NCBI RefSeq assembly: GCF_000217815.1
Contig: NC_015707.1
Span: forward strand, 1,104,014-1,168,013
Length of the DNA: 64,000 bases
Direction of reading: 5' to 3'
From: Pseudothermotoga thermarum DSM 5069
GTDB lineage: Bacteria > Thermotogota > Thermotogae > Thermotogales > DSM-5069
This document shows positions 1 through 64,000 of the stretch, piece after piece. The first letter of the stretch is position 1. Each line of letters begins with the position of its first letter. Both the position numbers and the translations under genes were made by a program. The notes below the pieces were generated by a model. That model worked only from the letters and a program-made list of their open reading frames with translations. It was not told the origin of the DNA and did no database searches.

Positions 1-158
1 ATTTCCACTTTTACATCGGGATTTCGCTTCATGAATTCTTCGGCAAGCCACTTGAGTGAATCAGCATTGTCTGAGCAAGCAACGACGCTGATAGTTACTT
101 GGGCAAAAACTATAGAAGCTACCAAGGCAACCAGCAACAAAAGCACTTTCAACCTCAT
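1..158 (-). CDS. Sugar ABC transporter substrate-binding protein, N-terminal fragment
   Basis: Only the first 52 codons are in the window; the gene runs off the left edge. The start is ATG at 156-158, behind a strong AGGAGG site. The protein opens with a basic, hydrophobic signal peptide (MRLKVLLLLVALVAS, cleavage probably near VFA-Q). The mature start reads VTISVVACSDNADS followed by LKWLAEEFMKRNPDVKVE, typical of family 1 extracellular sugar-binding lipoproteins or periplasmic proteins. It is the last visible gene of the minus-strand arabinose operon, downstream of araD, so it probably binds an arabinose-containing sugar for an ABC importer. A second binding protein lies at 9999-11237. Substrate is inferred from context only. 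Confidence 0.75.
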   Translation of the reverse strand, partial: MRLKVLLLLVALVASIVFAQVTISVVACSDNADSLKWLAEEFMKRNPDVKVE

Positions 159-203
159 AAAAACACCTCCTCGCTAGAAAAGTTATGGAAATGCATAAAT
201 TAA

Positions 204-842
204 TCATTTTTGCCCATATTTTGTGTGATATTGATTGTACAATTTATCAACCTCCTGTGGATCCATTGCAATAGGATTACCAGCTAAAATTGCATAATAG
301 CTTGCTTTTGCAACTTCTTCAAGAAAGATTGCCTTTTTTAAAGCATCCTCCAAAGATGTGCCTGCAATGAGTACTCCGTGCTTTCTCAATAGAACTGTTC
401 CAGATTTTCCCATTACTTTCATTGCAGCTTTGCCTATGGCTTCAGAACCAACGGGTGCATACTCTGTGATCGGAATTTTTTCACCAAAAACATCTGCGTG
501 TGCTGTGCAAAGCACAGGTATTTCCCTTTCCAAAATTGCCCAAACAGTTGCGAATGTTGAATGAGTGTGGATAACAGAATAAACCCAATCGAGATTTTTG
601 TACAGATACAAGTGCGTAGCTGTATCAACCGATGGCTTTTTATTCCCTTCGACAATGTTTCCGTCCAAATCCACCACGACGAAATCTTCAGGCTTCAACG
701 AAGAATAAGGCACTCCCGATGGTTTTATTATCACATGATTTTGTATTCTCACACTGATATTTCCGCTTGTATAAGCAACCAAGTTGTATCTTTCAAGCAT
801 CATATGAGCTTCGTAAAGCTCTTGCTTTTGTTTTTCGTACAT
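204..842 (-). CDS. araD: L-ribulose-5-phosphate 4-epimerase
   Basis: Class II aldolase/adducin-family protein of 212 residues, the usual size for AraD. It converts L-ribulose 5-phosphate to D-xylulose 5-phosphate, the last step of the L-arabinose pathway. Visible family features are TSGNIS near residue 25, KPSG near 40, the zinc-binding HTHS near residue 94 and a further zinc histidine in RKHGV near 155. It lies 14 bp downstream of abfA in the same operon, and araA is encoded on the other strand at 12789. A fuculose-phosphate aldolase is the main alternative within the family, but the arabinose context makes AraD much more likely. A kinase gene (araB) is not visible in the window. Confidence 0.88.
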   Translation of the reverse strand: MYEKQKQELYEAHMMLERYNLVAYTSGNISVRIQNHVIIKPSGVPYSSLKPEDFVVVDLDGNIVEGNKKPSVDTATHLYLYKNLDWVYSVIHTHSTFATVWAILEREIPVLCTAHADVFGEKIPITEYAPVGSEAIGKAAMKVMGKSGTVLLRKHGVLIAGTSLEDALKKAIFLEEVAKASYYAILAGNPIAMDPQEVDKLYNQYHTKYGQK

Positions 843-856
843 TCAGCTTCCCCCTT

Positions 857-2311
857 TTATGATCTTTCTACTTCTATCACAGTGCAAGAGTGTGGTTCGA
901 AGGTAAATTCAAATTCCTCATCAACTATTGTTGTCTTTTCAACAATATCTACAACATTCGGTTTTTCCAAAGTATTTCTTGCTTTGATATCTGGACCGTT
1001 GAGTACGTAAACTTTTGCTTGCTTCTTTCCACAACCTTTGATTTTGATTGGACAACGTATTTCTGAATCTTTGTTGTAGTTTACAACTGCCAGATACAAC
1101 TTTTTCCCATCTTCTGAAATCGTTGCAGTTGCGTCCAAAAGCTTTGCATCGTAGACTTTAAACGGCGTTTTGAAGTAGAACATTTTTCCTTCTATATCGT
1201 AAGTTTCTGTTTCAACAATTGTTTCAACGAGTTTTTCTCCGCTGTGATTAACTATTAACTCGAAAGCTTTATAAACGGGCGTCAAAATTATTCCGTTTTT
1301 CTCCGTGTGTATTGCTCCAAGTGCGTTGACAAGCTGAGCGAGATTTGCTATTGGAACAATGTCGCTGATTCTTTGAAGCATTATCAAAACTCCGCAGGCG
1401 AAAATACCATCGGTTAGATCGTAAGGTTCTTCAAGTTTGTTATCCATTACTCTGTACCAAACATTCCATTCATCGAGCGCGATTTTTATTTCATTCCTTC
1501 GCTTTGTTCTGCTTGTTTCTATCAGCCTTTTAAGACCTATAAGCCTTTGTTCTAGCAAATAAACTGTGGACACCGTTTCGTAGTAGTTTTCAGATCCCGT
1601 GTAAAAGTGGTAAGAAATGTAGTCAAAAACATCTCCGGCTTGGTTTAAAACCTTTAGATTCCATTCATGGTCATCACATCCAACTGCTATTGTTTTTATC
1701 GAAGGATCGAAAACTTTCATCCATTTTGCGTATTCTTTGGCAACTCTTGCATATTCATCGGCTGTCATATGCCCAACTTGCCATTCACCATACATCTCAT
1801 TTCCTATACCCCAGAATTTGACGTTATATGGCTCTGGATGACCATATTTTCTCCTAAGTTGAGCATAATATGTGTTACCTTTTCCATTACAGTATTCCAA
1901 CCAATGAAGTGCCTCGTCCAAGGTACCAGTTCCAAGGTTAACACAGATATATGGTTCTGCTTTGATTTCACGACAGTATTCGATGAATTCATCTGTACCA
2001 AATCTGTTCGTTTCCTCTTGTTGCCAAGCAAGATCAAACCTCACGGGTCTTTGATCCTTTGGACCAATTCCATCTTCCCAATGATAATTCGACACAAAGT
2101 TTCCACCTGGCCATCGTAGAATTGGAACTTTGATCTTCTTTATCGCCTCAAGCACGTCTTTTCTAAACCCACGATGATCCGACAGCGGTGAACCTTCTTC
2201 GTAAATCCCACCGTAAATACATCTTCCAAGATGCTCAGTGAAATGCCCGTAGATGTACTTGCTAACTGGTTTCACAGTCTTGCTCGGATTCACACTGATT
2301 TCGTAAGCCAT
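857..2311 (-). CDS. abfA: Intracellular GH51 alpha-L-arabinofuranosidase
   Basis: A 484-residue protein without a signal peptide, the standard length for cytoplasmic GH51 enzymes that release terminal L-arabinose from arabino-oligosaccharides. The N-terminus (KYIYGHFTEHLGRCIYGG) is the GH51 barrel start. The acid/base glutamate is in GNEMYGEW near residue 170, and the nucleophile is in ALDEWNVWY near residue 281. The C-terminus is the usual beta-sandwich. The ATG at 2311 has GGAGGG upstream. It lies between the secreted GH51 gene and araD, so the pair would split imported oligosaccharides and feed arabinose to AraA and AraD. Confidence 0.93.
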   Translation of the reverse strand: MAYEISVNPSKTVKPVSKYIYGHFTEHLGRCIYGGIYEEGSPLSDHRGFRKDVLEAIKKIKVPILRWPGGNFVSNYHWEDGIGPKDQRPVRFDLAWQQEETNRFGTDEFIEYCREIKAEPYICVNLGTGTLDEALHWLEYCNGKGNTYYAQLRRKYGHPEPYNVKFWGIGNEMYGEWQVGHMTADEYARVAKEYAKWMKVFDPSIKTIAVGCDDHEWNLKVLNQAGDVFDYISYHFYTGSENYYETVSTVYLLEQRLIGLKRLIETSRTKRRNEIKIALDEWNVWYRVMDNKLEEPYDLTDGIFACGVLIMLQRISDIVPIANLAQLVNALGAIHTEKNGIILTPVYKAFELIVNHSGEKLVETIVETETYDIEGKMFYFKTPFKVYDAKLLDATATISEDGKKLYLAVVNYNKDSEIRCPIKIKGCGKKQAKVYVLNGPDIKARNTLEKPNVVDIVEKTTIVDEEFEFTFEPHSCTVIEVERS

Positions 2312-2351
2312 ACCTTAAACCCTCCTTATCGAATGTTCCTTCGTATTGATG

Positions 2352-4289
2352 CTATTCAAGACCTATTTTCAACACGTTGAACGAATAACCTTTTGCGATA
2401 AAATCGAAACTACCACAACTGTTTGAAATGATCTTCTCATGAACAGGTACAATCGCATAATCATCAAAGTTGTTGATATCCGTGAGCGATCCGCATAGTC
2501 TAATCAAGTTGATTTCTTTTCGAGTCCTGATGTTCTCGGGTAATTGGATTTTGACGCTCTTATCATCCGGCCAGGGATTAACCAGAAAAACTGTTATTTC
2601 ATTTGATTTTGAATTGTAAGTGCAAACATGATAGATTGCCTTGTATCTGTAACCAATTAGAACGAGATCTTCGTTTGTTATTTCAGACGGAATTAGATAA
2701 TCGCCCGTGTGATCGGCATATAATTTCTGTACAAAATAGCTCGGTGTTAGAAAAAAGCTGGCTGAATCAAACCATATCAAATCAGGTACCCACTGTGAAA
2801 AACCAATTCTATTGAAAAGCGGTGCATATGAAGCCATTATCACAACATCGGAATTCCGAACAACGCCGGTGAGGAACGCAGCCTCCGCAAGTGCGGCTTG
2901 CCAATTATTCTGTCTACCCGGTGCGTGGGCAGCATATTCACCCAACATGATCCTCGGTCCTGTTCGATCGTATCTATCGTACCTTTCGGTGTTGGCAAGT
3001 AACCACTCTGGAGATGCGTATATGTGTTCGTCGAAAATTTCAACGTCATTTTCCTTCGCCCACCTCATAGCATATCTGAAGTTCGAACCTTCGTATGAAG
3101 GAGGTCCGCTGAAGACAATTTTTACCTCTGGATATTTCTCCTTAATAGCTGTGTGGAATAGCTTGAACCTTTCATGGTATTGATCTCCCCAATTCTCATT
3201 TCCTATACCAATGTATTTAACGTTGAAAGTTTCAGGATGACCAAGTTGTGCTCTGATCGATCCCCAATATGTATCAGTAGGTCCGTTTGCAAATTCCAGA
3301 AAATCAAGTACATCTTGAATCCATTCGTCAAGTTCATCGACTGGACAGTACTCAGCTCCTCTAACTTGGCAAGAAATACCCGCATTGAAGATTGGAACGG
3401 GCTCCGCACCAAGGTATTCTGCAAGCAACAAATATTCGTAAAAGCCTATACCATAAGACTGATGATATCCCCAAAGATTTCTGTTCGGCTTTCTTTCCTC
3501 GATAGGTCCTATGGTATCCTTCCAACGGTAGGCGTTTGACAAACTATCGCCTTCAACCAAGCATCCTCCGGGAAATCGGAAAAATCCTGGTTTTAGATCC
3601 TTGAGAACGTTAATCAAATCTGTTCGCATATTATGCCAAGTGTTCTTCGGAATCAGAGAAATCATGTCCAAGTGAAGTTCCCCTTGACCTTTGATCCTCA
3701 TCACAAAATGTGAATTGGAAAAGGTTACCTTTGGTACAAGCTCAAGTGAGATTCTCATCCAATCGTCAATTTGTTCGGAAATCCTTACAAGGCTTTCAGC
3801 ATACTTTTCTCCCCTTCGATTTTCCAAGTACACGGAAACTTCCCCAGTAAAACCAACGGTCCTTACAAAAAACGACAAATTATAAGCTTCACCGGCCTTT
3901 ATTGGGATACCGCCTCTTATGGGCGAAGCAGTATAACCAAGATTGATGAGCACAATCTCAGCGTTTGGATCGTCTGACCGTACCCTTACGTAGTTTTTGT
4001 TGTTGGGATGAATCGGATTCGAGGTATCTACGGAAACCTCAATAGATTCTTCGCACAGTTCCAATGCCCATCCTTCCAAAGAAAAGATATGCTCAAATGA
4101 TCCATTTCTGATCAACTCTGCATATAAACCACCGTCGACAGCGTGATTGATATCTTCAAAAAAGATTCCAAACAAAGTCTGTGGAATCGCGTGAATAAGG
4201 CTCATTTCAAAAGTCAGTACATGATCAACAGTAAAAGACAAGGTGTTTATTAAAAGAATGATTGCTATTAAAAATGCCCATTTTCTCAC
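2352..4289 (-). CDS. Secreted GH51 alpha-L-arabinofuranosidase with N-terminal carbohydrate-binding domain
   Basis: A 645-residue protein starting at GTG with GGGGG upstream. It has an N-terminal hydrophobic signal segment (about residues 3-20). The catalytic family is shown by GIFFEDINHAVDGGLYAELI (residues about 40-60), the acid/base glutamate in GIGNENWGD near 364 and the nucleophile in MLGEYAAHA near 449. Residues about 65-205 look like a CBM4/9-type beta-sandwich inserted after the first barrel strand, as in many extracellular GH51 enzymes. It should strip arabinose side chains outside the cell before transport. It lies downstream of the disrupted permease and 40 bp upstream of abfA. It differs from AbfA in length, export signal and inserted domain. 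Confidence 0.88.
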   Translation of the reverse strand: MRKWAFLIAIILLINTLSFTVDHVLTFEMSLIHAIPQTLFGIFFEDINHAVDGGLYAELIRNGSFEHIFSLEGWALELCEESIEVSVDTSNPIHPNNKNYVRVRSDDPNAEIVLINLGYTASPIRGGIPIKAGEAYNLSFFVRTVGFTGEVSVYLENRRGEKYAESLVRISEQIDDWMRISLELVPKVTFSNSHFVMRIKGQGELHLDMISLIPKNTWHNMRTDLINVLKDLKPGFFRFPGGCLVEGDSLSNAYRWKDTIGPIEERKPNRNLWGYHQSYGIGFYEYLLLAEYLGAEPVPIFNAGISCQVRGAEYCPVDELDEWIQDVLDFLEFANGPTDTYWGSIRAQLGHPETFNVKYIGIGNENWGDQYHERFKLFHTAIKEKYPEVKIVFSGPPSYEGSNFRYAMRWAKENDVEIFDEHIYASPEWLLANTERYDRYDRTGPRIMLGEYAAHAPGRQNNWQAALAEAAFLTGVVRNSDVVIMASYAPLFNRIGFSQWVPDLIWFDSASFFLTPSYFVQKLYADHTGDYLIPSEITNEDLVLIGYRYKAIYHVCTYNSKSNEITVFLVNPWPDDKSVKIQLPENIRTRKEINLIRLCGSLTDINNFDDYAIVPVHEKIISNSCGSFDFIAKGYSFNVLKIGLE

Positions 4290-4767
4290 GTTGATACCCC
4301 CTGGTTATTCCTTACCCGCTGATCCAAGATAGACACCTTGCGCCAGATATTTTTGAAAGACAATAAATATCAACAGCGTTGGAGCTACCGAAATAAAAGC
4401 CCCAGCCATCAACGTTCCAATTCCCCTGTACGGATCACCCCAGCCTGCCGTAAATCGGACCAGAGCGATTGGAAGCGTAAACTTGTCTGGTCTGTTCAGA
4501 ACTAACAAAGGCCAGAGAAAACTGTTCCAAGATCCCAGAAAGGTCATCAATCCTAGGACAAAAAGAGCAGGTCTGATGTATGGAATTACGATTGACAATA
4601 GGAACCTGAGTCGCGAGCACCCATCTATCCAAGCAGCGTCTTCAAGTTCTCTGGGTATACCAAGCATGTACTGTCTTAGCAGAAACACTCCGAAAGTACC
4701 ACCAAGACCTGGTAAAATCAAAGCCGAGAACGTATCTATTAAACCAAGAATTAGGTACAAGGAAAAT

Positions 4768-5499
4768 GGACCTGTCAACTTAAGAAGGAAAACTGCACTA
4801 ATAGAAGAAATGGAAATAGCCACTTCACTATGTCCTCATCCCTCCTCTTGTACCATAACCTGCTTATGTTAAAACGCCTCAGCCTGTACCTTTTTATCCC
4901 TATCACGCTCTCAACAAGACTCCTCTCCCCAAACCTCTCATGCTCGTGTTCCCAATATCCCATATTCTCTTCGCTCGCTTCCCAGTACCATGGCCCTTTG
5001 TCCGTTATTATCCTCAACTTACCTGTCACTCTCTTCTTCACCATCTTCATCACCAAGCTCGCTTTGTCCTTCTCTCGCGTTTTGCTGACCAACGCATAGA
5101 TCACTTTCTTCCTCTTAACCTCAAACGCTATCCATACATACCAGCAGTAACCGTTTATGTTCACCTTCATCTCGTCTACAGCTACTACTGCATTGCCTTC
5201 TATCTTCTCAGCAAATATCTCTTCTTTCATTCTTGCCCACCATTTCCTCAAGGCTTCATGACTGACTCCAATTATGGCTGCTGCCTTCCTTAATGCAAGT
5301 CCATAAAAGTACAAAACCAATGCAGATACTTTCGCCTCATGTGGAACTCTTTGTCTTTGAAAAAGGTTTGGTATAATTTGGTATAGGTACTCGGTGATAT
5401 TTGTTGTTGTAACTTTCATCTTTACGGGAACCTCCTTTCGGTGAGAAGAGTTGGTTCCCGTTTATTTTATCGTATTTCCCGGCTTAAGTTGACACCTCC
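4768..5499 (-). mobile_element. IS6-like insertion sequence, 732 bp
   Basis: Terminal inverted repeats are readable at both ends: GGACCTGTCAACTTAAG at 4768-4784, and the reverse complement of 5483-5499, GGAGGTGTCAACTTAAG, a 15/17 match. A 4-bp direct repeat AAAT flanks it (4764-4767 and 5500-5503). It contains one transposase gene whose stop codon lies inside the left terminal repeat. It sits inside a malG-type permease gene. A 4-bp target duplication is not the 8 bp usual for IS6, so the family label rests on the transposase alone. Confidence 0.88.
4775..5419 (-). CDS. DDE-type transposase (IS6-like)
   Basis: A 214-residue transposase. An N-terminal helix-turn-helix region (ALRKAAAIIGVSHEALRKWW, about residues 42-61) precedes an RNase H-fold DDE core. 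First Asp is in VAVDEMKVN near residue 83, second in IITDKGPWYW near 139, and the Glu in SLVESVIGIKRYRLRRF near 172. The start ATG at 5419 has GGAGG upstream inside the element. It appears intact and so may be active. The order and spacing of D, D and E fit the short archaeal and thermophile IS6 group. It has no role in arabinose use. Confidence 0.85.
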   Translation of the reverse strand: MKVTTTNITEYLYQIIPNLFQRQRVPHEAKVSALVLYFYGLALRKAAAIIGVSHEALRKWWARMKEEIFAEKIEGNAVVAVDEMKVNINGYCWYVWIAFEVKRKKVIYALVSKTREKDKASLVMKMVKKRVTGKLRIITDKGPWYWEASEENMGYWEHEHERFGERSLVESVIGIKRYRLRRFNISRLWYKRRDEDIVKWLFPFLLLVQFSFLS

Positions 5500-5897
5500 A
5501 AATTATTCCCGGGAACGCCAGAACAGCTATGTACAACCAGAAGATTACACGCTGTCCTCTAAACTTAAGCCTTGATAAAGCATAAGCTGCTGGTGTTGCT
5601 ACCACAAAGCCAAGGACAGTTGACAAAACCGAAATAATCAAACTGTTTTTAATTCCTCTTGCCACGCTTATACCACTTGCTGGCATAAGAACCCGACGGT
5701 AGTTCTCGAGTGTGGGAGAACTTGGGATCCATTGAGGCGGATACTCACTTGTGGCGAGGGTGGATTCCTTGAGAGACGTGATAAACATCCAGAATATTGG
5801 GATAAACCAAATTGCAGCGAAAACCCAGAGCAATACAGAAACAACGATTCTCAAAATCTGTTTTCTTAACTTGGCTTTAGAAATACTGTTCACAAGA

Positions 5898-5973
5898 TCA
5901 CTCCTCAACGCTCCGTATGCTCTGGTCGAAATCAAGGTTAGTCTCAATGCAAATCCAAATACAATGCCAGCGG
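5898..5973 (-). pseudogene. Remnant of a MalF-type permease C-terminus
   Basis: Between the stop of the intact malG copy and the start of the broken copy lies a short stretch that reads GIVFGFAL in one frame and SIRSVEE-stop in another. The intact malF at 6839-7783 ends VVFGFALIQLFILTKSIRSAEE-stop. The remnant therefore matches the last 25 or so codons of malF, with one base missing. Together with the second malG copy this shows an ancestral tandem duplication of the malF-malG pair, followed by deletion of nearly all of the extra malF. Confidence 0.7.
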
Positions 5974-6834
5974 TTATTCTTTTCCAACGGAACCAAGGTA
6001 CACACCTTGCATCAAATATTTGTTGAATACCACGAAAATCAACAACGTTGGAGCCACAGAAATGAATGATCCAGCCATCAACGCACCAATGCCCCTATAT
6101 GGATCGTTCCATTGCGTTCCACCGGCAAAACGAACCAGAGCAATTGGCAACGTGAATTTCTCAGGACTTTGCATGACCAGAAGGGGCCACAGGAAGTTGT
6201 TCCATGATCCAAGAAAAGTCATCAAGGCAAGTACAAACAAGGCTGGCTTGATATACGGAATTACTATGGTTATCAGGAATCTAAGTCGTGAGCATCCGTC
6301 TATCCAAGCTGCATCTTCAAGTTCTCTGGGTATACCAAGCATGTACTGCCGCAAGAGAAACACACCAAAGGTAGTACCGAAGGTAGGAAATATCAACGCC
6401 GCGAAAGTGTTCATCAAACCAAGAGAGTGTACGATAAGAAAGTTTGGAACAAGGAAAATTATTCCGGGAAAAGCAAGGATTGCTATGTAAAGCCAGAAGG
6501 CAACTTTCTGACCCGTGAATCTCATCCTTGCCAAAGCGTAAGCTGCTGGAGTTGCGATGACTAATCCAAGAATACCGGTAACAGTTGCGACTATCAAACT
6601 ATTTCTAAGACCGCGCACAACACTTATTCCACCAGCAGGGGTGAAGACTCGTCTATAGTTATTCAACGTCGCTGGATCTGGTATCCAACGAGGAGGATAT
6701 TCCATCACTGCGGAGCTGGATTCCTTCAGCGATGTTATTAACATCCAGAATATCGGAACAAACCAAAAAGCAGCAAAAATCCACAGCAAAATTGACCCGA
6801 TGATTCTTATGATTTTCTCCCTTCTCTTACGCAT
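5974..6834 (-). CDS. Sugar ABC transporter permease, MalG type (intact copy)
   Basis: A 286-residue inner-membrane permease of the carbohydrate uptake transporter-1 family, with six predicted helices. The first is SILLWIFAAFWFVPIFWM. The cytoplasmic EAA loop that docks the ATPase is ELEDAAWIDGCSRLRF. ATG at 6834 is chosen over an upstream GTG because AGGAG lies about 7 bases before it. It begins right after the malF stop, so the two are translationally linked. With MalF and one of the two binding proteins it should import arabino-oligosaccharides. The ATPase is not encoded in the window, which is usual for this family because a shared MsmK-like ATPase often serves several importers. Confidence 0.92.
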   Translation of the reverse strand: MRKRREKIIRIIGSILLWIFAAFWFVPIFWMLITSLKESSSAVMEYPPRWIPDPATLNNYRRVFTPAGGISVVRGLRNSLIVATVTGILGLVIATPAAYALARMRFTGQKVAFWLYIAILAFPGIIFLVPNFLIVHSLGLMNTFAALIFPTFGTTFGVFLLRQYMLGIPRELEDAAWIDGCSRLRFLITIVIPYIKPALFVLALMTFLGSWNNFLWPLLVMQSPEKFTLPIALVRFAGGTQWNDPYRGIGALMAGSFISVAPTLLIFVVFNKYLMQGVYLGSVGKE

Positions 6835-6838
6835 CAAA

Positions 6839-7783
6839 TCACTCCTCCGCACTTCTGATGCTCTTTGTGAGTATAAACAGCTGAATTAAAGCGAAACCAA
6901 AGACAACAATAAAAATGTACCAAGAAATAGCTGCTGCTCGACCAAGTTGTTGTCTCTGGAAACCTACTTCGAAGAGGTAATAAACCATTGTTCGAGTAGC
7001 TCCAGCAGGACCACCGCCGGTAAAGAAATATACCTGGTCAAACAACCCAAACGCAAGTAAAACCTGTCTGACTGTATCAAAGAACAAAACGTTTCTCATC
7101 CAAGGAAGGGTAACGTGTACGAATCTCTCGAATGGTCCGGCACCGTCTATTTTAGCAGCCTCATATTGTTCAGGGGGGATTCTGCGCAAAGCCCCTAGGT
7201 ACAACAAGACACTGAATCCCACTATCCACCAGACGGTAACCCCAATTATACAGACCCAAGCCATTGTTGCAGTTGTAAACCAAGAAACAGGCTGTTTGAT
7301 AACTCCAATACTACTGAGATAATAGTTCACCAATCCATTTGGAGCTGAGCTGAGTACCCAACGCCATGTGGTTAGAATGCCAACCGAACCGAAAAATGTT
7401 GGGGAAACGAACGCAACAAGCAACCATAGCTTTCCATACCATTTCTGATTTAGCAATAACGCAAAAACCAGCGACACAAGCATCGTCAGTGGGACACTTA
7501 TCAACGCAAAAATTAAGGTGTTACTAACGGCCTGCCAAAATCTGGAATCTCTCCAAACACGAACAAAATTGTCCCATCCAATGAAGAGAGGTTCATCTAA
7601 CAAGGTCCAGCGATGAAAACTCATTATGAATCCAAACACAAGTGGAGCCATGGTAAACACGATGAAAAAGAAAAGATGCGGTGCCATGAAGCCCCAAGCG
7701 CCAAGTTCTCTGCGGAGTCTTCGACGGCTAAAAGATTTCACACTTTTCTGTGCTTCTGATGCTGTTACTTGATACTCTTGCAT
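6839..7783 (-). CDS. Sugar ABC transporter permease, MalF type
   Basis: A 314-residue permease, first gene of the minus-strand operon. After a basic cytoplasmic tail (SRRRLRREL) come six helices starting GFMAPHLFFFIVFTMAPLVF. The EAA loop reads EQYEAAKIDGAGPFERF near residue 210. The ATG at 7783 follows GGGGTG. It pairs with the MalG-type gene that follows directly. Substrate is inferred from the arabinose operon context. Expression should be controlled by the promoter at 7886-7915 and the AraR-like palindrome at 7862-7871. Confidence 0.92.
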   Translation of the reverse strand: MQEYQVTASEAQKSVKSFSRRRLRRELGAWGFMAPHLFFFIVFTMAPLVFGFIMSFHRWTLLDEPLFIGWDNFVRVWRDSRFWQAVSNTLIFALISVPLTMLVSLVFALLLNQKWYGKLWLLVAFVSPTFFGSVGILTTWRWVLSSAPNGLVNYYLSSIGVIKQPVSWFTTATMAWVCIIGVTVWWIVGFSVLLYLGALRRIPPEQYEAAKIDGAGPFERFVHVTLPWMRNVLFFDTVRQVLLAFGLFDQVYFFTGGGPAGATRTMVYYLFEVGFQRQQLGRAAAISWYIFIVVFGFALIQLFILTKSIRSAEE

Positions 7784-7861
7784 TCAATCACCCCACTAAG
7801 GAATCCTGAATTTGGCAAAGCCCTACGCATGCATGAACCGTCAAACAATCTGTCAGAATAT

Positions 7862-7871
7862 GTACGTACGT
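7862..7871. promoter_or_regulatory. Candidate AraR operator, transporter operon side
   Basis: The sequence GTACGTACGT, read on the minus strand as ACGTACGTAC, lies just downstream of the minus-strand -10 box. The same 10-mer occurs at 7996-8005 and 15364-15373, always in the same position relative to a promoter. It resembles the GTACGTAC core of Bacillus subtilis AraR operators. Occupancy would block transcription initiation. Confidence 0.7.
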
Positions 7872-7885
7872 AAAAGACCAATCAT

Positions 7886-7915
7886 ATTATACACATTGGA
7901 AATGTTTTGTGTCAA
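7886..7915 (-). promoter_or_regulatory. Promoter of the malF-malG-GH51-abfA-araD operon
   Basis: On the minus strand TTGACA (7910-7915) and a perfect TATAAT (7886-7891) are separated by 18 bp. This is a sigma-A-type promoter directed to malF, about 100 bp from its ATG. Confidence 0.75.
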
Positions 7916-7959
7916 GACTGATGGTTTTAATCAAGTCGCCTGCCTTAGTTTATGGTAGC

Positions 7960-7987
7960 TTGACATCATATATAAATTTGGTACAAT
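7960..7987 (+). promoter_or_regulatory. Promoter of the GH127 operon
   Basis: TTGACA at 7960-7965 and TACAAT at 7982-7987 with a 16-bp spacer, 34 bp before the GH127 start codon. It is divergent from the transporter promoter. Confidence 0.75.
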
Positions 7988-7995
7988 ATTCTCAG

Positions 7996-8005
7996 ACGTA
8001 CGTAC
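7996..8005. promoter_or_regulatory. Candidate AraR operator, GH127 operon side
   Basis: ACGTACGTAC lies 8 bp downstream of the -10 box of the plus-strand promoter, overlapping the expected transcription start. It matches the other two copies at 7862 and 15364. Confidence 0.7.
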
Positions 8006-8020
8006 CTTAGGGGGATTATA

Positions 8021-9886
8021 ATGAAAGCTCACGTTTCGCCATTGAAGTCTAAATCCATTCATCCGGCGTGTTTGTACAATTATACATTGGGCGGTTTCCT
8101 TCATCCGTATCAGGATATGCTTGCCAATGTAACGCTTCCAACTCAACTTTCCCTGTTGTATGAAACAGGTCGTATAGACAATTTCAAAATCGCATCAGGG
8201 AAACTGTCTGGATCGTTCAACGGGTATTTTCCCTTCAACGACTCTGACGTGTACAAATGGATTGAAGCGGTGAGTTATGTATTTGAGAGAGTGAAAAAGT
8301 CAAATCCGAAACTTGCTCAATCACTTGATGAGATCATTCGAGATATATCAAATGCTCAAAGTGAAGACGGATATCTCAACACCTTCTTCATGATTAACGA
8401 CAGTCCCAAATGGGAGGATCTGGTGTGGGGGCACGAATTGTACACAGCAGGTCATTTAATCCAAGCGGCGATAGCACACAGGAGGTTCACAGGCCAGGAC
8501 AACATGTTCAAGGTGGCAAAGAAGTTCGCCGATTTGATATGCGAAACCTTTAAACCTGGTAAAAAAGAAGGAACGTGTGGACATCCCGAGATCGAAATGT
8601 CACTTGTTGAACTGTACCGTGAAACTGGGGAAAGGAAATACCTGAATCAAGCTAAGTATTTCATCGAGGCTCGAGGGAAAGGTCTTGCAAGCGTTCCAAG
8701 AAATCCAGGGCCAGTTTACTTCATTGATCACAAACCGTTTGTAGAACTTGATGAAGTTGTTGGACATGCCGTGAGAATGCTTTATTTGTGCTGTGGTGCG
8801 ACAGATCTTTATCTTGAAACCGAAGGCAAAGCAATTTGGAAAACACTGGAGAATCTCTGGAAAGATATGACTACTAGGAAAATGTACATAACCGGTGGGG
8901 TTGGCTCGAGGCATGATTGGGAATCAATTGGCGAACCTTATGAACTTCCAAATCGTAGAGCTTATGCGGAAACTTGCGCTGCAATCGCCAATTTTATGTG
9001 GAACTACAGGATGTTTCTTGCTTCCGGTGAAGCAAGATTCGTAGACGTCATGGAACAAGTTGTCTACAACGGTTTACTCTCTGGCATATCGCTCGATGGT
9101 GATAAGTATTTCTACGATAATCCGCTTGAAGACATGGGAACCAAACGCAGACAAAGATGGTTCGATTGTGCTTGCTGTCCCCCCAACATTGCACGAACGA
9201 TAGCATCCCTGCCTCACTATATTTATGCTCAATCAAAGGATAAGCTTTGGGTGAATCTCTACGAAAGCAGCACGTTCAAAATTATTCACAACGATGTGCC
9301 GATCGAAATTGTTCAGCAAACAGACTACCCATGGTCTGGTGATGTGCATATAAGAATAGCTGCCAGAGAAACTCTTTCGTTTACCTTGTTGCTAAGAATA
9401 CCTGAATGGTCTGCCGACTTTGATCTTAAACTGAACGGCAAAAGCGTGAAATTTCATTTGAACAATGGCTATGCGGAGCTCCAGAATTCTTGGAAGGGTA
9501 CAAATAATGTGCAGCTTACCTTGAAGCTTCGACCAGAATGTCTGCAAAGCCATCCCTACGTATCCGAGAACCATGGAAAAGTGGCTGTGAGATCTGGACC
9601 AGTTCTCTACTGTATCGAACAGGTTGACAATCCCGATTTTGACATTTGGACACTGAAAATTGATTCAGACTCATTTGAAATGGTTCCAGGAGAGATCCTT
9701 GGCAAGCGGATGTTTTTCTTACTCGGTAACGGTAAAGCAACGAACATACGAAGTTGGCAAGGCAAATTGTATAGGCCAAAAACAAAAACAAAGTCCAAAT
9801 ACGTTACGTTCAAACTTATCCCATACCATATGTGGAACAACAGAGGGAATAGCGGCATGAGACTCTGGCTGGATTGTACTTCCTAA
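8021..9886 (+). CDS. GH127 beta-L-arabinofuranosidase (DUF1680 family)
   Basis: A 621-residue cytoplasmic protein with no signal peptide. The GH127 zinc/cysteine catalytic motif CACCPPNIARTIASLP lies near residue 384, and the catalytic glutamate region YAETCAAIANFMWNYRM near residue 315, in the spacing known for Bifidobacterium HypBA1. Further conserved segments include QSEDGYLNTFF near 125 and GHAVRMLYLCCG near 248. GH127 enzymes release L-arabinofuranose from beta-linked arabinosides such as those on hydroxyproline-rich plant glycoproteins. It heads the plus-strand operon under a likely AraR site, so beta-arabinosides are probably used along with alpha-linked arabinan. Other activities within the broad DUF1680 group cannot be excluded. 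Confidence 0.88.
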   Translation: MKAHVSPLKSKSIHPACLYNYTLGGFLHPYQDMLANVTLPTQLSLLYETGRIDNFKIASGKLSGSFNGYFPFNDSDVYKWIEAVSYVFERVKKSNPKLAQSLDEIIRDISNAQSEDGYLNTFFMINDSPKWEDLVWGHELYTAGHLIQAAIAHRRFTGQDNMFKVAKKFADLICETFKPGKKEGTCGHPEIEMSLVELYRETGERKYLNQAKYFIEARGKGLASVPRNPGPVYFIDHKPFVELDEVVGHAVRMLYLCCGATDLYLETEGKAIWKTLENLWKDMTTRKMYITGGVGSRHDWESIGEPYELPNRRAYAETCAAIANFMWNYRMFLASGEARFVDVMEQVVYNGLLSGISLDGDKYFYDNPLEDMGTKRRQRWFDCACCPPNIARTIASLPHYIYAQSKDKLWVNLYESSTFKIIHNDVPIEIVQQTDYPWSGDVHIRIAARETLSFTLLLRIPEWSADFDLKLNGKSVKFHLNNGYAELQNSWKGTNNVQLTLKLRPECLQSHPYVSENHGKVAVRSGPVLYCIEQVDNPDFDIWTLKIDSDSFEMVPGEILGKRMFFLLGNGKATNIRSWQGKLYRPKTKTKSKYVTFKLIPYHMWNNRGNSGMRLWLDCTS

Positions 9887-9998
9887 GGGAGGTGGTAAGA
9901 AAGGCAACTCTGTACAGTTGTGAGCACTTAAGTGTCACACGGTTCTATTGGTTTTCCTATGGAGAATTCACAGAATCTCAGCGGGAGGTGAAGGTTTT

Positions 9999-11237
9999 AT
10001 GAAAAGGCTTTTTGTACTGGCTCTTTTGGCACTGACACTTGTTTTATTCGCTCAGAAAGTGACGCTAACGTTCATGACACCGCTTGGAGGTCCTGACGGA
10101 GCTTACATGGACGAGATTATCAAGAAATTCAACGCAACTCATCCGGATATCGAAGTTGTCCACTTGGTCGTTGTTTCGTCGGTTGATTACAAACAGAAGC
10201 TCTCTGCAGGTATAGCTACGAAAACCGCTCCACACGTCCTGTTCATTAGAAAGCATGACATGCCAATTTTCTTTGATCATCTCAAAGTTTTGGGTAAAGA
10301 CGAACTTCGCAAATACGGTATCGATATCGATGATGTTTATCCGTCAGTACTTGATGGATTGATCAAGGACGGAGGAGTGTACGGGATACCTTTGGACGTG
10401 TGGATCTTCTACATGGCGTATCGAAGGGACAATTTCAAGAAAGCAGGTCTCGATCCCGACAAACCACCGTATACCAGACAGGAATTCGAAGCAGCCTTGG
10501 AAGCTTTGAAAAAGGTTACACCAGCAGGTGTTGCACCTTGGTGTGAATCACCTGCATGGGACTGGATATTCATCCACACAATGTGGCAATTTGGTGGAGA
10601 CATTCTGACGCCTGATTTCAAGAAACCGGCTTTCAGAAAAGCAGCTGTTGAAGCCCTGAAATATTTGATGTACCTGCAGGACAAAGGATATTTCTCACGT
10701 GAAGCAGTCGACACAGGACCAACATTCGAGTCTGGAGCCGGTAGTATTTTGATAACAGGAATCTGGACCATGGGTGCATGGAAAGAAGTTTTGGGTGAGA
10801 ACTTCGGCTACGCACCAGCACCGCAAATTGGAACAACAAAAGCGGTTTTCGGTGGTTCACATGTCCTCGCTATGCCAAGAGTGATGGTGGAAGATCCCAA
10901 AGTCTATGAAGCAGCTATGACATGGATCAAATACTTGTGGGACAACGCTATAGACTGGTATGCTGCCGGACAGGCACCTGCCAGAAAATCCATTGCCGAA
11001 AGTGAAGAGCTGAAGAGAAGATTGCCACACATATACACAGTTGCACAGCAGCTTCCTTATGTGAAAACATTCCAAACATTCCCATACATAGCGGAAATAG
11101 TTGCTGAGATTGCAGTTTACGTTCAAGATGTGTTGATAACCAGAAATCTAACCCCAGAAGAAGCAATGCGTCGAGCAGAGGAAGCAGTGCAGGAAATTTT
11201 GGATGATTACTGGGCAACAGTCGGACGAAGGAAATAA
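9999..11237 (+). CDS. Sugar ABC transporter substrate-binding protein
   Basis: A 412-residue exported family 1 solute-binding protein. The ATG at 9999 is chosen because GGGAGGTG precedes it and the signal peptide MKRLFVLALLALTLVLFAQ follows at once. The mature part begins VTLTFMTPLGGPDG and carries the usual lobes (DEIIKKFNATHPDIEVV; GSILITGIWTMGAW near residue 247). It lies in the GH127 operon and is followed by a terminator. With the MalF/MalG permeases on the other strand it probably delivers arabino-oligosaccharides. It is longer and more aromatic than the fragment at 1-158, so the two may have different ligands. Confidence 0.9.
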   Translation: MKRLFVLALLALTLVLFAQKVTLTFMTPLGGPDGAYMDEIIKKFNATHPDIEVVHLVVVSSVDYKQKLSAGIATKTAPHVLFIRKHDMPIFFDHLKVLGKDELRKYGIDIDDVYPSVLDGLIKDGGVYGIPLDVWIFYMAYRRDNFKKAGLDPDKPPYTRQEFEAALEALKKVTPAGVAPWCESPAWDWIFIHTMWQFGGDILTPDFKKPAFRKAAVEALKYLMYLQDKGYFSREAVDTGPTFESGAGSILITGIWTMGAWKEVLGENFGYAPAPQIGTTKAVFGGSHVLAMPRVMVEDPKVYEAAMTWIKYLWDNAIDWYAAGQAPARKSIAESEELKRRLPHIYTVAQQLPYVKTFQTFPYIAEIVAEIAVYVQDVLITRNLTPEEAMRRAEEAVQEILDDYWATVGRRK

Positions 11238-11284
11238 ACAGTCGTTGCTTCACGGCGGCTTACGATGTTTTTGTAATTAACCTT

Positions 11285-11307
11285 AGGCCCCCTTCGTGGG
11301 GGGCCTT
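11285..11307 (+). terminator. Intrinsic terminator after the binding-protein gene
   Basis: AGGCCCCC, loop TTCG, then a G-rich arm GGGGGGCCT form a strong GC stem, followed by a short T run. It lies 48 bp after the stop codon. It may be partial, since GH43 and araA follow in the same direction without a clear promoter of their own. Confidence 0.7.
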
Positions 11308-11325
11308 TGAAAGTTGGGATGTCTG

Positions 11326-12750
11326 ATGAAAATTTGTTGTAAGTCTTCAAGATTTCCGTGCCTTGTAATATGTCTTATTTGTTCCATTTTATCGGCTTCT
11401 GAACAGGCGGTATTCAACTGGGCAACTGTACACGATCCTTCAGTTATCAAAGTCAATGATACATACTACCTTTTTGGTTCACATCTTGCTGTTGCTAAAT
11501 CAAATGATCTAATGCGTTGGACGCAGGTGAATTTAAACGTTTACAAAGGAAATCCAATAGTACCTGATATTCAGCAAGATTTAAAGGAAGCCGTTTCCTG
11601 GGCACGAGCAGATTCGATTTGGGCTCCCCATGTCATCCGAATGCCAGACGGAAAATTTTACATGTACTACTGCGCATCTACTTTTGGTTCCCCGCGTTCC
11701 GCCATAGGTATAGCGGTGTCTGACAAAGTTGAAGGACCATATAGACATTATGCAGTCATTTTGAGATCTGGTCAGACACCAGCCGATGGTCCAAGTGAAG
11801 ATGGCACACCGTACAACAGAATGAAACATCCCAATTGCATAGATCCTCATACGTTTTACGATAAAGACGGCAGATTATGGATGGTTTATGGTTCGTACTT
11901 TGGAGGAATTTTCATCATCGAGCTTGATCCTAACACTGGCTTGCCACTTCCAGGACAAGGCTATGGAGAAAGACTTATCGGTGGTAATCACAGCCCAATA
12001 GAAGGACCTTTTATCCTTTATAGCCCAGAAACCGATTATTACTATCTTTTCGTGAGCTTCGGGGGACTTGACTCACGCGGCGGTTATAACATTCGAGTTA
12101 TGCGTTCAAGAAACGTTACTGGACCATACTATGACATAGAAGGCAATGACGCGCGCGAATGTATGGGCGATGCAAGGACAACAGAGCAGTTTGGAGTTAA
12201 ACTTGTTGGAAATTTCAATTTCAATGAAACAAACCCAATCAGCGCTGCGACATTTGGGTATGTATCTCCTGGTCACAACTCAGCTTACTATGACCCAGAT
12301 ACGGCTAGATACTTCATTTTCTTTCATACCAGATTTCCAGGCAGAGGTGAGAGTCATCAAATTAGAGTTCACCAACTTCTGCTGAACGAAGAAGGTTGGT
12401 TTGTGATGGCACCATTTCCATACGCTGGTGAAACCATTTTACCTTTGGGAAAAGAAGATTTACTTGGTGAATACATGTTGATAAATCATGGTAAACAGAT
12501 CACTAGCGACATAAAACAACCTGTTAGGATAGTACTAGAAGATGGAAAAATCTCTGGTGCAATCGAAGGACATTGGCAGCTGAAAAATGGGTACTTTATC
12601 GATATATCCCTTGAAGAGAAAGGTCAACTAGTAACGTACAAAGGGGTTTGTCTAAAACAATGGCATCCAACAGAGAAAAAATGGGTTACAACCTTCTCTG
12701 CAGTTAGCGAAAAGGGAATTTGCATCTGGGGAGTTCGGATCGAAGATTAA
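11326..12750 (+). CDS. GH43 arabinan endo-/exo-1,5-alpha-L-arabinosidase, secreted
   Basis: A 474-residue five-bladed beta-propeller hydrolase. ATG at 11326 gives a signal peptide (MKICCKSSRFPCLVICLICS); a TTG 12 bases earlier is possible. Catalytic residues are visible: the base Asp in TVHDPSVIKV near residue 35, the pKa-modulating Asp in NCIDPHTFYDKDG near 177 and the acid Glu in SPIEGPFILY near 226. The C-terminal 120 residues look like the accessory beta-barrel found behind many arabinanases. It would cut the 1,5-arabinan backbone outside the cell and supply oligosaccharides to the transporter. It is followed by araA after 38 bp. Confidence 0.88.
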   Translation: MKICCKSSRFPCLVICLICSILSASEQAVFNWATVHDPSVIKVNDTYYLFGSHLAVAKSNDLMRWTQVNLNVYKGNPIVPDIQQDLKEAVSWARADSIWAPHVIRMPDGKFYMYYCASTFGSPRSAIGIAVSDKVEGPYRHYAVILRSGQTPADGPSEDGTPYNRMKHPNCIDPHTFYDKDGRLWMVYGSYFGGIFIIELDPNTGLPLPGQGYGERLIGGNHSPIEGPFILYSPETDYYYLFVSFGGLDSRGGYNIRVMRSRNVTGPYYDIEGNDARECMGDARTTEQFGVKLVGNFNFNETNPISAATFGYVSPGHNSAYYDPDTARYFIFFHTRFPGRGESHQIRVHQLLLNEEGWFVMAPFPYAGETILPLGKEDLLGEYMLINHGKQITSDIKQPVRIVLEDGKISGAIEGHWQLKNGYFIDISLEEKGQLVTYKGVCLKQWHPTEKKWVTTFSAVSEKGICIWGVRIED

Positions 12751-12788
12751 AAACAACTATAATGTTTCACAAAAGGGAGAGGTGAAGC

Positions 12789-14273
12789 ATGATAGATCTA
12801 AAAAAATACGAATTTTGGCTTTTGGTTGGAAGTCAGCATCTATATGGTTCAGAAACTCTCAAAAAAGTCGAACAGCAAGCTAGGAAAATCGTAGAAGAGC
12901 TTTCTAAGGATTTGCCATCACCTTTGCTTTTCAAGGGAGTTTTAACGACACCAGAAGAAATACTTAGAACCTTTGAACAAGCTAATGCCCAGACAAACTG
13001 CGCTGGTGTTATAACTTGGATGCACACTTTTTCACCTTCCAAAATGTGGATAAAAGGACTGCTTGCAAACAAAAAGCCACTTCTGCATCTACACACACAG
13101 TTCAACAGGGAAATTCCTTGGGATACAATTGACATGGATTACATGAATCTCAACCAATCTGCTCATGGAGATAGAGAACATGGTTATATCCACGCAAGGC
13201 TTAGGCTTCCAAGAAAGGTTGTTGTTGGTCACTGGCAGGATTCAGAGGTTAAACGAGAGATATCGAAGTGGATGCGCGTGGCTTGCGCGATAGCTGATGG
13301 AAGATCTGGGCAAATTGTCAGGTTTGGCGATAACATGCGAGAAGTGGCAAGCACAGAAGCAGACAAGGTGGAGGCTCAGATTAAAATTGGTTGGTCGATC
13401 AACACGTGGGGAGTCGGTGAACTTGCAGAAAGAGTGAAAAGTGTTTCAGAAAACCTAGTAGAAGATTTGATAAAACACTACGCCGAAAAATACGTTTTGC
13501 CATCTGGGGAATATGAACTGAAAGCCATCAAAGAACAAGCTAGAATCGAAATAGCCCTTAGAGAATTCCTCAAGGAAAAGAACGCAATAGCCTTCACCAC
13601 AACCTTTGAAGATTTGCACGATCTTCCACAACTTCCAGGTTTGGCTGTTCAAAGACTCATGGAAGAAGGTTATGGATTTGGAGCAGAAGGAGATTGGAAA
13701 GTTGCCGGTTTGGTCAGAGCCTTGAAGGTCATGGGAGTCGGTTTGAAAGGTGGAACTTCTTTCATGGAGGATTACACCTACCATTTGCCTGAGGGAAACG
13801 AACTTGTCCTTGGAGCGCACATGCTTGAAATTTGTCCAAGTATTGCGAAAGAAAAACCAAGAATAGAAGTTCATCCACTGAGCATAGGTGGTAAGGCAGA
13901 TCCCGCAAGATTGGTATTCGAAGCTCAGGTTGGTGAGGCATTGAACGCTTCGATAGTTGATCTTGGTAACAGGTTTAGACTGGTTGTCAACAAAGTGATA
14001 TCTGTTCCCTTGGTAAAACCCATGCCAAAACTGCCTGTTGCAAGGGTCCTTTGGAAACCACTTCCAAACTTCAAAGCAGCGGCAACAGCATGGATACTAG
14101 CAGGAGGATCTCACCACACAGCTTTCAGCACCGCCGTTGATCCAAGTTATTTGATAGACTGGGCGGAAATGCTGGACATAGAGTGCGTGGTTATAGACGA
14201 AAAACTTGATCTTGAAAGATTCAAAGCGGAACTTAGAGCAAATGAAGTTTACTGGGGATTCTTTAAAAAGTGA
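12789..14273 (+). CDS. araA: L-arabinose isomerase
   Basis: A 494-residue protein, full length for AraA, starting at ATG 12789 behind GGGAGAGG. It interconverts L-arabinose and L-ribulose with Mn2+ or Co2+. The N-terminus (YEFWLLVGSQHLYG) is diagnostic. The metal and catalytic residues fall in FEDLHDLPQLPGLAVQRLM, GYGFGAEGDWKVAGLVRA (Glu near 306), GTSFMEDYTYH (Glu near 331) and the C-terminal GGSHHTAFS. It ends the plus-strand operon. The stop codon TGA lies within the terminator stem shared with araR. Confidence 0.96.
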   Translation: MIDLKKYEFWLLVGSQHLYGSETLKKVEQQARKIVEELSKDLPSPLLFKGVLTTPEEILRTFEQANAQTNCAGVITWMHTFSPSKMWIKGLLANKKPLLHLHTQFNREIPWDTIDMDYMNLNQSAHGDREHGYIHARLRLPRKVVVGHWQDSEVKREISKWMRVACAIADGRSGQIVRFGDNMREVASTEADKVEAQIKIGWSINTWGVGELAERVKSVSENLVEDLIKHYAEKYVLPSGEYELKAIKEQARIEIALREFLKEKNAIAFTTTFEDLHDLPQLPGLAVQRLMEEGYGFGAEGDWKVAGLVRALKVMGVGLKGGTSFMEDYTYHLPEGNELVLGAHMLEICPSIAKEKPRIEVHPLSIGGKADPARLVFEAQVGEALNASIVDLGNRFRLVVNKVISVPLVKPMPKLPVARVLWKPLPNFKAAATAWILAGGSHHTAFSTAVDPSYLIDWAEMLDIECVVIDEKLDLERFKAELRANEVYWGFFKK

Positions 14274-14291
14274 GGGGGTATCCCCTCACTT
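14269..14291. terminator. Bidirectional terminator between araA and araR
   Basis: AAGTGAGGGG, loop GTA, CCCCTCACTT form a hairpin between the convergent genes. The araA stop (14271-14273) is in the left arm and the araR stop (14286-14288) in the right arm. Confidence 0.75.
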
Positions 14292-15308
14292 GTTTGGAAC
14301 ATAAGAAACAGAGGATCTTTCAATCAATTCTGGGGTCAAAACGATATTTTGGGCATCTTTTCCTTCCAACATTTCAAGAAGTATTTCAGCAGCTTTTCTG
14401 CCAATTTCTTCTTTTGGATGAGCAAAAGTTGTAAGTATTTCTCTAAAATCACCTATTGGGGCATCGTCGAAACCTATGATCGAGAGATCTTCAGGTATAC
14501 GTATACCCAGTCTTTTGGCGACCATGTACACTTGAAGCGCTGTTGCGTCGTTATAGCAGAAAATAGCAGTAGGCCTTATCTGCTTTGGTAGGTTCAACAA
14601 TTCATAAGCAATTTGCATTGGTGCGCCGGTGAATTCCGATACATTGAAAGCTTTATCGTAGATTTTCTCAAAACCAAGTTCTTCACATTTTCTCAGAAAT
14701 CCTTGAGCCCTTAAAAGTCCTGGAAGGTGAATTGACTTGTAAACCACTGCGACTATTTTGTGCCCATAGGAATGAAAAATCTCTGCAGCTTTTTCACCAC
14801 CATAGCTGTCGTTCAAGGTTACAGAGCTAACCTGTTCAATGCTCCAGTTACTGTGAACCGTAACAATTTTAACGCCTTCCTTTGCAAGAGATTTCACAAG
14901 ATCTCTGTTACACCGTTTTGTTGCACTGTAAACTGGATCAAGTATCAAACCCTTTACTCCCAGCTCCATCCATTCTGTGAGGATTTGTCTTTCTTTAACA
15001 GGATCTTCGGCGGCATTTCCAAGAAGTAGTTTATAACCATTTCTGAAAAGTTGGTCCTCGGCTCCAAGAACAACGTATGGAAATATATAGCTTGTTATCT
15101 GTTGAACGATGATTCCAACAAAATGATTGGTACTACTTGAACTTACAAAAGTTCCTAAACCGGGTTTGCGTATTATCATTCCTTTTAATGCAAGCCTATC
15201 GAGAGCTTTTCTCACAGTTTCTCTACTTGCGTTGAACTTTTTCATCAGCTCCTTTTCTGTAGGAAGCTTATCGCCAGGTTTGTATCGACCAGATCTTAGC
15301 TCATCCAT
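14286..15308 (-). CDS. araR: AraR-type arabinose repressor (GntR HTH plus LacI-like sensor)
   Basis: Predicted repressor of both arabinose operons. The GntR winged helix is in the first 60 residues (PTEKELMKKFNASRETVRKA; MIIRKPGLGTFVSS). A periplasmic-binding/LacI-type sensor domain follows (VGIIVQQITSYIFPYVV to IGFDDAPIGDF). The ATG at 15308 begins inside the first helix. In-frame codons further upstream read IAPKHKIIERYL, clearly the missing N-terminus. They reach an ATG at 15349-15351 behind GGAGGG only if one A is removed from the run AAAAA (15344-15348). So the real gene probably covers 14286-15351, with an apparent +1 frameshift after two codons. It is convergent with araA and preceded by its own ACGTACGTAC site, suggesting autoregulation. 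Confidence 0.88.
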   Translation of the reverse strand: MDELRSGRYKPGDKLPTEKELMKKFNASRETVRKALDRLALKGMIIRKPGLGTFVSSSSTNHFVGIIVQQITSYIFPYVVLGAEDQLFRNGYKLLLGNAAEDPVKERQILTEWMELGVKGLILDPVYSATKRCNRDLVKSLAKEGVKIVTVHSNWSIEQVSSVTLNDSYGGEKAAEIFHSYGHKIVAVVYKSIHLPGLLRAQGFLRKCEELGFEKIYDKAFNVSEFTGAPMQIAYELLNLPKQIRPTAIFCYNDATALQVYMVAKRLGIRIPEDLSIIGFDDAPIGDFREILTTFAHPKEEIGRKAAEILLEMLEGKDAQNIVLTPELIERSSVSYVPNK

Positions 15309-15363
15309 TAAATAACGCTCTATTATTTTGTGTTTCGGCGCGATTTTTCATCCCTCCATTTTA

Positions 15364-15373
15364 ACGTACGTAC
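15364..15373. promoter_or_regulatory. Candidate AraR operator at araR
   Basis: ACGTACGTAC lies between the araR -10 box and the likely ATG at 15351. It is the third copy of the motif and implies autoregulation. Confidence 0.7.
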
Positions 15374-15382
15374 CTTCAAAAA

Positions 15383-15411
15383 ATTCTACGCCCGTTTCAA
15401 GTAGTAGTCAA
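15383..15411 (-). promoter_or_regulatory. araR promoter
   Basis: On the minus strand TTGACT (15406-15411) and TAGAAT (15383-15388) with a 17-bp spacer. Confidence 0.65.
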
Positions 15412-15502
15412 GACTATTTAACAAAACTTATCGCTCTGATCTGGTTTAATACTCTTGGTAGGCTTTACAGGATACACAATAACCGTTGAAGAAGGTGAAA
15501 TA

Positions 15503-16279
15503 ATGAAAACATTTCTTGGAGGATTTCTCATAGGACTTGCAAACTTGGTACCGGGTGTGAGTGGGGGCACAATAGCTGTCTTACTTAATTTGTATGAAAA
15601 GATAATTGATTGTTTGAATTCGTTTTTACAGCTTAGATTTTCAAAAGATTCCATCTTTTTTCTCGTCAAAATTGCTATTGGAATAGGTTTAGCATTGCTT
15701 GTTGGTTCAAAATTGATGAGTTATTTGTTGGTGTTTTACCCAGCTTTTGCTTATTCTGCATTTTTTGGTCTTGTGATAGGTATGCTGCCAAGGTTTTACG
15801 TACAAATTCCAAAATTGAGAATTGCGTATGTGCTGGTTGGAGCTTTTCTTTTATTAATTGTTGAGGTTTTTGGTAATGTAACTGTTAATCTTGGAAAAGC
15901 ATCTTTATTCATCGGTGGTATAGTTGCTGCGATCGCTATGGTCCTTCCAGGTATCAGTGGTTCTTTGATGATGTTGATTTTTGGTATCTATGAAAAGGTT
16001 ATCGATGCACTTGGCTCTTTAGAACTATCTGTGATAATTCCTTTTGGAATAGGCGTGCTTGTTGGAATCGCTATAGCAGCGGTGGGAATGAAATATTTGC
16101 TTAGCAACTTCAAAAACCAAACGTACAATTTCATCTTTGGATTACTTTTAGCTTCTTTGATCAAGATTCAACCTTTTGGTAAACAGCATTTGAGTATTTT
16201 GACAGTACTTTTTGTGCTGGTCATCATGGCAGTTACTACTTATCTTTCCTTTACACTGTCTAAGAAGCAGTCTCAGTGA
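15503..16279 (+). CDS. DUF368 membrane protein, PopT-type undecaprenyl phosphate translocase
   Basis: A 258-residue polytopic membrane protein with about eight hydrophobic segments. The DUF368 signatures are duplicated: GLANLVPGVSGGTIAVLL at the N-terminus and AIAMVLPGISGSLMMLIFG in the middle. DUF368 proteins (PopT) were shown in Vibrio and Staphylococcus to return undecaprenyl phosphate across the membrane for cell-wall synthesis; that role is inferred here by family. ATG at 15503 follows GAAGGTG, and codons before it add an unneeded polar tail. It is transcribed away from araR and shows no operon link to its neighbours. Confidence 0.82.
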   Translation: MKTFLGGFLIGLANLVPGVSGGTIAVLLNLYEKIIDCLNSFLQLRFSKDSIFFLVKIAIGIGLALLVGSKLMSYLLVFYPAFAYSAFFGLVIGMLPRFYVQIPKLRIAYVLVGAFLLLIVEVFGNVTVNLGKASLFIGGIVAAIAMVLPGISGSLMMLIFGIYEKVIDALGSLELSVIIPFGIGVLVGIAIAAVGMKYLLSNFKNQTYNFIFGLLLASLIKIQPFGKQHLSILTVLFVLVIMAVTTYLSFTLSKKQSQ

Positions 16280-16321
16280 AGATAGACTATGCTATAATTT
16301 GAAAAAGAAAGGAGGGAGAGC

Positions 16322-17044
16322 ATGAAGGTTGGCAAAATCTTGATTGTTCTACTTCTTGTAAGTGTCCTAGCTTTGGCAAAAACATACACTGTTGGAACAA
16401 GCGCGGACTTTCCACCATTTGAGTACATCGAAAACGGACAGTTCGTTGGTTTTGACATGGATCTCATTAGAGAGATCGCAAAGATTGCTGGCTTCGAGGT
16501 AAAATTTGTCGATATGAGTTTTGATTCCCTTATACCAGCCTTGAGAGCTGGCCAGATTGACATAGCAATTGCTGGTATGACTATAACAGAAGAAAGAAAA
16601 CAAGTTGTTGACTTTTCCATCCCCTATTGGACGGCAGACCAAAGTGTCATAGTCAAAGCGGATTCAAATTTATCCATCACTGTTTTGTTTGGAAAGTATA
16701 GAATAGGTGTTCAAACTGGAACAACTGGAGATCTTTGGTGTACCGAAGAATTGGTTAAGAAAGGTATCCTTCCTGAAAAGAATTTGAAAAGATACGATAC
16801 CTTTGTCCTTGCTTTGACTGATCTTTTAAATGGAAACATCGATGCAATAGTTCTTGATTCTCCTGTGGCAAACAGATTTGCTGCAACAAAACCTGTTAAG
16901 ATCGTTGGAATAATAGTTACGGGAGAGCAGTATGGAATAGCTGTTAAAAAAGGAAACACCGATTTGTTGAAAGCCATAAACGAAGCTTTGAAAGTTTTGC
17001 AAGAAACAGGGAAACTGGCAGAATTGATAGACAAATACTTCTAA
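16322..17044 (+). CDS. Polar amino-acid ABC transporter substrate-binding protein
   Basis: A 240-residue family 3 solute-binding protein with a signal peptide (MKVGKILIVLLLVSVLALAK). The domain opens TYTVGTSADFPPFEYIENGQ, followed by GFDMDLIREIAKIAG and the ligand-binding segment GMTITEERKQVVDFSIPYW. The start follows AAAGGAGGG, and a TATAAT at 16293-16298 marks a likely promoter. It is the first gene of a four-gene importer (16322-19161). Family members bind Arg, Gln, His or other polar amino acids; the exact ligand cannot be told. Confidence 0.92.
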   Translation: MKVGKILIVLLLVSVLALAKTYTVGTSADFPPFEYIENGQFVGFDMDLIREIAKIAGFEVKFVDMSFDSLIPALRAGQIDIAIAGMTITEERKQVVDFSIPYWTADQSVIVKADSNLSITVLFGKYRIGVQTGTTGDLWCTEELVKKGILPEKNLKRYDTFVLALTDLLNGNIDAIVLDSPVANRFAATKPVKIVGIIVTGEQYGIAVKKGNTDLLKAINEALKVLQETGKLAELIDKYF

Positions 17045-17063
17045 GCTGTGGGAGGACTAAGCC

Positions 17064-17741
17064 GTAGACAAGTTTCATTTAGTTGTATCTTCTTTACCTG
17101 TTCTTTTAAAAGGCACGCTCGTCACCGTTCAACTCACGGTTTTAGGTTTGCTTTTGGGCTTGGTTATAGCAATACCTGTGAGCTTTCTTCAAGTCTACGG
17201 TGGCGGCGTTGCCAAATTTATATCTTCTTTGTATGAAAGAATTTTTAGAAGTATACCTTTACTTGTTCTTCTAATGATCCTCTTTTATGGCTTACCAGAA
17301 TTTGGAATTAGGCTCAATCCATTCACCGCTTGTGTTGTTGGTTTGGGAATAAGAAGCGCAGCTTATCAATCGCAAATTTTTAGAGGCGCGATACTTTCGG
17401 TTGGAAAAGGTCAAACTTTGGCGGCATTCTCAATAGGTATGAATAAAATGCAAGCTTTTTGGTATATCATATTACCGCAAGCTTTACGATTTTCAATAGC
17501 ACCTTGGACGAATGAATTAACCATAGTTTTGAAAGATTCCTCCATGGCTTACGCTTTAGGGGTGGTTGAGCTTTTAAGACAGGGAAGCTACATAGTTGCA
17601 AGGACTTATGAACCTATGGTGATATTTTTAACCTGCGCTGGAATTTATTTAATCCTTACCTTGACGGCGAACAAATTAATGTCTTTTGTTGAGAAAAAAC
17701 TTAGAATACCAGGTTTTGAACTAAAGGGAGAGTTGCAATGA
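17064..17741 (+). CDS. Amino-acid ABC transporter permease (HisM/GlnP type), non-canonical start
   Basis: Permease of the polar amino-acid family, about 225 residues, with a typical EAA region (GQTLAAFSIGMNKMQAFWY) and helices. The family N-terminus is encoded from 17064 (DKFHLVVSSLPVLLKG then TLVTVQLTVLGLLLG), but no ATG, GTG or TTG occurs before TTG at 17148. A GTA codon at 17064-17066 sits 8 bases after GGAGG, and an in-frame TAA lies just upstream. Starting there gives 225 residues against 223 for the partner permease at 18490. The start is therefore either GTA or a mutated/misread GTG. Starting at 17148 would lose the first membrane segment. Confidence 0.85.
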   Translation, partial: VDKFHLVVSSLPVLLKGTLVTVQLTVLGLLLGLVIAIPVSFLQVYGGGVAKFISSLYERIFRSIPLLVLLMILFYGLPEFGIRLNPFTACVVGLGIRSAAYQSQIFRGAILSVGKGQTLAAFSIGMNKMQAFWYIILPQALRFSIAPWTNELTIVLKDSSMAYALGVVELLRQGSYIVARTYEPMVIFLTCAGIYLILTLTANKLMSFVEKKLRIPGFELKGELQ

Positions 17742-18493
17742 GTGACATTCCTGTTTTAAAGGTTGAGAATCTTAAAAAACGCTATGGAAATACTGTGATA
17801 TTGAATGGTGTAAGTTTTGAGGTTCAAAAAGGTGAAACTAAAGTGATAATAGGTCCAAGTGGCACCGGTAAAAGTACCTTACTTGCCTGCATAAACAGGT
17901 TGGTTGAGCCTGATGAGGGAAAAGTATACCTTGAAGGTGAAGAAATAACACACCACAATGCTGCAAAGATGAGACAAAAGATAGGTTTTGTTTTTCAAGA
18001 TTTTAACCTTTTCAACCACTTAACTGCTCTTGATAATGTGAGAATAGGTTTGATAAAGGTACAAAAGTTTTCAAAACAAGAAGCAACTGAGATAGCAATG
18101 GAACAACTTAGAAAAGTAGGACTTGCTGATAAAGCACATCTTTATCCTTCGCAGTTATCAGGAGGTCAAAAACAAAGGGTGGCTATCGCAAGGGCTCTTG
18201 CTATGAGACCAAAGTTGATCTTGTTTGATGAGCCAACTTCGGCTTTAGATCCCGAGTTGATCGGAGAAGTTTTAACAGTTATGATAGACCTTGCAAAATC
18301 TGGAATGACGATGCTAGTTGTAACTCATGAACTTGGTTTTGCAAGGACTGTTGCAAATGAAATAATTTTCATGGAAAATGGCGTCATAATTGAGCAAGGC
18401 CCTCCAGATCAACTTTTCACAAATCCAAAGATGGAAAGAACAAAAATATTTTTAAGAAAACTCACAGAACTTTATGGAGAGAAAGCAAGATGA
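17738..18493 (+). CDS. Amino-acid ABC transporter ATP-binding protein (GlnQ type)
   Basis: A 251-residue ABC ATPase. Walker A is IGPSGTGKSTLLACINRL near residue 37, the Q-loop is in GFVFQDFNLFNHLT near 87, the signature LSGGQKQRVAIARALA near 138, and Walker B LILFDEPTSALDPE near 161, with the switch His in VVTHELGFA near 197. It overlaps the upstream permease by 4 bp and the downstream permease by 4 bp (ATGA junctions), so all four genes form one transcription unit. It energises uptake by the flanking permeases. Confidence 0.95.
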   Translation: MSDIPVLKVENLKKRYGNTVILNGVSFEVQKGETKVIIGPSGTGKSTLLACINRLVEPDEGKVYLEGEEITHHNAAKMRQKIGFVFQDFNLFNHLTALDNVRIGLIKVQKFSKQEATEIAMEQLRKVGLADKAHLYPSQLSGGQKQRVAIARALAMRPKLILFDEPTSALDPELIGEVLTVMIDLAKSGMTMLVVTHELGFARTVANEIIFMENGVIIEQGPPDQLFTNPKMERTKIFLRKLTELYGEKAR

Positions 18494-19161
18494 GTCTTTT
18501 ACAGATTGCAATAACTTCACTCCCTAAGTTATTAAACGGTTTAATAGTAACTTTGTATATGACAGCTATAGCTTCCACCGTGGGACTTTTGCTTGGTATA
18601 ATCTTGTGTCTTGGCAGAGTCTATGCAAACAAATTTTTGAGTATTCTATCGACTGGATTTATAGAGCTCATTCGTGGCACTCCGATGCTTGTTCAGCTTT
18701 TCATTCTTTACTATGGTTTACCTGCGTACGGAGTCAGATTAACTCCTTTGGCAGCTGCATTGATAGGCTTTTGCATAAACAGCGGGGCTTATCAAGCTGA
18801 ATATATTCGTGGGGCAATACAATCCATCGGAATTGGCCAGTATAAGGCTGCACTTTCCATAGGAATGACAAAATGGCAAGCTGTTAGGTTGATAATCCTT
18901 CCTCAAGCTTTAAGAAGGGTTATACCTTCCTGGACCAACGAGTTTATATACCTTCTTAAGTACACTTCGATGGCTTACATAATAGGAGCACCAGAGATGA
19001 TGGCTCAAGCAAAATTCATCGCTAGCAGAAATTTTCAGTTCTTTGAAGTGTATCTTGTCACGGCGCTTATATACCTTTCGATAGTCTGGCTTGCAACAGC
19101 ACTACTTTCAGCGCTTGAGAAGAAACTTAGAATTCCTGGAACAGTAGTTTATGAAAGATAG
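18490..19161 (+). CDS. Amino-acid ABC transporter permease, second subunit
   Basis: A 223-residue permease of the HisM/GlnP family. Helices begin GLIVTLYMTAIASTVGLLLG. The segment ELIRGTPMLVQLFILYYGLP and the EAA loop GQYKAALSIGMTKWQAVRLI are characteristic. It pairs with the permease at 17064 as a heterodimer. The last codons end two bases before the convergent gene at 19163. Confidence 0.94.
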   Translation: MSLLQIAITSLPKLLNGLIVTLYMTAIASTVGLLLGIILCLGRVYANKFLSILSTGFIELIRGTPMLVQLFILYYGLPAYGVRLTPLAAALIGFCINSGAYQAEYIRGAIQSIGIGQYKAALSIGMTKWQAVRLIILPQALRRVIPSWTNEFIYLLKYTSMAYIIGAPEMMAQAKFIASRNFQFFEVYLVTALIYLSIVWLATALLSALEKKLRIPGTVVYER

Positions 19162-19162
19162 A

Positions 19163-19609
19163 TCATTCAATCAACTCTTTTAGAATTTTTGGTTCTATTC
19201 TAAAAGGTGAACCTTTTCCCTGCAGAAAATGGTGTTTTTCAAGAAGGTGTATTGAAAGCTCACTTACTTGCAAAGTCAAGTTCTTATCCAGTCTTTTGAT
19301 ATACATTGTTTTTTTTCTGAAAATTCCATCCTTAAAAGGACACGGTAAAAAACCTCTCGCCTCGAAAATCTGCACTTCCAATTTATCAAGAACAACAGGC
19401 TCTCCTAAGCCTTTTTCAGCTTCTTTCATCATCTTTTTCAACCATTCTGCAACTTTTTGAAAATCCAAACCAAGTGCTATCATCTCTTGTTCGTCTGTCG
19501 TGATTATTTCCATCAAATCTCTTTCGTCATTTCCAAGAAAACCGACAGAACTTATAACACCAGGTTGCATATTCTTTTGAGCTTCTATGTATTCTGGAGG
19601 CATTTTCAT
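19163..19609 (-). CDS. Uncharacterised cytoplasmic protein encoded downstream of nqrF
   Basis: A 148-residue protein that I do not recognise. It has no signal peptide or membrane helix. The middle is charged and helical (DFQKVAEWLKKMMKEAEKG), followed by a beta-rich part (VVLDKLEVQIFEARGFLPC). ATG at 19609 is chosen because AAGGAGG lies about 9 bases upstream; a TTG at 19618 is too close to that site. The gene begins 16 bp after the nqrF stop on the same strand, so it is probably the last gene of the nqr operon. A link with the pump is only contextual. Confidence 0.7.
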   Translation of the reverse strand: MKMPPEYIEAQKNMQPGVISSVGFLGNDERDLMEIITTDEQEMIALGLDFQKVAEWLKKMMKEAEKGLGEPVVLDKLEVQIFEARGFLPCPFKDGIFRKKTMYIKRLDKNLTLQVSELSIHLLEKHHFLQGKGSPFRIEPKILKELIE

Positions 19610-19624
19610 ATATATCAATCCTCC

Positions 19625-20737
19625 TTACGCGAACTTGTCATAGTAGATCTTATCCACTGGTATACCGTTCTTCGTCATAACCTCAATTGATGCATTGATC
19701 ATTCCTGGGCTACCGCACAGATAACCTTCTTTTTCGACATCCTTTCTTATAACAGTTTTAAGATACTTATCAAGAACCTGTGTGATCAGCCCAACTTCAC
19801 CTTCCCATTTGTCCTCTGGAAGTGGGTTAGACAAAGCCGGTATAAAGTGAAAAACTTTCCATTTCTGTTCAAGTTCTCTGAAAAATTCAACGTAAAAGAG
19901 ATCTCTCAACGAACGAGCGCCGAAGAAATACCATATCTCCCTGTCGTTGATACCTTTTTCGTACATATCCAGCAAAATCGATCTTATCGGAGCCATACCA
20001 CTACCACCGGCAACGCAGATCATCATTGCCTTCGTGTCTCTGACGTAAAACTCACCAAATGGTCCAATAAATTCCACCGTTTCTCCCTCTTTCATATAAT
20101 TGTGAACGTAGGTTGTCGCCACACCACCGGGAACGAGTCTTATCAAAAGTTGGATTTTGTTCTTCAAACTTGGAGGGGAAGAAATTGAATAAGCTCTTTC
20201 TACTGATTCCTTTATGTTTCCATAAGGAGGAATTTTCAGCTGGATGTATTGTCCCGCCTTAAATTCTATTTCGGTTGGTTCTATCAATTTGAGAGTCAAT
20301 TCCTTTATGTCGTAGGTGACGTTGATAATTTTTTCCACAATAGCCTTAAATTTTTTGACAAAAAGTAACTCTTCTGGTATCTCAATTTCCAAGTTTTTTC
20401 TTACTTTGACTTGGCAAGATAGTCTTATGTTTCTTGCAATTTCTTCTTTTGTCATATAAGGTATTTCTGTTGGAAGATGAGGTCCTATGTCTGTCAAAAC
20501 CTTTACTTTGCAAACTCCACAGCTTCCCCTTCCTCCGCAGGCAGACGGTAGGAAAATACCAGCCGAGCTAAGTGTGAACAACAGTGGCGCACCACCTTTG
20601 ACGCTTATGGTCTTTTTTCCGTTTATCGTTATCTTGACTTCGCCATAGTTGTTCACTATTGAATCTATCAGGACTATTAAACCTGCCAAGGCAGCGCTTA
20701 TCAAACTAACTGCTATCGGGGCAACCAAAATTTGCAC
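19625..20737 (-). CDS. nqrF: Na+-translocating NADH:quinone reductase-type subunit F
   Basis: A 370-residue NqrF. One N-terminal membrane helix (residues about 4-25) is followed by a plant-type 2Fe-2S domain with cysteines in PSACGGRGSCGVCKVKV near residues 65-76 and a distal Cys in RLSCQVKV near 110. The ferredoxin-reductase part has the FAD motif RAYSISSPPSLK near 187 and the NAD motif MICVAGGSGMAPIRSIL near 240. It takes electrons from NADH. The domain order is that of NqrF and not of any Rnf subunit, which identifies this cluster as Nqr-like. GTG start with GAGGTG upstream. Confidence 0.9.
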   Translation of the reverse strand: MQILVAPIAVSLISAALAGLIVLIDSIVNNYGEVKITINGKKTISVKGGAPLLFTLSSAGIFLPSACGGRGSCGVCKVKVLTDIGPHLPTEIPYMTKEEIARNIRLSCQVKVRKNLEIEIPEELLFVKKFKAIVEKIINVTYDIKELTLKLIEPTEIEFKAGQYIQLKIPPYGNIKESVERAYSISSPPSLKNKIQLLIRLVPGGVATTYVHNYMKEGETVEFIGPFGEFYVRDTKAMMICVAGGSGMAPIRSILLDMYEKGINDREIWYFFGARSLRDLFYVEFFRELEQKWKVFHFIPALSNPLPEDKWEGEVGLITQVLDKYLKTVIRKDVEKEGYLCGSPGMINASIEVMTKNGIPVDKIYYDKFA

Positions 20738-20756
20738 AATTTTTCACCTCACCTTA

Positions 20757-21344
20757 TCACTGAACTTTAATCATTCCGGCAAAACCCATGAAAGCCATCG
20801 CCATAATGCCGATGGTTATGAAAGTTAGCGCCGAACCTTTTAAACCTGCAGGAACTGGATTGTTGTCAATTCTCTTTCTTATTGCAGCAAGCAAAACTAT
20901 CGCCAACCACCAGCCCACCCCCCCACCAAAACCATAAACTGCAGCTTGGATCAAATTGTAGTTTCTAAGTTGCATGAACAAAGTGACGCCAAGAATTGCG
21001 CAGTTAACTGTTATCAAAGGCAGAAAAATTCCAAGGTTCATGTACAACGCCGGTGAGAGCCGATCAATCAGCATTTCAAGCACTTGAACAACTGCCGCGA
21101 TTACTATTATGAAAACGATATATCTTAAATATTCAATACCAAGCGGAACAATGATATAGTGATAAACAAACCAATTTATCGTCGTTGTTATCGTCATTAC
21201 AAAAGTGACGGCTAAACCAAGTCCACTTGCCGATTTCAAATCCTTTGAAATTGAAATGTAAGAACACATTCCAAGGAAATTGGTAAGAACAATGTTGCTG
21301 GTAAAAACCGAGGCGAAAAATAGCGTAATTGGATCAATATTCAT
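20757..21344 (-). CDS. nqrE: Nqr-type subunit E (RnfA/NqrE family membrane protein)
   Basis: A 195-residue integral membrane protein with about six helices. The N-terminal half has the conserved NIVLTNFLGMCSYISIS with the cysteine involved in the intramembrane Fe-S site of the family. The second half-site is in LPLITVNCAILGVTLFM near residue 112. Paralogous to NqrD with inverted topology. Gene start overlaps the nqrD stop by 4 bp. Confidence 0.9.
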   Translation of the reverse strand: MNIDPITLFFASVFTSNIVLTNFLGMCSYISISKDLKSASGLGLAVTFVMTITTTINWFVYHYIIVPLGIEYLRYIVFIIVIAAVVQVLEMLIDRLSPALYMNLGIFLPLITVNCAILGVTLFMQLRNYNLIQAAVYGFGGGVGWWLAIVLLAAIRKRIDNNPVPAGLKGSALTFITIGIMAMAFMGFAGMIKVQ

Positions 21345-21946
21345 TTTTTCTCACCCACCTTCAAAATCAATGATTTGAAGAACCAGATCATTATCCCAAG
21401 AAGGAAGAACGCACTTGGAGCCATGACCATTATCGTCCATGGTGTAAAATTAACCGGCATGATTCGAACATTGAAAACTGTTCCAAAACCGAGCAGTTCT
21501 CTGATAAAAGCTATAAGCATCAAAACCCACATATAACCAAATCCAGCCGTCAACCCGTCCCAAAGTGAGAGAATAGGACTGTTCGATAGTCCGAAAGCCT
21601 CCGTCCTTCCCATGATGATGCAGTTTGTGATGATAAGACCAACATACGGTCCCAACGCTTTGCTCACATCCGGTAAATATGCCTTCAAAATGATGTCGAT
21701 AACTATCACATAAGAAGCGATTATCAACGTTTCAATCATCATTCTTGCCTTTCTTGGAAGAAAGTTTCTAAGTAGCGAAACTGTTAGGTTGGAAAGCCCA
21801 GTAACAAAAGTCACTCCAACTGCCATTATCAGCGTGTTCAAAAGTTTGTTTGTAACGGCAAGGGTTGAACATATACCAAGAATCTGAACTAGTATTTGGT
21901 TTTCATACAGGATATTCTTCTTTGCTATCTTACTGAACTCGCTCAT
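21341..21946 (-). CDS. nqrD: Nqr-type subunit D (RnfE/NqrD family membrane protein)
   Basis: A 201-residue membrane protein. The first conserved cysteine segment is LVQILGICSTLAVTNKL near residue 26, and the second is VGLIITNCIIMGRTEAF near 112. These two Cys sites pair with those of NqrE to bind a membrane Fe-S centre. It overlaps nqrC and nqrE by 4 bp each, so the genes are translationally coupled. Confidence 0.9.
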   Translation of the reverse strand: MSEFSKIAKKNILYENQILVQILGICSTLAVTNKLLNTLIMAVGVTFVTGLSNLTVSLLRNFLPRKARMMIETLIIASYVIVIDIILKAYLPDVSKALGPYVGLIITNCIIMGRTEAFGLSNSPILSLWDGLTAGFGYMWVLMLIAFIRELLGFGTVFNVRIMPVNFTPWTIMVMAPSAFFLLGIMIWFFKSLILKVGEKK

Positions 21947-22554
21947 CTTCTTTCACCCCCGACGACTTTTTTGAAGGTCAAGATCGCTTCGTTCACAATT
22001 TTTTCCACAGCTTTCGAAGTAGAAGTTGCACCGGTTATGGCATCAAATCTGCCACTATCGGGATCGTAATCTCCACTTCCACCTATTCTTAAAACAAAAC
22101 CACCATCTGGGATTTTCTTACCTTTGAACTGGTCTTTGAACCACTTTTCTTCGATCCTTCCACCAAGTCCAGGGGTTTCACTGTGGGATATGAAGTCGAT
22201 CCCAACAACTTTTTCGATATTTGAATCAAAAGCGATGACACCTTGAATTGTGCCCCACAATCCACTGCCTGTGAAAATGAAAGCCAAATATTCTTCGCCA
22301 TTCACCGTTGCTTTGTAAACAACGACATCTCTAATTTTTTGTGTGGAAACTTTTTCGTTGAAAATTTTAAATGCTTCTTGATCGCTTTTGTACTCAAACC
22401 CAAAGGCGTTCAAAATAGCTCTAATTTTGAACAATTCTTCGTTTCGTTTAATCCGAGCGGTCGTGGCAAAGTTGATTATCGAAAGGATCAAAACGAAGGC
22501 AAAAGTCGACACAAAGGTGAAAATTACGGTAAAAAGTTTAGATTCCTTGTTCAT
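21943..22554 (-). CDS. nqrC: Nqr-type subunit C, FMN-binding
   Basis: A 203-residue protein with one N-terminal membrane helix (FTVIFTFVSTFAFVLILSII) and an extracytoplasmic FMN-binding domain. The covalent flavin site is the Thr in DAITGATSTSKAV near residue 180, matching the S/T-GAT-S/T consensus recognised by ApbE. The upstream segment SHSETPGLGGRIEEKWFK is typical of NqrC/RnfG. No apbE gene is in the window. Confidence 0.92.
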   Translation of the reverse strand: MNKESKLFTVIFTFVSTFAFVLILSIINFATTARIKRNEELFKIRAILNAFGFEYKSDQEAFKIFNEKVSTQKIRDVVVYKATVNGEEYLAFIFTGSGLWGTIQGVIAFDSNIEKVVGIDFISHSETPGLGGRIEEKWFKDQFKGKKIPDGGFVLRIGGSGDYDPDSGRFDAITGATSTSKAVEKIVNEAILTFKKVVGGERR

Positions 22555-23426
22555 TTTTTCACCTTCTTTATTCTCAATTCATCCAAAAGGGAAGCGAAAA
22601 TGTTACCCATCAAAACACCAAAGCTTGTTCCTTCTGAAAACAAAGAGAAATTTCTTATTATCACCGTAACACAGCCGATTATCATTCCATAAAACCATTG
22701 GGAAATAGTTTTCTTGGGGGCTGAAACTGGATCGGTCGCCATAAAAACGGCAACAAACAAAAGACTCCCAGAGAGCATTGCAGGCAAAACAGGCATGCCT
22801 TTGCCAAAAGCGTTCAACAAAAGGTTCAAACCAAAGGCTGACCCTACCGTTGAAAGAATGATTCTCCAACTTGCCGTTTTGGTGACGATCAGATATACAG
22901 CGGCGGCAACTATCAAAAGAATAGGACTTTCACCAAGTGAACCTGATCTGACACCTACTATCAACTCAGAGAATTTCACCGTTTCTCCAGCTCTCAAAAG
23001 ATCAAGTGGTGTTGCGGACGTTATAGCATCGGTTCTTGGTATGATCCAACCTGTTGTCATATAAACTGGAAAAGTTATGTAAACAAACAATCTTCCAACG
23101 ATTGCTGGGTTGAAAACATTTCTCCCAAAACCTCCGTAGACTTCTTTGGCTATGAAAACTCCAAAGAAACTCGCAATCCCAGCAACCCAAAGCGGGGCGC
23201 TTGGAGGCATTGAGAGGGTTAAAAGTGAACAGGTGACAAGAACCGCTTCGGTGACGCTTTTTCCCTTTCTTTTTTCCATCACGTATTCAGTCAGAATGCC
23301 AACTGTGAAAATCACCAAGCTGTACCATAGCACACGCAGACCGTATAGAAAAAAAGCAAACACGTAAATCGGCACAAGCGAATAAAGAACTCTTCTCATC
23401 AGCGGTTGCTTCTGAAAAAGTGCCAT
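22551..23426 (-). CDS. nqrB: Nqr-type subunit B (NqrB/RnfD family membrane protein)
   Basis: A 291-residue polytopic protein, first gene of the operon. The covalent FMN Thr is in DAITSATPLDLLRAG near residue 137. Other conserved segments are EVYGGFGRNVFNPAIVGR near 95 and MATDPVSAPKK near 229. It is shorter than typical proteobacterial NqrB (about 410 residues) and closer to RnfD in length. It forms the core ion channel. The presence of nqrF at the other end supports the Nqr label. Nothing resembling nqrA, rnfB or rnfC lies upstream. Confidence 0.88.
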   Translation of the reverse strand: MALFQKQPLMRRVLYSLVPIYVFAFFLYGLRVLWYSLVIFTVGILTEYVMEKRKGKSVTEAVLVTCSLLTLSMPPSAPLWVAGIASFFGVFIAKEVYGGFGRNVFNPAIVGRLFVYITFPVYMTTGWIIPRTDAITSATPLDLLRAGETVKFSELIVGVRSGSLGESPILLIVAAAVYLIVTKTASWRIILSTVGSAFGLNLLLNAFGKGMPVLPAMLSGSLLFVAVFMATDPVSAPKKTISQWFYGMIIGCVTVIIRNFSLFSEGTSFGVLMGNIFASLLDELRIKKVKK

Positions 23427-23458
23427 CTTTATTCCCCCTGAACGTTGGCTTCTAGATA

Positions 23459-23464
23459 ATTATA
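23459..23464 (-). promoter_or_regulatory. -10 box of the nqr operon
   Basis: A perfect TATAAT on the minus strand lies 33 bp upstream of nqrB. No strong -35 is seen at the proper distance. The rest of the gap up to 23708 holds one inverted repeat, GAATAGTA (23537-23544) and TACTATTC (23551-23558) around an A6 loop, which may be an operator or a terminator; no gene is seen there. Confidence 0.5.
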
Positions 23465-23708
23465 CACAAACTTGCCGTTGAAATTACAAAATGATTCGTA
23501 GTTAAATTATATAGTTCGAAGAGATTCCAGAAAGGCGAATAGTAAAAAAATACTATTCAAAGTTGTACAAAAACTAATCTGTGATGTCTGCTGGAAAAAT
23601 GATAGAGTCAAACTGCTGCGTCGTGGTAAGAACCAGTCAATCAGCTGCAAACCTCACACCGCCATTCGAAAAGTCTGTTGGTCTACCAGTGTTTCGTCTT
23701 AAGAGGAG

Positions 23709-24875
23709 GTGGTGATTTTCAAGGTAGAATTTCCAACTTACCTTGAGCAAGCTGTCCGAAAGATTACAAATCAGGAAAACATTTCCATCGACTGTATTGT
23801 TAAAGCTCTTGAGGGCATGTACAACAAGAACGAAGAAAACCTTGTCGAGAATTACTCAACGAACTACTCCAAAGAAAAAAAGATCGCATACCTTTGGTAC
23901 TATTTTCCGTACAATCTTTTCAAAATTCACAGACCTTTGAGCGAGTTACACAGTGCAAATCTCTTACCAGAGAAAGTGAACGTCTTGGACATAGCCTGCG
24001 GTCCAGGGACACTTTCAGTTGGAATAGCTGAGTTTTACAAAAAGCTCGCTTTGAAAAACCCCAGCAAATCATACCTTTTGAGAATCTGTCTTGTTGACAA
24101 AGAAGAAGAGTTTTTATCCTACGCCAAAATTCTTCTTGATACTGTCAAAGACAGTGCGCCAAAGAATCTGAAAATCGTCTACTCAACTGTGACACAAACG
24201 ATTCAGCCACAGACGAGATTCAGGGTCGAAGAACTCTTCGACATAATATGCGCTGGAAACTTCTTGAATTACTACGAACACGGCAAAAAATCCATGAGTT
24301 ATCTTCCGTTTTTTGAAAACGTGTTGGAGATTCTCGACGAGAAGGGAAGTTTGATACTCATTGAGCAATCAAAAAAGGAATTATCCCGTCCATTGAAGGG
24401 GATTAGAGACATACTTGTTAAAAGCAGACGATGCAACCTGTTTTCCCCCTGTCTTGTTGATCCTTCAAATGGTAATGAAAAATGCTATGACTGCTATCAA
24501 GCCTTTGAAGTTGAGATCGAAAATTGCGGGCTTATCCAGGCACTTGTTGATTGCGGCGCAAATAAAAGAAAACATCACACACGTCATCCTTTCTCGTACG
24601 TTATACTCAGAAAGGATGGACAAAAGAGGTTCGACAAAGGCCAAAGAAGTTCGCGATCTGTTTTTGGTGTCGTCAAAGCAAAGAGCTGGGATCATAATTC
24701 TTTCGCCATTTGTGACGGTGAAAACGAAATCTGGGTAAGACTTCCCAACCATGATTTGATTCGACGTATTGACACAGGGGCAATAGTCTCTGTAAAGTCT
24801 GGAAGAATTTTGTGCAATCAAAAGGAAATCTCCGTGCAATGCGATTCCCAAATAGAAATCATCAGAGAATTCTGA
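23709..24875 (+). CDS. SAM-dependent methyltransferase, Rsm22-like
   Basis: A 388-residue protein. The class I methyltransferase motif I is VLDIACGPGTLSVGIAEFY near residue 94, and motif II falls at LRICLVDKEEEFL. A C-terminal cysteine-rich stretch (CNLFSPCLVDPS then CYDCYQAFEVE, near 240-265) and a basic KRKHHTRHPFSYVIL segment resemble the Rsm22 family of putative ribosomal small-subunit methyltransferases or assembly factors. The final 80 residues look like a small beta-barrel. The family assignment is tentative; methyltransferase activity is well supported. The GTG start overlaps the GAGGAGG site, so GTG at 23712 is equally likely. Confidence 0.72.
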   Translation: MVIFKVEFPTYLEQAVRKITNQENISIDCIVKALEGMYNKNEENLVENYSTNYSKEKKIAYLWYYFPYNLFKIHRPLSELHSANLLPEKVNVLDIACGPGTLSVGIAEFYKKLALKNPSKSYLLRICLVDKEEEFLSYAKILLDTVKDSAPKNLKIVYSTVTQTIQPQTRFRVEELFDIICAGNFLNYYEHGKKSMSYLPFFENVLEILDEKGSLILIEQSKKELSRPLKGIRDILVKSRRCNLFSPCLVDPSNGNEKCYDCYQAFEVEIENCGLIQALVDCGANKRKHHTRHPFSYVILRKDGQKRFDKGQRSSRSVFGVVKAKSWDHNSFAICDGENEIWVRLPNHDLIRRIDTGAIVSVKSGRILCNQKEISVQCDSQIEIIREF

Positions 24876-24891
24876 AAGGAGGTTGTTCATC

Positions 24892-25827
24892 TTGATTCTG
24901 AGTGTCAGTCGAAGGACGGACATTCCTTCCTTTTACAGCGAATGGTTCATCAACAGGGTAAGAGAAGGTTTCGTTTATGTGAGAAATCCATTCAACGCAA
25001 AGCAAATAAGCAAAGTTAAAATAACTCCCGATGTAGTCGATGGAATAGTTTTTTGGTCGAAAGATCCAAAGCCTTTGATGAGATATCTTGACGAAATAGA
25101 CAGCTATGGATACGTTTATTACTTTCATTTTACGATAACTGGTTATGGAAAGGAAATAGAACCAAACTTAAGGGATAAAGCTGAAATAATAGAAACCTTT
25201 ATAGAGCTTTCTGAAAGACTTGGAAAACATCGCGTCATACTTCGCTACGATCCGATATTTTTAACCGAAAAGTACTCCGTGGATTTTCACATAGAAACCT
25301 TTGAGAAACTTGTTGAAAAACTTGGAAAGTATACCGAAAAAATCGTGATAAGCTTCCTTGATGATTACAGAAAGGTGTCCAGAAACATGAAAAACATCGA
25401 AGTGAAAGAGCTCACCGAGGATGATATATACCGACTTGCTGAAAAGTTTGGTAAAATAGCAAGCACTCGCAACCTTGCGGTTGAAACTTGTGCAGAAAAA
25501 ATCGACCTAGACAATTTTGGAATAAAACACGGCAGATGCGTTGATGCAGAGCTTATAGAAAGAATATCCAAAGTAAAGTTGAAAATCCCAAGGCTCGACA
25601 AACAACGACCTGCTTGTCTATGTCATCAGTGCATAGACATAGGTGAGTACGACACTTGCCTGCACGGTTGTGTTTACTGCTATGCCAACGTGAACAAAGA
25701 AGCTGCTTTGAAAAATTACAAACTTCACGATCCAAATTCTCCCATCCTTTTTGGTGAATACGATGAAAAAGGCGTGAAAGAAAGAGATGTGAAAAGTCTG
25801 GCTATGAATCAAGATAGGCTGTTTTAA
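24892..25827 (+). CDS. DUF1848 family protein
   Basis: A 311-residue protein of the DUF1848 family, recognised by SVSRRTDIPSFYSEWF at the N-terminus, VRNPFNAKQ near residue 36, FWSKDPKPLMRYL near 60, and a C-terminal cysteine cluster in PACLCHQCIDIGEYDTCLHG followed by CVYCYANVN (near 243-267). The cysteines probably hold an Fe-S cluster and the fold may be radical-SAM-like; the biochemical role is unknown. TTG at 24892 is chosen because AAAGGAGG lies 9 bases upstream. It follows the methyltransferase gene by 16 bp, so the two are probably co-transcribed. Confidence 0.75.
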   Translation: MILSVSRRTDIPSFYSEWFINRVREGFVYVRNPFNAKQISKVKITPDVVDGIVFWSKDPKPLMRYLDEIDSYGYVYYFHFTITGYGKEIEPNLRDKAEIIETFIELSERLGKHRVILRYDPIFLTEKYSVDFHIETFEKLVEKLGKYTEKIVISFLDDYRKVSRNMKNIEVKELTEDDIYRLAEKFGKIASTRNLAVETCAEKIDLDNFGIKHGRCVDAELIERISKVKLKIPRLDKQRPACLCHQCIDIGEYDTCLHGCVYCYANVNKEAALKNYKLHDPNSPILFGEYDEKGVKERDVKSLAMNQDRLF

Positions 25828-25948
25828 GATTTCGATTTTTGCCTTTATTTGGCGACAACTTCGTTGAAAAAGCTGATTAGAAAAGAAAAACGGCAAAATG
25901 TTAAATTTTTTCGCGCTGTATATTATATAATGGGCTGCAGTCCAAGAA

Positions 25949-25970
25949 GACCAACCAAAATTGGTTGGTC
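25949..25970 (+). terminator. Hairpin between DUF1848 gene and chemotaxis receptor gene
   Basis: GACCAACCAA and TTGGTTGGTC, two bases apart, form a perfect 10-bp inverted repeat followed by AGTTTTGT. It may be a weak terminator or an operator. A TATATAAT-like box at about 25923-25930 lies immediately upstream. The rest of 25828-26078 shows only AT-rich promoter-like sequence (TATAAT near 26030) and no gene. Confidence 0.4.
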
Positions 25971-26078
25971 AGTTTTGTCGTGCTGTTACAAAATTTTTCC
26001 CCTCCGCTTTTTAATTATGTGTATATGTGTATAATAATATACGCTCTGTTTTAAACTACTTTGCGGAGGTGGAAGAAA

Positions 26079-27812
26079 GTGAAATTGTCTATCAGAATAA
26101 TAGGTGTGATCATCGCTATTGTTCTTGCAGGTACGGCTACAGGTGTGCTTTTTTGGTTTTCAATAGTGGCCTTGAAAACATCAACCGTACAACTATCAGA
26201 ACTAGCTTTCCAAGACAAAGTCACCGCAGCTATCAACATGTTTGTAGACCTTGTCGCAAGAACGTATGGAAAACTAAGAATCGAAAACAACAGACTGGTT
26301 GATGCAAACGGTGTGCCGCTGGATGGACGATTTGAGCTGGTGGATACCATTTCGAAAAACATGGACATCGTTGCAACTATTTTCAAAGCCGAGGGAGATG
26401 ATTTCATAATAGTTGTGACTTCAATCAGAAAAGACGACGGTAGCAGAGCAGTAGGTACATTCCTTGGAAAAGACAGTGCAGCATACAACCCCGTTCGGAA
26501 CAAACAAAGGTACATCGGAAGGGCAATGATACTTGGAAAAGAATACTTCACTGCTTACGATCCATATCTTGATGATAAAGGTAATGTTATAGGAATATTG
26601 TTTGTTGGTGTTCCGGCAGAAAAATTGAATGCTTTAGCAAAGGAGCAACAAAGCAAAGCTATGAAAAACATGTCCATAGCCCTTGCAATAATTGTTGCAG
26701 GTTCAATCATACTGGTCGTTGTTATTTTTGAAATAACAATGGCTAAAGCTGTGAAAAAGCTGTATCCAGTTATCAAATCTTTCAGCGAAGGCGATTTTAC
26801 TGCAGCATATAATATCAAAACTATCTCAAAAGAGTTCACCGAGCTAAAAACGCATCTTGATGAATTGCGTTCTAAGCTTACACCTTTGTTCCAGCAACTT
26901 CAAGCGAGCGCAGAAAAAATGCTTTCAGCATCGCGTGATCTTTCTACGACTGCAGAAGAACTCAGTGCCACAAGTGAGGAGCTAGCAGCTCAGATGGACA
27001 ATGTGAACAAGAACGCACAGAATGCATCTGCTTCGATTCAAGAAGTAACATCCGGTGTTCAAGAAGTTGCGGCAAGCGCGCAGAACGTATCCAAAGCAGC
27101 ACAAAGTTTGACAGAGAAAGCAAGTTCAGTCAAGACAGCTGCAGACAGAGGAAACGAAGCAGTTAAAACAATAGTTCAGATGATCACACAGACGAAAGAA
27201 AGTGCTCAGAGAACAGAGAAGGTTGTGTTAGAACTTGCCGAGAGTGCGAAGAACATAGGTCAGATTGTAGAGACGATAAACAGCATAGCAGAGCAGACGA
27301 ACTTGCTGGCATTGAATGCTGCGATAGAGGCGGCTAGGGCTGGTGAGGCGGGACGAGGCTTTGCGGTTGTGGCGGATGAGATAAGGAAGTTAGCTGAGGA
27401 GAGCAAGAATGCGACGCAGAAGATAAGTGAGATATTGAGTCAGATACAACAAAGTGCACAGAAGGCGAGTATGGAGACGGTGGAAGCAGTGAAGCAGGTG
27501 GAAAAGACAGCAGAGCAGTCTGTTGTGATAGAGAAAGAGCTTTCGAACATATTGAGTGAAGTTAGAGAGATAAGTGGGATGATAGAAAGCTTAGCTGCAA
27601 GTTCGCAGCAGATGAGTGCGGCGGCTGAGGAGATGAGTAGTGCGATGGATGCGGCTACAAGGTCGATAACGGACATAGCGCATCAGATAGACGAGATGTT
27701 GAATGCGGTTAAGCAGCAGGCTGAGGCAAGTCAGCAGGTGAGTGGATCAAGTGAAGAGCTTAGTGCAATAGCAGAATCTTTGGTGGAACAGGTGAAAAAA
27801 TTTAAAATTTAA
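26079..27812 (+). CDS. Methyl-accepting chemotaxis protein with Cache-type sensor
   Basis: A 577-residue receptor. A first membrane helix ([20 protein letters not shown]), a periplasmic single-Cache-like domain (about residues 45-190, ending [26 protein letters not shown], given here only as its position), a second helix near 200-222 ([20 protein letters not shown]) and a HAMP-like linker lead to a long coiled-coil signalling domain. The hairpin tip that binds CheA and CheW is near residue 405, with [20 protein letters not shown] and [18 protein letters not shown] at 26079 is chosen because GGAGGTGG precedes it. The ligand is unknown. Confidence 0.92.
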
Positions 27813-27835
27813 CAGATGAATACTTTAAAACCTTC

Positions 27836-27861
27836 AACGGCGCCCAAAGGCGCCGTTTTTT
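27836..27861 (+). terminator. Intrinsic terminator after the chemotaxis receptor gene
   Basis: AACGGCGCC, loop CAAA, GGCGCCGTT, then TTTT: a textbook strong terminator 24 bp after the stop codon. Confidence 0.92.
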
Positions 27862-27926
27862 ATTTTCAAAAGCTAGGGTATAATGAAAACGAAAAAATCA
27901 TCTTTTACTGAAAGGAGGGCAATTTC

Positions 27927-28847
27927 TTGAAAACCAAGTTTGTTGTGATAATGATCGTTTTGTTACTACTCATCGTTTATTTTGCAACAGGGATCTACCA
28001 AGTCGATCCCTCTGAGGTTGCCCTTGTGAAAACCTTTGGAAAACACGTTGCCACGGTTGGCCCAGGGATTCATTTAAGAGCCCCTTGGCCATTTCAATCT
28101 CATATGAAAGTGGATGTTCAAACTGTAAGAAAGATAGAAATAGGTTTTAGAACCATTAAACCTGGCCAATATGCGGCAAAGCCAAATGAAGCTTTGATGC
28201 TAACAGGAGACGGGAACATAGTGAGTGTCGAAGCAGTGGCGCAGTTCAAAGTCTCTGATCCGGCAAAATTTGTGTTCAAGGTGACCAATCCAAACGACCT
28301 TGTTAAGTTCACCGTGGAATCAGTCCTCAGGGATCGCGTTGCAAAACGAACCGTAGACGAAGTCTTGACAAGCGAAAGAGACAGAATAGCAACTGAAGTT
28401 GCTCAAATAGCTCAAGAGCTTCTGAACGCTTACGATTGCGGTGTGACGATACTCAACGTTCTTCTGCAAGAAGTTGTACCACCTCAACCTGTCATAGCTG
28501 CTTTTGACGATGTGAACAACGCAAAGCAAGACAAAGAAAGGTACATAAACGAAGCGATGAAATACGCAAACAGTTTGATTCCAGCAGTTGAAGGTGAAGC
28601 AAGAAGAATTCTTCTTGAAGCCGAAGCCTACACAGAACAAAGAATTCTCAAAGCCCAAGGCGAAGCAGAAAGGTTTGCAAGCATCTTGAGAGAATACAAA
28701 TCTTCACCGGGGATCACAGAACAGCGTTTGAGAATTGAAACACTCGAAGAGGTTTTGCCAAAGGCGACAAGGATCATAGTTTTGGATATTTCCCAAAAAA
28801 TCTTGTTCTTTAACCTTCAAGACTTGCTGGTAGGTGGTTCAAAATGA
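27927..28847 (+). CDS. hflK: HflK, SPFH/band 7 membrane protease modulator
   Basis: A 306-residue protein with one N-terminal membrane anchor (VVIMIVLLLLIVYFATGIY) and a prohibitin-type domain (VDPSEVALVKTFGKHV, then GPGIHLRAPWPFQ). A long coiled coil rich in EGEARRILLEAEAYTEQRIL follows. With HflC it forms the large membrane complex that modulates FtsH proteolysis. TTG start with a strong AAAGGAGGG site 7 bases upstream. A TATAAT at 27879-27884 is the likely -10. It overlaps hflC by 4 bp. Confidence 0.9.
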   Translation: MKTKFVVIMIVLLLLIVYFATGIYQVDPSEVALVKTFGKHVATVGPGIHLRAPWPFQSHMKVDVQTVRKIEIGFRTIKPGQYAAKPNEALMLTGDGNIVSVEAVAQFKVSDPAKFVFKVTNPNDLVKFTVESVLRDRVAKRTVDEVLTSERDRIATEVAQIAQELLNAYDCGVTILNVLLQEVVPPQPVIAAFDDVNNAKQDKERYINEAMKYANSLIPAVEGEARRILLEAEAYTEQRILKAQGEAERFASILREYKSSPGITEQRLRIETLEEVLPKATRIIVLDISQKILFFNLQDLLVGGSK

Positions 28848-29692
28848 TGAAAACCGCGATACTCATAATTTCATTGGTTATTCTTGCAGTTGTTGGAATG
28901 TTTCTTGCCTTTTCGTTCTTCATAGTCGATCAAGCTGAATATGCCATAGTACTGCGGTTCGGAGAGATTAGAAAAGTTATCGAGGAACCTGGTTTGTACA
29001 TGAAAACGCCTTTTGTCGAGAATGTAGTTAGATTTTCGAAGAAATACTACATTTACGATATACCCGTTGAAAAAGTGATCACCCTTGACAAAAAGACTTT
29101 GTTGGTAGACAGCTACGCAGTCTGGAGAATCTCAGACCCAAGACGGTTCATGGAAAGGCTGAGAACGGTTTCCTTGGCTTTGCCGAGAATCGACGACGTG
29201 GTTTACTCTGGACTGAGAAATATCCTTGCAAAATATGAATTCGACGACATTGTAACCAGCGAAAGACTTTATCTGAAAGACATAACTGACTTTGCGAAAA
29301 CTAATTTGGCAGACTTTGGTATTGAGGTCATCGATGTTCGAGTCAAACACACCGACTTGCCACAGGAAAACCAGCAAGCCGTCTTTGAAAGAATGAAATC
29401 GGAAAGACAAAGTATCGCTGCCATGATAAGAGCCGAAGGTCAAAGGGAAGCTCAAAGAATAAAAGCAGAGGCTGACAAAAGAGCCGCGATAATCCGTGCG
29501 GAGGCAATGAGTGAATCTGAAAAGATCAAGGGAATGGGTGAAGCAATGGCTGCAAAAATCTACGCCGAAGCGTTTGGAAAGGATGAATACTTCTACCGAC
29601 TCTGGAGAACACTTGAAAGCTATAAAACCGTCATTCCTGGTAGTATCGTTATATTGGACAAAAACCTTTCAATACTCGAGCAGGTGAAGTGA
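28844..29692 (+). CDS. hflC: HflC, SPFH/band 7 membrane protease modulator
   Basis: A 282-residue partner of HflK. It has one N-terminal helix (ILIISLVILAVVGMFLAFSF) and an SPFH domain starting VDQAEYAIVLRFGEI. The family segment FGIEVIDVRVKHTDLPQENQ lies near residue 160, followed by a coiled coil ending EQRIKAEADKR-like repeats. The neighbouring genes hflK and hflC are coupled by overlap, as in many bacteria. The ftsH gene is not in the window. Confidence 0.92.
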   Translation: MMKTAILIISLVILAVVGMFLAFSFFIVDQAEYAIVLRFGEIRKVIEEPGLYMKTPFVENVVRFSKKYYIYDIPVEKVITLDKKTLLVDSYAVWRISDPRRFMERLRTVSLALPRIDDVVYSGLRNILAKYEFDDIVTSERLYLKDITDFAKTNLADFGIEVIDVRVKHTDLPQENQQAVFERMKSERQSIAAMIRAEGQREAQRIKAEADKRAAIIRAEAMSESEKIKGMGEAMAAKIYAEAFGKDEYFYRLWRTLESYKTVIPGSIVILDKNLSILEQVK

Positions 29693-29693
29693 T

Positions 29694-30368
29694 TTGAAAT
29701 ACGAAATGGTTTATTTTGATCTTGACAACACGTTGCTTGATTTTTCAAGATCTGAAAAAGAAGCCCTTACAAGCATTTTTGAGGAAAAGGGTTTCGATTT
29801 GACCGATGAATTGATCAACCAATATGTCTTGATCAACAAAAAATGGTGGCAATACTACGCAAAGGGGCTTTATCCAAAGGACTATATCGTCGTCGCAAGG
29901 TTTGAAGAATTTTTGAATCTACTTGGTCGAACTGATTTAAACACAGTTGAAATTGCTGAAAACTACCTTGAAAAACTTTCAAACCTTGCGTACTTTTTGC
30001 CTGGAGCTGAAGAATTTCTTGAAAAACTCAAATCGAAAGGTCAAAGGATGGCAATCTTGACAAACGGTGTTCAGGCTGTGCAAGAGAAAAGGTGTAAACT
30101 CTTGAAATTGGAAAGATTTGTCGAATTTGTCTTGACTTCCGAGGCAGTTGGAAAACCCAAACCTGATCCAACAATTTTCCACGTTGCTTCCAAGATGAGT
30201 GGAGTTAGTTTGGAAAAATCTGTTTACGTCGGTGATGATCCAGTTATAGACTTTGAAGCATCCAAAAACGCCGATGTGGATTTCATACTGTTCGATCCCA
30301 CCGGCGCTTGTTCTTTTTCCGGAAAGACGGTGAAAAATTACGACGAACTTTTAAGCCTTTTGTTGTGA
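29694..30368 (+). CDS. HAD-superfamily hydrolase, YjjG-like nucleotidase
   Basis: A 224-residue haloacid dehalogenase-type phosphatase. Motif I is YFDLDNTLLDF (nucleophile Asp near residue 9), motif II ILTNGVQ near 119, motif III Lys in VGKPKPDP near 150, and motif IV VGDDPVIDFEASKNA near 175. The cap and length match YjjG-type pyrimidine 5-prime-nucleotidases, but substrate is not certain. TTG start one base after the hflC stop, so it belongs to the hflKC operon. Its 3-prime end overlaps the convergent gene by about 31 bp. Confidence 0.88.
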   Translation: MKYEMVYFDLDNTLLDFSRSEKEALTSIFEEKGFDLTDELINQYVLINKKWWQYYAKGLYPKDYIVVARFEEFLNLLGRTDLNTVEIAENYLEKLSNLAYFLPGAEEFLEKLKSKGQRMAILTNGVQAVQEKRCKLLKLERFVEFVLTSEAVGKPKPDPTIFHVASKMSGVSLEKSVYVGDDPVIDFEASKNADVDFILFDPTGACSFSGKTVKNYDELLSLLL

Positions 30369-31141
30369 TTTGCTTTCCCGACTGAAAAAGCCATCGATGT
30401 GAAAGCGTTTGCGGCAAAGATTTGTTTGTGCTGCTTCACTGTGAGATTTTTCAAGCCAACGTAAGGTTTTGTTCTTGAGCTTGAAAAGATTTTTGAATCT
30501 TTCAAAAAGTGTACAAACAAACCAAACCACATACCATTGACCAAGTAATCTTGATACTTTCTTGAAAATTCCGCAAGTAGTTTTATGAAAGGAAGATTCT
30601 CCGCAATTTCTTCTTTTTCTGCTTCAACTGCAAGTTGTGTCACAAATCTTATTGCAAATTCGCTGATAAAGCCTATGATTATCGTATGAGAAAGCAAATT
30701 TCTATGACTACCTATTCCACCTAGTTTTATATCTGTATCCGGTATCCCACCTTCGAAATCAAATCCCCCACCTGTTATCACAGCGGATATTCCAAATACA
30801 ACGTATCCTAAAAGCTTATCGAACCTTTCTTTTTCATCCATGCTCTTCCAATCCTTCCAAAATTGGTTAATCTTCTCAACGGCTTTGTTCTTTGCCCTTA
30901 TCGGTGCTTCAATCAAAATCCCTTTGATACCTTTTGCCTGAAACGATTCTTTGAAATATTTTGCAAGTGCCTTCAACGCCTTATAACTTGCTGCAAGGAA
31001 AAACTTAAAAGCGTAATATTTGTGAATAAACGTCATTTTGAAAGCTTCCTTGAAAGCGTTTTCAGTTATAACCCAAAGCTTTTGATTTGAAATCCGGCTT
31101 GCCACCAGCTTGATCTCGTTCGTCACGGCTTCAATATTCAC
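30338..31141 (-). CDS. Uncharacterised protein with HRNLLSHT motif
   Basis: About 267 residues, no confident family. The C-terminal half has hydrophobic segments (LLGYVVFGISAVITGGGFDF; TIIIGFISEFAIRFV) and the pattern PDTD, then GSHRNLLSHT and later GLFVHFLKD. That pattern recalls the His/Asp layout of YdjM/DUF457-type membrane metal-dependent hydrolases, although similarity is only motif-level. The N-terminal half is helical and basic. GTG at 31141 or 31126 is the likely start; codons further upstream run into the divergent promoter region. It is convergent with the HAD gene and divergent from the oxidoreductase. Confidence 0.6.
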   Translation of the reverse strand: MNIEAVTNEIKLVASRISNQKLWVITENAFKEAFKMTFIHKYYAFKFFLAASYKALKALAKYFKESFQAKGIKGILIEAPIRAKNKAVEKINQFWKDWKSMDEKERFDKLLGYVVFGISAVITGGGFDFEGGIPDTDIKLGGIGSHRNLLSHTIIIGFISEFAIRFVTQLAVEAEKEEIAENLPFIKLLAEFSRKYQDYLVNGMWFGLFVHFLKDSKIFSSSRTKPYVGLKNLTVKQHKQIFAANAFTSMAFSVGKANHNKRLKSSS

Positions 31142-31218
31142 ACCTCGGCCCCCTACAATTAATTTAGCAACAAAAGTGGTAAAATTCAACACAAGAAATA
31201 CCATTTGGAGGTGATATC

Positions 31219-32247
31219 GTGAAAGCCGTGATACTAAAAGATTTTGGTGGGGTGGAAAATCTGCATTACGTTGAAGATTTTCCAACGCCACAGATACGTG
31301 AAGATGAGGTTCTTGTTAGAGTTAAGGCAGTTGCCTTGAACCACCTTGACATCTGGGTGAGAACGGGGGCTTTGGCTGTGAAACCAGAACTACCACACAT
31401 ACTTGGCTCTGATGTAAGTGGGATCGTCGAAAAAGTTGGTTCGTTGGTTTCAAATGTAAAGGAAAAAGATGAAGTCATAATAGCCCCAGGACTTTCCTGT
31501 GGAGTGTGCCATGAATGTCAAAGCGGTAGAGACAATCTTTGCAAAGATTACGATATTCTGGGAATGAAGAACAAAGGTGGTTATGCCGAGTTTGTCAAAG
31601 TTCCTGAAAGAAATGTGATCAAAAAACCATCTAATTTGAGCTTTGAAGAAGCCGCAAGCTATCCATTGACTTTTCTCACAGCGTGGAATGCCTTGGTGAG
31701 TAAGGGAAAAATAAGGCCACATCAAAAAGTATTGATATGGGCTGGTTCATCTGGAGTAGGAGTGGCGGCGATACAGCTTGCAAAACTATTGGGAGCTTTT
31801 GTCATCACAACAACTGGAAACGAAGAGAAAATGAGAAAATGCAAAGATCTTGGAGCAGATGTTGTGCTAAACCATTACACCGATGACATTCCAAGGAAGG
31901 TCCGAGAACTTTTCAAAGAAGGAATAGATTTAGTGGTCGACCATGTTGGAGCTCAAACGTTTTGGAAAAGCGTTGAATGCCTTAAAAAAGGTGGAAAGCT
32001 TGTCTTTTTTGGCACAACGACTGGAAGCCAAGCGCAGATAGACATAAGGTATCTTTTTGTTGGAGAAATAGAACTTCTTGGAGCGTACATGGGCAGTCGA
32101 GCCGACCTTTTCAAAATAACCCAGCTTATGGAGCGAGGTGTTTTAAAACCAATAGTTGACAAAATCTTTCCATTGCAACAAGCAAGAGAGGCACATCTAT
32201 ATTTGGAACAATCAAAACACTTTGGAAAAATAGTGTTGACAGTCTAA
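31219..32247 (+). CDS. MDR-family zinc-type alcohol dehydrogenase/quinone oxidoreductase
   Basis: A 342-residue medium-chain dehydrogenase. The GroES-like domain carries the structural-zinc loop GLSCGVCHECQSGRDNLC near residues 93-110. The Rossmann motif is WAGSSGVGVAAIQLAKLLG near 175. The positions that normally hold catalytic zinc read NHLDIW and LGSDVSG, lacking Cys and His ligands, so it may act like a quinone reductase or on a different substrate. GTG start behind GGAGGTG. It is divergent from the gene at 30338 and directly precedes the first CRISPR leader. Confidence 0.88.
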   Translation: MKAVILKDFGGVENLHYVEDFPTPQIREDEVLVRVKAVALNHLDIWVRTGALAVKPELPHILGSDVSGIVEKVGSLVSNVKEKDEVIIAPGLSCGVCHECQSGRDNLCKDYDILGMKNKGGYAEFVKVPERNVIKKPSNLSFEEAASYPLTFLTAWNALVSKGKIRPHQKVLIWAGSSGVGVAAIQLAKLLGAFVITTTGNEEKMRKCKDLGADVVLNHYTDDIPRKVRELFKEGIDLVVDHVGAQTFWKSVECLKKGGKLVFFGTTTGSQAQIDIRYLFVGEIELLGAYMGSRADLFKITQLMERGVLKPIVDKIFPLQQAREAHLYLEQSKHFGKIVLTV

Positions 32248-32295
32248 AAGTACCCTGCCTACTCAAACAAAAGGCAGCAATTACTTCGCAAAGCT

Positions 32296-32541
32296 AACTT
32301 GTCGTCGACCTATGATAATGCAAAAACTACTGGAGGTCGACGACAAACAGTTTTTATACACTACGACTGACAAAACTCGAGTTAGATATTTTTAACTCTG
32401 AATCGCAAGACCTCCTTCACCCCCCAGGTCGACGACAAATTAGTTATGCAAACATTCCAAAAGTTGACTTGACAAAAGCAAAAGTGATATAATTTGACTG
32501 GAATCCAAAAATGCTGGTATAATCACATATAGAGAAAACGG
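32296..32541 (+). promoter_or_regulatory. CRISPR leader 1 (246 bp)
   Basis: Nearly identical to sequences at 47152-47397 and 61507-61752, all exactly 246 bp. It holds a 13-bp inverted repeat TTGTCGTCGACCT (32299-32311) and AGGTCGACGACAA (32334-32346), plus a third copy AGGTCGACGACAA at 32426-32438. Near the array it carries TTGACT/TATAAT promoter elements and a second TATAAT. The leader contains the array promoter and probably the integration signals for new spacers. Confidence 0.85.
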
Positions 32542-34393
32542 GTTTGAACCCTACCTATAAGGAATGGAAACGTATTCAACGTATTCATTTTTGATTGTGG
32601 TTGGTCTTGTTTGAACCCTACCTATAAGGAATGGAAACTTTGAACTTTGAAGCTCTACACTCACACCATATACGTTTGAACCCTACCTATAAGGAATGGA
32701 AACACGTAGTGGGATATACAGACGAGTGGCATATATTCATGTTTGAACCCTACCTATAAGGAATGGAAACGTGTCTGGATGCGTTGTTGTTGTGTAAACA
32801 CATCCATCGTTTGAACCCTACCTATAAGGAATGGAAACTTTATATCTTCTCTGTTACTTATGCCTACCCATGGGCCGTTTGAACCCTACCTATAAGGAAT
32901 GGAAACATTCTCGTTCCATACGAAGTTTTAATTGGACCCACCCGTTTGAACCCTACCTATAAGGAATGGAAACTGTATCTGACAAAAGCAGGAATGGCTT
33001 GTGGTTTACTGTTTGAACCCTACCTATAAGGAATGGAAACTCGCCAGATACCGATATGACTTCGTTTGTTTTGACGCGCTTGTTTGAACCCTACCTATAA
33101 GGAATGGAAACAGTTGTTCAAGCAATTCTTGAAGCACTTCTGGATCATGTTTGAACCCTACCTATAAGGAATGGAAACATTTTATATTTCTTCTACTCAA
33201 CCGGTATGGTCTATGTTTGAACCCTACCTATAAGGAATGGAAACGCGGATTTTGTTCATCTGTAACTTTAAATGCTCTTGGGTTTGAACCCTACCTATAA
33301 GGAATGGAAACACCGCAAAACTGGCAACCCTGGTTACCTGGTTGCCAAGTTTGAACCCTACCTATAAGGAATGGAAACAGGCGTCAGCCCGGGGTTATGT
33401 GGACGAGCTATTGTGTTTGAACCCTACCTATAAGGAATGGAAACTGCTTTTTGAAGCAGAGCCATGGTGATTGGTGTATAGTTTGAACCCTACCTATAAG
33501 GAATGGAAACAGCACTGACATGCTGTCCCTCCTTTCGTTTTTTGCGCGTTTGAACCCTACCTATAAGGAATGGAAACTGTTGTGCGATCGCTGCTATGAC
33601 TTGGATTCTGTTTGTTTGAACCCTACCTATAAGGAATGGAAACTCTTTAGCTTCTCATGTAGCTCAGTAGGCAACCTTAAGTTTGAACCCTACCTATAAG
33701 GAATGGAAACCGCTTTAGCTTTTCCTGCGTAACGAGTGCACCTATAGTTTGAACCCTACCTATAAGGAATGGAAACGTACTTTTACACGCAAACCAATCT
33801 TCCGCCCAGCTTGGCACGGTTTGAACCCTACCTATAAGGAATGGAAACATTTCACAAATCAGCGGAACACTTGACGAGATTGCGTGTTTGAACCCTACCT
33901 ATAAGGAATGGAAACGCTTTGAAACTGGCAACTTCTGTAACCTTGTTGCCAGTGTTTGAACCCTACCTATAAGGAATGGAAACGTGATTGTATCTGTTGC
34001 TTTACAATCGATTACTACGTCTGGTTTGAACCCTACCTATAAGGAATGGAAACGGCCTAAGGGCAATAAGGTTCTCACTTGCTTTGCTCGCGTTTGAACC
34101 CTACCTATAAGGAATGGAAACACGTACAGTCTGCGATGATAATTTCCACCATCATTATGGTTTGAACCCTACCTATGAGGAATGGAAACTTGTATGTTTC
34201 GTCTGCTATTTCATTGAGTCCTTTCGCCATGTTTGAACCCTACCTATGAGGAATGGAAACAAAGACTTAATTAGACACATCAACAGTTGGTTAGGCGTTT
34301 GAACCCTACCTATGAGGAATGGAAACCGCTTCACAGCTTCATTTTCCATCTTTAACTTCTTCAGTTTGAACCCTACCTATAAGGAATGGAAAA
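32542..34393 (+). CRISPR. CRISPR array 1, 28 repeats of 30 bp
   Basis: Twenty-eight 30-bp repeats, starting GTTTGAACCCTACC, with centre TATAA and ending GGAATGGAAAC, separated by 27 unique spacers of about 36-42 bp. The last repeat (34364-34393) ends in A rather than C. Repeats 25-27 near the trailer have TATGAGG in place of TATAAGG, the form used by arrays 2 and 3. The leader is on the left and transcription is rightward; a crRNA 5-prime tag AUGGAAAC is expected after Cas6 cleavage. Two spacers (33312-33348 and 33916-33953) hold related inverted repeats. No cas gene lies next to this array; the nearest are at 37115 onward. Confidence 0.97.
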
Positions 34394-34432
34394 TGCAATA
34401 TGATCTTGCTATCCTTTCTTGAGAGGGTAGAT

Positions 34433-35024
34433 ACCTTGCTCTTGCAAATGTACAGCTTCAGCAAGAAAAGGCATTCAAAAACTTCTTCAGAGATCCAAAG
34501 CATTTTGGAGTACCGAAGTTTAAGAGAAAGAAAGACAAGCAGTCATATACAACGAACAACCAATATCTGAAGAATGGGAACCAGACAATTAAGGTAGACT
34601 TTGAGAAAGGACTTTTGTATTTACTGGTATCAAGAAAAAAGGAAGGTTCTAAAAACAGGGAGAAAGCAAGAGGAAGGCTTGCAAAGGAATATGAATATGT
34701 GAGTAACTCAAAGAAAGACTTTTTGCACAAGATATTCAAAACCATCATAGACGAGAACCAAGTCGTGGTGGTAGAAAGATTGAACATAAAGGGATTGGCA
34801 AGAACAAGATTGGGAAAACACATATTAATAAAGATCTTAGCTTGAGAGATAGAAGTTGGAAATGTCCGCGATATGGAAGCATGCATGATCGAGACGAAAA
34901 TGCAGCGAGGAATCTGAGGGATTATGTAATCTCGAGTAGGGAAGGAACAGCCCGAATAGACGCCTGTGGAGATTGGACCTCTACTGCTGGTGAGAAGCTT
35001 GGCAGCAAGTCTGGTCGATGAAGC
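34433..35024 (+). pseudogene. tnpB: TnpB (IS605 OrfB) relic at the end of array 1
   Basis: Degraded OrfB of the IS200/IS605 group. Pieces on the plus strand read LALANVQLQQEKAFKNFF with GVPKFKRKKDKQSY at the N-terminal side and then VVVVERLNIKGLARTRLGKH. After a frameshift the zinc-finger/RuvC-III part follows (SWKCPRYGSMHDRDENAARN). The middle of the protein is missing, and no tnpA or functional ends can be seen. It begins about 40 bp after the last repeat of array 1, and a lone repeat remnant follows at 35339-35368, so it was probably inserted in the array tail. The remaining sequence to 35338 (about 310 bp) shows no gene that I can support. Confidence 0.8.
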
Positions 35025-35338
35025 AGGAAGCCTCCGCCTCTTCAGGTGGATGGCATTTCACTCCGTCCCGACTATTTTCTGTTTGAATTCTTCCAATGGA
35101 TGCAGTATCCCTGATCATAGTTTCATACTGACAACAAGAATCGGGCGCAAAATTGTCTGGGCTCTTGTACTGATTGTTGACGTGGGTGGAAAGGAAGGAG
35201 GACGAGGAGGTATGATGAAGGCTGATAAAATCAAGCAAATCAATATCCACACAACAGCCTGAGTCACAAGAATCCAAGGTAGTATTATGAGAGTTATGTG
35301 CTTATTGAAAGTGCATGAGAACCTGCCTAAGGATTTTG

Positions 35339-35368
35339 ATGGCATTACAACCTATAAGGAATGGAAAC
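35339..35368 (+). repeat. Isolated degenerate CRISPR repeat
   Basis: The last 19 bases, ACCTATAAGGAATGGAAAC (35350-35368), are identical to the array 1 repeat, while the first 11 are decayed. It lies 945 bp beyond the end of array 1, past the tnpB relic. Confidence 0.75.
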
Positions 35369-35387
35369 TGGAAGGATGGGAGTAAAA

Positions 35388-35609
35388 ATGGGAGTCGAAA
35401 GAAAAGAAATACCGCAAAGAATGAAAGAAGAAATGCGAAATAGTCACGAATCCACAGGGTTTATAACTTTCTCTTTTTTAAAACGTCCATACGATGAGTT
35501 AGCAGTTAATTTGAAGAAATTCCGAGGTTTGGATTTTAAATATGAAGATGTCCTAAAGGAATTGAACAGTACATGTTACTCTATGCGCCCAGGATTCGAG
35601 TCAAGATAA
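35388..35609 (+). pseudogene. 5-prime part of an unrecognised, apparently frameshifted gene
   Basis: About 73 codons, starting at ATG 35388 with GGGAG upstream, in a low-GC stretch. It reads FITFSFLKRPYDELAVNLKK and ends at TAA 35607-35609. A reading frame one base over is open from 35563 and runs into the protein at 35668-36495, whose first ATG has no ribosome binding site. The two therefore look like a single gene of about 370 codons split by one indel between 35563 and 35606. No family was recognised. Confidence 0.55.
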
Positions 35610-35667
35610 TCTAAAACTAAACGTTGTAGATCTTTTTAATAATCATATTGTTTATGATGAATTTACC

Positions 35668-36495
35668 ATGACCGTATATGGAAACTTAAAACTCGCATAT
35701 ATGAAAGATGGTCAGCTGCTGAAGTTCTATATATGTCACAACACAAACGAAATTGCGTTTCATAAGTTGCTTACCAGGAAGCTAAGCTATGCATTCTTCA
35801 AGAAGATTTATACAGATTTGAAATTAGATAAGCTTGAAGACTTTGGAAAATATGTCATATACATGGACACTTTTGATGAATCACCAATCTTAGGTGATCA
35901 TTCCGGTGGAGGAATGCTGTTTTCAATTTATCTTTTGCAAGTTCTAGGGCAAAATAGATATAAGATTGAAAAAATGACGGGAGGATTTTTCTCATGCATG
36001 GAACAATATCCAGATACGATAGCTCCAATGCGTGGCATGTATTCACTTCTATGTAAAATCACTTTGGAAAATTCTGAAAGAAAGCATAAAATGCGGGAAG
36101 TGTTAGACAAACTCAATGAAGACAGACCACTTATAAAACGAATAATTGGTGATGAAGTAGCTCTTGAAGAACTTAGAGATATTTGCCCGGTAAATGTGAT
36201 TCAAAACTCAGAAAAGGTGCGAGATGCACTATCACTATGTAATACAGAAGATAATGATAGAGTGGATATCAGATTCTATATGGGATTAAATGATGACAGC
36301 CACGTTTTTGATTTAGGTTATCACAGAGATGAAAGTCGCAAACCAGATGATCCGATAAAAACTACGGAAATGGGAAGAGAATTTCCATATAATTATCTTT
36401 CTCCATCTGTAGTGTATTACAGAATAAGTTTAGGTTTTGGAGCAAAACTACTTATGCCAGAATTAAAGCAAATGCCAGAATTAGATGAAATGTGA
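35668..36495 (+). CDS. Unrecognised protein, probably C-terminal part of a frameshifted gene
   Basis: A 275-residue reading frame; in-frame codons without a stop extend back to 35563 (SSQDNLKLNVVDLFNNHIVY). It has no membrane segments and no motif I can assign. Features that can be seen are FYICHNTNEIAFHKLL near the start, GDHSGGGMLFSIYLLQVLG near residue 75 and an acidic C-terminus. Base composition is more AT-rich than the cas genes. It sits between the tnpB relic and the cas operon and may be an accessory or imported gene. Ordinary cytoplasmic protein is all that can be said. Confidence 0.5.
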   Translation: MTVYGNLKLAYMKDGQLLKFYICHNTNEIAFHKLLTRKLSYAFFKKIYTDLKLDKLEDFGKYVIYMDTFDESPILGDHSGGGMLFSIYLLQVLGQNRYKIEKMTGGFFSCMEQYPDTIAPMRGMYSLLCKITLENSERKHKMREVLDKLNEDRPLIKRIIGDEVALEELRDICPVNVIQNSEKVRDALSLCNTEDNDRVDIRFYMGLNDDSHVFDLGYHRDESRKPDDPIKTTEMGREFPYNYLSPSVVYYRISLGFGAKLLMPELKQMPELDEM

Positions 36496-37105
36496 CTATA
36501 GGAGGTGATCTGAACGCGGATACTTAAAAACAAGCATGTCAAAAGTGTATTGTTCGCAAGTGGAGTATTTTAGCTTGCTTTTTTCGGTTAAGAAAGCCTT
36601 GCTGTGCACAATTCCATTTAGGAAAAGTTCATGGAAAAGTGTCTATGATTTCGGGCGCTTACCTCACTTAGTACGATATCTTCGAGCGGATTAGTTTTTG
36701 AGCTTCCTTTCTTGTTTACCTTCGTTTCGAGCTTTTTAGAGGAAATCTCTCAAAGGAAGAATACGACCAAGAGATAAATCTTGTCCGCGACTATCTCTCC
36801 TCCTCGCAAAAACCCCACCTTCAAGCTTTCCTCGAAAGATGGAAAGGTTCTTCCCAAACATAGTTTTTTCACCTTCATTTTGCTTCTCTGTTTGCATGTG
36901 GCAAAATCGTATTATAAGATTAATGTGAACAGTGTATGAATTGCCTGCGCTTGCCAAATCGTGGGGGCTTGTATCTTTCGCAGTCTATGTTCTTAGCGAC
37001 ATATCTTTCAGGTGGATATAGCACTTGATTGGTAAAAATTTACCATCGAAAGTTGTGTAAAAGTTAATCTTCATAGAGATTCGAACACAAGGTAAATTTG
37101 AAGAG
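36496..37105. other. Gene-poor gap before the cas operon, with a short coding relic
   Basis: About 610 bp with no complete gene. A plus-strand open stretch of 53 codons (36702-36863) without a start codon reads RGNLSKEEYDQEINLVRDYL and ends GSSQT; it looks like the tail of a lost gene. The 16-bp palindrome described at 37030 lies near the right end. No clear sigma-A promoter for the downstream operon was found. Confidence 0.4.
37030..37045. promoter_or_regulatory. Palindrome upstream of the CARF-HTH gene, candidate operator
   Basis: TGGTAAA, AA, TTTACCA forms a 16-bp dyad 69 bp before the likely GTG start of the regulator gene. It is placed where an autoregulatory site would be expected. No other copy was noticed in the window. 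Confidence 0.35.
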
Positions 37106-37114
37106 GTGATAGCT

Positions 37115-37993
37115 GTGTTGGCAAGGAAAAAACGTGGTGGGAAATCTTCTGTCTTGATAGCCACTCTCGGCACTGAGCCACAGGTAGTCACGATCACTCT
37201 CGACAAACTGCTTGAACAAAAGTACTTGGTTGAAAAGGTCGTGGTGATTTACACCTCGGACAATAACGTTTCAAATGGCCTTGCAACGCTCAAGCAGGAG
37301 TTTTCACAGAACGAGAACTATTCTAACATCACCTTAACTTGCGAACCGGTTCAACATAACAATGTGATCTTAAGCGATTTCACTTCGGAAGAGGCTTTGA
37401 ACGCTTTATTTAGAACAATCTATAAAGTCGTAAGAGATGAAAAAAAGAGCGGTAGAATCGTGCATCTGTCCATCTCGGGTGGGCGTAAGGTGATGGGGGT
37501 CGTTGCCACCGTTGTAGCACAGCTTTTGTTCGGTGAGGAGGACAAACTTTGGTATTTGATCACAAAGAATTGGAAGGCTGGCTGTGAAAGAAAATTTCAT
37601 CTTGAACAACACGAGGAAGCTTGGCTTATAGACATGCCGGTCATACGTTGGTCTGAAGCGGATACCTTCATGGAACAGGTTGCACAGCTGAATGATCCCA
37701 AGGAAATCTCCATCTGGTACAAAAAACTGACGAAGAAGGCGAACCAACAAAAGCTTAGCGAATTTGTGGAACAGCACCTCGGAGAAAGGGAAAGACAGTT
37801 GTTGAAGCTTGTTTGCAAGGGACTTTCGAACGAAGAGATAGCAAGAGAGATGTACATCGAAAAACAAACCGTTGCGAACCATTTGCAGAACATAAACAAT
37901 AAACTAAGGGACTTTCTCGGCAAAGAGGATATGAAAATCAACAGAAAGGTCTTAATCACCATGTTCATGCCGATATTTGAATCCGAGGACTAA
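37115..37993 (+). CDS. CARF-domain protein with LuxR-type HTH, putative cyclic-oligoadenylate-responsive regulator
   Basis: About 292 residues. The N-terminal 200 form a CARF-like Rossmann domain: VLIATLGTEPQVVTITLDKL, VEKVVVIYTSDNN and the second signature HLSISGGRKVMGVVATVVAQ, most like the NE0113/Csx14-type CRISPR-associated CARF family. The C-terminus (residues about 225-275) is a LuxR/GerE-type helix-turn-helix: ERERQLLKLVCKGLSNEEIA followed by REMYIEKQTVANHLQNINNK. No nuclease motif is present, so it should bind DNA when, or unless, it binds a cyclic oligonucleotide. It lies first in the type I-B cas operon, 15 bp before the next CARF gene. GTG 37115 is preferred to GTG 37106 because GAAGAGG precedes it. 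Confidence 0.82.
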   Translation: MLARKKRGGKSSVLIATLGTEPQVVTITLDKLLEQKYLVEKVVVIYTSDNNVSNGLATLKQEFSQNENYSNITLTCEPVQHNNVILSDFTSEEALNALFRTIYKVVRDEKKSGRIVHLSISGGRKVMGVVATVVAQLLFGEEDKLWYLITKNWKAGCERKFHLEQHEEAWLIDMPVIRWSEADTFMEQVAQLNDPKEISIWYKKLTKKANQQKLSEFVEQHLGERERQLLKLVCKGLSNEEIAREMYIEKQTVANHLQNINNKLRDFLGKEDMKINRKVLITMFMPIFESED

Positions 37994-38008
37994 TTGGGGG
38001 TGAGAACG

Positions 38009-39151
38009 ATGAAAGCAGCAAAACTTATTTTCATGGTTTCAACAGTTGGTACAAGTCTGTTGACAAACGCGGCGGTGAAGGATCAGCAGCTTCAATCTTT
38101 ACTCAGAGAAACTGCCAACCTAAAGGAAAAAGATTTGAAAGAGGATCAAAAAGAGGTTCTTCAGAAACTCATAGATCAAGTTGGAAAAAGACTTGAGCTA
38201 TCCACTGTTCAGGAGATCAAACGCATGAGCGCCGAGCTGAATGGAATATTGAGCTACTTCAACAACCAAAAACCAGATCCAACAAGCATCCATGTTTTGA
38301 TGTCCACCGATACCTATCAAGGGATCAGCACGGCAAAGCTTGTTCAGGAACGTCTCAGGCAATTCGGTGTGGAAAATGTTCAAATCTTCACACCACCCAA
38401 CTTCGACGTTTCGACAACGAAGAATTTCTCAGAAGGGATGAAAGCCATCGTCAAATGGTGTTATGAGGTTGCAAAAGGCTACAGGGAAGAAGGTTATCAT
38501 GTCGTCTTCAACCTTGTCGGAGGGTTCAAAAGTTTTCAAAGCGTTATGAACACCTTGGGAATGTTCTACGCGGATGAAGTCATCTACATATTTGAAGCAC
38601 CTTCGGCGGATTTGATAAGGATCCCAAAATTACCCATAAAGATGGAAGATCAACCAATACTGAAAGAAAAAGTGGTTCTTTTTGCGATGATGGAACATTG
38701 CTACATTGCCGAGCCACACGAGGTTTCGAACATACCTGAGATATACCTTGAAAAAGACCAAAATGGTAGAGCAACCTTGAGCGAATGGGGCTTACTGGTT
38801 TGGAACGAGAACAAGTACGAGATCTTGAAAAACATGGAACTGGAAAAACTGACCTTTCCAAAAATCGTTTACGAGAAAAGTTTTCTGAAGGACTTTGAAC
38901 AGATCGCAAATTCCAAGCAAAAAGTTGACTTGATACTCACTCTTGCCAAAGTATCGGTGAACTATTCCGAAAAAGGGATTGCAGCTTTAAAAGCCGATCC
39001 TGGATTGTTATACGAAAACTATAAAAACCGTGAAGACAGACTTGGGCATTTCAGAATCAACGAAGGTTGGAGAGTCTCTTGCGAGGAAAGAAACGGTATG
39101 CTGTTTTTGAGGCACGTGGGAACACACGATTATGTCAACAGAAACCCTTAA
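38009..39151 (+). CDS. CARF-domain effector with RelE-like C-terminus
   Basis: A 380-residue protein. The start region LIFMVSTVGTSLLTNAA and the two ligand signatures VLMSTDTYQGISTAKLVQ (near residue 97) and FNLVGGFKSFQSVMNTLG (near 172) identify an APE2256/Csm6-type CARF sensor. After a helical linker the last 55 residues (RLGHFRINEGWRVSCEERNG then LFLRHVGTHDYV) resemble the RelE/ParE toxin core, with no HEPN R-x4-6-H motif. It is therefore probably a cyclic-oligoadenylate-activated ribosome-dependent or other mRNA interferase, an inference from fold. ATG at 38009 follows GGGGGTGAG. It overlaps cas6 codons slightly if the longer cas6 start is used. Confidence 0.78.
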   Translation: MKAAKLIFMVSTVGTSLLTNAAVKDQQLQSLLRETANLKEKDLKEDQKEVLQKLIDQVGKRLELSTVQEIKRMSAELNGILSYFNNQKPDPTSIHVLMSTDTYQGISTAKLVQERLRQFGVENVQIFTPPNFDVSTTKNFSEGMKAIVKWCYEVAKGYREEGYHVVFNLVGGFKSFQSVMNTLGMFYADEVIYIFEAPSADLIRIPKLPIKMEDQPILKEKVVLFAMMEHCYIAEPHEVSNIPEIYLEKDQNGRATLSEWGLLVWNENKYEILKNMELEKLTFPKIVYEKSFLKDFEQIANSKQKVDLILTLAKVSVNYSEKGIAALKADPGLLYENYKNREDRLGHFRINEGWRVSCEERNGMLFLRHVGTHDYVNRNP

Positions 39152-39164
39152 GGATGGTGGTTGG

Positions 39165-39914
39165 ATGAGGCTGACAATCACTCTTCAAAGCGATGAAAAG
39201 ATCAATCTTCCTGTGAATTACAATCACATGATCCAAGCGATGATCTACAACGTTATGGATGATCCAACTTTTCGAGCTTATTTACACGAACACGGTTTTG
39301 AGCTTGGAAAAAGAAGTTTCAAGATGTTCACCTTTTCTTGGCTCATGGGCAAAAGCGTATTTGAAGAATCGACAAAGAGAATAATCTTTGAACCGCCGGT
39401 GAAACTGGTTGTGTGTTCCCCAATGAACTCAATAATGCGTGAACTCGGTTCTGGACTTCTAAAAAAGAAATACATACGGCTCGGTGAGAATCTACTACAG
39501 ATAAGCGAGATAGCCACCATGAATAACGATGTCAACGAAAGCAGAATACGGGTGAAGATGCTTTCCCCGATAGTCGTCTACAGCACTTTCGAAAAACCCG
39601 ATCAAAACAAACAGACGCATTATTATTCGCCGTTTGAGGAAAGGTTTAACGAACTTGTGAAACAGAACCTCGAGAAAAAGTATTTCATCGTCTATGGAGA
39701 AAACCTCTCGGAGGATGGGTTCTTGATCGAACCTGTGAAAGTCGGCGGGAGACACTTTGTCATCACTTCCTACAAAAACACCTGGATCAAAGGTTGGATG
39801 GGAGAGTACGAACTAAGGGGAAATCCAAAGCTGTTGAAACTGGCGCTCGATGCAGGCTTGGGCTCGAAAAACTCTCTGGGTTATGGATGCTGCGAAGTTG
39901 TCCAAGGAAAGTGA
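39165..39914 (+). CDS. cas6: Cas6 CRISPR RNA endoribonuclease
   Basis: A 249-residue RAMP protein that cuts the repeat to make crRNAs. It starts MRLTITLQSDEKINLPVNYN (ferredoxin-fold first strand) and ends with the glycine-rich loop DAGLGSKNSLGYGCCEVV diagnostic of Cas6. A possible catalytic His is in NYNHMIQAMIY near residue 22. ATG at 39165 gives the proper N-terminus; the frame extends 33 bases further with no need. It is the only cas6 in the window and probably processes all arrays, since repeats are nearly identical. Confidence 0.92.
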   Translation: MRLTITLQSDEKINLPVNYNHMIQAMIYNVMDDPTFRAYLHEHGFELGKRSFKMFTFSWLMGKSVFEESTKRIIFEPPVKLVVCSPMNSIMRELGSGLLKKKYIRLGENLLQISEIATMNNDVNESRIRVKMLSPIVVYSTFEKPDQNKQTHYYSPFEERFNELVKQNLEKKYFIVYGENLSEDGFLIEPVKVGGRHFVITSYKNTWIKGWMGEYELRGNPKLLKLALDAGLGSKNSLGYGCCEVVQGK

Positions 39915-39955
39915 GGTGAAGAGTTTTCGGCAAATCCAAAGCAAGTTCGAAAAAA

Positions 39956-41458
39956 GTGAATACCAATCCACCAATTAAAGTGGATTACACTCCGACAGGA
40001 AACTTCTGGATAGACAATGGTTTAGTTCACCTTCTAATCAAAAAAGGACCTGGAATTTACCCCGCAAATGATCTTTTAAGAGAACTGCGGAACGACCTTC
40101 TTCAACCCACCGGTAAGATGGATCAATATTATGATCAGAATACCAAACAGCTGGTTACTTACCCAAAACTCGGTTGGATAGCCCCAGCAAGCCATTTCAT
40201 AAAGGTCAACGATACGTCGAGCAACAAAATCAGCGTTGCAGGCAAAGAATACAGAACCGCTCCAGCGAACCCAGAGCTGAATTTAAAATACAAATCAAAG
40301 ATAGCAGATTGCGAGATTTGCGGAACACATGGCTTGGTCGTTGACACCTCAATGTGGATCTTTCCAATGGTTGCGGCAGTTGACAAGTTTGGCAATTTCT
40401 ATTCTGGTTCCAAAAAAGGAACACTGCTCTGCCCTCGATGCGCCGTGGCCGGGGTGGCGTGTTATCTATCCCTCCTCTGGGTTGTGCAAGGTCGCCAGAC
40501 CTTGCACATCTTCCTGTTCCACGGAGATCTGAAAGACCTTGAACTATTGCGCAAAGAAGTGATTGACTATCTCAAACTGTCAGAAAGCAAAGCTGGAAAT
40601 GTGAAGCTTCCGTTCTACGGTGATTATCCACATGAAACAATTCTTGCGTTGCTGCTGGAATTGTTCTCACATATTGGTAGTTCCAAAACGCTTTCAGATG
40701 AGAGAAGAAAGATTTTGGCATCGATCTTCGGCGTGGAAACTGCTGCTGTTGGCTCAAAAGGCAGCAAACTGAGTTTGTATTGCTTGAGCGGATCGATTGA
40801 AGGTACAAGACAGGTATTTAAAGCGCGCCATCTTTCAAATATCACGCAACTTCATGCGCTTTATAAACTCTACGAAGGCTGGATCGCAGCATTGGCAGAT
40901 TCGCAGAATCCAAAGCAAGCTCTCACACAAGTGTTCAGGCAGTTTACAGTCAGCCAAAAACAGAGAGAAGAGACGATCTGGCGCGAAAAGATAGCCTGGG
41001 CAATTCTCGAATTCTCCGATCCGTTGCCGTATGTTGAGGATTACCTGTTTGAAGGCAAACTGAGAAGCGACAACAAGACGCCTCTTGTTTGGGGAACTGT
41101 GAATGTGATCGATTACTACTGCAAGGAGGTGCTTAGTATGGAGGAAAAACTGATAAAAGTACTCATGGGTTTTGGATCAAACCTTGGAAAACAGTCTGCT
41201 GAGAAAAAGGACATGAGCGTGCTTTATGCCTTAAGAAACGCGAAAAACGTTGAAGAGTATCTCAAAGTACTCAACGACGCGCAGTTTCGATTCGAAATGA
41301 TGGTTCCAAGGGAGATAGTTGAGCTTCAGGAAGAATCCAAGATATTCAACACACCTTGGGTGAGAGTGAAAACACTTCTGTCAATATACGCCATGAACAG
41401 CTATCTGAGGACCTTAAAGGGTGGAAACGAGGGACAAGGAGGCGAGAAAGATGAATAA
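39956..41458 (+). CDS. cas8a: Cas8a/Cst1-type (CXXC-CXXC) large subunit of type I-B Cascade
   Basis: About 500 residues. The family opening YTPTGNFWIDNGLVHLL and the paired zinc cysteines DCEICGTHG (near residue 119) and LLCPRCAVAG (near 160) identify the Cst1/Cas8a1 group used in Thermotogales type I-B systems. It recognises the PAM and holds the crRNA 5-prime tag. GTG at 39956 has no good ribosome site; GAGGTGA lies about 40 bases upstream, after the cas6 stop, with no usable start codon at the normal distance. Its 3-prime end overlaps cas7 by 8 bp. Confidence 0.88.
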   Translation: MNTNPPIKVDYTPTGNFWIDNGLVHLLIKKGPGIYPANDLLRELRNDLLQPTGKMDQYYDQNTKQLVTYPKLGWIAPASHFIKVNDTSSNKISVAGKEYRTAPANPELNLKYKSKIADCEICGTHGLVVDTSMWIFPMVAAVDKFGNFYSGSKKGTLLCPRCAVAGVACYLSLLWVVQGRQTLHIFLFHGDLKDLELLRKEVIDYLKLSESKAGNVKLPFYGDYPHETILALLLELFSHIGSSKTLSDERRKILASIFGVETAAVGSKGSKLSLYCLSGSIEGTRQVFKARHLSNITQLHALYKLYEGWIAALADSQNPKQALTQVFRQFTVSQKQREETIWREKIAWAILEFSDPLPYVEDYLFEGKLRSDNKTPLVWGTVNVIDYYCKEVLSMEEKLIKVLMGFGSNLGKQSAEKKDMSVLYALRNAKNVEEYLKVLNDAQFRFEMMVPREIVELQEESKIFNTPWVRVKTLLSIYAMNSYLRTLKGGNEGQGGEKDE

Positions 41459-42419
41459 ACCAAAGGCAGTCTGCATAGGTTATCTTTCAAAGGTTTCAGT
41501 CGGTAACGTGAATTCATCTCACACCGAAGGGAATGTAATAGTCGCCAAGAAAGTCACTTTACCGGATGGGAATTTCATACCCTACTACTCGGGGCAGTGC
41601 ATCAGAAGAATAATCAAAGACAGGTTTGAGGACTTCTCCCTTGAAGTCTCCGATTTGGCGGCTAAGGTCGAGAACAAACAAGTTCTCCCACCGGTAAGAC
41701 CTTGGGAATTCATCGACGAAGATCTTTTCGGCTACATGGAACCAGGCGGAAGGAAAAGAACATCCCCCGTTAGGGTCTCCGCGGCTATAGGTTTGTTCCA
41801 GTACCAAGGTGACAGAGACCTTGGAACAAGAAATTTCCAAAGATTCGGTCTGGAAGCCAGCGAAGGTGGAAATATGTACGAAACGGAGGTATACGCAAAC
41901 CTTTTCAGAGGAAACATACTCGTTGAATTGGATAGACTCGGAGTGTTCAGCGATTTGGAAATCGGTGAAGAAGCAGGGAAACACCTGAAGGACCTCGAAA
42001 GAGTTGAAAAGAATGGTCGAATAATCTGGGTATTACCAAAGGAAAAACGCGTTGAAAGACTGAAATGGCTGCTTGAAGCTGTGAAAACGCTTTGGGGTGG
42101 AGGAAGAACGGCAAGGCTGTTGAGCGATTTATCCCCCAAGTTCTTTGCATATGCCAAGCTGACAACAAAGCATCCTGTTTTTCTCGAATCCATCGAAGTT
42201 AAGTACTCCCAAGGAAAATACGAGTTGATCTTAGATCCACTCCTTTCAACTGTTAAGAAGTTTGGAGACTACGCCGATCGTTTTATCTTTGGTTTTGAGT
42301 CCGGTTTTCTTAGCAACGAAAACGATATACGGAAAGCTTTCTCGGAGCACAACAAAGTTACAGTATGCCACATTCACGAAGCCTTCGAAGAAGCGAAAAA
42401 GGATGTTGAGAGCATATGA
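41451..42419 (+). CDS. cas7: Cas7 (Cst2/DevR family) backbone subunit of type I-B Cascade
   Basis: A 322-residue RAMP protein forming the crRNA-binding backbone. It begins with KAVCIGYLSKVSVGNVNSSH and has the DevR-type segments GNFIPYYSGQCIRRIIKDRF near residue 40 and RTSPVRVSAAIGLFQYQGD near 103. ATG at 41451 follows ACAAGGAGG. It overlaps cas8a upstream and cas5 downstream (4 bp), as expected for a tightly packed operon. Confidence 0.93.
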   Translation: MNKPKAVCIGYLSKVSVGNVNSSHTEGNVIVAKKVTLPDGNFIPYYSGQCIRRIIKDRFEDFSLEVSDLAAKVENKQVLPPVRPWEFIDEDLFGYMEPGGRKRTSPVRVSAAIGLFQYQGDRDLGTRNFQRFGLEASEGGNMYETEVYANLFRGNILVELDRLGVFSDLEIGEEAGKHLKDLERVEKNGRIIWVLPKEKRVERLKWLLEAVKTLWGGGRTARLLSDLSPKFFAYAKLTTKHPVFLESIEVKYSQGKYELILDPLLSTVKKFGDYADRFIFGFESGFLSNENDIRKAFSEHNKVTVCHIHEAFEEAKKDVESI

Positions 42420-43135
42420 AGGCGTTGTGGGTCAAAGTCATAGCGCAGGCATGTTCCTTCAGACCTCCTTTGGATCATGTCTACCAAAGAACGTTGCCCC
42501 TTCCGCCACCAACGACAATTTTGGGTTTTGCCGGAGCAGCACTTGGACTTGAGGACAAAGCTATCTGGAGTCAAGAAAGTCCGTTGCTAAATGTGAAAGT
42601 ATCTGCACTCTTGTTGAACAAACCTGGTTTTGCGAAAGATATGTGGAAGATTCTGAAAATAGACAACTACAAAATCTCCGAGCGCTCTCCGTACTTTCGA
42701 GAAATGCTTTTCAACGCCCGCTACATGCTTGTATACGGCTCAGCCGATGAGGATTTTTTGAAGCGCTTGAAAGAAGCTATCCTCGATCCTGTGTACGCTC
42801 TATCGCTTGGCAGAGAAGACGAACTTGTGTTGGTGGAAGAGTGTGACATAGCAGAGCTGCAGGTTGGCGGAACAACCTTCTATGGAACAGCTCTTGCTGG
42901 GGATATATCCAAAATGAAATTCCACTGGATACCAAAAGGCGGCGTAAAGTTCGAACCTCCAATCTGCGAGAACATGCCTGTTGCTTTTGAAGTGGATAAA
43001 GATGGCAGACGTTATCCGAGATCAAAACAGCTTCTGACCTTTTTACCTTACGATTTGCACGTCGTGCTAAATGAACCAGTGAACTCTTACACCTTGGAAA
43101 TTCTCAAAGGAAGGAATTTCACATGGATGTCTTAG
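42416..43135 (+). CDS. cas5: Cas5 subunit of type I-B Cascade
   Basis: A 239-residue RAMP protein that caps the crRNA 5-prime end. The N-terminus reads ALWVKVIAQACSFRPPLDHV and the family segment PLPPPTTILGFAGAALGLED lies near residue 30. The position between cas7 and cas3 is the standard type I-B order. It overlaps cas7 by 4 bp and cas3 by 13 bp. Confidence 0.93.
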   Translation: MKALWVKVIAQACSFRPPLDHVYQRTLPLPPPTTILGFAGAALGLEDKAIWSQESPLLNVKVSALLLNKPGFAKDMWKILKIDNYKISERSPYFREMLFNARYMLVYGSADEDFLKRLKEAILDPVYALSLGREDELVLVEECDIAELQVGGTTFYGTALAGDISKMKFHWIPKGGVKFEPPICENMPVAFEVDKDGRRYPRSKQLLTFLPYDLHVVLNEPVNSYTLEILKGRNFTWMS

Positions 43136-45315
43136 ACGTTCTTGCAAAACCGGATGTTCCTTTGATAAAACACAGCAGCGAAGTTGTTCAACTTGCACAG
43201 AAAATTGCAAAGATCTTGATCATAGAGAATGGCATTTCTCAAAGAGCCATCTTAGCTTGTGCTTTCCACGACATAGGAAAATCCACACACAGTTTTCAAA
43301 AATTCGTGCGAAAAGAAACAAAGAAAGCGTATCCGCATGCTCTTGCTTCTCTGCCTTTTATTATGCTTGTTGAGTCGATTCTGTTTGATGAAAACCTTCT
43401 TGCCACAGCGGCGGTGTTGACTCATCATTCACCTTTCACACCTATGCTTTACAAGGGCTTTGAAAGTTCAAGTAAGGAACCAGATTACTTGGATAAAGAG
43501 ATCATAAAAAAACTACTTGCACAGTTACTCCAGGAGATTAACATGCGTCTCCCAAATTCACAGACAGTTGATGAGATCACGCAGCAAGCCTTAACACTTG
43601 GAAAAAATCCAGCGGCAATTCTCGATACACAAATAACCTATCAAGATGGTGATACTGAAACAATCAGGCTCAAGCTTATGAATCTGCCGATTGATGATTT
43701 TTCAAACGTCAAAGCGATCTTACAACTTTCCGACTGGCTTGTCTCGTCGAGCAGCTTGAGTGTTAGAAATCTCTTCCTTGGAAAATCGAATGCATGGATT
43801 GAGAAGATAAAGAGCACGTACAATCTGAGGAATTTCCAGCGAAAGGTTCTATCTTCTCCTGGATACGTCCTGTGGTTGAAAGCTCCTACGGGTACTGGAA
43901 AAACCGAGGCACTGTTACTTTGGGCAAGGGATTCAAAAAAGCTCATCTACCTTCTTCCAACCCAGGCGACAGTCAACGCCATGTGGAAGAGGCTGGCAAA
44001 ACTTTTTGGAAAGCGGAAGGTTTCAATCTCCCATGGAATGTCAGGATACCTTTTAAGATCGCAAGAAAAGGATGAACAAGAATATTGGAATGAAAAACTC
44101 TTGGCAAAGGTGTTTGGCAAACCTGTAACCGTTGCAACGCTCGATCAATTTTTGCTTGCACATCTGAACACAAGGCATTGGGAAATACAAAGAACTCTCA
44201 TAAGAAATTCTACGGTTATAATCGATGAAATCCACTGTTACGATGGTTACACCCTTGGCTTGCTGTCTCAGGCATTGGAATTCGAAAAACCTTTAAAAAT
44301 AGCCTTCGCCAGCGCCACAATGCCCGAGTTTCTCAAAAACATCCTTCCACAAGGACAAGAAATCGAAGCCGAAAAGAAGCTATGGAACCGAAGAAGACAC
44401 TTTGTTGAGCTTGTAGAAAATCCACTGGAAGACTGTGTTGATGAAATCCTACGGTATGCAAACCAAGGGAAAAACGTTCTTGTAGTCTGCAACACCGTCA
44501 AAAAAGCTCAGCAAATGTACCAAAACATAAGCCAAAGATACCGCAAAGTCAAACTCTTGCACGCAAGGTTCATATACAAAGATCGCTTGAAAAAAGAAAG
44601 ACATTTGATTGAAAACCAGAATAAGATGCGAGGAGTGATATTGGTATCAACCCAAGTGGTTGAAGTTAGTTTGAACATATCCTTCGATGTCTTGTTCACC
44701 CAGATAGCCCCGATAGATGCCTTAGTTCAAAGACTTGGCAGAGTCAATCGATTTCCAAGCCGATCAAACCAAGCCGCCCCAGTCTTCGTATCCCTATATG
44801 AAGACGAGGACTCGAAAAGGATTTACGATGCGGAGATATTACAAGAAAGTCGACAAATAACGATGAATTTGCCAAAAACGCCGACTGAAAGAGAGTGGGC
44901 TGAAGCGGCAGATCAGCTTTACAAAGCCATCTGGGAAAGTCAAACATTCCAGCAGGAATTCAATGAAGGCAAAAGAACTTTATATGAGCTCAGAAAGATG
45001 CTTGGTTGTTACACGATAGATCTTCGCGACGAAGATATGAGAAGGAGATTCTCGACTCGAAAAGGTCAGTTGTCTATAGACGTTCTTCCTGCTAAATTTT
45101 TCGACGAAGCAAGAAAACTTATGGAAACCAACCAAAGTTGGCAGATAGTTGAATACCTTGTCCCCGTGCCAATAGGTTGGCTTTATGCTTACAAAGACTG
45201 GTTCCAACCGATAAGCGACCTATCCTGCTTTCAAGTGGATCTTGAGTACGACCAAAAGTTGGGACTTTTGCCTCCCTCAAAGGACAAGATGCCCTCAAAT
45301 ATGGAAATACTATAG
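43123..45315 (+). CDS. cas3: Cas3 nuclease-helicase with N-terminal HD domain
   Basis: A 730-residue effector nuclease that unwinds and degrades target DNA after Cascade binding. The HD nuclease domain is intact (CAFHDIGKSTHSFQKF near residue 47; LTHHSPF near 105). The helicase has Walker A KAPTGTGKTEALL near 253, DEIH in VIIDEIHCYDGYTLG near 367, SATMPEF near 392 and motif VI ALVQRLGRVNRFPSR near 533. Domain order HD-helicase in one chain is the usual form. It is followed 20 bp later by cas4. Confidence 0.95.
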   Translation: MDVLDVLAKPDVPLIKHSSEVVQLAQKIAKILIIENGISQRAILACAFHDIGKSTHSFQKFVRKETKKAYPHALASLPFIMLVESILFDENLLATAAVLTHHSPFTPMLYKGFESSSKEPDYLDKEIIKKLLAQLLQEINMRLPNSQTVDEITQQALTLGKNPAAILDTQITYQDGDTETIRLKLMNLPIDDFSNVKAILQLSDWLVSSSSLSVRNLFLGKSNAWIEKIKSTYNLRNFQRKVLSSPGYVLWLKAPTGTGKTEALLLWARDSKKLIYLLPTQATVNAMWKRLAKLFGKRKVSISHGMSGYLLRSQEKDEQEYWNEKLLAKVFGKPVTVATLDQFLLAHLNTRHWEIQRTLIRNSTVIIDEIHCYDGYTLGLLSQALEFEKPLKIAFASATMPEFLKNILPQGQEIEAEKKLWNRRRHFVELVENPLEDCVDEILRYANQGKNVLVVCNTVKKAQQMYQNISQRYRKVKLLHARFIYKDRLKKERHLIENQNKMRGVILVSTQVVEVSLNISFDVLFTQIAPIDALVQRLGRVNRFPSRSNQAAPVFVSLYEDEDSKRIYDAEILQESRQITMNLPKTPTEREWAEAADQLYKAIWESQTFQQEFNEGKRTLYELRKMLGCYTIDLRDEDMRRRFSTRKGQLSIDVLPAKFFDEARKLMETNQSWQIVEYLVPVPIGWLYAYKDWFQPISDLSCFQVDLEYDQKLGLLPPSKDKMPSNMEIL

Positions 45316-45335
45316 AAAAATCGAGGGGGAAGTTC

Positions 45336-45833
45336 ATGACGCCGAAGATCACCGGTATATTGGTCAACTGTTACTTGATCTGTCCAAGAAAAGTCTGGCT
45401 TGTTTCCAGACAAATCGGTCCCAGCAAAGACAACATTCATCTTCAACTTGGAGAAATCCTGCGTCAAGAAAGCTACGAAAGGGAACTTAGGGAGGTTCAC
45501 ATTGAGCATCTGGCGTTGGATGTAGTTATCATCAGGGATGAAAACTTGATCATAGCTGAGGTCAAAAAATCCTCCAAAGCCAAAAAAGCAGCAAGGATGC
45601 AACTTGCTTTCTATTTGTATGAATTGAAGCGCATGGGAATCGAAGCTGAAGGAGAGCTTCGATTTCCAGAAGAAAGAAAACGCGAACGACTGATTTTAGA
45701 CGAAAGCCTGCAAAAGGAAATTGAAATTGTTATGGAAGATATCAAACAACTATTGAAATCGGAAAAACCCCCTCAGCCAAAATGGATTGGTTATTGTAGA
45801 AATTGCGCTCACTCGGAATTTTGTTGGGCTTGA
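45336..45833 (+). CDS. cas4: Cas4 adaptation exonuclease
   Basis: A 165-residue Fe-S RecB-type nuclease that trims prespacers and selects PAM orientation. The N-terminal Cys is in VNCYLICPRKVWL near residue 8-12, and the three C-terminal cysteines are in YCRNCAHSEFCWA. The nuclease core is LDVVIIRDENLIIAEVKKSS (Asp, Glu, Lys) and QLAFYLYEL. It starts at ATG 45336 after GGGGGAAG and lies just upstream of cas1. Confidence 0.94.
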   Translation: MTPKITGILVNCYLICPRKVWLVSRQIGPSKDNIHLQLGEILRQESYERELREVHIEHLALDVVIIRDENLIIAEVKKSSKAKKAARMQLAFYLYELKRMGIEAEGELRFPEERKRERLILDESLQKEIEIVMEDIKQLLKSEKPPQPKWIGYCRNCAHSEFCWA

Positions 45834-45846
45834 AAGGATGGTTGCC

Positions 45847-46842
45847 ATGGCAAAAAAGACTCTTTACATCTTTGCAAGCGGAAGATTGCAAAGAAAGGAC
45901 AACACCATTTGCGCTGAAACTGAGGAAGGAAAAAAGTACTTCCCTGTTGAGAGTGTAAGGGATATCTTCATCATGGGCGAAGTGGATTTGAACAAAAAGT
46001 TTCTCGAGTTCCTCGAGGAAAAGGAAATCGTCGCACACTTTTTCGGATACTATGGTAATTATGTTGGAACGTTCTATCCCAGAGAGCACAACAACTCTGG
46101 TTATATGATAGTCAAACAAGTCGAACACTATCTAAATCCTTCGCTGAGACTTAAACTCGCCAGAAAATTCGTCGAAGGATCCTTGGAAAACATGCTTCAG
46201 GTGTTGAAATACTACGAAAAAAGGAAGAAGAATCTTGAAGAGTACTGCGAAAAAGTTAGCTCATTACTCAGAACTCTTGAAAACTGCAATTCAATTGAAG
46301 AATTGATGGCAATTGAAGGAAACGCAAGACGTTGTTATTATGAGAGTTTCAACGTCATCCTTGAGGACACACCGTTTAGTTTGGCAAAAAGGGAAAAAAG
46401 ACCCGCGACAGATCCGATAAATGCGCTTATCAGCTATGGTAACTCTCTTGTGTACATGAAGCTTTTGACGGAGATATACATGACCCATCTTGACCCAAGG
46501 ATAGGCTATTTACATACGACAAACTTTCGAAGCTTCACGCTGAACTTAGATGTTGCCGAAATATTCAAGCCCATACTAGCTGATCGAACTTTGTTCTCCA
46601 TTCTGGGGAAAAGGATGATCGATGAGGAGGGCTTTGAATATAAAGGTGAAATGTGCATTTTAAAGGAAAAAACCGCCAAAAAGTACGTTCAAGAGTTTGA
46701 AGAAAAACTCTCCACAACCCTCTACCATAGAGAATTAAAGAGAAATATAAGCTATCAAAATCTGATGCGTATGGAACTCTACAAGTTGGAAAAACACCTG
46801 ATGGGCGAAAAGGAATACGAACCGTTTGTCAGCAGATGGTAA
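45847..46842 (+). CDS. cas1: Cas1 integrase
   Basis: A 331-residue Cas1, the catalytic subunit of spacer integration. Catalytic residues are visible: Glu in MAIEGNARRCYYESFN near residue 158, His in GYLHTTNFRSFTLNLDVAE near 224, and the acidic Asp/Glu in the same segment. The N-terminus is TLYIFASGRLQRKDNT. ATG at 45847 has AAGGATGG upstream; an ATG at 45838 overlaps that site. It is the only cas1 in the window. Confidence 0.96.
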   Translation: MAKKTLYIFASGRLQRKDNTICAETEEGKKYFPVESVRDIFIMGEVDLNKKFLEFLEEKEIVAHFFGYYGNYVGTFYPREHNNSGYMIVKQVEHYLNPSLRLKLARKFVEGSLENMLQVLKYYEKRKKNLEEYCEKVSSLLRTLENCNSIEELMAIEGNARRCYYESFNVILEDTPFSLAKREKRPATDPINALISYGNSLVYMKLLTEIYMTHLDPRIGYLHTTNFRSFTLNLDVAEIFKPILADRTLFSILGKRMIDEEGFEYKGEMCILKEKTAKKYVQEFEEKLSTTLYHRELKRNISYQNLMRMELYKLEKHLMGEKEYEPFVSRW

Positions 46843-46869
46843 AACACACCACAAGAGAGGAAGTATCTG

Positions 46870-47133
46870 GTGTACATCATCCTCGTCTATGATGTCAACG
46901 TGAAGAGGGTCAACAAAGTTCTGAAGATAGCAAGAAAATATCTAACGTGGGTTCAAAACTCGGTACTCGAAGGAGAACTCACCGAAGCAACACTCAAAAA
47001 ACTTCAAAGAGATCTGAGCAAAGTGATAGATCCCAACGAAGACGCACTGATTTTTTACAAACTACCAGATGGGAAAAACCTCTCGAGGGAAACCATTGGT
47101 ACACAAAAAGGCAAAGAGACCTGGGTACTTTGA
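46870..47133 (+). CDS. cas2: Cas2 adaptation protein
   Basis: An 87-residue ferredoxin-fold protein, typical length. It begins MYIILVYDVNVKRVNKVLKI with the conserved Asp 8 and has the second signature WVQNSVLEGELTEA. It dimerises to bridge two Cas1 dimers. GTG start behind AGAGAGGAAG. It is the last gene of the type I-B operon, and leader 2 begins 18 bp after its stop codon. Confidence 0.95.
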   Translation: MYIILVYDVNVKRVNKVLKIARKYLTWVQNSVLEGELTEATLKKLQRDLSKVIDPNEDALIFYKLPDGKNLSRETIGTQKGKETWVL

Positions 47134-47151
47134 CAAGCAGTTCGTCATACG

Positions 47152-47397
47152 AACTTGTCGTCGACCTACGATAATGCAAAAACTACTGGAGGTCGACGAC
47201 AAACAGTTTTTATTCTCTACGACTGACAAAACTCAAGTTAGATATTTTTAACTCTCACTCACAAGTCCACCTTCACCCCCCAGGTCGACGACAAATTAGC
47301 TATACGAACATCTCAAAAGTTGACTTGGCAAAAGCAAAAGTGATATAATTTGACCAGAATCCAAAGATGCTGGTATAATCACATATAGAAAAAACGG
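47152..47397 (+). promoter_or_regulatory. CRISPR leader 2 (246 bp)
   Basis: Same length and nearly the same sequence as leaders 1 and 4. TTGTCGTCGACCT is at 47155-47167, with AGGTCGACGACAA at 47190-47202 and 47282-47294. A probable promoter is TTGACT (47320-47325) with TATAAT (47344-47349), 18-bp spacer; a second TATAAT lies closer to the array. Confidence 0.88.
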
Positions 47398-48841
47398 GTT
47401 TGGACACTACCTATGAGGAATGGAAACTTTTTTCAAAAATATACTTCGCAGTCGAAATTGACAGTTTGGACACTACCTATGAGGAATGGAAACGCTAAAA
47501 TATTCGGGACAGCGGGCTTTGCTGTTCCAGTTTGGACACTACCTATGAGGAATGGAAACACGTCTAAAACCTTGTGCATTGCTAGTCTATCCGTACGTTT
47601 GGACACTACCTATGAGGAATGGAAACTTTGTGCATCTTCCGGCAGTTCTGTTGCTCCCTCTGTTTGGACACTACCTATGAGGAATGGAAACATGATTTTA
47701 ATAAAGGGGGGGTTTGATGGGTAAAAAACCGTTTGGACACTACCTATGAGGAATGGAAACATGGTGGGCGCAAAAAGAAGGAGGGATTTACATGATAGTT
47801 TGGACACTACCTATGAGGAATGGAAACGGTGTACTAGCCAACAGGCACGGCATCTGGCAGAGTTTGGACACTACCTATGAGGAATGGAAACTCTTTTTCT
47901 GATTCGCCGTTGATACTAACTCTGATTAGTTTGGACACTACCTATGAGGAATGGAAACTGTATTTCACGGATCTATGCAGCTTCAGATGGATCGTTTGGA
48001 CACTACCTATGAGGAATGGAAACGCCTGCAAGGCGTTCAAGTTGACGCTAAGACCTATCTCGTTTGGACACTACCTATGAGGAATGGAAACATGTCAATC
48101 GCCTTCGCTGCGGCACGTAACGGAGACATACCCGTTTGGACACTACCTATGAGGAATGGAAACCCGTTAACATACTTAATCGTAAACGGTGGATTCTCCC
48201 CAGTTTGGACACTACCTATGAGGAATGGAAACTCCGCTGCCCCTTCTTTGCCTGCAGGTTCTTCTCTATATCCGTTTGGACACTACCTATGAGGAATGGA
48301 AACCCTTATTCGTGATGTTTAATCTTTCCAACACTGAAGGTTTGGACACTACCTATGAGGAATGGAAACTCTGGCTTAAAAGCAAAGTGATGAGTTCTCT
48401 GCCAGTGTTTGGACACTACCTATGAGGAATGGAAACGCTTCAAGCAGGTGGACTACAACCCGCTTGTTAAAGGTTTGGACACTACCTATGAGGAATGGAA
48501 ACATGCCTTGTGTATTCCAACAATTCCGCATAGAAAATCGTTTGGACACTACCTATGAGGAATGGAAACTCCGAATGCGGATTATAGTATCTCTGTTTTC
48601 TTAGACATGTTTGGACACTACCTATGAGGAATGAAAACATTAATGGGATCTACGTAAATGGCATTGGCCCGCTTAGTTTGGACACTACCTATGAGGAATG
48701 GAAACTTGCGGCACGGCGGCAAATTTCGTCATAGTTCATTTGTTTGGACACTACCTATGAGGAATGGAAACTCGTCATACCCTGCGCCGTCGTAAGCTGC
48801 GATGCTGACCGGTTTGGACACTACCTATGAGGAATGGAAAC
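47398..48841 (+). CRISPR. CRISPR array 2, 22 repeats of 30 bp
   Basis: Twenty-two repeats, starting GTTTGGACACTACC, centre TATGA and ending GGAATGGAAAC, with 21 spacers of about 35-43 bp. Repeat 19 (near 48608) has GGAATGAAAAC. The array lies directly behind cas2 and leader 2, so it is probably the most active for acquisition. The repeat differs from the array 1 form at three or four positions. After repeat 22 the next repeat is found only at 49969, beyond 1.1 kb of phage-like DNA. Confidence 0.97.
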
Positions 48842-49132
48842 ACGTCTTACGATCAGCCAAATTGCCGCGTAATTAAGTATATCCAACAGTGTGTCTTCTA
48901 TCGCTTCATTGTTCGGTTCTCTCTTCGACGTGATTAAATTGATTAACCGTTCAAGTTTGTCACTCATTCTCACAAGCAAACCTATTTCGCCGAACTTAGC
49001 TATGTTTCCAGGTCCATAATCAGCCTGTTTCTTTGCAAACAAAACTGCCGCTTGTTCAATTGTCTTAATGTACTCTTCCAAGACTTCTTGATCCTGCGGA
49101 CAAATCTGTCTTAATCTTTGCAAAAGGTCCAT
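48821..49132 (-). CDS. Phage-type Nmad1/DUF1599-like protein, 3-prime end fused to a CRISPR repeat
   Basis: About 103 residues. The segment QADYGPGNIAKFGEIGLLVR followed by MSDKLERLINL and EDTLLDILNYAAIWLI matches the small phage nucleotide-modification-associated (Nmad1, DUF1599) family, related to MazG-like folds. ATG at 49132 has GGAGGTGG upstream. The last seven codons (VSIPHR plus stop) are the reverse complement of the CRISPR repeat at 48812-48841, so the natural C-terminus has been cut off at or just after its last helix. It is one of four phage-like genes on the minus strand between two repeats. Confidence 0.7.
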   Translation of the reverse strand: MDLLQRLRQICPQDQEVLEEYIKTIEQAAVLFAKKQADYGPGNIAKFGEIGLLVRMSDKLERLINLITSKREPNNEAIEDTLLDILNYAAIWLIVRRVSIPHR

Positions 49133-49192
49133 TCAATCCACCTCCAACGCAATCCTATAACGCAGCTGTAACATTAAATATGCAAACAAAAA

Positions 49193-49212
49193 GGCGGGCT
49201 TGTGTGCCCGCC
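49193..49212 (-). terminator. Intrinsic terminator in the phage-like segment
   Basis: On the minus strand GGCGGGC, a 6-base loop, GCCCGCC, then TTTTTG, placed 21 bp after the stop of the small membrane protein gene at 49234. Confidence 0.85.
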
Positions 49213-49233
49213 TCTCTGGTATGGATATATTCA

Positions 49234-49413
49234 CTACTTCTTGTTTTGTTCTTCTCTTGCGGCTTTTACATCACGCCAGTAGTTTTTCCACCACAGTCCT
49301 TTCTTGATGCTTTCCCAATCTCCGTTTGTCAAATCGCCTAGCAACCTGCCGATAGGTCCGCGTATTAGTATGATTAGCAGTATTCCAAACAATGCATATC
49401 CAAGAATCTCCAT
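49234..49413 (-). CDS. Small membrane protein of the phage-like segment
   Basis: A 59-residue protein starting MEILGYALFGILLIILIRGP, with one N-terminal membrane helix and a charged, tryptophan-rich tail (WWKNYWRDVKAAREEQNKK). ATG at 49413 follows AGGAGGTGG 5 bases earlier. Function unknown; size and topology would fit a phage holin-like or membrane accessory protein, but nothing proves it. Confidence 0.65.
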   Translation of the reverse strand: MEILGYALFGILLIILIRGPIGRLLGDLTNGDWESIKKGLWWKNYWRDVKAAREEQNKK

Positions 49414-49430
49414 ACGACCACCTCCTGTGC

Positions 49431-49541
49431 TCACTTCTTATCTTTCTTATTCTTTGCGTTGATGATTAATCCGACACCGACCAAAATCAGACTCACGACT
49501 ATTAGACCCAACAAAGCCTCCGGAAACAAAACAAAATACAT
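49431..49541 (-). CDS. Tiny membrane protein of the phage-like segment
   Basis: A 36-residue protein with a single helix (ALLGLIVVSLILVGVGLII) and a lysine-rich end (AKNKKDKK). ATG at 49541 has GGAGGGG upstream, and the next gene starts 18 bp after its stop, so it is well supported despite its size. Possibly a lysis or membrane peptide of phage origin; function unknown. Confidence 0.6.
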   Translation of the reverse strand: MYFVLFPEALLGLIVVSLILVGVGLIINAKNKKDKK

Positions 49542-49577
49542 AAAACCCCTCCTCGACTAAATATTAGCAAAAAAAGA

Positions 49578-49594
49578 CCCTGCGTTTTGCAGGG
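49578..49594 (-). terminator. Intrinsic terminator in the phage-like segment
   Basis: On the minus strand CCCTGC, loop AAAAC, GCAGGG followed by TCTTTTTTT. It ends the transcript of the truncated gene upstream (49664-49968). Confidence 0.85.
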
Positions 49595-49663
49595 CCAAAC
49601 TTGGATATTTACCTTCCCTGAAATTGCCCAAACTAATAATACGGCCTGGCAGCGGTCTTAAAT

Positions 49664-49968
49664 TCATATTTCTGTACTTTCTTTAAGGTTATTCAGCGTG
49701 ATTGCTTTGTTCGGGTAGTAACCTTCTGGCATTATTACGCATGAACCTTTGTCTGTGGCAAGGACCAAATTATCTAGATTCACGAACACTTTGCATTTAT
49801 CCACAGTAAACCTTAGCTTGAGCGACGTATCCACAACTTTGACGCCAACACAAAAGAATGCGGTCCCTTTCCGCGGATAATTACATCCGAGATTCTTGTC
49901 CCGTCCCACTCAAACACATCTCTGTTGATCTCTTCGCCTACAGTATGTAAGAGCGATACATTTGCCAC
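49664..49968 (-). pseudogene. 5-prime-truncated, frameshifted gene of the phage-like segment
   Basis: The C-terminal 80 codons are open from 49909 to 49664 (VDTSLKLRFTVDKCKVFVNL; PEGYYPNKAITLNNL). A second frame upstream reads GEEINRDVFEWDGTRISDVI and continues without a start up to the CRISPR repeat at 49969. The two frames meet at the run CGCGGAAAGGGACCGC. The gene has thus lost its beginning at the repeat and appears to carry one indel. The beta-rich sequence could be a phage structural protein; no family was recognised. Confidence 0.55.
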
Positions 49969-50067
49969 GTTTGGACACTACCTATGAGGAATGGAAATAC
50001 TCCTCTCAGATTCTTATCCCCATTGCGCCTGCGCCCTTTTGAATACCACCCATAGGAGAAGGAAAAC
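49969..50067 (+). CRISPR. Distal tail of array 2: two repeats after the phage-like segment
   Basis: A full repeat at 49969-49998 differs from the consensus only in its last base (T for C). After a 39-bp spacer, a strongly decayed repeat at about 50038-50067 ends GAGAAGGAAAAC. Together they show that the array once continued beyond the phage-like DNA. Confidence 0.8.
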
Positions 50068-50122
50068 GCGAGTGTATAATTTTGGATAGATTGTTGCACT
50101 TTCACTTCATTGTCATAACGGG

Positions 50123-51457
50123 GTGACAAGGGTGAAAACGGTGTCTTTCTTGTGTGAAGTGATTACTCCGCTGTTTATGTCAGGATCTAATGTACAGACT
50201 TTTGAGCTTAGACCTTCCGAGATAAAGGGAATGATGCGCTTTTGGTGGCGCGCTGTCAAGGCACTGGATGACAAGGAAAAATTGCGAGAGGAAGAAACCG
50301 ATATTTTTGGAGGAATAAAGCCAACTAATCTGAAGAGCCCCGTGAGCATAAGAATTATTCAAAACTTGAATGATACATCGGAACAAAAGGCTGTCAAGTT
50401 GGGAGAAAACATTCAAGGTAGAATAAATCAGCGAGCTGGCATTAAGTATCTGTTTTATTCGACCTTTTCTTTGAAGTTTGCTGGCGAGAGGCTTGTAAGA
50501 AAATACCTACAACCTGGAACGAAATTTGAGCTGATTCTGTCATGCCGAGACGATGATTACGAAAAATTTCAAAAAGTTCTTGCTGCCTTTTGGCTGACCG
50601 TTAATTTGGGAGGACTTAGAACAAGGTCGAAAAGAGGCGCAGGAGACATAAGGATTCTGCAACCTAAAGAGTTAAAACTAAGAGAAGAAACACTGAGTTT
50701 TGTAAAGGACGACGATAATAACGTAACAAAGTGGATCGTTGATAATTTTTATGTAGTGAGAAAGATCATCAACGGTTGTAAGGATTTTTGCTCTTCCTAT
50801 TCTAATCTTTCTTTGTCAAGGTTCTTGATAAGCAAGGAGAGTTTCAACAGCTGGGAAGATGCTTTGGACGATCTTGGGAAAAAATACATAGATTTCAGAA
50901 GGAAAAATTCTTCCAAAAAGCCTCAGATTGGGGTTTTTGGACTGCCGGTCAATTACAGGAGGACGAGAATCACTTGGAAAAAGGTCAATGATCAAAATGA
51001 AGACTCTGACCATGATCGGCGAACTTCTCCTCTCATTTTCAAGGTCTTTAGATTTGGCAACAAATACCGCTGGATGGTGCTTCGTATGAGTGGAGAATTT
51101 CTTCCCGAAGGATCTGTTTTGAATTTGTCAGGTAGAACACAAAAGCCCGACTTTTCTTTGATAGATGAGTTTTGGAATATTTTGAAAGAACATGCAGTTG
51201 AAGATATTCTGTCAGTTCCTGAAACCTTGAACAAACTTGCGGCTGAGATCAAAAAAGAACTTGATGCAAGAAAAGTGATACTTTTTGGTTCAAGAGCTCG
51301 TGGAGATGCGACTAAAAAATCAGACATTGACATTGCTGTTGTAACAGGCAAAGCAGTTTCCAATTTCGAGAAAATAGCGAATGTTGACTTGGTAAATCTG
51401 AACAAAGTCAGCAATGATTTGAGGGAAAAGATAATCAAAGAAGGGATCGAGCTGTGA
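50123..51457 (+). CDS. Cmr1-like RAMP protein fused to a C-terminal MNT nucleotidyltransferase domain
   Basis: A 444-residue fusion. Residues about 1-360 are a complete Cmr1: CEVITPLFMSGSNVQTFELR, PSEIKGMMRFWWRA near 35 and GLRTRSKRGAGDIR near 165, aligning with the second Cmr1 at 52317 to its last helix (DFSLIDEFWNIL). Residues about 370-444 form a minimal nucleotidyltransferase: KVILFGSRARGDATKKSDID near 385-404 (G-S-x-R-x-G and S-D-I-D) and a third acidic site in ANVDLVNLNK. This is the MNT antitoxin of HEPN-MNT pairs, and a HEPN-family gene overlaps its stop. A TATAAT at 50075-50080 may be its -10. No stop or frameshift separates the two parts. Confidence 0.88.
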   Translation: MTRVKTVSFLCEVITPLFMSGSNVQTFELRPSEIKGMMRFWWRAVKALDDKEKLREEETDIFGGIKPTNLKSPVSIRIIQNLNDTSEQKAVKLGENIQGRINQRAGIKYLFYSTFSLKFAGERLVRKYLQPGTKFELILSCRDDDYEKFQKVLAAFWLTVNLGGLRTRSKRGAGDIRILQPKELKLREETLSFVKDDDNNVTKWIVDNFYVVRKIINGCKDFCSSYSNLSLSRFLISKESFNSWEDALDDLGKKYIDFRRKNSSKKPQIGVFGLPVNYRRTRITWKKVNDQNEDSDHDRRTSPLIFKVFRFGNKYRWMVLRMSGEFLPEGSVLNLSGRTQKPDFSLIDEFWNILKEHAVEDILSVPETLNKLAAEIKKELDARKVILFGSRARGDATKKSDIDIAVVTGKAVSNFEKIANVDLVNLNKVSNDLREKIIKEGIEL

Positions 51458-51849
51458 TGAGAGAAAGGGTGCAACAATACTTTACACAATTTCAGAATGC
51501 TTTGCGAAATCTGGAAGAGGCAGTACAGTACGCAAAAACAGATATAGAAATCGATGGAACAATAAAAAGGTTTGAACTTTGCTATGAACTCAGCTGGAAA
51601 CTAATAAAGGAATATTTGGCAGACCTTGGACTTATTTGCAAAAATCCAAGAGACTGTTTTAGGTTAGCTTATCAAAATGGATTGATAGCAAACGATCAAA
51701 TATGGATGGAAATGATAGACGCCAGAAACAGACTTGTACGCACTTACTCAGCTGAAGAATCCAGGGAAATGTTCATCGACATAAAAGAAAAGTTCCTTCA
51801 TGAGCTCAAATACCTCTATGATAAAATATTGAACGCAGGGCAAATCTGA
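51454..51849 (+). CDS. HEPN-family protein (HI0074 type) paired with Cmr1-MNT
   Basis: A 131-residue all-helical protein of the HEPN/nucleotidyltransferase-substrate-binding family: FQNALRNLEEAVQYAKTD, KRFELCYELSWKLIKEYL near residue 38 and the active-site helix MIDARNRLVRTYSAEES near 87-103. The toxin motif R-x4-H-x-Y is present as R91-N-R-L-V-R96-T-Y98, with Arg in place of the catalytic His. The codon is CGC, one base away from CAC. Start overlaps the Cmr1-MNT stop by 4 bp, so the proteins are made together. It is either an inactive binding partner of the MNT domain or an altered RNase. Confidence 0.88.
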   Translation: MMRERVQQYFTQFQNALRNLEEAVQYAKTDIEIDGTIKRFELCYELSWKLIKEYLADLGLICKNPRDCFRLAYQNGLIANDQIWMEMIDARNRLVRTYSAEESREMFIDIKEKFLHELKYLYDKILNAGQI

Positions 51850-51873
51850 TTTCGTCTATTAGTTCGCACTACA

Positions 51874-52014
51874 AACTTGTCGTCGACCTTCACTTCCGAG
51901 ATCGACGGCAAATTGACTACGCTAACACTTCAAAAGTTGGCTTGAGAAGAGCAAAAATGATACAATTTGACCAAAACTCAAAGACGCTGGTATAATCTCT
52001 TATAGAGAAAACGG
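51874..52014 (+). promoter_or_regulatory. Decayed CRISPR leader 3 (141 bp)
   Basis: Same start (AACTTGTCGTCGACC) and same promoter-proximal end (CGCTGGTATAATC to AAAACGG) as the 246-bp leaders, but with about 105 bp deleted from the middle and several substitutions. The first motif TTGTCGTCGACCT (51877-51889) is perfect, while the second is degenerate (AGATCGACGGCAA). Confidence 0.82.
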
Positions 52015-52188
52015 GTTTGGACCCTACCTATGAGGAACGGAAATACCCAATATCTAATCGTCAGGTCCTATCCAACGTCGAGTCGCACACACTTGAACCC
52101 TACCTATAAGGAATAAAAGCATATAGACAGCTGAAATAACATGTTTCAAATTGTTTAGGTTTGAGTCCCGCATGTTAGTCGCGGAAAC
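52015..52188 (+). CRISPR. Decayed mini-array of three repeat remnants
   Basis: Repeat remnants of 30 bp at 52015-52044 (GTTTGGACCCTACC start, ends GGAACGGAAAT), 52091-52120 (ACTTGAACCCTACC, ends GGAATAAAAGC) and 52159-52188 (only GTTTGA and GGAAAC ends conserved). They follow leader 3 directly. The next 128 bp to the cmr1 start hold nothing recognisable. Confidence 0.72.
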
Positions 52189-52316
52189 GGTATCCTGAAA
52201 ACACGTACGTATAAATTTATGTTTGAGAAGAGTTCCTGAAAAAATGGTAAGAGATTCTTATTGTGAAAGGCGGTATCGTAATTATCGAAATCCATATTGT
52301 TGTTGGGGGGACAGCG

Positions 52317-53420
52317 GTGAAGAGGTTATCCTTCGAGTGTGAAATAATTACACCAATGTTCATGTCTGGTTCGGATACGATGACTGCTGAACTGAGACCG
52401 TCGGAAATCAAAGGTATGATGCGCTTTTGGTGGCGTGCAGCTAGGGCACTGGATGATCTAAGTAGCTTGAAGAAGGAAGAAACTGAGATTTTTGGTGGAA
52501 TGGATCAAGGCAATACGAAAAGTCTCAAAAGTTCTGTGAGTGTAATCATCGAAAGAGAAAGTTTGAAAGCCGGGAACAATATACTAGATTTGATAAACTC
52601 CCAGCAAGGAAATAACTACCAAGGCATTAAGTATCTTTTGTATTCAACTTTTTCTCTCAAATCTGGTGGAAAAAGGTTGATAAAGGGCTATTTAAAACCT
52701 GGCAGTAGGTTTAAATTGATTCTTTCGTTTCGCGATGATAACGACGAAAAGATTAAAGCAGTTCTTGCTTCATTCTGGCTTGCGATGTACCTTGGAGCAT
52801 TTGGTTCGCGTTCAAGAAGAGGTGCTGGTAGTGTTAACGTGATATCTCATGACTTTGCATTTGATTTTTTGGACTTTAATCCAAAGGGTTCAACAAAAGA
52901 GGAACTGGAAAACTGGTACAGAAAAAACTTAGCTGAAATCAAAAAAGTCATTCAGCCTGCGAAAACTGGTCGATATTCAAATCTTTCGAAGGCTAAGATA
53001 TACATAGCTGATCCTAAGCCAACTTGGATTGACGCTCTTGAAGAAGTCGGGATAGTATTCAAAGAATACAGAAGCAAGAATAAAGGTAAAATTTTCGATA
53101 TGGCAGCCTTTGGCATGCCCATTCATCATAACCAATTCTCCGTTAGGCTTGTCCCATATGATCAAAAAGGAAGGATTTCTGATAGATTCGCCTCACCTTT
53201 GATAATAAAAATCGTAAGGTCAAACGGTAAATACTTCCCTGTTCTGATTCATCTTACGGTCGATCCAATTTTCGCTGGAAAAGAGAGCAAAGACGGGAAA
53301 AGATGGATGACAGCAACCGTAAATGAGAGGAAAAAACTCAACTTTTCTGTTATCGACGAGTTTACAAAAGAGTTTACAAAATTTCTTAATGCCGTGGTGA
53401 TCGAGTATGAAAAACTGTGA
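52317..53420 (+). CDS. cmr1: Cmr1 of the type III-B complex
   Basis: A 367-residue Cmr1, first gene of a complete cmr operon. It starts KRLSFECEIITPMFMSGSDT and has PSEIKGMMRFWWRAARALDD near residue 30 and FGSRSRRGAGSVNV near 160. It is clearly paralogous to the N-terminal part of the fusion at 50123 but ends soon after NFSVIDEFTKEF with no MNT domain. GTG at 52317 follows GGGGGGAC. It ends 14 bp inside cmr2. Confidence 0.93.
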   Translation: MKRLSFECEIITPMFMSGSDTMTAELRPSEIKGMMRFWWRAARALDDLSSLKKEETEIFGGMDQGNTKSLKSSVSVIIERESLKAGNNILDLINSQQGNNYQGIKYLLYSTFSLKSGGKRLIKGYLKPGSRFKLILSFRDDNDEKIKAVLASFWLAMYLGAFGSRSRRGAGSVNVISHDFAFDFLDFNPKGSTKEELENWYRKNLAEIKKVIQPAKTGRYSNLSKAKIYIADPKPTWIDALEEVGIVFKEYRSKNKGKIFDMAAFGMPIHHNQFSVRLVPYDQKGRISDRFASPLIIKIVRSNGKYFPVLIHLTVDPIFAGKESKDGKRWMTATVNERKKLNFSVIDEFTKEFTKFLNAVVIEYEKL

Positions 53421-56034
53421 AAGGATTTTAAAAGGCTTTCTTCACGATCCAATTGACAAAGTTTTAAGGATTCCAGGTCACGTGGGTAGAGCCAAAATGT
53501 GCATGGAAATTCTTGGAATCTCTGGTTTTGAAGAAGCCAAAGACTCGGATATGATTGCCGCTGCTATGGAAAGAACTTTGCTTGAAGATACTGAAAAGAT
53601 TCAACCGTTTACCGAAATTCGTCATCCGTTGTGCGAAGGAAAGCTTGATGTACCAGAAGGTTTTCCAGAAGGCATTCCAGAGATTTTAGAGGATGTTCTT
53701 AAGAAAATAAAATATCTTCAACCAGAGGAAATGGTTTATTGGCTTTACCGCAACTACATAGACGAAGTAGTGGCAAAGCTTAAAGTCAAAGGCGATGTAG
53801 AGCTTTCAAAATACATGCCGATTTTGCCTGCGGATACCCGTGTACCTGATCATTCAATATTCGAGCATTTGAAAATTGCTTCTGCGATAAACTCGTATGA
53901 AAAATACCAAGATAATTCCTTATTCTTCTTCTCGATTGGGCCTGTTCAATCGTTCATTTCGCAGTCACGAAAAACGCAGGATTTGTACAACTCAAGTTAT
54001 TTGCTTTCCTATTTAACATTTGTCGCTACTTGGGTAGTTGCGGAAGAATATGGCCCAATGTCCATAATTTATCCCGAACTTTATGGACAGCCTTTGTTCG
54101 ATTGGTTTTTGGAAAAGAAGAAGCAAATTGAAGTTAAAAACTCACTTTCAAGCTTGGTTGATCTTGCAACCATACCAAACAAATTTGTTGCGATACTTCC
54201 AACCTCAAAACAAGAAGAGTTGGAAGATATAGTAAAAAAATGCGAAAAGGAAGTAAGAGAAAAATGGAACGATATAGTCGAATATGTACTTGATAATTTC
54301 CTCACATCCAAACCACAGCAAGAGATAATTGACAGACAAATCAAAGACTTTCCAGAAATTTACTGGGTTATTGTTCCATGGAGAATAAATGGAAAAGAAG
54401 TGCAGATTGAAGCTTTCAGAGAATTAAAAATAGAAACCGAGACTATTGAGAAGATCATAAAAACTCTCAAGAAGCAGTCCCTTCCTGTAAACGTTGGAAT
54501 ATACTATCCTTTGATCTATTCTCTTGGTGAAAAATTCCTCAAAGCAAGAAAGCAGTTGAGAAACTTTGTGCAAACTGAAGAATATGGGAAAAAATGTACC
54601 ATTTGTGGCGAACGTGAAGGAGTAGTTTCACAAGGTAACGTTAAGCCCGACAAAAAGCATATTTTGAAAGATAAAGAATGTTTGTGCGTAAACTGCTTTG
54701 CAAAAAGAATGCTGGATGAGTATTTGGAGAAAAAAGAATTCCCCGGTGCCACATTTGGCGGCTTTCCATCGACAGCGGAAATATGTCTTGCAGACTTTAG
54801 AGAAAAGATTCTTTCTAGCGAAGACTGCAGAACTGCGTATGAGGAATTTTCAAAAGAATTTTCAAAACTTTTGTCTGTGAGAATTGTTAAAGATTCCGTC
54901 GTGCCCAAGTTGAAAGATGACTTTGATAAGATAGCTGAAAACATCTATGGTGAATGGCTATTTGAGGAAAATCTAACTCAAAGAAAGATTAAAGAGGAGC
55001 TTGGTGAAGTTGAGAGAATTGAGAAAAATCTTCCAGAGCTTAGAGAACGGCTGAAAGAGCTGCACAAAAAGGTGGGTAAGCCATCACCTTACTATGCGGT
55101 GATCATGCTCGATGGTGACAACATGGGAAAATGGCTTTCCGGCGAGCTTTTACCTGATATTAGATACAGTTACAACACCGAAGTTTATGAAAGCTTCTCT
55201 GATAGCTTTAAAAATAATCTACCCGAAAGAAAGCTGCTAACTCCTGCCATTCATGCTTCTATTTCACATGCTTTAAGAAACTATGCTATAGAGTTTGTCA
55301 AACCTATAGTTGAAAAAGAACATCTTGGAAAGCTCGTCTACGCCGGTGGGGACGACGTACTTGCTTTCGTTAATCTGAAGGATCTAATACCCGTTCTAAG
55401 AAAACTCAGGGCTGCGTTCAGTGGACAGGTTGAAATTGTCGATGGAAGAATTCAAGTCAAGTCTGACAACAAAACAGGATTCGTTGAAAAGGACGACAAA
55501 CTGATCTTAACAATGGGACCAAATGCAACTGCTTCATGTGGAGTTGTGATTGCACACTACAAAGAGCCGTTGAAGTACGTCTTGAACAAGGTTCGAGAAA
55601 TGGAAGAAAAAGCCAAGCAAAATGATAGAAATTCATTCGCAATCAACTTAATAAGACGAGGCAAAGAAAGGATAATAGTGAGTAAATGGTTCGTTGAAGA
55701 TAATAAGACAGATGTTTTAAGCGAGCTTGAGAATATCTTGAGGTATTTCAAGGAAGAAAAGCTTTCAAAAACCTTTGTGTCCAAAGTTTACGATTCAGTT
55801 GTTAAGACTGTGAATAGTACCAATGGGCAGCTTCGCCTTCGTGGAAAAATGCTGGAATACGAGCTCAAACGTTTGATAAAAAGATCCTCTGATCCAAACA
55901 AAATAACAAACGAGGAAATTGAAAGCTTAGCCGAAAAACTCCATAAATTGACTTACGCTTCTTTCCATTACAACTTTGGATCGTTTATTTGCTTCATTTA
56001 TCTTGCTGCATTTTTGAGCGATTATCTACTTTGA
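53407..56034 (+). CDS. cas10: Cmr2/Cas10, cyclic oligoadenylate synthetase subunit of type III-B
   Basis: An 875-residue large subunit. An HD-type motif is in GFLHDPIDKVLRIPGH near residue 12. A zinc-ribbon has CTICGEREG (near 398) and CLCVNCFAKR (near 420). The first palm segment YYAVIMLDGDNMGKWLSG lies near 562, and the catalytic palm loop LVYAGGDDVLAFVNL near 648 keeps GGDD. It should make cyclic oligoadenylate on target RNA binding, feeding the CARF proteins in this locus. It overlaps cmr1 by 14 bp. Confidence 0.95.
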   Translation: MKNCERILKGFLHDPIDKVLRIPGHVGRAKMCMEILGISGFEEAKDSDMIAAAMERTLLEDTEKIQPFTEIRHPLCEGKLDVPEGFPEGIPEILEDVLKKIKYLQPEEMVYWLYRNYIDEVVAKLKVKGDVELSKYMPILPADTRVPDHSIFEHLKIASAINSYEKYQDNSLFFFSIGPVQSFISQSRKTQDLYNSSYLLSYLTFVATWVVAEEYGPMSIIYPELYGQPLFDWFLEKKKQIEVKNSLSSLVDLATIPNKFVAILPTSKQEELEDIVKKCEKEVREKWNDIVEYVLDNFLTSKPQQEIIDRQIKDFPEIYWVIVPWRINGKEVQIEAFRELKIETETIEKIIKTLKKQSLPVNVGIYYPLIYSLGEKFLKARKQLRNFVQTEEYGKKCTICGEREGVVSQGNVKPDKKHILKDKECLCVNCFAKRMLDEYLEKKEFPGATFGGFPSTAEICLADFREKILSSEDCRTAYEEFSKEFSKLLSVRIVKDSVVPKLKDDFDKIAENIYGEWLFEENLTQRKIKEELGEVERIEKNLPELRERLKELHKKVGKPSPYYAVIMLDGDNMGKWLSGELLPDIRYSYNTEVYESFSDSFKNNLPERKLLTPAIHASISHALRNYAIEFVKPIVEKEHLGKLVYAGGDDVLAFVNLKDLIPVLRKLRAAFSGQVEIVDGRIQVKSDNKTGFVEKDDKLILTMGPNATASCGVVIAHYKEPLKYVLNKVREMEEKAKQNDRNSFAINLIRRGKERIIVSKWFVEDNKTDVLSELENILRYFKEEKLSKTFVSKVYDSVVKTVNSTNGQLRLRGKMLEYELKRLIKRSSDPNKITNEEIESLAEKLHKLTYASFHYNFGSFICFIYLAAFLSDYLL

Positions 56035-56048
56035 GCGGGGGATTGGAA

Positions 56049-57152
56049 ATGGTTATAAACATCAAACCTGTTGATACTTTGTTCTTCAGAAATTCAAAAC
56101 CTTTTGAAGTGGGGGGAGAAAACTGGGCTGAGATCGTGTTTCCTCCCTTGCCAAGAACCGTTTACGGAGCTTTGAGAACCTACTTGATCTTGCAAAAAGG
56201 CAGCATAGAAGAGTTTAAACAAGGAAAATTCGAAGAAGATCTTGGAACAATTGATACATATGGAAAATTCAAACTCAAGGGGATATTTTTAAACAAAGAC
56301 GGTACCCTTTATTTTAAGATTCCGTACGACTCGGTGTTGATAGAAGGCAAAGACAAATTAAAAACCTTAGAACTTATGGAAAAACCGAAGTTGATGATTT
56401 CAAACTATCCTTTGGAATACGTACTTTTCTACCGTGGAGGAGAAAAAGTCGAAGAACCAAGTGGATGGATTGATACCTATGAATTGAAAAAATATCTTAC
56501 CGGAAAGGATGCAACGGTTAGCAAGAATTCTTTCTACAAAATAAGTGAAAAAATAGGCATTGCAAGGGATGAGAAATCGTTATCATCCAAGGAATCTTAC
56601 ATTTACAAAATACCACTTGTTCAACTTGAGCGCGATGTTTGCATATCCGCTGTTCTTGAGGATTCATTGAGATGCTTGTTTGACAAAGAAGTAGATATGT
56701 TGCAACTTGGTGGAGAAAGAAAATCCGCTGTTTTTGAAATTGACAAAACTGATATCGACGATGATTTAAACGATTTGAAAGATTTGAACGTTGATCTTAA
56801 GGACGGCTTTTTTAAAGTTTGTCTGCTGACACCGACAGTTTTTAAGAAAGGATGGTTACCAAGCTGGATAGATGAAGCTACAAAGGAAGGCAAAATCGGT
56901 AAATTGAAGGTAAAGCTTGTTGCGGCTGCGACTGGAAGGTACATCAAAGTTGGTGGGTGGGATCTTGCAAGAAACAAGCCCAAACCTTTGAAGAAAGCCG
57001 TTCCAGCTGGCGCAGTTTATTACTTTAAATTGCTGGAAGGCGATGAAAAAGATGTTTTCGAAACATTCCACTTTAAAAACATTTCCGATGAGTTTTCCGA
57101 AGAAGGATTTGGTTTTTCCGTGGTGGGGGTAGTAAATGGCGATGGAAGATAA
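56049..57152 (+). CDS. cmr3: Cmr3 of the type III-B complex
   Basis: A 367-residue Cas5-like RAMP that binds the crRNA 5-prime tag. It begins MVINIKPVDTLFFRNSKPFE, the characteristic Cmr3 start, followed by FPPLPRTVYGALRTYLI near residue 38. A later segment GRYIKVGGWDLARNKPKPLK (near 297) and the C-terminal glycine-rich strand GFGFSVVG are typical. ATG at 56049 follows GCGGGGG. It overlaps the tandem-CARF gene by 17 bp. Confidence 0.92.
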   Translation: MVINIKPVDTLFFRNSKPFEVGGENWAEIVFPPLPRTVYGALRTYLILQKGSIEEFKQGKFEEDLGTIDTYGKFKLKGIFLNKDGTLYFKIPYDSVLIEGKDKLKTLELMEKPKLMISNYPLEYVLFYRGGEKVEEPSGWIDTYELKKYLTGKDATVSKNSFYKISEKIGIARDEKSLSSKESYIYKIPLVQLERDVCISAVLEDSLRCLFDKEVDMLQLGGERKSAVFEIDKTDIDDDLNDLKDLNVDLKDGFFKVCLLTPTVFKKGWLPSWIDEATKEGKIGKLKVKLVAAATGRYIKVGGWDLARNKPKPLKKAVPAGAVYYFKLLEGDEKDVFETFHFKNISDEFSEEGFGFSVVGVVNGDGR

Positions 57153-59196
57153 AATCTTCGTGATAACTTCGGTGGGACTATCGCTGGTTGAAAATTATTC
57201 AAAAAACGGGGGAACTGCGTACCTTTCAAGCGATTTACTGCAGAAAAGCAAGAGCGAAAATTGTCACATATACAAAGATGAAATTGAAAAACGAGATATA
57301 AAATCATGGATCTCAAAACTTGAAGAAAAAGAGTGTATCAACTGTTGTGCTGAGATAAAAAGTTTAGAGAAAATTGTTAGACGGCTCGAAAACAAAAGCA
57401 GTAATCAGGCTTTGGAGGTTGTTTTGATCAAATCTGACACAATTGGTTGCCACATATCTGTAGAAGTTTTATTAAAAGTCTTACCAGATGTTTTAGGGTC
57501 TGTTCTTCAAGAGAACATCCAGCTTCAAATTTCTAAGAAATTCATAAAGGATTTGAATTTAGAAAATCCAAAAACATTTCGACAGGGGATTAAAAACTTG
57601 GTTTGTGAGGTTTCAAGCTTTTTTGACAAGGGTAAGCTTGTGTTTGACATAACCGGTGGTTATAAAAGCGTTATAGCTGTTTTATCAATACTTGCGCAGA
57701 TCAATCAATCTCCTGCTTTTTACGTTTACGAAGACACAGACTGCTTGATAGAAATCCCTCCAGCACCTATAAGACCAGATCTCGCATTCTTTGAAAAATA
57801 CAAAGAACTATTTCAAAAGGATGGTATCGTCCCAGAAAATGAAATTCCAAATGGTTTTCCGGAAGAATTGTTGGACATCCTTGACGAAAATGAAAATGGC
57901 AAGTTTTATTATTTGAATCCGTTTGCTAAAGAGCTTTTCAAAAAATGCGGAAAATATGCTCTTGATAGCAAAAGTTTCCTGGAAACCTATGAACATTCAA
58001 GCTACGAGGAAATCGAAAGGATAATCACCGTTGTAGGTAGTTCTGTTTTTGAAAGGAACGAACTACTCGGCAAGGACGATATAGAGAAAGCGGAAAGATC
58101 ACCTGCCAACTGTGAAGAAAGAGAATGCAAAAAACTTGAGAAAAAGTTAAAAGATAAACAAAATGAAAATCTCAACTGCGCCGAGTTAGATTCCATAATG
58201 ACAATTTTGAAAAAGAACAACATTGATCACTCAAGGGTAGAAATATATTTACTATACACCGATACTTTGATTTCAAAATTGGCAGCTGAGTATGTGAAGA
58301 ATAGGCTCGAAAAGATGGGAATAAAATCCAAATCGTCGGTAATTCAAGGACTACGGATAGATGATTCGGATAAATTCATCAAAATGGGACTTGTGAACCT
58401 TTTGAACGAGGTGTACAAGATCGCGGATCGCAATTGGAAAAAGGTTTGTTTCAACATCACCACAGGCTTCAAATCTATCGTTCCGTACCTTACGTTTCTT
58501 GCTATGGTAAACAAAAGCAGGATTTTTTACAAATTTGAATTGGCAGATGAGCTTTTCCAAATACCGCCTTTACCTATCAGCATAGATTGGAGTTTGATCA
58601 AGAATAATGAAAAAAACCTTTTGGAAGTTGAATTCGGCGATTGTTGTATCAGTAAACAATCATACGAAGAATTAAGATCCTTGGTTGAAAAATCCGGAGA
58701 TAAATACGTGTTTACAGGTGTTGGAAGGATTCTTTGGAAAAAATATTTGGAAATCAACGATATTCATGCACTTTATCTGTCGGACTCAGCGCTTAAAAAA
58801 TATGAGAAGCTTAAGAAGAGTGACGAGAACCACTCTACAGCTTTTGAAAAATCGCTGAAAGAACTTCTAAAGGAGTTGCACAATGTTGGTGAAAACTTCA
58901 AAAGCAGAGACAAATTGTGTCACGATGTCGGCTGTGAAGAGTTGAAGAAAAAGGGTTTCTGCATTTTCAAAGACGAAAAAGAAAGACTCCAGCTGAGAAT
59001 AATTTGGAAATGCGAAAAAACCGAGTTGTACAACACTTACAAAGTGTATGTCAACGAATTTTACATAGGTAAAGAAGTTCACAACGCCGAGAATGAATAC
59101 GTCAATAAATGTCGAGAAAGTGCTGAAAAGATTCTGAAGGTCGGTGGATACAGATTGTGTAAACTTTGTAAGGACGGTTTGATAGTACTAACTTAA
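57136..59196 (+). CDS. Tandem-CARF protein inside the cmr operon
   Basis: A 686-residue protein with two APE2256/Csm6-type CARF units. The first has FVITSVGLSLVENYSKNGG at the N-terminus, VVLIKSDTIGCHISVEVLL near residue 96 and FDITGGYKSVIAVLSILA near 170. The second has IYLLYTDTLISKLAAEYVKN near 374 and FNITTGFKSIVPYLTFLA near 436. The end (about residues 560-686) is basic and cysteine-bearing (CHDVGCEELKKKGFCIF; YRLCKLCKDG) and unassigned. Two CARF units in one chain recall the monomeric nuclease Can1, but no PD-(D/E)XK or HEPN motif was found. It overlaps cmr3, so it is co-expressed with the complex. Confidence 0.85.
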   Translation: MAMEDKIFVITSVGLSLVENYSKNGGTAYLSSDLLQKSKSENCHIYKDEIEKRDIKSWISKLEEKECINCCAEIKSLEKIVRRLENKSSNQALEVVLIKSDTIGCHISVEVLLKVLPDVLGSVLQENIQLQISKKFIKDLNLENPKTFRQGIKNLVCEVSSFFDKGKLVFDITGGYKSVIAVLSILAQINQSPAFYVYEDTDCLIEIPPAPIRPDLAFFEKYKELFQKDGIVPENEIPNGFPEELLDILDENENGKFYYLNPFAKELFKKCGKYALDSKSFLETYEHSSYEEIERIITVVGSSVFERNELLGKDDIEKAERSPANCEERECKKLEKKLKDKQNENLNCAELDSIMTILKKNNIDHSRVEIYLLYTDTLISKLAAEYVKNRLEKMGIKSKSSVIQGLRIDDSDKFIKMGLVNLLNEVYKIADRNWKKVCFNITTGFKSIVPYLTFLAMVNKSRIFYKFELADELFQIPPLPISIDWSLIKNNEKNLLEVEFGDCCISKQSYEELRSLVEKSGDKYVFTGVGRILWKKYLEINDIHALYLSDSALKKYEKLKKSDENHSTAFEKSLKELLKELHNVGENFKSRDKLCHDVGCEELKKKGFCIFKDEKERLQLRIIWKCEKTELYNTYKVYVNEFYIGKEVHNAENEYVNKCRESAEKILKVGGYRLCKLCKDGLIVLT

Positions 59197-59227
59197 GAAA
59201 AAAATTTAGAAATGGGGGTTGATGGGA

Positions 59228-60142
59228 ATGTGGAAAAAAAGATGTGCTATGTTCATAGCTTGTGAGACGTCGGTTCATCCTGGAAGTGGTTCGAGCATAG
59301 GTATTGTTGATCTACCAATTCAAAGAGAGGTACACACAAATTTTCCAAAGATTGAAAGCACAAGTTTGAAGGGATGCTTAAGAGAAACGTTTAGAAGAAT
59401 GCAAAAGAATAGTTTTGCCATCGTAGAAGAGATTTTTGGACCGGAAGAAATAGGCGAAGAAGCTTATGCCGGTGCGATATCTATAACTGATGCAAAGCTG
59501 CTTTTGTTTCCAGTCAAATCCGTTAAAGGAGTTTTTGCGTACGTTACTTGCCCTCTCACCCTGAATAGGTTCAAAAAAGAGTTTTCAAGCATACTTGGTG
59601 GAAAAGTTTTTGAAAATGTACAGATAAAAGAGTCAACTGTGTGTATGGGATCAGACTTATTAGTAGATAGTAAAAGCATTATTCTTGAGGAATTTTCGTT
59701 CGATGTGGGTGAGGATGAAGGTACAACAAATATCGCGAAAGAACTTTCAAATCTGGTATTTCCAAATGATCCTGCCTACAAGTTCTGGCGAGAAAAGCTT
59801 CAAAAAAGCTTGGTGATACTTCCTGATAATGATTTTCGCGACTTTGTCACAAACTCCACGGAAGTGGTAACCAGGATAAAGATTGATACCACCACAGGAA
59901 CCGTACAGAGGGGAGCTCTTTGGACCGAGGAGTACTTGCCTCAGGATACCATTTTGTACTCTTTTGTGTTAGCATCCGAACCAAGGAAAAAGGGAGCCAC
60001 GTTGAAAGATGAAAATGAAGTCTTTGAAAAATTCAAAGTAATCGACAATTTGGTGATGCAAATAGGTGGAAATCAAACCGTTGGCAAAGGGTTGGTTAGA
60101 GTGAAACTTTACGAATCCAACCAGGAAGGTGATGGAAAATGA
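59228..60142 (+). CDS. cmr4: Cmr4 backbone subunit, target-RNA slicer
   Basis: A 304-residue Cas7-family RAMP. The N-terminus CETSVHPGSGSSIGIVDLPI followed by QREVHTNFPKIESTSLKG is the Cmr4 signature. The Asp in GIVDLPIQ, near residue 28, corresponds to the known slicer Asp of Cmr4, so RNA cleavage should be retained. ATG at 59228 is favoured, 9 bases after GGGGG; ATG at 59222 is possible. It is followed by cmr5 with a 4-bp overlap. Confidence 0.93.
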   Translation: MWKKRCAMFIACETSVHPGSGSSIGIVDLPIQREVHTNFPKIESTSLKGCLRETFRRMQKNSFAIVEEIFGPEEIGEEAYAGAISITDAKLLLFPVKSVKGVFAYVTCPLTLNRFKKEFSSILGGKVFENVQIKESTVCMGSDLLVDSKSIILEEFSFDVGEDEGTTNIAKELSNLVFPNDPAYKFWREKLQKSLVILPDNDFRDFVTNSTEVVTRIKIDTTTGTVQRGALWTEEYLPQDTILYSFVLASEPRKKGATLKDENEVFEKFKVIDNLVMQIGGNQTVGKGLVRVKLYESNQEGDGK

Positions 60143-60570
60143 CGAGCTTAATTGAACAAGACAAAGACAGAAAAAGCAAAATCGAATTTGGCCGAGCGGA
60201 ATTTGCTTATAAATGCGTTGAAAATGTTATAGAAAAAAGCAAGGATATAGGCAAAGACCTTGCAGAGGATTACAAATCGTATTCCAAAAAATTGCCAATG
60301 ATGATACTGACAAATGGACTGGCTCAAGCGCTTGCTTTTGTCTTTTCAAAGAAAAAAGAAACAAACGCTTGGGGTATGTTGTATAAGCATATTAAAGAAT
60401 ATCTATGCAACCACAGCATCAGAAAGTTCGACATTGGCAATGAAGAACTGACCAAGTGGATAATAAGCTGCGATAAGGAGACCTATCGGGCGGCAACAAA
60501 AGAAGTTCTTGCATTTTTAAGCTGGGTAAAACGATTCGCCGAAGGAATGATAGAGGATAGTGAGGTGTAA
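60139..60570 (+). CDS. cmr5: Cmr5 small subunit
   Basis: A 143-residue all-helical small subunit. The segments RAEFAYKCVENVIEKSKD, YSKKLPMMILTNGLAQALAF near residue 50 and YRAATKEVLAFLSWVKRFAE at the end are characteristic of Cmr5. It lines the target RNA path in the complex. Start overlaps cmr4 by 4 bp. Confidence 0.92.
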   Translation: MTSLIEQDKDRKSKIEFGRAEFAYKCVENVIEKSKDIGKDLAEDYKSYSKKLPMMILTNGLAQALAFVFSKKKETNAWGMLYKHIKEYLCNHSIRKFDIGNEELTKWIISCDKETYRAATKEVLAFLSWVKRFAEGMIEDSEV

Positions 60571-60574
60571 ACAC

Positions 60575-61465
60575 ATGAAAAAAGAAGATGTGATCATAAG
60601 AGATGAGATAAAGTCTGTCATTAACAAAATAGATAATTTCGCAATAGATAATTTCGCACTGCGGTTTAGGTTTCCTGAGATTACGGAATCAGAAAAGAAA
60701 GGAGAAAGAAAGATCAAAATAGAGATAATAAACGACATAGATAAGGTAGGCAAAAGTATTTTCACCAGCCAGAAAAGCATTATTTCCGACATAAACGAGA
60801 GAAGAAAGAAAAGCATATTAACGCTCGAAAAATTCGGTTATAAGGTGATAGAATTCACCGCAAAGCCCTGCTGGAGAATGGTTGTCGGTCTTGGAGGAAC
60901 TCATCCTCAAGAAACATCCATGATATTGCACCACGTATATGGATTTCCATACATTCCAGGAAGCTCGATAAAAGGTGTCACAAGATCTATGTTCATACTC
61001 GATTGGTTTGAAAAGGTTAAAAAAGCTTTGGTTTCGGAGAATATAGATCTAAGTAAATTCGTCGCAGGACTCGAGAATTACAATCCAAAAAGCGCAAAGA
61101 ATCAACTTCCAGAGTATTACGACAGAGAACTTGTCGATCTCTACTCGAACATTTTTGGTACGCAAGAATACCAAGGAAAAGTGATATTCTTCGATGCCTT
61201 TCCCGTAGGAGAAATAAATCTCGTGCTTGACATCATTAATCCACATTATCCGGATTACTACTCCGGGAACAAACCACCTGCGGACTATCAAAATCCTAAC
61301 CCGATCAAATTTCTAACCGTTGCAAACACAAATTTCTTATTTGTGTTGGCAGGCGAGAACGAAAAAATCGTTATTGAAGCTGAAAGATATCTAAAACAAG
61401 CCCTTCAAGCCATAGGAATAGGTGCAAAAACATCACTAGGATACGGATTGTTCGAAATCTTATAA
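60575..61465 (+). CDS. cmr6: Cmr6 of the type III-B complex
   Basis: A 296-residue RAMP that caps the crRNA 3-prime end. The core is VGLGGTHPQETSMILHHVYG then FPYIPGSSIKGVTRSMF near residue 105-140, with the terminal glycine-rich loop AIGIGAKTSLGYGLFEIL. The first 90 residues are a helical extension. ATG at 60575 follows GAGGTG and lies 4 bp after the cmr5 stop. It is the last gene of the operon. Confidence 0.93.
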   Translation: MKKEDVIIRDEIKSVINKIDNFAIDNFALRFRFPEITESEKKGERKIKIEIINDIDKVGKSIFTSQKSIISDINERRKKSILTLEKFGYKVIEFTAKPCWRMVVGLGGTHPQETSMILHHVYGFPYIPGSSIKGVTRSMFILDWFEKVKKALVSENIDLSKFVAGLENYNPKSAKNQLPEYYDRELVDLYSNIFGTQEYQGKVIFFDAFPVGEINLVLDIINPHYPDYYSGNKPPADYQNPNPIKFLTVANTNFLFVLAGENEKIVIEAERYLKQALQAIGIGAKTSLGYGLFEIL

Positions 61466-61506
61466 ATTGGCTATTAAAGTAAAGAACACAAAAAGTTCGC
61501 CAAACA

Positions 61507-61752
61507 AACTTGTCGTCGACCTACGATAATGCAAAAACTACTGGAGGTCGACGACAAACAGTTTTTACTCTCTATGACTGACCAAACTCGAGTTAGATAT
61601 TTTTAACTCTGAATCGCAAGACCTCTTTCACCCCCCAGGTCGACGACAAATTAGCTATACGAATTTCCAAAAAGTTGACTTGGCAAAAGCAAAAGTGATA
61701 TAATTTGACCAGAATCCAAAGATGCTGGTATAATCACATATAGAAAAAACGG
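61507..61752 (+). promoter_or_regulatory. CRISPR leader 4 (246 bp), before array 3
   Basis: Third complete copy of the 246-bp leader. TTGTCGTCGACCT is at 61510-61522, with AGGTCGACGACAA at 61545-61557 and 61637-61649. It has the same TTGACT/TATAAT promoter arrangement and ends at the first repeat. Confidence 0.88.
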
Positions 61753-62967
61753 GTTTGGACACTACCTATGAGGAATGGAAACTTTGTATACACAAGTGAT
61801 GAAGGGTCTGGATATTGTGTTTGGACACTACCTATGAGGAATGGAAACCATTCATGCTTTCTAGATATTACAAATCCCACTACAGTTTGGACACTACCTA
61901 TGAGGAATGGAAACACTTGAACGCCTTGCGGGCAGACTAAGAGAATATCCGTTTGGACACTACCTATGAGGAATGGAAACGCTCGTTTGCTTCTTCAAGC
62001 AGTTTTGCGGTGATTGCGTTTGGACACTACCTATGAGGAATGGAAACGAGGCTTTTTCGGCTCAACTGGCAACGTCGGTTCAAGTTTGGACACTACCTAT
62101 GAGGAATGGAAACAATGGGAGGAACTGTATACTACTGCGACACAGATTCGTTTGGACACTACCTATGAGGAATGGAAACTTGTGAATTCTTATAACATCA
62201 CCTTCGATCCACTCTAGTTTGGACACTACCTATGAGGAATGGAAACTGGGTATGTGGGCGCAAGTTTTGAATCAAAAGACTTAGTTTGGACACTACCTAT
62301 GAGGAATGGAAACATTTCCGTTTGCGTGTGTTCGCCTGTCACTGTTACGAGTTTGGACACTACCTATGAGGAATGGAAACACTACGTAACATCTACACGT
62401 GTGTTCACGTTCACCTCGTTTGGACACTACCTATGAGGAATGGAAACGCTTTTTGACTTATTGCACTGACGTTTGTGTTGATTGTTTGGACACTACCTAT
62501 GAGGAATGGAAACCTTTCAACATAATTGGTTGTGATGTATCAGCACCAAGTTTGGACACTACCTATGAGGAATGGAAACCAGCGTTTATTCGATGAAAAC
62601 TAAGAAGTATTCTATACGGTTTGGACACTACCTATGAGGAATGGAAACACGCTTGCCTCTCTGTGTCTGAGGCCAACTGCAATCAAGTTTGGACACTACC
62701 TATGAGGAATGGAAACTTTCCAAGTTTAGATTTAGCGAGTCTGAACAAATGTGTTTGGACACTACCTATGAGGAATGGAAACGTTGCTTTGCAGGGCAGA
62801 CATATGTCTGCCCATTCCTGTTTGAACCCTACCTATGAGGAATGGAAACGCCTACAACAGCAACTTTCACTCCACTCACCTCCCGTTTGGACACTACCTA
62901 TGAGGAATGGAAACCCTATCCAGACTCTGTAGTGCGTTTTTGAACCTTACCTATGAGGAATAGAAAC
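61753..62967 (+). CRISPR. CRISPR array 3, 18 repeats plus one degenerate
   Basis: Eighteen 30-bp repeats of the GTTTGGACACTACC / TATGA / GGAATGGAAAC form (61753-62914), with 17 spacers of about 35-39 bp, then a degenerate nineteenth repeat at about 62938-62967 (GAACCTTACC, ends GGAATAGAAAC). Repeat 17 (62819 onward) has the hybrid GAACCC form seen in array 1. The spacer at 62783-62818 contains a perfect 20-bp palindrome (62794-62813). Confidence 0.97.
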
Positions 62968-63055
62968 AAGCCTTAGGGGCTTGGGAGGCTGTTTCTGCGT
63001 TTTGAATTTACACTGTTGGGAAGACAGACAAGTCACTGAAAGCAATGTGGTGAAG

Positions 63056-63085
63056 TTGTTAATCGAAGGCGAATTTTTGTATAAT
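63056..63085 (+). promoter_or_regulatory. Probable promoter of the type III-A operon
   Basis: TTGTTA at 63056-63061 and TATAAT at 63080-63085, 18-bp spacer, about 100 bp upstream of the cas10/csm1 start. The region from 62968 to 63188 holds no gene. Confidence 0.55.
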
Positions 63086-63188
63086 CTGAATTAGACGATC
63101 TTTTCATCGCGTCTTGATATCTTGTTTTCGTGGGGGTTATTTGTGTTTTTCAGAGTGAATTATCTGAGCCGTAAGGGGTGATGGAAAG

Positions 63189-64000
63189 ATGGTTGTCTTT
63201 AAACAAACTTCCGAAAATGATCTTTTTATCCTCCTTGGAGCACTCTTGCATGATATCGGCAAGTTCTACATGAGAACAGAAGATCAAACCACAAAATCCC
63301 GTGTGAGCGAAAAATACAGTTATTTCATTCAACAAGAAGGCTCGTACGCACCTATGCATCAACATTGGGGGGCTTATTTTGTTGAGCAGGTTCTTCCAAG
63401 CTCACTTAAAGGAGTGCAATCGATCGTTTTGAATCACCATAAACCATCTTCTTACGAAGAACTACTTGTCGCTGTGGCGGACAAACTCTCTGCGTCTGTT
63501 GATAGAGAATCATACGACCAAAACCAGTTTGAAGAAAGAATCGCGCAAATGACCTCCGTGTTCTCAAGCATCAAGCTTACGGATTCAAATACCACTCCTG
63601 TTCATTTCAAGGAACTTGTTGCAAAGTACGACGTAAGATTTCCCAGCCCCTCTGCTGCGAATAATCTGGCTGACGCTTACAAGAAACTTTGGAAGTCTTT
63701 CGAATCGCAAATGAGAAAGTTGAAAGATTCATACGAACGAAGTTTTATCGACCTGAACGACTATGTAACCGCTGTTTACAACTTAATTCAGGTTTACACC
63801 TACAACATACCTTCAGCGTATTATTACAGCAAACCGGATATCTCTCTTTGGGCTCACAGCAAATCAACCGCAGCAATCGCTTTCTGTTTGGATCGACAGC
63901 TGAAAATGGTCTTTGGTGGCAACAAAGATCTTATGAAACGCAAACTCGAACAAATGGTAGAAAAGCTGAACAACAGAGCACCTCTTTCCGATGAAAATAT
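63189..64000 (+). CDS. csm1: Cas10/Csm1 of a type III-A system, N-terminal part (cut by window edge)
   Basis: The frame is open for 270 codons to the right edge. The HD nuclease domain is intact: ALLHDIGKFYMRTED near residue 18, HQHWGAYFVEQVL near 63, SIVLNHHKPSSYEEL near 84 and VAVADKLSASVDRE near 99. This set is typical of Csm1 and not of Cmr2, and shows that a third, type III-A, module begins here. ATG at 63189 follows AAGGGG. The palm domains lie outside the window. Confidence 0.88.
   Translation, partial: MVVFKQTSENDLFILLGALLHDIGKFYMRTEDQTTKSRVSEKYSYFIQQEGSYAPMHQHWGAYFVEQVLPSSLKGVQSIVLNHHKPSSYEELLVAVADKLSASVDRESYDQNQFEERIAQMTSVFSSIKLTDSNTTPVHFKELVAKYDVRFPSPSAANNLADAYKKLWKSFESQMRKLKDSYERSFIDLNDYVTAVYNLIQVYTYNIPSAYYYSKPDISLWAHSKSTAAIAFCLDRQLKMVFGGNKDLMKRKLEQMVEKLNNRAPLSDEN

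Follow-up and report, generated by a model that had tools for sequence, protein, structure and literature searches.

A 1,127-bp phage-like segment between two repeats of a type I-B CRISPR array in Pseudothermotoga thermarum and its possible origin by recombination through a spacer

How more than a kilobase of phage-like DNA can come to occupy the place of a spacer is the question raised by CRISPR array 2 of Pseudothermotoga thermarum DSM 5069. The host genome is a single contig of 2,039,943 bp (99.99% complete). The window, that is, the whole stretch of 64,000 nucleotides that was analysed, covers its positions 1104014-1168013, and coordinates below refer to the window unless a contig or locus is named. 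The array and its surroundings are made up as follows.

39132 to 47133, plus strand: type I-B cas genes cas6, cas8b, cas7 (Cst2), cas5, cas3, cas4, cas1 and cas2
47398 to 50067, plus strand: CRISPR array 2, repeat GTTTGGACACTACCTATGAGGAATGGAAAC, with its leader at the left, beside cas1-cas2
48812 to 48841, plus strand: repeat 22, perfect (30/30), adjoining the segment at the left
48842 to 49968, no strand assigned: phage-like segment of 1,127 bp, bounded by repeats 22 and 23
49969 to 49998, plus strand: repeat 23 (29/30), the sole change being C to T at the last base
49999 to 50037, plus strand: ordinary 39-bp spacer behind the segment, by direct reading
50038 to 50067, plus strand: degenerate terminal repeat, by direct reading

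The assignment to type I-B is based on the presence of cas8b, a Cst2-type cas7, cas5b, cas3, cas6, cas4, cas1b and cas2. The borders given in a preliminary description of this DNA, with repeat 22 ending at 48841 and a near-perfect repeat starting at 49969, are exact and enclose 1,127 bp, but the normal spacer size of 35-43 bp given there has to be corrected to the 34-42 bp measured in array 2 up to repeat 22. Past repeat 23 the array resumes with a spacer and a degenerate repeat, and the segment is thus located inside the array rather than behind it, near the old, leader-distal end. As a spacer would be, it is flanked by full repeats on both sides; its length is far from the ruler-set 34-42 bp, or the 32-48 bp of relatives. 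Elsewhere in the window, between the two cmr1 genes (51882-52120), the array 2 leader recurs with two degenerate repeats behind it, as the remnant of a further array. Another cas1 of the genome (55% identical) is accompanied by a separate 40-repeat array built on a different repeat, GTTTCAATCGAACTTAAGAGGGATGGAAAC (G000:C1:1707678-1717533; L161, L162).

The content of the segment can be read as a short series of minus-strand genes, all gene-like open reading frames (ORFs) being on that strand.

48842 to 49132, minus strand: DUF1599/Nmad1 gene, codons 1-97, with the last ~12 codons missing
49187 to 49218, minus strand: strong terminator-like hairpin (-24.2 kcal/mol) with a T tail, after the 59-aa gene
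49234 to 49413, minus strand: 59-aa ORF, an apparent membrane anchor matching no known family
49431 to 49541, minus strand: 36-aa ORF, an apparent membrane peptide matching no known family
49576 to 49596, minus strand: intrinsic-terminator-like hairpin with a T tail, after the right-end gene
49664 to 49968, minus strand: right-end ORF, frameshifted near 49860 (frames 49813-49968 and 49664-49909)

The DUF1599 gene belongs to Pfam PF07659 (E 2.5e-6, 28.1 bits against a cut-off of 25) and is cut at its 3' end, as had been proposed; its reading frame runs on into the repeat as VSIPHR and then stops. The 36- and 59-codon ORFs carry hydrophobic stretches, and a GTG start at 49434 would lengthen the latter to 66 aa. 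None of 200 shuffles gave a hairpin as good as that at 49187-49218. According to a reading of its two frames, the right-end ORF contains a single-base internal frameshift. A second gene cut at its 5' end, also proposed earlier, could not be established, given that this ORF runs open as far as the right border, where the final three bases read GTG. Its only match in PHROG, to phrog_4637 (E 0.002), was weak and confirmed by no other search, and we do not adopt this identity. With one gene frameshifted and another truncated, probably none of the phage genes of the segment is now functional.

Relatives of the DUF1599 protein are common in phage contigs of IMG/VR, at 43-63% identity, and occur in 111 phage records compared with only 5 plasmid records. 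The phage style ascribed earlier to the whole segment thus stands for its left part, which on good sequence evidence is phage-like, and for the rest linkage and the small-gene style would point to the same source. A search among phages and plasmids, as had been suggested, yielded these relatives but no parent: neither the segment DNA nor the DUF1599, right-end or 59-aa proteins identified a parent phage in INPHARED, PLSDB and IMG/VR as searched, and GTDB contigs contained no parent either. We also looked for the alternative that the segment is ordinary chromosomal DNA shared among strains, which had been named as an outcome that would overturn its interpretation. The segment is present in a single copy in the host genome, the DUF1599 gene is absent from 45 genomes of the order and the right-end ORF from 103 genomes of the phylum, in a comparison in which the genus is represented by one genome. 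A chromosomal origin was accordingly rejected.

Several features expected of mobile DNA are lacking. ORF and family analysis of the segment revealed no transposase or integrase, and its ends have no terminal direct or inverted repeats and no att sites. It therefore does not qualify as a transposon or insertion sequence, which would bring a transposase, terminal inverted repeats or a target duplication outside the repeat, or as an integrated prophage, for which an integrase, att sites and a whole phage genome would be expected. No other spacer in the host arrays examined matches the segment, which is thus not an obvious self-target. A similarity between the segment and the last spacer (49999-50037) was considered and is not significant (p 0.13).

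The preliminary description had argued that the position of both borders at repeat edges favours an event linked to the array. As stated, this argument is weak because any insertion inside a spacer of ~37 bp leaves both repeats intact. What upholds it, for the left border only, is DUF1599 homology that extends to the very first codon. The segment opens with the codon for residue 97, an Arg conserved in 24 of 27 distinct DUF1599 relatives in the alignment; the next residue is Gly in 26 of the 27, and the relatives go on with Gly-(Val/Ile)-Trp and about ten further residues, where array 2 has repeat sequence. The conserved Arg places the start of the foreign coding DNA exactly at the edge of repeat 22, with no spacer remnant in between. 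Judged by this alignment, such a border is what would be expected of a spacer edge within phage coding DNA. By our estimate, a random insertion into a ~37-bp spacer would leave 3 bp or fewer at the left side in about one of ten cases. The right border is without a homologue, so that exactness is readable at the left border only, and it is there alone that foreign DNA is seen to start at a spacer edge, as in a recombination product.

The same alignment bears on the protospacer-adjacent motif (PAM). No convincing protospacer was found for the host's spacers, and we therefore relied on the PAMs published for other type I-B systems, in which the -2 position is a pyrimidine: YYD in T. maritima, CCN in P. 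furiosus and YCN in C. difficile (PMC13199841). The Gly codon predicts NCC as the three donor bases 5' of the left border, which would place a pyrimidine at -2 in agreement with these systems. In the array, this end of the segment is flanked by the repeat-derived triplet AAC, a sequence without PAM activity in T. maritima (PMC13199841). Towards the right end, TCT lies 35 and 37 bp from the border; in front of a presumed second spacer of 35 or 37 bp it would fit YYD and YCN, an arrangement not improbable by chance. The predicted NCC and the TCT triplet are both compatible with recombination, and neither is a proof. As a separate observation, three spacers of arrays 2 and 5 (G000:C1:1152450, 1183840 and 1184509) apparently stem from the same gene in three different phages (peptide F.Q.D.N.LV), and their starts coincide to the base within one codon, a pattern that PAM-directed selection would give.

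To place the length of the segment in context, we surveyed 40 stretches around cas1 in Thermotogales relatives together with the host's own arrays. The 38 array-bearing stretches yielded 1,111 distinct spacers, all of them 32-48 bp long, with no clear spacer length between 48 and 571 bp. Apparent spacers of ~100 bp in relatives were discarded, as each contains a missed repeat. Near the decayed end of host array 5, an interval of 103 bp includes a poor repeat-like stretch (score 11) and may be a decayed repeat plus its two spacers. Two other inserts were found in the arrays of relatives. One, of 4,312 bp, lies exactly between two perfect repeats (L184:13119-17430, genome G030) and carries a DarT-type gene, a macro-domain gene and an IS110-type transposase; the other, 571 bp long, single copy and with numerous GTTGCC motifs, separates the final repeat from the one before it in an array of a species belonging to the same family (L183:12863-13433, genome G003).

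We tentatively favour, at somewhat below even confidence, recombination of phage DNA with the array by way of one or more spacers that matched it, one of three origins offered in the preliminary description. Recombination through a spacer accounts for the exact left border and for the lack of a transposase, an integrase and terminal repeats. The array would once have held a spacer, S1, against the phage, and this spacer would survive as the leftmost ~37 bp of the segment. Phage DNA, possibly a Cas3 cleavage fragment, would have paired with S1 and crossed over, so that the array continued from S1 directly into phage DNA. At the right end, the link to the array may have been restored either by a double crossover that used a second matching spacer or by illegitimate joining within a spacer nearby, and repeats and spacers lying between the two joints would have been lost. 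Spacer-protospacer recombination with phages is known from Varble et al. 2019, as that work is described in PMC10434264 and PMC8616872. Against this explanation, the searches turned up no parent phage with which S1 or a second spacer could be compared, the other host spacers examined do not match the segment, the right border shows no homology of use, and ~37 bp of homology is short for recombination. A simpler variant, a single crossover of a circular phage via one spacer, was rejected: it should leave the same spacer at both ends, and the ends of the segment share no repeat. In host array 4, three consecutive spacers are duplicated (9-11 = 23-25; G000:C1:1176672-1176844 and 1177606-1177778; L040), a sign of recombination between repeats; array recombination does occur in this host.

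The other two origins offered earlier fared less well. Capture of a 1.1-kb prespacer by Cas1-Cas2 (with Cas4), its ends being joined on either side of the then leader-proximal repeat and that repeat duplicated into repeats 22 and 23, would explain why both borders abut repeats, the left one being exact and possibly PAM-adjacent, and a cas4-cas1-cas2 adaptation module does adjoin the array. This capture is nevertheless unlikely in view of the spacer survey: a graded sizing error by Cas1-Cas2 is improbable because a loosened ruler should give intermediate sizes, of which none is clear. To bypass the ruler, two separate half-site reactions would be needed, and our literature search found no report of kilobase spacers. 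That ruler control can fail wholly in nature, storing whole phage genes as one "spacer", is by the same token doubtful, and marginally more so. Ordinary insertion or illegitimate repair, in which a phage piece interrupted a spacer, part of which would still lie at the right end of the segment, seems to us slightly less probable again. More than half of the array is spacer sequence, and inserts there spare both repeats; the DarT/macro and IS110 element and the 571-bp DNA in relatives (L184, L183) are examples of DNA lodged between repeats, and insertions near the leader-distal end of arrays are documented (PMC4869251). Such an event would have to produce a left border without spacer remnant, the one-in-ten outcome estimated above, and to do so without a transposase and without inverted or direct terminal repeats. 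Imprecise repair may account for the right border.

Two further explanations are very unlikely. A phage carrying a CRISPR repeat, as a solitary unit or mini-array, might have integrated by repeat-repeat recombination and then suffered a large internal deletion, an idea already proposed (PMC8616872) that would give exact repeat edges at both borders and require no spacer match. No such phage is known for the array 2 repeat, however, and the joint of the required internal deletion is not apparent in the gene order of the segment. An assembly chimera could be suspected in so repeat-rich a region, since arrays pose difficulties for assembly and a homopolymer error could underlie the frameshift. 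The genome is a single, nearly complete contig, in which a single-copy segment with a G+C content of 0.42, compared with 0.41 for the window, has no second location from which it could have been misplaced.

One crRNA, its 5' handle supplied by repeat 22, can likely still be made from the left end of the segment; it would be antisense to DUF1599 mRNA and likely usable by the neighbouring type III-B complex, the genes of which start just beyond array 2 with cmr1 at 50123. The spacer beyond the insert likely depends on read-through of 1.1 kb. The Cmr1 encoded there (50123-51849) has, fused to its C-terminus, a nucleotidyltransferase domain of the MntA-like kind (residues ~366-443), and its gene overlaps a HepT-like/NTase_sub_bind gene; a type III-B subunit is in this way linked to a toxin-antitoxin pair of the HEPN/MNT type. 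Another Thermotogota family (G047:C25:346-1665) has a homologue that spans the fusion in full (42%, residues 3-444).

In conclusion, we describe a single case of a real and unusual lesion of a CRISPR array, exact at its left joint, by a mechanism that is not proven. As a well-defined natural case, with a left border readable to the base, the segment is most likely a variant of already known recombination between phages and CRISPR arrays and a rare by-product of CRISPR immunity. If recombination is the true origin, spacers are landing sites by which hosts retain kilobase pieces of phage genomes, and immunity is linked to gene capture in thermophiles; if a long prespacer was captured, beliefs on how Cas1-Cas2 measures DNA would change.

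Among known systems, ordinary type I-B acquisition by Cas1-Cas2-Cas4 likewise gives repeat-framed foreign DNA with a 5' end that is possibly PAM-adjacent, in pieces of 32-48 bp rather than 1,127 bp. Insertion sequences and transposons in arrays, such as that in L184, resemble the segment as foreign DNA between two intact repeats, whereas the segment has no transposase or terminal repeats and has its left border at an exact repeat edge. Prophages are reportedly integrated into CRISPR loci of Streptococcus pyogenes, a finding said to come from Varble et al. in 2021 (Nat Microbiol 6:1516); there, too, phage DNA lies within a CRISPR locus, but the segment is only a 1.1-kb fragment without integrase or att sites. 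The closest likeness in mechanism may be to Varble et al. 2019 (Nat Microbiol 4:956), in which, as far as that work is described in the sources above, phage DNA became linked to an array by way of a spacer and required no integrase. That case concerns the transduction of cas loci, whereas here we observe an apparent one-way capture of 1.1 kb by the array of a thermophile, through a matching spacer that we infer.
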